Of a stretch of DNA of 10,623 nucleotides, positions 1 to 10,623 are shown piece after piece. The stretch comes from an uncultured Collinsella sp. (GTDB lineage: Bacteria > Actinomycetota > Coriobacteriia > Coriobacteriales > Coriobacteriaceae). Both the position numbers and the translations under genes were made by a program. The stretch lies in contig CAJJZO010000048.1 in the NCBI GenBank assembly GCA_905197585.1, positions 1 through 10,623 on the forward strand, in the 5' to 3' direction. The stretch's first letter is position 1. Each line of letters begins with the position of its first letter. Under the pieces are notes generated by a model. It was not told where the DNA came from. It made no database searches and worked only from the letters and a program-made list of their open reading frames with translations.

Positions 1-46
1 TTTTTTTAAATAATTGTGTGCGGTTTTTGCGGTGCGAGGTTATTGG

Positions 47-88
47 AAATTAAAATGGGCCGGTATGGAAATGCCTTGGGGGCCCTTT
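47..88 (-). terminator. Possible intrinsic terminator of pyk
   Basis: Read on the minus strand, an arm AAAGGGCC (88-81) can pair with GGCCC (61-57). It is followed by ATTTTAATTT (56-47). The GC core is only 5 bp, extended by A-U pairs around a bulge, and the loop is long (about 19 nt). It lies about 30 nt beyond the pyk stop codon, which is the right place. The T tract is interrupted, so efficiency is doubtful. Confidence 0.35.
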
Positions 89-116
89 GCAATGCAAATT
101 TGCTTGCAAGTACGAT

Positions 117-1577
117 TTAGCGCACCTGAGCGACGTAAGCGACGTTGGTCGAGGAGACCTTGTCCTCGAGCTGGACGCTCATGCGGGGATCGCCGGCGGT
201 AGCGACGGTCAGGTCGCCGGCCTCGACGTAGCCGAGCTCCTTAGCGGTCTCGATCGCCTTGACGATCGTGCCGTTGACGGTGCCCTGGGTGATCTCGGCC
301 TGGTGCGGGATAACACCCCAGTACATGATCATCTGCTGGACGGCCCACTCGTGGCGGGAGAACGCGCAGATCGGCATGTTGGGACGGAAGTGCGAGATCA
401 GGCGAGCGGTACGACCGGTGGTCGTCGGCACGGTGATGCACTTGGCGCCAACGGTGGTGGCCATGTTCACAGCGGACATACCCACAACGTTGTTGACGAC
501 GCGGGTGCCGTGAGCGTCAGCCGGAACCTCGAGCGGAGCGTGAGCCGGGAGGTACTTCTCGGTCTCGAGAGCAATGCTGGCCTGCATCTTGACGGCCTCG
601 ACCGGGTACTTACCGGCAGCGGACTCGCCGGACAGCATAACGGCGTCGGTGCCGTCGTAGATGGCGTTAGCAACGTCGGCAACCTCGGCGCGCGTCGGGC
701 GCGGGTTCTGCTGCATGGAGTCGAGCATCTGCGTAGCGGTGATAACGGGCTTGTAGGCCGCGTTGCACTTGGCGATGATCTCCTTCTGGATGTGCGGAAC
801 GAGCTCGGGCTTGATTTCGATGCCCAGGTCGCCACGGGCGACCATGATGCCATCGGAAGCCTCGAGGATCTCGTCGAAGTTCTCGACGCCCAGGGCGCAC
901 TCGATCTTCGGGAAGATCGTCACGTGCTCGCCGCCGTTCTCGCGGCAAAGCTCGCGGATGCCGCGGACGGACTCGCCGTCACGGATGAAGGAAGTGGCGA
1001 TGTAGTCGATGTTCTCGGTCAGGCCAAAGAGGATGTCCTGACGATCGCGCTCGGTGATAGCAGGCAGCGAGATGTTGACGTTGGGCATGTTGACGCCCTT
1101 GCGCTCGCCGATCAGGCCGTCGTTCTTAACGACGCAGGTCATGTCCTGGCCGTCGACGGACTCGACCTCGAGGGCGACCAGGCCGTCATCGATCAGGATG
1201 AGGGAGCCCTTCTCGACCTCGGAGGGCAGAGCCAGGTAGTCGAGGGAGATGTGCTCAGAGGTGCCGTGGAAATCCTCGGACGTGGGCTGAGCGGTGACGA
1301 CGATCTTATCGCCGGTCTTGACGGCAACCTTCTTGCCGTCGACCAGAAGGCCGGTGCGGACCTCGGGGCCCTTGGTGTCGAGCAGGATGCCGACGGGCAG
1401 ACCGAGCTCCTTGGAAATACGACGGACGCGCTCGATGCGACCGTGGTGCTCGTCGTAGGATCCGTGCGAGAAGTTAAAACGGGCGACGTTCATGCCCGCC
1501 TTGATCATCTCGCGGATGGTCTCGTCGCTATCGCAGGCGGGACCCATGGTGCATACAATCTTGGTGCGCTTGTACAT
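117..1577 (-). CDS. pyk: Pyruvate kinase
   Basis: This is the last step of glycolysis: phosphoenolpyruvate + ADP to pyruvate + ATP, in the cytoplasm as a homotetramer. The protein has 486 residues, close to the usual 470-480, with no extra C-terminal PEP-utiliser domain. Visible motifs are TKIVCTMGP (5-13), the ADP/K+ region with R33 and NFSHG (35-39), LDTKGPEVRTG (66-76), the signature around FPKIE with catalytic K224 and metal ligand E226, and ARGDLG (247-252) with metal ligand D250. The inserted B domain spans roughly residues 73-174. The start ATG has GGAGG (1583-1587 on the plus strand) 5 nt upstream. Glu72, with Thr68, Lys69 and Thr75, matches the residue set (Glu117, Thr113, Lys114, Thr120 in rabbit muscle numbering) linked to K+-dependent enzymes, so K+ dependence is inferred. 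The gene is monocistronic as far as the window shows and divergent from the ATPase gene. Confidence 0.97.
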   Translation of the reverse strand: MYKRTKIVCTMGPACDSDETIREMIKAGMNVARFNFSHGSYDEHHGRIERVRRISKELGLPVGILLDTKGPEVRTGLLVDGKKVAVKTGDKIVVTAQPTSEDFHGTSEHISLDYLALPSEVEKGSLILIDDGLVALEVESVDGQDMTCVVKNDGLIGERKGVNMPNVNISLPAITERDRQDILFGLTENIDYIATSFIRDGESVRGIRELCRENGGEHVTIFPKIECALGVENFDEILEASDGIMVARGDLGIEIKPELVPHIQKEIIAKCNAAYKPVITATQMLDSMQQNPRPTRAEVADVANAIYDGTDAVMLSGESAAGKYPVEAVKMQASIALETEKYLPAHAPLEVPADAHGTRVVNNVVGMSAVNMATTVGAKCITVPTTTGRTARLISHFRPNMPICAFSRHEWAVQQMIMYWGVIPHQAEITQGTVNGTIVKAIETAKELGYVEAGDLTVATAGDPRMSVQLEDKVSSTNVAYVAQVR

Positions 1578-1640
1578 TCAGACCTCCATCTGACATCGTC
1601 TTGCGCTGATAGATAAACCATAAGAAATAAAACTGAGATG

Positions 1641-1646
1641 ATTATA
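1641..1646 (-). promoter_or_regulatory. Likely -10 box of the pyk promoter
   Basis: The minus strand reads TATAAT, a perfect sigma-70-type -10 hexamer, about 64 nt upstream of the pyk start. This would give a 5' leader of roughly 57 nt. No good -35 hexamer sits 16-18 nt further upstream; the nearest TTG-containing candidate has a 20-nt spacer. The call therefore rests on the -10 box and its position. Confidence 0.45.
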
Positions 1647-1702
1647 ACGAAATGGCGACCGAATACCCCAAAAAATCGACCGTATGCCGAATTAGAAGTT
1701 CA

Positions 1703-1824
1703 TTTTTTGCGAAAAAACGGTATATGCAAAAACTTTACCAACCGTTCTAACCGCTGCTATCTGGGCGATATTTCAGTTTGATGATGCGCCGAAGAAAAAA
1801 CGTTTTATCAATGTTGAGCATCAT
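1703..1824. repeat. AT-rich inverted repeats in the pyk/ATPase intergenic region
   Basis: Three palindromic elements lie between the divergent promoters. TTTTTT-GCG-AAAAAA (1703-1717) is a 6-bp inverted repeat. ATGATGC (1781-1787) is complementary to GCATCAT (1818-1824). Between those two arms lies the 10-bp palindrome AAAACGTTTT (1797-1806). The stretch from about 1640 to 1870 is clearly more AT-rich than the flanking genes. I see no gene in it. The elements could be binding sites for a regulator of either gene or simply reflect curved promoter DNA. No specific regulator is recognised. Confidence 0.3.
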
Positions 1825-1870
1825 ACGGTCTGCATCGTTGCGAATGGACCATATTTCCAAATGGATTGTT

Positions 1871-1900
1871 TTGGCTAGACGCGTTGCTTTGGGGTACCAT
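1871..1900 (+). promoter_or_regulatory. Candidate promoter of the cation ATPase
   Basis: TTGGCT (1871-1876) and TACCAT (1895-1900) are separated by 18 bp. They match the -35 and -10 consensus at three and four of six positions. Transcription would begin near 1907, giving a leader of about 110 nt that contains the whole two-state structure described at 1918-2011. The boxes are weak, so the position of the leader supports the call as much as the hexamers do. Confidence 0.35.
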
Positions 1901-1917
1901 AGCTCCACTATCAACTG

Positions 1918-2018
1918 CCGCTCAGCACGGCAGCCTTGATGAGCCCTTGCCCTTCTCCTGGGAATTATGATCGGGCATCAATCTGCTGAGTGGCCCGAAT
2001 CCCAGGAGGGGACTCTAT
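1918..2018 (+). promoter_or_regulatory. Structured leader with two exclusive folds, one hiding the RBS
   Basis: Fold A: CCGCTCAGCA (1918-1927) pairs with TGCTGAGTGG (1984-1993), 10 bp with one G-U. Nested inside, TTGAT (1936-1940) pairs with ATCAA (1977-1981), and GCCC (1943-1946) with GGGC (1973-1976). This leaves the Shine-Dalgarno region outside the closed domain. Fold B: CTCCTGGG (1955-1962) pairs perfectly with CCCAGGAG (2001-2008), which carries the Shine-Dalgarno sequence. The pairing extends by G-U and C-G pairs to about 1952/2011. Inside it, TCGGGC (1971-1976) pairs with GCCCGA (1993-1998). The two folds share 1973-1976 and 1993, so they compete. This is the layout of a translational riboswitch or RNA switch. 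I do not recognise the M-box, yybP-ykoY or NiCo consensus here, so the ligand is unknown. Confidence 0.5.
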
Positions 2019-4700
2019 ATGCAAAAGGAATACCTGTCCGCTGCGGCGGAGGTGCTCAGCGACCAGGGCGTCGATGAGCACCTCGGCCTGAGCAACGACG
2101 AGGCGTCGTCGCGCCTCGCCAAGACAGGCCCTAACAAGCTCGAGGAAGCCGAGAAGACACCGTTGTGGAAGCGCTTCTTTGAGCAGATGGCCGACCCCAT
2201 GGTCATCATGCTGATCGTTGCCGCCGTTATCAGCGCGCTCACGGGCATGGTCAAGGGCGAGGCGGACTTTGCCGATGTCGCCATCATCATGTTCGTCGTT
2301 ATCGTCAACTCGGTGCTGGGCGTGGTCCAGGAGGCTAAAAGCGAGGAGGCCCTCGAGGCCCTGCAGGAGATGAGCGCGGCGCAGTCCAAGGTGCTGCGCG
2401 ACGGCAAGCTCGTGCACCTGCCGAGTGCCGAGCTCGTGCCCGGTGACGTGATCATGCTCGAGGCGGGCGACTCCGTCCCGGCCGACTGCCGTGTGCTCGA
2501 GAGCGCCACGATGAAGATCGAGGAGGCCGCCCTTACCGGCGAGTCCGTGCCCGTCGAGAAGCATGCCAACGTGATCGAGCTCGCCGCCGGCACCGACGAC
2601 GTGCCGCTCGGCGACCGCAAGAACATGTGCTACATGGGTTCCACCGTGGTATACGGCCGCGGCCGCGCCGTCGTGGTCGGCACCGGCATGAACACCGAGA
2701 TGGGTAAGATCGCCGGCGCCCTGGCCGAGGCCAAGGAAGAGCTCACGCCGCTGCAGGTGAAGCTTGCCGAGCTCAGCCGCATCCTCACCATCATGGTTAT
2801 CGTCATCTGCGTCGTCATCTTTGGCGTCGACATCATCCGCCACGGCGTGGGCAACGTTCTCACCGATCCGACCGCGCTGCTCGACACCTTTATGGTCGCT
2901 GTCTCGCTTGCCGTCGCCGCCATCCCTGAGGGTCTGGTTGCCGTCGTGACTATCGTGCTTTCGCTCGGCGTGACCAAAATGGCCAAGCGCCAGGCGATTA
3001 TCCGCAAGCTCTCTGCCGTCGAGACCCTTGGCTGCACGCAGACCATCTGCTCCGACAAGACCGGTACCCTTACCCAAAACAAGATGACCGTCGTCAAGCA
3101 CGAGCTCGCTGCGCCTAAGGAGAAGTTCCTGGCCGGTATGGCGCTGTGCTCCGATGCCCAGTGGGACGAGGACCTGGGCGAGGCCGTTGGTGAGCCGACT
3201 GAGTGCGCGCTCGTCAACGATGCCGGCAAGGCTGGTCTTACTGGCCTGACTGCCGAGCACCCGCGCGTGGGCGAGGCCCCGTTCGACTCGGGCCGTAAGA
3301 TGATGTCCGTGGTCGTCGAGACCCTGGACGGCGAGTATGAGCAGTACACCAAGGGCGCGCCCGACGTGGTGATCGGCCTGTGCACCCATATCTACGACGG
3401 CGACAGGGTCGTTCCGCTGACCGAGGAGCGTCGCGCCGAGCTCGTGGCCGCCAACAAGGCCATGGCCGACGAGGCCCTGCGCGTGCTGGCGCTGGCGAGC
3501 CGCACCTACACCGAGGTTCCCGCCGACTGCAGTCCCGCTGCGCTCGAGCATGACCTGGTCTTCTGCGGCCTGTCCGGCATGATTGACCCTGTCCGCCCCG
3601 AGGTCGCCGACGCCATCCGCGAGGCCCACGATGCCGGTATTCGCACCGTGATGATCACGGGCGACCATATCGATACCGCCGTGGCCATTGCCAAGCAGCT
3701 GGGAATCGTCACCGATCGCAGCCATGCCATCACCGGTGCCGACCTCGATCGCATGAGCGACGAGGAGCTCGACGCGCACATCGAGGACTACGGCGTGTAC
3801 GCCCGCGTCCAGCCCGAGCACAAGACCCGTATCGTAGAGGCTTGGAAGTCGCGCGACCAGATCGTGGCCATGACGGGCGACGGCGTCAACGACGCCCCGT
3901 CCATCAAGCGCGCCGACATCGGCGTGGGCATGGGCATCACCGGTACCGACGTCACCAAGAACGTTGCCGACATGGTGCTTGCCGACGACAACTTCGCCAC
4001 CATCATCGGTGCCTGCGAAGAGGGCCGTCGTATCTACGACAACATCCGCAAGGTCATCCAGTTCCTGCTTTCGGCCAACCTTGCCGAGGTCTTCTCGGTG
4101 TTCATCGCCACGCTCATCGGCTTTACCATCTTTCAGCCGGTGCAGCTGCTGTGGGTGAACCTGGTCACCGACTGCTTCCCCGCGCTCGCGCTGGGCATGG
4201 AGGACGCCGAGGGCGACATCATGAAGCGCAAGCCGCGCAACGCCAAGGACGGCGTCTTTGCCGGCAATATGGGCCTGGACTGCGTGGTCCAGGGCCTGAT
4301 CATTACCGTGCTGGTGCTGGCGAGCTTCTTTGTGGGCGTGTACTTTGACATGGGCTACATCCACATCGCCGATATGATCGCCGGCGCCGCCGACGAAGAA
4401 GGCGTGATGATGGCCTTCATCACGCTCAACATGGTCGAGATCTTCCACTGCTTCAATATGCGCAGCCGTCGTGCGTCGCTGTTCACCATGAAGAAGCAGA
4501 ACAAGTGGCTGTGGGCCTCCGCCGCGCTGGCGCTGGTGCTGACGGTGATCGTAACCGTGCAGCCGACGCTTGCCGAGATGTTCTTTGGCCCTGTGACGCT
4601 TGAGCTTAAGGGCGTTATCGCCGCGCTGTGCCTTGCCTTCCTGATCATTCCGCTGATGGAGATCTACAAGGCGATCATGCGCGCCGTGGAGAAGGAGTAG
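2019..4700 (+). CDS. P2A-type cation-transporting ATPase, probably Ca2+
   Basis: This membrane pump exports a cation using ATP through an aspartyl-phosphate intermediate. It has 893 residues with about ten membrane segments. Cytoplasmic motifs in order: TGES (173-176, actuator), DKTGT with phosphorylated D346, KGAPD (445-449, nucleotide binding), TGD (547-549) and TGDGVNDAP (619-627, hinge and Mg2+). M4 carries VAAIPEGL with E304; M5 has N687 and E690; M6 has NLVTD (714-718); M8 has E807. By alignment by eye these match the SERCA Ca2+ ligands E309, N768, E771, N796, T799, D800 and E908, so both Ca2+ sites appear intact. The start ATG has AGGAGGGG (2004-2011) 7 nt upstream, and this site can be sequestered by the leader. 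A Mn2+, Mg2+ or Na+ substrate cannot be excluded from sequence. No accessory gene is adjacent. Confidence 0.92.
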   Translation: MQKEYLSAAAEVLSDQGVDEHLGLSNDEASSRLAKTGPNKLEEAEKTPLWKRFFEQMADPMVIMLIVAAVISALTGMVKGEADFADVAIIMFVVIVNSVLGVVQEAKSEEALEALQEMSAAQSKVLRDGKLVHLPSAELVPGDVIMLEAGDSVPADCRVLESATMKIEEAALTGESVPVEKHANVIELAAGTDDVPLGDRKNMCYMGSTVVYGRGRAVVVGTGMNTEMGKIAGALAEAKEELTPLQVKLAELSRILTIMVIVICVVIFGVDIIRHGVGNVLTDPTALLDTFMVAVSLAVAAIPEGLVAVVTIVLSLGVTKMAKRQAIIRKLSAVETLGCTQTICSDKTGTLTQNKMTVVKHELAAPKEKFLAGMALCSDAQWDEDLGEAVGEPTECALVNDAGKAGLTGLTAEHPRVGEAPFDSGRKMMSVVVETLDGEYEQYTKGAPDVVIGLCTHIYDGDRVVPLTEERRAELVAANKAMADEALRVLALASRTYTEVPADCSPAALEHDLVFCGLSGMIDPVRPEVADAIREAHDAGIRTVMITGDHIDTAVAIAKQLGIVTDRSHAITGADLDRMSDEELDAHIEDYGVYARVQPEHKTRIVEAWKSRDQIVAMTGDGVNDAPSIKRADIGVGMGITGTDVTKNVADMVLADDNFATIIGACEEGRRIYDNIRKVIQFLLSANLAEVFSVFIATLIGFTIFQPVQLLWVNLVTDCFPALALGMEDAEGDIMKRKPRNAKDGVFAGNMGLDCVVQGLIITVLVLASFFVGVYFDMGYIHIADMIAGAADEEGVMMAFITLNMVEIFHCFNMRSRRASLFTMKKQNKWLWASAALALVLTVIVTVQPTLAEMFFGPVTLELKGVIAALCLAFLIIPLMEIYKAIMRAVEKE

Positions 4701-4706
4701 GTCGAA

Positions 4707-4897
4707 AGGCTATCCTTCCCACCGGCCCGACCGCCTGCGGGGTTCCCACGGGCACGCCCGCGCCGCTTGGCGGGTGCGGGATGTGCCCTGGGTAAACCCC
4801 TCCCGGCGGGGGGGCCTTCGGATAACCTCTCAGGACCATAAGCTGAGGGAAAGTTTGTGAGCTGGTCGGGCTTTGCCCGGCCAGCTCTTTTTGTTTT
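4707..4897 (+). ncRNA. Candidate structured RNA between the ATPase and rsgA
   Basis: No gene is seen in 4701-4940, but the RNA folds strongly. Stacked helices form one rod: AGGcTATCC (4707-4715) with GGATAaCCT (4820-4828, one mismatch); GGCCC (4724-4728) with GGGCC (4812-4816); CCGCC (4731-4735) with GGCGG (4805-4809); GGGGTTCCCA (4739-4748) with TGGG and AACCCC (4789-4800, bulge of two); GGGCAC (4750-4755) with GTGCCC (4783-4788); CCCGC (4757-4761) with GCGGG (4776-4780). A small hairpin, CTCAG (4831 region) with CTGAG, follows, and then the strong terminator. It could be a free small RNA, a 3' UTR structure of the ATPase message, an attenuator of rsgA, or a dispersed palindromic repeat. I do not see the SRP RNA, tmRNA or RNase P hallmarks. 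6S RNA is rod-like too, but I cannot match it by sequence. Confidence 0.45.
4859..4897 (+). terminator. Strong intrinsic terminator upstream of rsgA
   Basis: The arms GAGCTGGTCGGGC (4859-4871) and GCCCGGCCAGCTC (4875-4887) form a 13-bp stem with one G-U pair and a TTT loop. TTTTTGTTTT (4888-4897) follows. This is a textbook rho-independent terminator, about 160 nt after the ATPase stop codon. It ends either the ATPase message or the structured RNA before it. It also makes the in-frame ATG at 4857 an unlikely start for rsgA. Confidence 0.93.
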
Positions 4898-4902
4898 AAA
4901 AT
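4873..4902 (+). promoter_or_regulatory. Candidate rsgA promoter overlapping the terminator
   Basis: TTGCCC (4873-4878) and TAAAAT (4897-4902) are 18 bp apart and match the -35 and -10 consensus at four and five of six positions. The -35 lies in the loop and 3' arm of the terminator, and the -10 at the end of its T tract. Transcription would begin near 4909, leaving about 30 nt before the GTG start of rsgA. This fits a gene insulated from upstream transcription. Confidence 0.4.
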
Positions 4903-4940
4903 ACCTGCTCAGTTGTGTGGTTTTGTGCTGGGAGGCGCTT

Positions 4941-6125
4941 GTGGGCAAGGCTAAGGCTAAGGCGAAGAAAAAGACGACGGGGGCGCGGGCTAAGCGCGAT
5001 CGTCGTCGGAAGCTCGCGACCGAAGCCCCTGCATCTGCTGAGGAGTTGCTGGCAAGCGTGCCGGGGCTTGACGCGTTGCAGGATGTTCCGGCGTTCGATG
5101 ACCTGCCGGTCGATGCGGCTCAGCAGGCTGCATTTGACGACTTTTGCGCACAGGCTGAGGAACCCGAGCAGATGCAGCTCGGTGCCGTGGTGCGCCTGGA
5201 CCGCGGATTTCCGCTGGTGGCAACTGCCGACGACACGTTTCGTGCCGAGCATGCCGTAGGGTTTGCCAAGTCGCGTGGCGAGGACGAGGTCTTGCTGCCC
5301 GCTGTGGGCGACCGCGTGGCGGTGCGTCGTGCGCCCGGGCACAACATGGGCGTGATCGAGTGCGTACTGCCGCGCCGTACGAGCTTTGAACGTTGGCGCG
5401 GCCGTGCCCGCGGAGAGCGCCAGGTGCTCTGCTCCAACGTGGATAGCGTGCTGATCGTGCAGGCGCTCGGCGCCGGCGAGGTACTGCTCGACCGCGTGGC
5501 GCGCTCGCTGGTGTTGGCACTCGACTGCGATGCCGAGCCGGTGGTGGTACTCACCAAGGCCGACCGCTGCGACGCCGATGAGCTCGAGCGCGATCTGGAC
5601 CGCGCGCGCCACCTGGTGGGTCCGGACGTGCGCGTGATCGGGACGTCCTCTGCCGAGGGCCGCGGCCTGGACGAGGTCCGTTCCTGCGTGCCTGCTGGGA
5701 GCTGCGCCATGATTCTGGGCGAGTCGGGTGCCGGCAAGTCGACGCTGCTCAATGCACTGCTGGGCCACGATACGTTGGCGACCGGCGGTGTGCGCGAACG
5801 CGACGATCAGGGCCGTCACACTACCGTCGCGCGCGTGATGGTGGCGCTGCCGGGCGACGCCGGCGTGATCGCCGATGCCCCGGGCCTGCGCAGCCTACCG
5901 CTCGTGGGTCACGAGCGGGGTCTGGCGCGCGCCTTCCCCGAGATTGTCGAGGCATCGCGCGCGTGCCGGTTTGGCGATTGCACACATACCCATGAGCCGG
6001 GTTGCGCCGTTCGCGAGGCCGAGGACGCCGGGCAGATCGACGGCCTGCGTCTGGAAACGTTCCAAAACCTGGCGTCATCCATGCGCGTGAGCGCTCAAAT
6101 GCTCGATCCCGATGTCCATTTGTAA
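4941..6125 (+). CDS. rsgA: Ribosome small-subunit-dependent GTPase RsgA
   Basis: RsgA (YjeQ) is a cytoplasmic GTPase that acts in late maturation of the 30S ribosomal subunit. The GTG at 4941 is chosen because GGGAGG sits 5 nt upstream and because the in-frame ATG at 4857 would translate through the terminator. This gives 394 residues, longer than the roughly 300-350 usual in the family. An OB-fold domain spans about 78-155. The GTPase motifs come in circularly permuted order: G4 TKAD (205-208), G5 around TSSAEG, G1 GESGAGKST (260-268), G3 DAPG (312-315). A zinc-binding module C342-x4-C347-x-H349-x5-C355 completes the family signature. The extra length is at the N terminus: a very basic stretch (about 2-24, Lys/Arg-rich) and then an acidic one (about 29-75). 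The basic part may contact rRNA; this is inference. Confidence 0.96.
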   Translation: MGKAKAKAKKKTTGARAKRDRRRKLATEAPASAEELLASVPGLDALQDVPAFDDLPVDAAQQAAFDDFCAQAEEPEQMQLGAVVRLDRGFPLVATADDTFRAEHAVGFAKSRGEDEVLLPAVGDRVAVRRAPGHNMGVIECVLPRRTSFERWRGRARGERQVLCSNVDSVLIVQALGAGEVLLDRVARSLVLALDCDAEPVVVLTKADRCDADELERDLDRARHLVGPDVRVIGTSSAEGRGLDEVRSCVPAGSCAMILGESGAGKSTLLNALLGHDTLATGGVRERDDQGRHTTVARVMVALPGDAGVIADAPGLRSLPLVGHERGLARAFPEIVEASRACRFGDCTHTHEPGCAVREAEDAGQIDGLRLETFQNLASSMRVSAQMLDPDVHL

Positions 6126-6143
6126 TTGATTTTTCCTATGGCA

Positions 6144-6177
6144 GCCGTCTCCCAACTGTTCGGGAGACGGCTTTTTT
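6144..6177 (+). terminator. Intrinsic terminator of rsgA
   Basis: GCCGTCTCCC (6144-6153) and GGGAGACGGC (6162-6171) form a perfect 10-bp stem with an 8-nt loop, followed by six T (6172-6177). It begins 18 nt after the rsgA stop codon and separates rsgA from the pilus operon. Confidence 0.95.
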
Positions 6178-6207
6178 GCTGCGGAAAAGCCTCGAAACAT
6201 GCAGTTT

Positions 6208-6297
6208 GCTGACGTGCTGACCAAAACCTTGCCACGAGCTTGACGGGCTGGTCAGTTTTTGGTCAGCGATTGGTTTGACATCGAAAACCAAGATCGC
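6208..6297 (+). promoter_or_regulatory. Putative control region of the Tad pilus operon
   Basis: CTGACC at 6217-6222 and GGTCAG at 6250-6255 and 6261-6266 are spaced 33 and 11 bp apart, so they lie on the same helix face. The first and last are part of an 11-bp perfect inverted repeat, GCTGACCAAAA (6216-6226) with TTTTGGTCAGC (6257-6267). A further GCTGAC lies at 6208-6213. Just downstream a perfect TTGACA (6275-6280) overlaps the left arm and loop of the inverted repeat TTGGTTT (6270-6276) / AAACCAA (6285-6291). Four more pairs, GCGA/TCGC, extend it after a 2-nt bulge. No good -10 hexamer is found 16-18 bp beyond the TTGACA. This would fit a promoter that needs an activator. The regulator is unknown. 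Confidence 0.4.
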
Positions 6298-6377
6298 GAT
6301 TGCGCCGCTTTGCACTCTGACCGCCCAGACAATGGTGGTACGGGCATTCGCCCGGCACTGCCATGAGAGGAGCGGCC

Positions 6378-7037
6378 GTGAACAAGAGCAAGCGCATCGC
6401 CATCAGTCTGGTCGCAGGCGTGCTCGCTGCTCTGCTCTGCATGGTTTACGGCTCGTCGATCCGCTCGCAAGCCGAACAGGTCCAGGCTGAGACCTTGGCC
6501 AAGTACGGGGGCGATCGCGTCGAGGTATGCGTTGCGGCGCGCGATATCGATGTGGGCGAGACCCTCGATGAGACCAATGTCATAACCCAGGAATGGCTGA
6601 CGAGCCTGCTGCCGCGTGACGCGGCGACCGAGCTGCGCCAGGTGCGCGGCGACGTGACGACTTCGCGTATTCCCAAAAACGCCGTGATCTGCAATGTCTA
6701 CACCAAGGCCGAGAGCCACAAGCTCGAGGTGCCTAAGGGCAAGGTCGCCATTTCGGTGGCGGTCGATGCCGAGCACTCGGTCGGCGGCGCCACGGGCGTG
6801 GGCAGCTACGTGGATGTGTATGTGCAAAAAGACGGCGTAACCGATCGGCTGTGCGGCGCGTACGTGATCGATACCAGTGAGGATTCCGGTGCCACGCGCG
6901 AGGGCAAGATCGAATGGGTGACGCTGGCGGCTGACCCCGAAGACGTCAAGGAACTGCTGGGCGCCTCGGGCAAGGGAACGGTCAGCTTGACGATTCCCGC
7001 CACGGCGCGCGGCAGAAAGAGCGGAGGCGACGAGTGA
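6378..7037 (+). CDS. cpaB: Flp/Tad pilus assembly protein CpaB (SAF domain)
   Basis: CpaB/RcpC proteins are membrane-anchored accessory factors of Tad pilus machines. In Gram-negative bacteria they work with the secretin; in single-membrane bacteria the role is less clear. GTG at 6378 is chosen because GAGAGGAG (6365-6372) lies 5 nt upstream. An in-frame ATG at 6363 overlaps that Shine-Dalgarno sequence and is unlikely. The 219-residue product has one N-terminal membrane segment (about 6-25) after a short basic cytoplasmic end. A SAF domain follows (about 48-107, starting VEVCVAARDIDVGETLDETN), and then a small RcpC-like C-terminal region (about 115-210). It is shorter than many CpaB proteins. 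The LLC in the membrane segment is not a proper lipobox. It is the first gene of the operon and its stop overlaps the next start. Confidence 0.85.
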   Translation: MNKSKRIAISLVAGVLAALLCMVYGSSIRSQAEQVQAETLAKYGGDRVEVCVAARDIDVGETLDETNVITQEWLTSLLPRDAATELRQVRGDVTTSRIPKNAVICNVYTKAESHKLEVPKGKVAISVAVDAEHSVGGATGVGSYVDVYVQKDGVTDRLCGAYVIDTSEDSGATREGKIEWVTLAADPEDVKELLGASGKGTVSLTIPATARGRKSGGDE

Positions 7038-8686
7038 TGAAGGCGATCTGGCTTGCGTGCTGCGCGTGCGGCGATTACGGGCTGTTGCAGCGGGAAGTCG
7101 AGGGCCGTGATGCGGGTGCACAGGTGCTTCGCGTGGGTGACCTGGACGGGCTGGTTTCCACGGCGCGGGCGTTTCCGTCGCGCCGCGGGGCTGCCATCAT
7201 CGCGGCGTCTCTGTTTGATACCGAAGATGTGCGCAAGACTGTTGCGCGCCTGACGGCCGAAGGCCGCGTGAGTCGCGTGGTCGTGTTGATAGAAGCGCTC
7301 GATCCGTCGGATATCGAGGGGCTGTTTCGCGCGGGGGCGACCGAGGTCATCGCTGCGCACAGTATATGCGGCAACGGGCGTGCGGGCGAGGGAGCGGTTG
7401 ATTCCGATCGGCGCATGACGATTGAGCCCGATGCTTTTGTTGATAGGGAACCCGGGGCGCCTCGCGCTACAAGAGGCCCGCGTGTTGATGATTATGGAAA
7501 AGCGGAAGCCGAGCATGGTCGGCGCCCCCGGAACCCCCTTGTATACGATGACGCTGGAGGGCCGGCACAGCATGCTGGCGACTCCCCGGCTGTAGATATG
7601 GGATACGTGTACGGCGTGAATTTGGCGGATGAACTGGACGAAGTTGAGGGCTTTGCCGGGTGCGGCGAGTTGTCGCCGATGCAGCATGAGCAGATTGCAC
7701 AGAACGAGCCTGCCTCGCAGACCGAACAAGCTGCCATGCCGGCTTGGACGCAGCGTGTGGTTGCGACGGGGGAGACGGGGACGCTGTCACCGACGCCCGC
7801 ACCGCCGCCTCCGATGCCGCCGGCAGACGCCGCCGCTCCGCCGCATCGAGCTCCGGTCATCTGCGCCATTTCGGGTTCGGGCGGTTGCGGCAAGTCGACG
7901 ATTGTTGCCACCATGGCACACACATCGTCGCTGTTGGGCTTGCGTGCCGCCGTGCTCGACCTGGACCTGATGTTTGGAAACCTTTACGACTTGTTAGGCG
8001 TCGATGCTCCGCGCGATATAGCGGCACTTATCGAGCCGTCGGCGGCGGGCGCGCTTACCGAGCCGGATATCGTAGCCGCATCGATGCGCGTGGCGCCGGG
8101 CGTTACGCTCTGGGGTCCCGTCGCAGCGCCCGAGCAAGCCGAGCTCATGGCGCGTCCGGTGGAGCTACTGCTTGATGTTCTGCGTCGCGAATCCGACGTG
8201 GTCTTTATCGATACCTCGGTCTTTTGGGGCGACGCCGTGGCGGCTGCGGTGGCGGCGAGCGACCGTTGCCTGGTCGTTGGCGATGCGGCGGTGTCGTCCG
8301 CGACATCGGCGTCGCGCGTCATTGAACTGGCAAGTCGAGTAGGTGTGCCGCGCACGCGCATGAGCGCCGTGTTCAACCGGTTCGGTGCGCGCGGGGCAGA
8401 CGAGGATGTTGCCATGCGCTTTGAGATTGCCTGTGCGTTGAGCTCCAAGATTCGTATCGCCGATGGCGGACAGGATCTCGCCGCGCTCATGGCGTTTGGG
8501 CGCGCTGACGAGGCAGTGGGGCAGACCAGCGCTTTTGCGACCAGCGTGCGCGAGGCCACGCGCGAGATGCTCGTGGAACTGGGGTGCGCCGTCGGCCCTT
8601 GGAGCGATATGGTCGCCGACCGTGCAACACGCACCGAACGCCCGCGTATTCGCCTTCCCTGGTCGCGCGAGGGTGATCAGCGATGA
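7034..8686 (+). CDS. cpaE: Tad pilus localisation ATPase CpaE/TadZ
   Basis: CpaE/TadZ belongs to the MinD/ParA superfamily and helps place the Tad machine at its site in the cell. Translation can begin at GTG 7034 (GGAGG at 7023-7027, 6 nt away, 4-nt overlap with the cpaB stop) or at the adjacent ATG 7037. From GTG it has 550 residues. Residues 1-112 look like the atypical receiver domain of the family. About 113-272 is a poorly conserved linker rich in charged residues, ending in a proline-rich stretch near 254-276. The ATPase domain has Walker A GSGGCGKST (281-289, K287), then a DLDLMFGN segment typical of CpaE, and a Walker B-like VVFIDT. The deviant-Walker signature lysine is replaced by S282. 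The long linker makes the protein larger than most homologues. A tadZ label would be equally valid. Confidence 0.85.
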   Translation: MMKAIWLACCACGDYGLLQREVEGRDAGAQVLRVGDLDGLVSTARAFPSRRGAAIIAASLFDTEDVRKTVARLTAEGRVSRVVVLIEALDPSDIEGLFRAGATEVIAAHSICGNGRAGEGAVDSDRRMTIEPDAFVDREPGAPRATRGPRVDDYGKAEAEHGRRPRNPLVYDDAGGPAQHAGDSPAVDMGYVYGVNLADELDEVEGFAGCGELSPMQHEQIAQNEPASQTEQAAMPAWTQRVVATGETGTLSPTPAPPPPMPPADAAAPPHRAPVICAISGSGGCGKSTIVATMAHTSSLLGLRAAVLDLDLMFGNLYDLLGVDAPRDIAALIEPSAAGALTEPDIVAASMRVAPGVTLWGPVAAPEQAELMARPVELLLDVLRRESDVVFIDTSVFWGDAVAAAVAASDRCLVVGDAAVSSATSASRVIELASRVGVPRTRMSAVFNRFGARGADEDVAMRFEIACALSSKIRIADGGQDLAALMAFGRADEAVGQTSAFATSVREATREMLVELGCAVGPWSDMVADRATRTERPRIRLPWSREGDQR

Positions 8687-10011
8687 GCCTGCAAACGAGG
8701 ATTAAGGCTGCCGGCGCTGCAGCGACGGCAGCGCCTGTAGATGCAGGGCGCCGCCGCGCGGTGAAACGACGCACCAAGCGCGCCGTAATGGACCGCATGG
8801 GTTACGACGAAGTGGCGCGTATCAGCGCCTATATCGACCCGGCGCTTGCCCGCTCGGAATTGCGTCCCGCGGTGGAGGCGGCGCTCAATGTTGAGGAGCC
8901 GACCGATCTCGCGACGTCCGAACGCGAGACCATCATCGACGAGATTTTGGATGACGTGGTGGGCCTGGGGCCGTTGCAGCCGCTCATCGAGGACGACACC
9001 GTTACCGAGATCATGATCAACGGCTGCCGCTCGGCTTTCTTTGAACGCGGCGGCGTTTTGTATCCCATCGAGCACGCGTTTGAGGACGACGAACAGATCC
9101 GTGTGCTAATCGACCGCATCATCTCGCCACTTGGCCGCCGTATCGACGAGCGCAGCCCCATTGTCAACGCCCGCCTCAAAACGGGCTATCGCGTCAACGC
9201 GGTGATTCCGCCTGTGGCGATTGACGGACCGATTCTCACCATCCGAAAGTTCTCGGACCGTATCTGCTCGCTGGACGAGCTCGTGGGGTTGGGATCGCTG
9301 CCGCTTTGGTATGCGCAGCTGCTGTCGTGCGCGGTGTCGCTGCGACAGGACCTGGCGGTTGCGGGAGGCACGGGATCTGGTAAGACCACCCTGCTCAACG
9401 CGTTGTCATGCGAGATTTCCACCGGCGAGCGCATCGTGACGATCGAGGACTCTGCCGAACTCAAGTTTGCGCATCATCCGCACGTGGTGCGTCTAGAGGC
9501 GCGCGAGGCTTCAATTGAGGGTGAGGGCGCGGTGACGATCCGCGACCTGGTAACTAATGCCCTGCGCATGCGCCCCGACCGCATCGTGGTGGGCGAGGTG
9601 CGCGGTGCCGAGTGCTGCGACATGTTGCAGGCCATGAACACGGGCCACGACGGGTCGCTCACCACGCTTCATGCGGGTTCCGAGCAGGAGACCGTGGTGC
9701 GTCTGACGTTGCTTGCACGTTATGGCATCGATCTGCCGAGCGAGCTCATCGAGGAGCAGATTGCCATGGCGCTTGACGGCATCGTGATGTCCGAGCGTCA
9801 TGCGGACGGCAGGCGTTTCGTGTCCTCCTATTCGGGGGTGCGACGCGGCGCGTCGGGCGGCGTGGAGCTTGAGCGCTACGTGACGTTCGATGCCGCCGAG
9901 CGCACCTGGACGCTCGATCGCGAGCCTCCGTTTATCGCGGAGGGCCTGCGCTCGGGAACGCTCACACAAGAGGAGGTGGACGAATGGAGATCGTTGTGCC
10001 CCTCGTCGTAG
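8683..10011 (+). CDS. cpaF: Tad pilus motor ATPase CpaF/TadA
   Basis: This cytoplasmic hexameric secretion ATPase of the type II/IV family powers assembly, and in some species retraction, of the Tad pilus. It has 442 residues. The N-terminal region contains the CpaF pattern GLGPLQPL ... [11 protein letters not shown] (near 88-110) and [20 protein letters not shown]. The catalytic core has Walker [10 protein letters not shown] (228-236, K234), an Asp box IEDSAEL (254-260, E255) and a combined Walker B/His box starting GEVRGAE (304-310), with H322 and H330 (TTLHA). All key residues look intact. The start overlaps the cpaE stop in an ATGA arrangement. A GGTGATC stretch (8672-8678) before the start resembles the 16S rRNA-complementary sequence. 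The first about 40 residues are Ala/Arg-rich and family-variable. Confidence 0.95.
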
Positions 10012-10623
10012 GGGGCTTGACAGGGCTTTCTGCCGCGGTGGCGTGCGGGGCGGAGCCTCGTGTGTCGCGCGTGCCGCCGGCGGAACTGGTCAGCCATGCG
10101 CTTGAGTCGGTTGCCGAGAGGCTGCCGCGCGAGTTGGTAGAAAACGACCTGCTAAAAAAGATTACCCGCTCCTGGGCGGCGCTGGTTCCAGCACATCGCC
10201 TTGGCCTTGTTATCGAGGATGACGAGGCGCGCCTGGCATGCTTGCTGCTATCGAGTGGTGTCTGCGGCATTGCCCTGACTGTCGTATCGCTGTCGCCCAT
10301 CGGCTTTGTCCTGGGGCTGCTCGCACCGTTTGGCGTAGGCGCCGCTCGCGACACCTTCGACCGTCGCCGCGAGCAACACGATGTGGAAGAAGCCATGCCC
10401 GAGGCCTTTACGGCACTCTCTATGTCGCTCGCCTCGGGTCATTCGCTGGCCCAGGGCATGAGGTTTGTGGGAACTCACGCGCAAGAGCCAGTGCATACCG
10501 AGTTTTTGCGCGTGGCGACGGCGATCGACTGCGGCGTCTCGGCGACTGATGCGTTGTATGACCTACTCGACCGTATCGATGCCCCCGGCCTTTCGCTTGT
10601 CACCTTGGCGCTCAAGCTGTCGC
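9984..10623 (+). CDS. tadB: Tad pilus platform protein TadB (partial, runs off the end)
   Basis: The ATG at 9984 has AGGAGG (9971-9976) 7 nt upstream. The frame stays open to the window edge, giving 213 residues. It overlaps the end of cpaF by 28 nt. A hydrophobic N-terminal segment (about 3-22) is followed by a soluble stretch. Two hydrophobic segments close together (about 84-120) come next. From about residue 137 a T2SSF (GspF-like) domain begins, with an EAMPEAFTAL ... LASGHSLAQGM pattern. TadB and TadC together form the membrane platform on which the CpaF motor acts. The gene order cpaB-cpaE-cpaF-tadB supports the call. The 3' part, including the last membrane segments, lies outside the window. 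Confidence 0.85.
   Translation, partial: MEIVVPLVVGGLTGLSAAVACGAEPRVSRVPPAELVSHALESVAERLPRELVENDLLKKITRSWAALVPAHRLGLVIEDDEARLACLLLSSGVCGIALTVVSLSPIGFVLGLLAPFGVGAARDTFDRRREQHDVEEAMPEAFTALSMSLASGHSLAQGMRFVGTHAQEPVHTEFLRVATAIDCGVSATDALYDLLDRIDAPGLSLVTLALKLS

Follow-up and report, generated by a model that had tools for sequence, protein, structure and literature searches.

The NiCo (czcD) riboswitch is an ion sensor linked to ion-related genes. The same can be said of the Na+-I (DUF1646) riboswitch (PMC9337991). The yybP-ykoY element (RF00080), a cis-regulatory RNA of metal homeostasis genes, is described in three papers as an ON switch (PMC9190785), as translational (PMC11647493) and as a four-way junction (PMC6754395). 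In Weinberg et al. (2010, PMC2864571), the msiK motif is a long hairpin with bulges that draws the ribosome binding site into its basal pairing and stands before an ABC transporter ATPase gene, and Collinsella-1, from Actinobacteria and the human gut, is rated 'n' (probably not) for cis-regulation. A collection of human-microbiome candidate RNAs (Fremin and Bhatt 2021, PMC8040213) holds one in Collinsella and 508 directly upstream of genes; the words ATPase and calcium are absent from its main text, and an anonymous match among its supplementary models is possible.

Here we compare these systems with a leader in a stretch of 10,623 nucleotides from an uncultured Collinsella sp. (contig CAJJZO010000048.1), hereafter the window, where it precedes the gene of a cation-pumping ATPase. 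A search of Rfam 15 returned no matches at gathering cut-offs in the whole window and none up to E 10 in 1780-2060, which agrees with an earlier sequence-only reading of this DNA that had recognised no known riboswitch class. The lack of an Rfam match in window or leader sets it apart from NiCo, Na+-I and Collinsella-1, and its conserved letters presumably differ from those of NiCo and Na+-I as well. In contrast to msiK, which serves an ABC ATPase, the leader serves a P-type ATPase, again with no Rfam match. In our model it is a single stacked hairpin interrupted by an internal loop, unlike the four-way junction of yybP-ykoY, and RF00080 matched neither the window nor, with strict filters, any of 59 family genomes (four of 14 control genomes were positive). 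A search of titles and abstract openings in an open PMC library found nothing about the leader, and the same library gave no paper on a calcium riboswitch. To our knowledge, the sensing of intracellular Ca2+ by bacteria is poorly known.

Results

A leader with two base-sharing folds

The sequence-only reading had proposed two helix sets that draw on the same bases. All of the claimed pairs that were checked are canonical at their coordinates, and P1 proved one pair longer on the outside than had been given (Table 1). The upstream set consists of P1 (1917-1927/1984-1994), 1936-1941/1976-1981 and 1944-1946/1973-1975. In the set that hides the Shine-Dalgarno sequence (SD), an anti-SD helix of 11 bp with two G-U pairs (1952-1962/2001-2011) is joined by 1971-1976/1993-1998. 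Positions 1952, 1960-1962, 1973-1976 and 1993-1994 are common to both, and the sets are mutually exclusive, as had been claimed.

The upstream domain, the aptamer-type fold of the pump leader, is formed by P1, P2 and P3 around a near-invariant core. It stacks an 11 bp P1, a 6 bp P2, an AG bulge, P2b (CCC/GGG), an asymmetric internal loop (UUG/AAUUAnnAUC) and the P3 hairpin. The loop had been thought to expose CTCCTGGG; in the conserved fold UUCUCCU is indeed exposed, but the GGG of CTCCTGGG forms part of the P3 stem (1950-1952/1960-1962), and the exposed part is therefore shorter than the whole. The linker reads GGCAG or GGCAAC in 69 of 126 leaders, and its hairpin with the P1 5' strand has an energy of -6.32 against -5.56 (sd 0.17) for shuffled versions, none of 100 being as good; GGCAG could thereby pair with the P1 5' strand in the putative SD-hidden state.

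In the window the SD-hidden fold has an energy of -44.4 kcal/mol and the aptamer fold -37.1 kcal/mol, and energy alone prefers the former. Single-sequence folding is mildly unusual (z -2.14, with 7 of 200 shuffles folding as well). The fold of a lone sequence is weak evidence; conservation and covariation place the leader far beyond chance.

Table 1. Positions of the leader features and the pump gene within the window.
Feature	Position	Strand	Remarks
-10-like hexamer TACCAT	1895..1900	+	similar distance to P1 in 87 of 141 distinct upstream regions
P1 5' strand	1917..1927	+	pairs 1984-1994; all 11 pairs vary on both sides among 108 leaders
Linker CGGCAGCC	1928..1935	+	alternative partner: P1 5' strand
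P2 5' strand UUGAUG	1936..1941	+	pairs 1976-1981
Core 5' side: CCC (P2b, pairs 1973-1975) and UUG of internal loop	1944..1949	+	
P3 hairpin CCC-UUCUCCU-GGG	1950..1962	+	anti-Shine-Dalgarno arm made up of loop and 3' strand
Core 3' side AAUUAUGAUC and GGG	1963..1975	+	near-invariant
P2 3' strand CAUCAA	1976..1981	+	covariation
P1 3' strand	1984..1994	+	covariation
GCCCGA	1993..1998	+	pairs core 1971-1976 in SD-hidden fold
CCC-AGGAGG-GG, Shine-Dalgarno and flanks	2001..2011	+	pairs 1952-1962 in SD-hidden fold
Type II P-type ATPase, Ca2+-pump type, 893 aa	2019..4700	+	solved relatives, NCBIfam

Conservation and phyletic spread

Alignment of the regions upstream of ATPase orthologues gave a strong motif, GCCCUUGCCC-loop-GGG(G)AAUUAnnAUCGGG. 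An exact search for it in a public genome set, which also constitutes our coverage of genomes outside the phylum, found at least 120 stretches. Among the matches listed, the records that name a taxon lead to Coriobacteriia (Collinsella, Olsenella, Atopobium, Atopobiaceae and so on). Six of seven less familiar genera among these matches could be placed, all six in Coriobacteriales, and the remaining records listed are three labelled just 'actinobacterium' and one 'bacterium OL-1'. Within the order the exact motif occurs in 166 of 395 genomes, with none for a reversed-pattern control in the rows listed. A covariance model was built from 108 distinct leaders (113 distinct, 108 once trimmed, identical ones being collapsed). 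It matched 205 of the 395 genomes at E <=1, and in the Coriobacteriales families f1 and f5 it matched 188 of 205 genomes at E <=1e-4. Judging from the named records, f1 and f5 correspond roughly to Coriobacteriaceae and Atopobiaceae. Seventeen genomes of f2, f4 and f6 at E 0.0015-0.87 were taken as chance matches. A sample of 396 genomes from the phylum held 23 with strong matches, all in f1 or f5, and four others at about 20 bits; these four, from elsewhere in the phylum (19.9-20.8 bits), were likewise taken as chance.

Our main alignment, A1, comprises leaders picked by the exact core motif, and the invariance of the motif letters in it is therefore by construction. Independent of this choice are 17 of 18 divergent leaders that the exact motif missed (L224, the other one, does match it), and the CCC and G of the core 5' side are invariant in all 18. 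Their P3 takes other forms, CCUC/GAGG in L211, CUCCGCG/CGCGGGG in L212 and a shorter GCC-UUCCU-GG in L214 and L217-L223, and pairing is still possible in each despite the altered length and sequence. The leader is almost certainly a real, strongly conserved cis-regulatory RNA.

Covariation of the helices

The helices covary upstream of orthologous ATPase genes, both in A1 and on a tree of coding sequences. In A1, 18 of 24 pairs changed on both sides (shuffle mean 15.3, 6 of 500 as high), two-sided change occurred in 240 cells against 101.6 in shuffles (none of 500 as high), and 83.9% of cells pair against 76.1% in shuffles. The covariation score was 0.288, compared with 0.068-0.091 for slid partners. 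For the outermost three pairs of P1, 55.5% of A1 cells are canonical; P2b and three of the four P3 pairs are invariant in A1, and covariation says nothing about these. Two further tests were weak. RNAalifold on the MAFFT alignment A1 predicted 10 pairs, in P2, P2b and P3 alone, and did not predict P1, and an R-scape-like G-test of all pairs in the MAFFT alignment, run against a simulated null, gave one of 3741 pairs at E <0.05, namely 1940-1977 within P2.

Because the P1-P2 linker is not of constant length in A1, P1 is misplaced in some rows, and we therefore retested the helices with a gapless, core-anchored alignment. The tree was derived from 405 nt of downstream coding sequence for 158 leaders, no two of which share that sequence. 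We counted compensatory double changes along single branches as the mean of five parsimony resolutions, and ten slid registers served as controls, those with negative offsets holding 12-16 pairs instead of 17. P1 and P2 together had 76.6 compensatory double changes against 8.8-22.4 in the slid registers (P1 alone 57.2 against 7.6-19.8, P2 alone 19.4 against 0-3.6), and 77% of their cells were canonical against 30-46%. Non-compensatory double changes in P1 and P2 numbered 73.4 (60.8-103.2 slid), a count near that of the compensatory ones. A conserved 5'-leader domain backed by covariation, as is found in riboswitches, is thus present here, the RNAalifold and G-test results being weaker.

The pump gene and its association with the leader

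The nearest solved relatives of the ATPase are Ca2+ pumps. The closest are the calcium-transporting ATPases 6zhf (E 2.2e-203) and lmo0841 in 9euq (E 5e-203), followed by type 2C member 1 and SERCA. We take lmo0841 to be the Listeria pump LMCA1. The NCBIfam cut-offs of named Ca2+ subtypes are not reached, with 634.5 against 798.3 bits for PMR1-type TIGR01522, the top NCBIfam match, and 612.7 against 703.4 bits for TIGR01116. In the alignment the ATPase has SANLAEV and VNLVTD where lmo0841 has AGNLGAI and INLVND, segments that presumably hold cation-site residues in SERCA. The window resembles Collinsella, and the nearest genome in the collection shares 55% of its sampled words. Fourteen of the 30 matches with loci given are 98-99% identical to the ATPase of the window, and loci on named Collinsella aerofaciens contigs match it at 98-99%.

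The link between RNA and gene was counted on the 153 places fetched by motif (L031-L180, with repeats of some species), because L001-L030 had been fetched via the ATPase. In 151 of them the motif sits 31-70 nt upstream of the start region of the same ATPase; the other two, L053 and L121, have 115 and 154 nt of sequence downstream, with no ATPase match seen. Among 23 weak model matches, all 18 at 24.2 bits or above precede the ATPase, and none of the five at 17.9-20.7 bits (three f2, two f1) has one in the available stretch. Seventeen of the 205 f1 and f5 genomes are without a model match. Nine of these keep the pump gene without the RNA (G069-G074, G087, G130, G194), and the motif is absent from all nine upstream regions as read, the gene start in G087 being uncertain. 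In G005 and G192 the pump gene is cut by a contig end. The other six (G068, G138, G140, G178, G185, G158) gave no pump orthologue at 1e-100, G158 having a 41% paralogue only.

Pairing with the Shine-Dalgarno region

The platform was assessed on 131 distinct leader-SD pairs, ten of which lack a strict SD motif, and the control frames, taken from the same loci and preceded by the same SD motif, are open frames of at least 100 codons rather than annotated genes. CCC stands directly before the SD in 80 of 131 leaders compared with 5 of 156 control frames, and the triplet there ends in CC in 107 of 131 compared with 15 of 156. The duplex of arm and SD has a mean of -20.42 kcal/mol against -14.87 kcal/mol for control SDs. 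A leader's own SD beats the mean control in 124 of 131 cases and all 60 sampled controls in 26 of 131; over the SDs of other leaders (-19.41, sd 0.14) the gain is small, and none of 200 shuffles was as good. Matches of -10 kcal/mol or weaker, which we count as poor, occur in at least L041, L071, L136, L139, L151, L219, L227 and L228. L136, L151 and L212 have no CCC-AGGAGG pairing; CCCGAUC precedes the SD instead, complementary to the core GAUCGGG, a contact of the same kind as the window's 1971-1976/1993-1998. Together, the 3' arm of P3 and the core match their own SD region better than other SDs, and the anti-SD side is under selection as well. From sequence alone, the mutually exclusive expression-platform pairing typical of riboswitches is present.

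The sequence-only reading had also suggested that the loop might pair with the SD as a pseudoknot. This is weaker than the strand exchange; what is conserved is the CCC before the SD, which is able to pair with the GGG of P3, and in 68 of 131 leaders the arm is CCUCCUGGGG, with a UCCU tetraloop. On these two grounds the pseudoknot was demoted to a minor option.

Transcript start and level of control

Of 141 distinct upstream regions, 122 contain a TAnnnT hexamer, and in 87 the best one begins 20-24 nt ahead of P1, compared with 11 of 141 when shuffled. A two-box sigma-70 scan found no classical promoter. Given TACCAT in the window (Table 1), the RNA is expected to start near 1907, upstream of P1 and not downstream of 1927, where a start would have counted against the sequence-only reading. 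A terminator search of 1750-2060 found none; translation is therefore the likelier level of control, and a terminator attenuator was put low.

Discussion

The two base-sharing helix sets, their conservation and the CCC before the SD uphold the idea of a two-state leader able to hide a cation pump's ribosome binding site. That it is a riboswitch in the strict sense seems likely to us; that it acts as a translational ON riboswitch for the pumped ion, of a class absent from Rfam 15 and confined so far to the lineage of Coriobacteriales, is a candidate reading we favour with more reserve. In the absence of ligand, the P3 3' arm (and core GAUCGGGC) would capture CCCAGGAGG, the SD would be hidden and the pump would not be made. 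The exported ion in excess, most likely Ca2+ and otherwise Mn2+, would bind the core loop UUG/AAUUAnnAUC, upon which P1 to P3 would form, leaving the SD free and the pump translated. Without ligand the SD-hidden fold is favoured, by about 7 kcal/mol, as an ON switch would require. That difference is a lot for a ligand to make up, unless the folding is under kinetic control.

We infer that the ligand would be the exported ion, Ca2+ likeliest and Mn2+ otherwise. A single pump family lies next to the RNA wherever the neighbour is readable, which would fit ion sensing, and since only one gene family adjoins the RNA the ligand cannot be triangulated. Calcium itself is named tentatively. It is possible, while some way from probable, that the leader represents a Ca2+-sensing riboswitch class, in which a compact aptamer reads cytosolic Ca2+ and switches on translation of a SERCA-like Ca2+ export pump in Collinsella, Olsenella, Atopobium and relatives. 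As far as we know, such a class would be the first. Another signal, be it Mn2+, Mg2+, pH or a small molecule, is a possibility to be taken seriously if not the expected outcome, and by way of Mn2+ it overlaps the explanation we prefer. PMR1-type pumps can carry Mn2+, and since RF00080 was not found, with strict filters, in the 59 family genomes the yybP-ykoY riboswitch does not fill the Mn2+ role here, so that Mn2+ may be the ligand; the closest solved pumps, however, are Ca2+-transporting ATPases.

Explanations other than a riboswitch should also be considered. The core might be the site of an RNA-binding protein that blocks or frees the SD, since a long hairpin near the SD that holds a small internal loop of near-invariant sequence would suit a protein as well. 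The element is also limited to one lineage and one target, as is common among RNA operators for proteins. We nevertheless think such an operator unlikely, as the ATPase is a membrane pump not known to bind RNA, and two competing folds, both under selection, fit a switch better. The SD-hidden fold is stable alone, as could be an RNA thermometer or a simple hairpin that masks the SD and binds no ligand, but neither has any need of a near-invariant internal loop or a competing conserved domain, and we hold this to be very improbable. Still harder to credit is a leader-peptide attenuator. An ATG-to-stop frame of 16 codons (1939-1989) is readable in the window, but the length of the core modulo 3 is 2, 0 and 1 in 91, 22 and 18 of 131 leaders, so no such frame is kept throughout, nor was a terminator found. 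A DNA operator palindrome, whose inverted repeats could bind a repressor, is just as far-fetched, given that compensation extends across some 78 nt, bulges included, and lies downstream of the -10-like hexamer, and that one side pairs with the SD.

On the riboswitch reading, the leader is probably a sensor that lets these bacteria of the gut and mouth make the pump as needed. Its near-invariant core and readable ON/OFF platform make the Ca2+ question directly testable on an RNA of about 115 nt, and the leader would offer a regulatory handle on gut and mouth relatives of Collinsella, Olsenella and Atopobium.

Variant leaders and neighbouring genes

Pump genes of genus g33 carry a different conserved leader, GTGCCATCCAATCGCC...GGGGAACGA...ATCGCCTTCAAATGGCAACG, in L256, L257, L258 and L264 and partly in L255. 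Against Rfam it gave nothing near a cut-off, and a four-sequence fold had 21 pairs, none of them with compensatory changes. The same pump gene may thus have another switch in this genus, unrelated to the first. The upstream region in G194 (L260) reads TCTGCCCTTCATGGGTAAG...TTGGGCC and might be a decayed or reshaped version of the leader. In L215, the leader of G098, the core is remodelled to UCG / ACACGUACGU from UUG / AAUUAnnAUC with the helices kept, possibly a specificity variant.

Some Collinsella have two tandem pump copies, each with its own leader. In Collinsella tanakaei and relatives (L016, L017, L019, L020, L023, L082, L130, L133), the first leader of such a pair is a variant with a AAUUAAGAUC core and a local GCCU-NNNN-AGGC hairpin in place of P2, and the second is standard. 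The two may differ in ligand or threshold.

Elsewhere in the window, a divergently oriented pyruvate kinase gene occupies 117-1577 on the minus strand. Downstream of the pump, on the plus strand, are an RsgA-like GTPase (4857-6125), whose match starts only at residue 150, and the start of a tad/Flp pilus-like cluster (6363-10622), with CpaB above its cut-off and the CpaE-like and TadA-like products below theirs.
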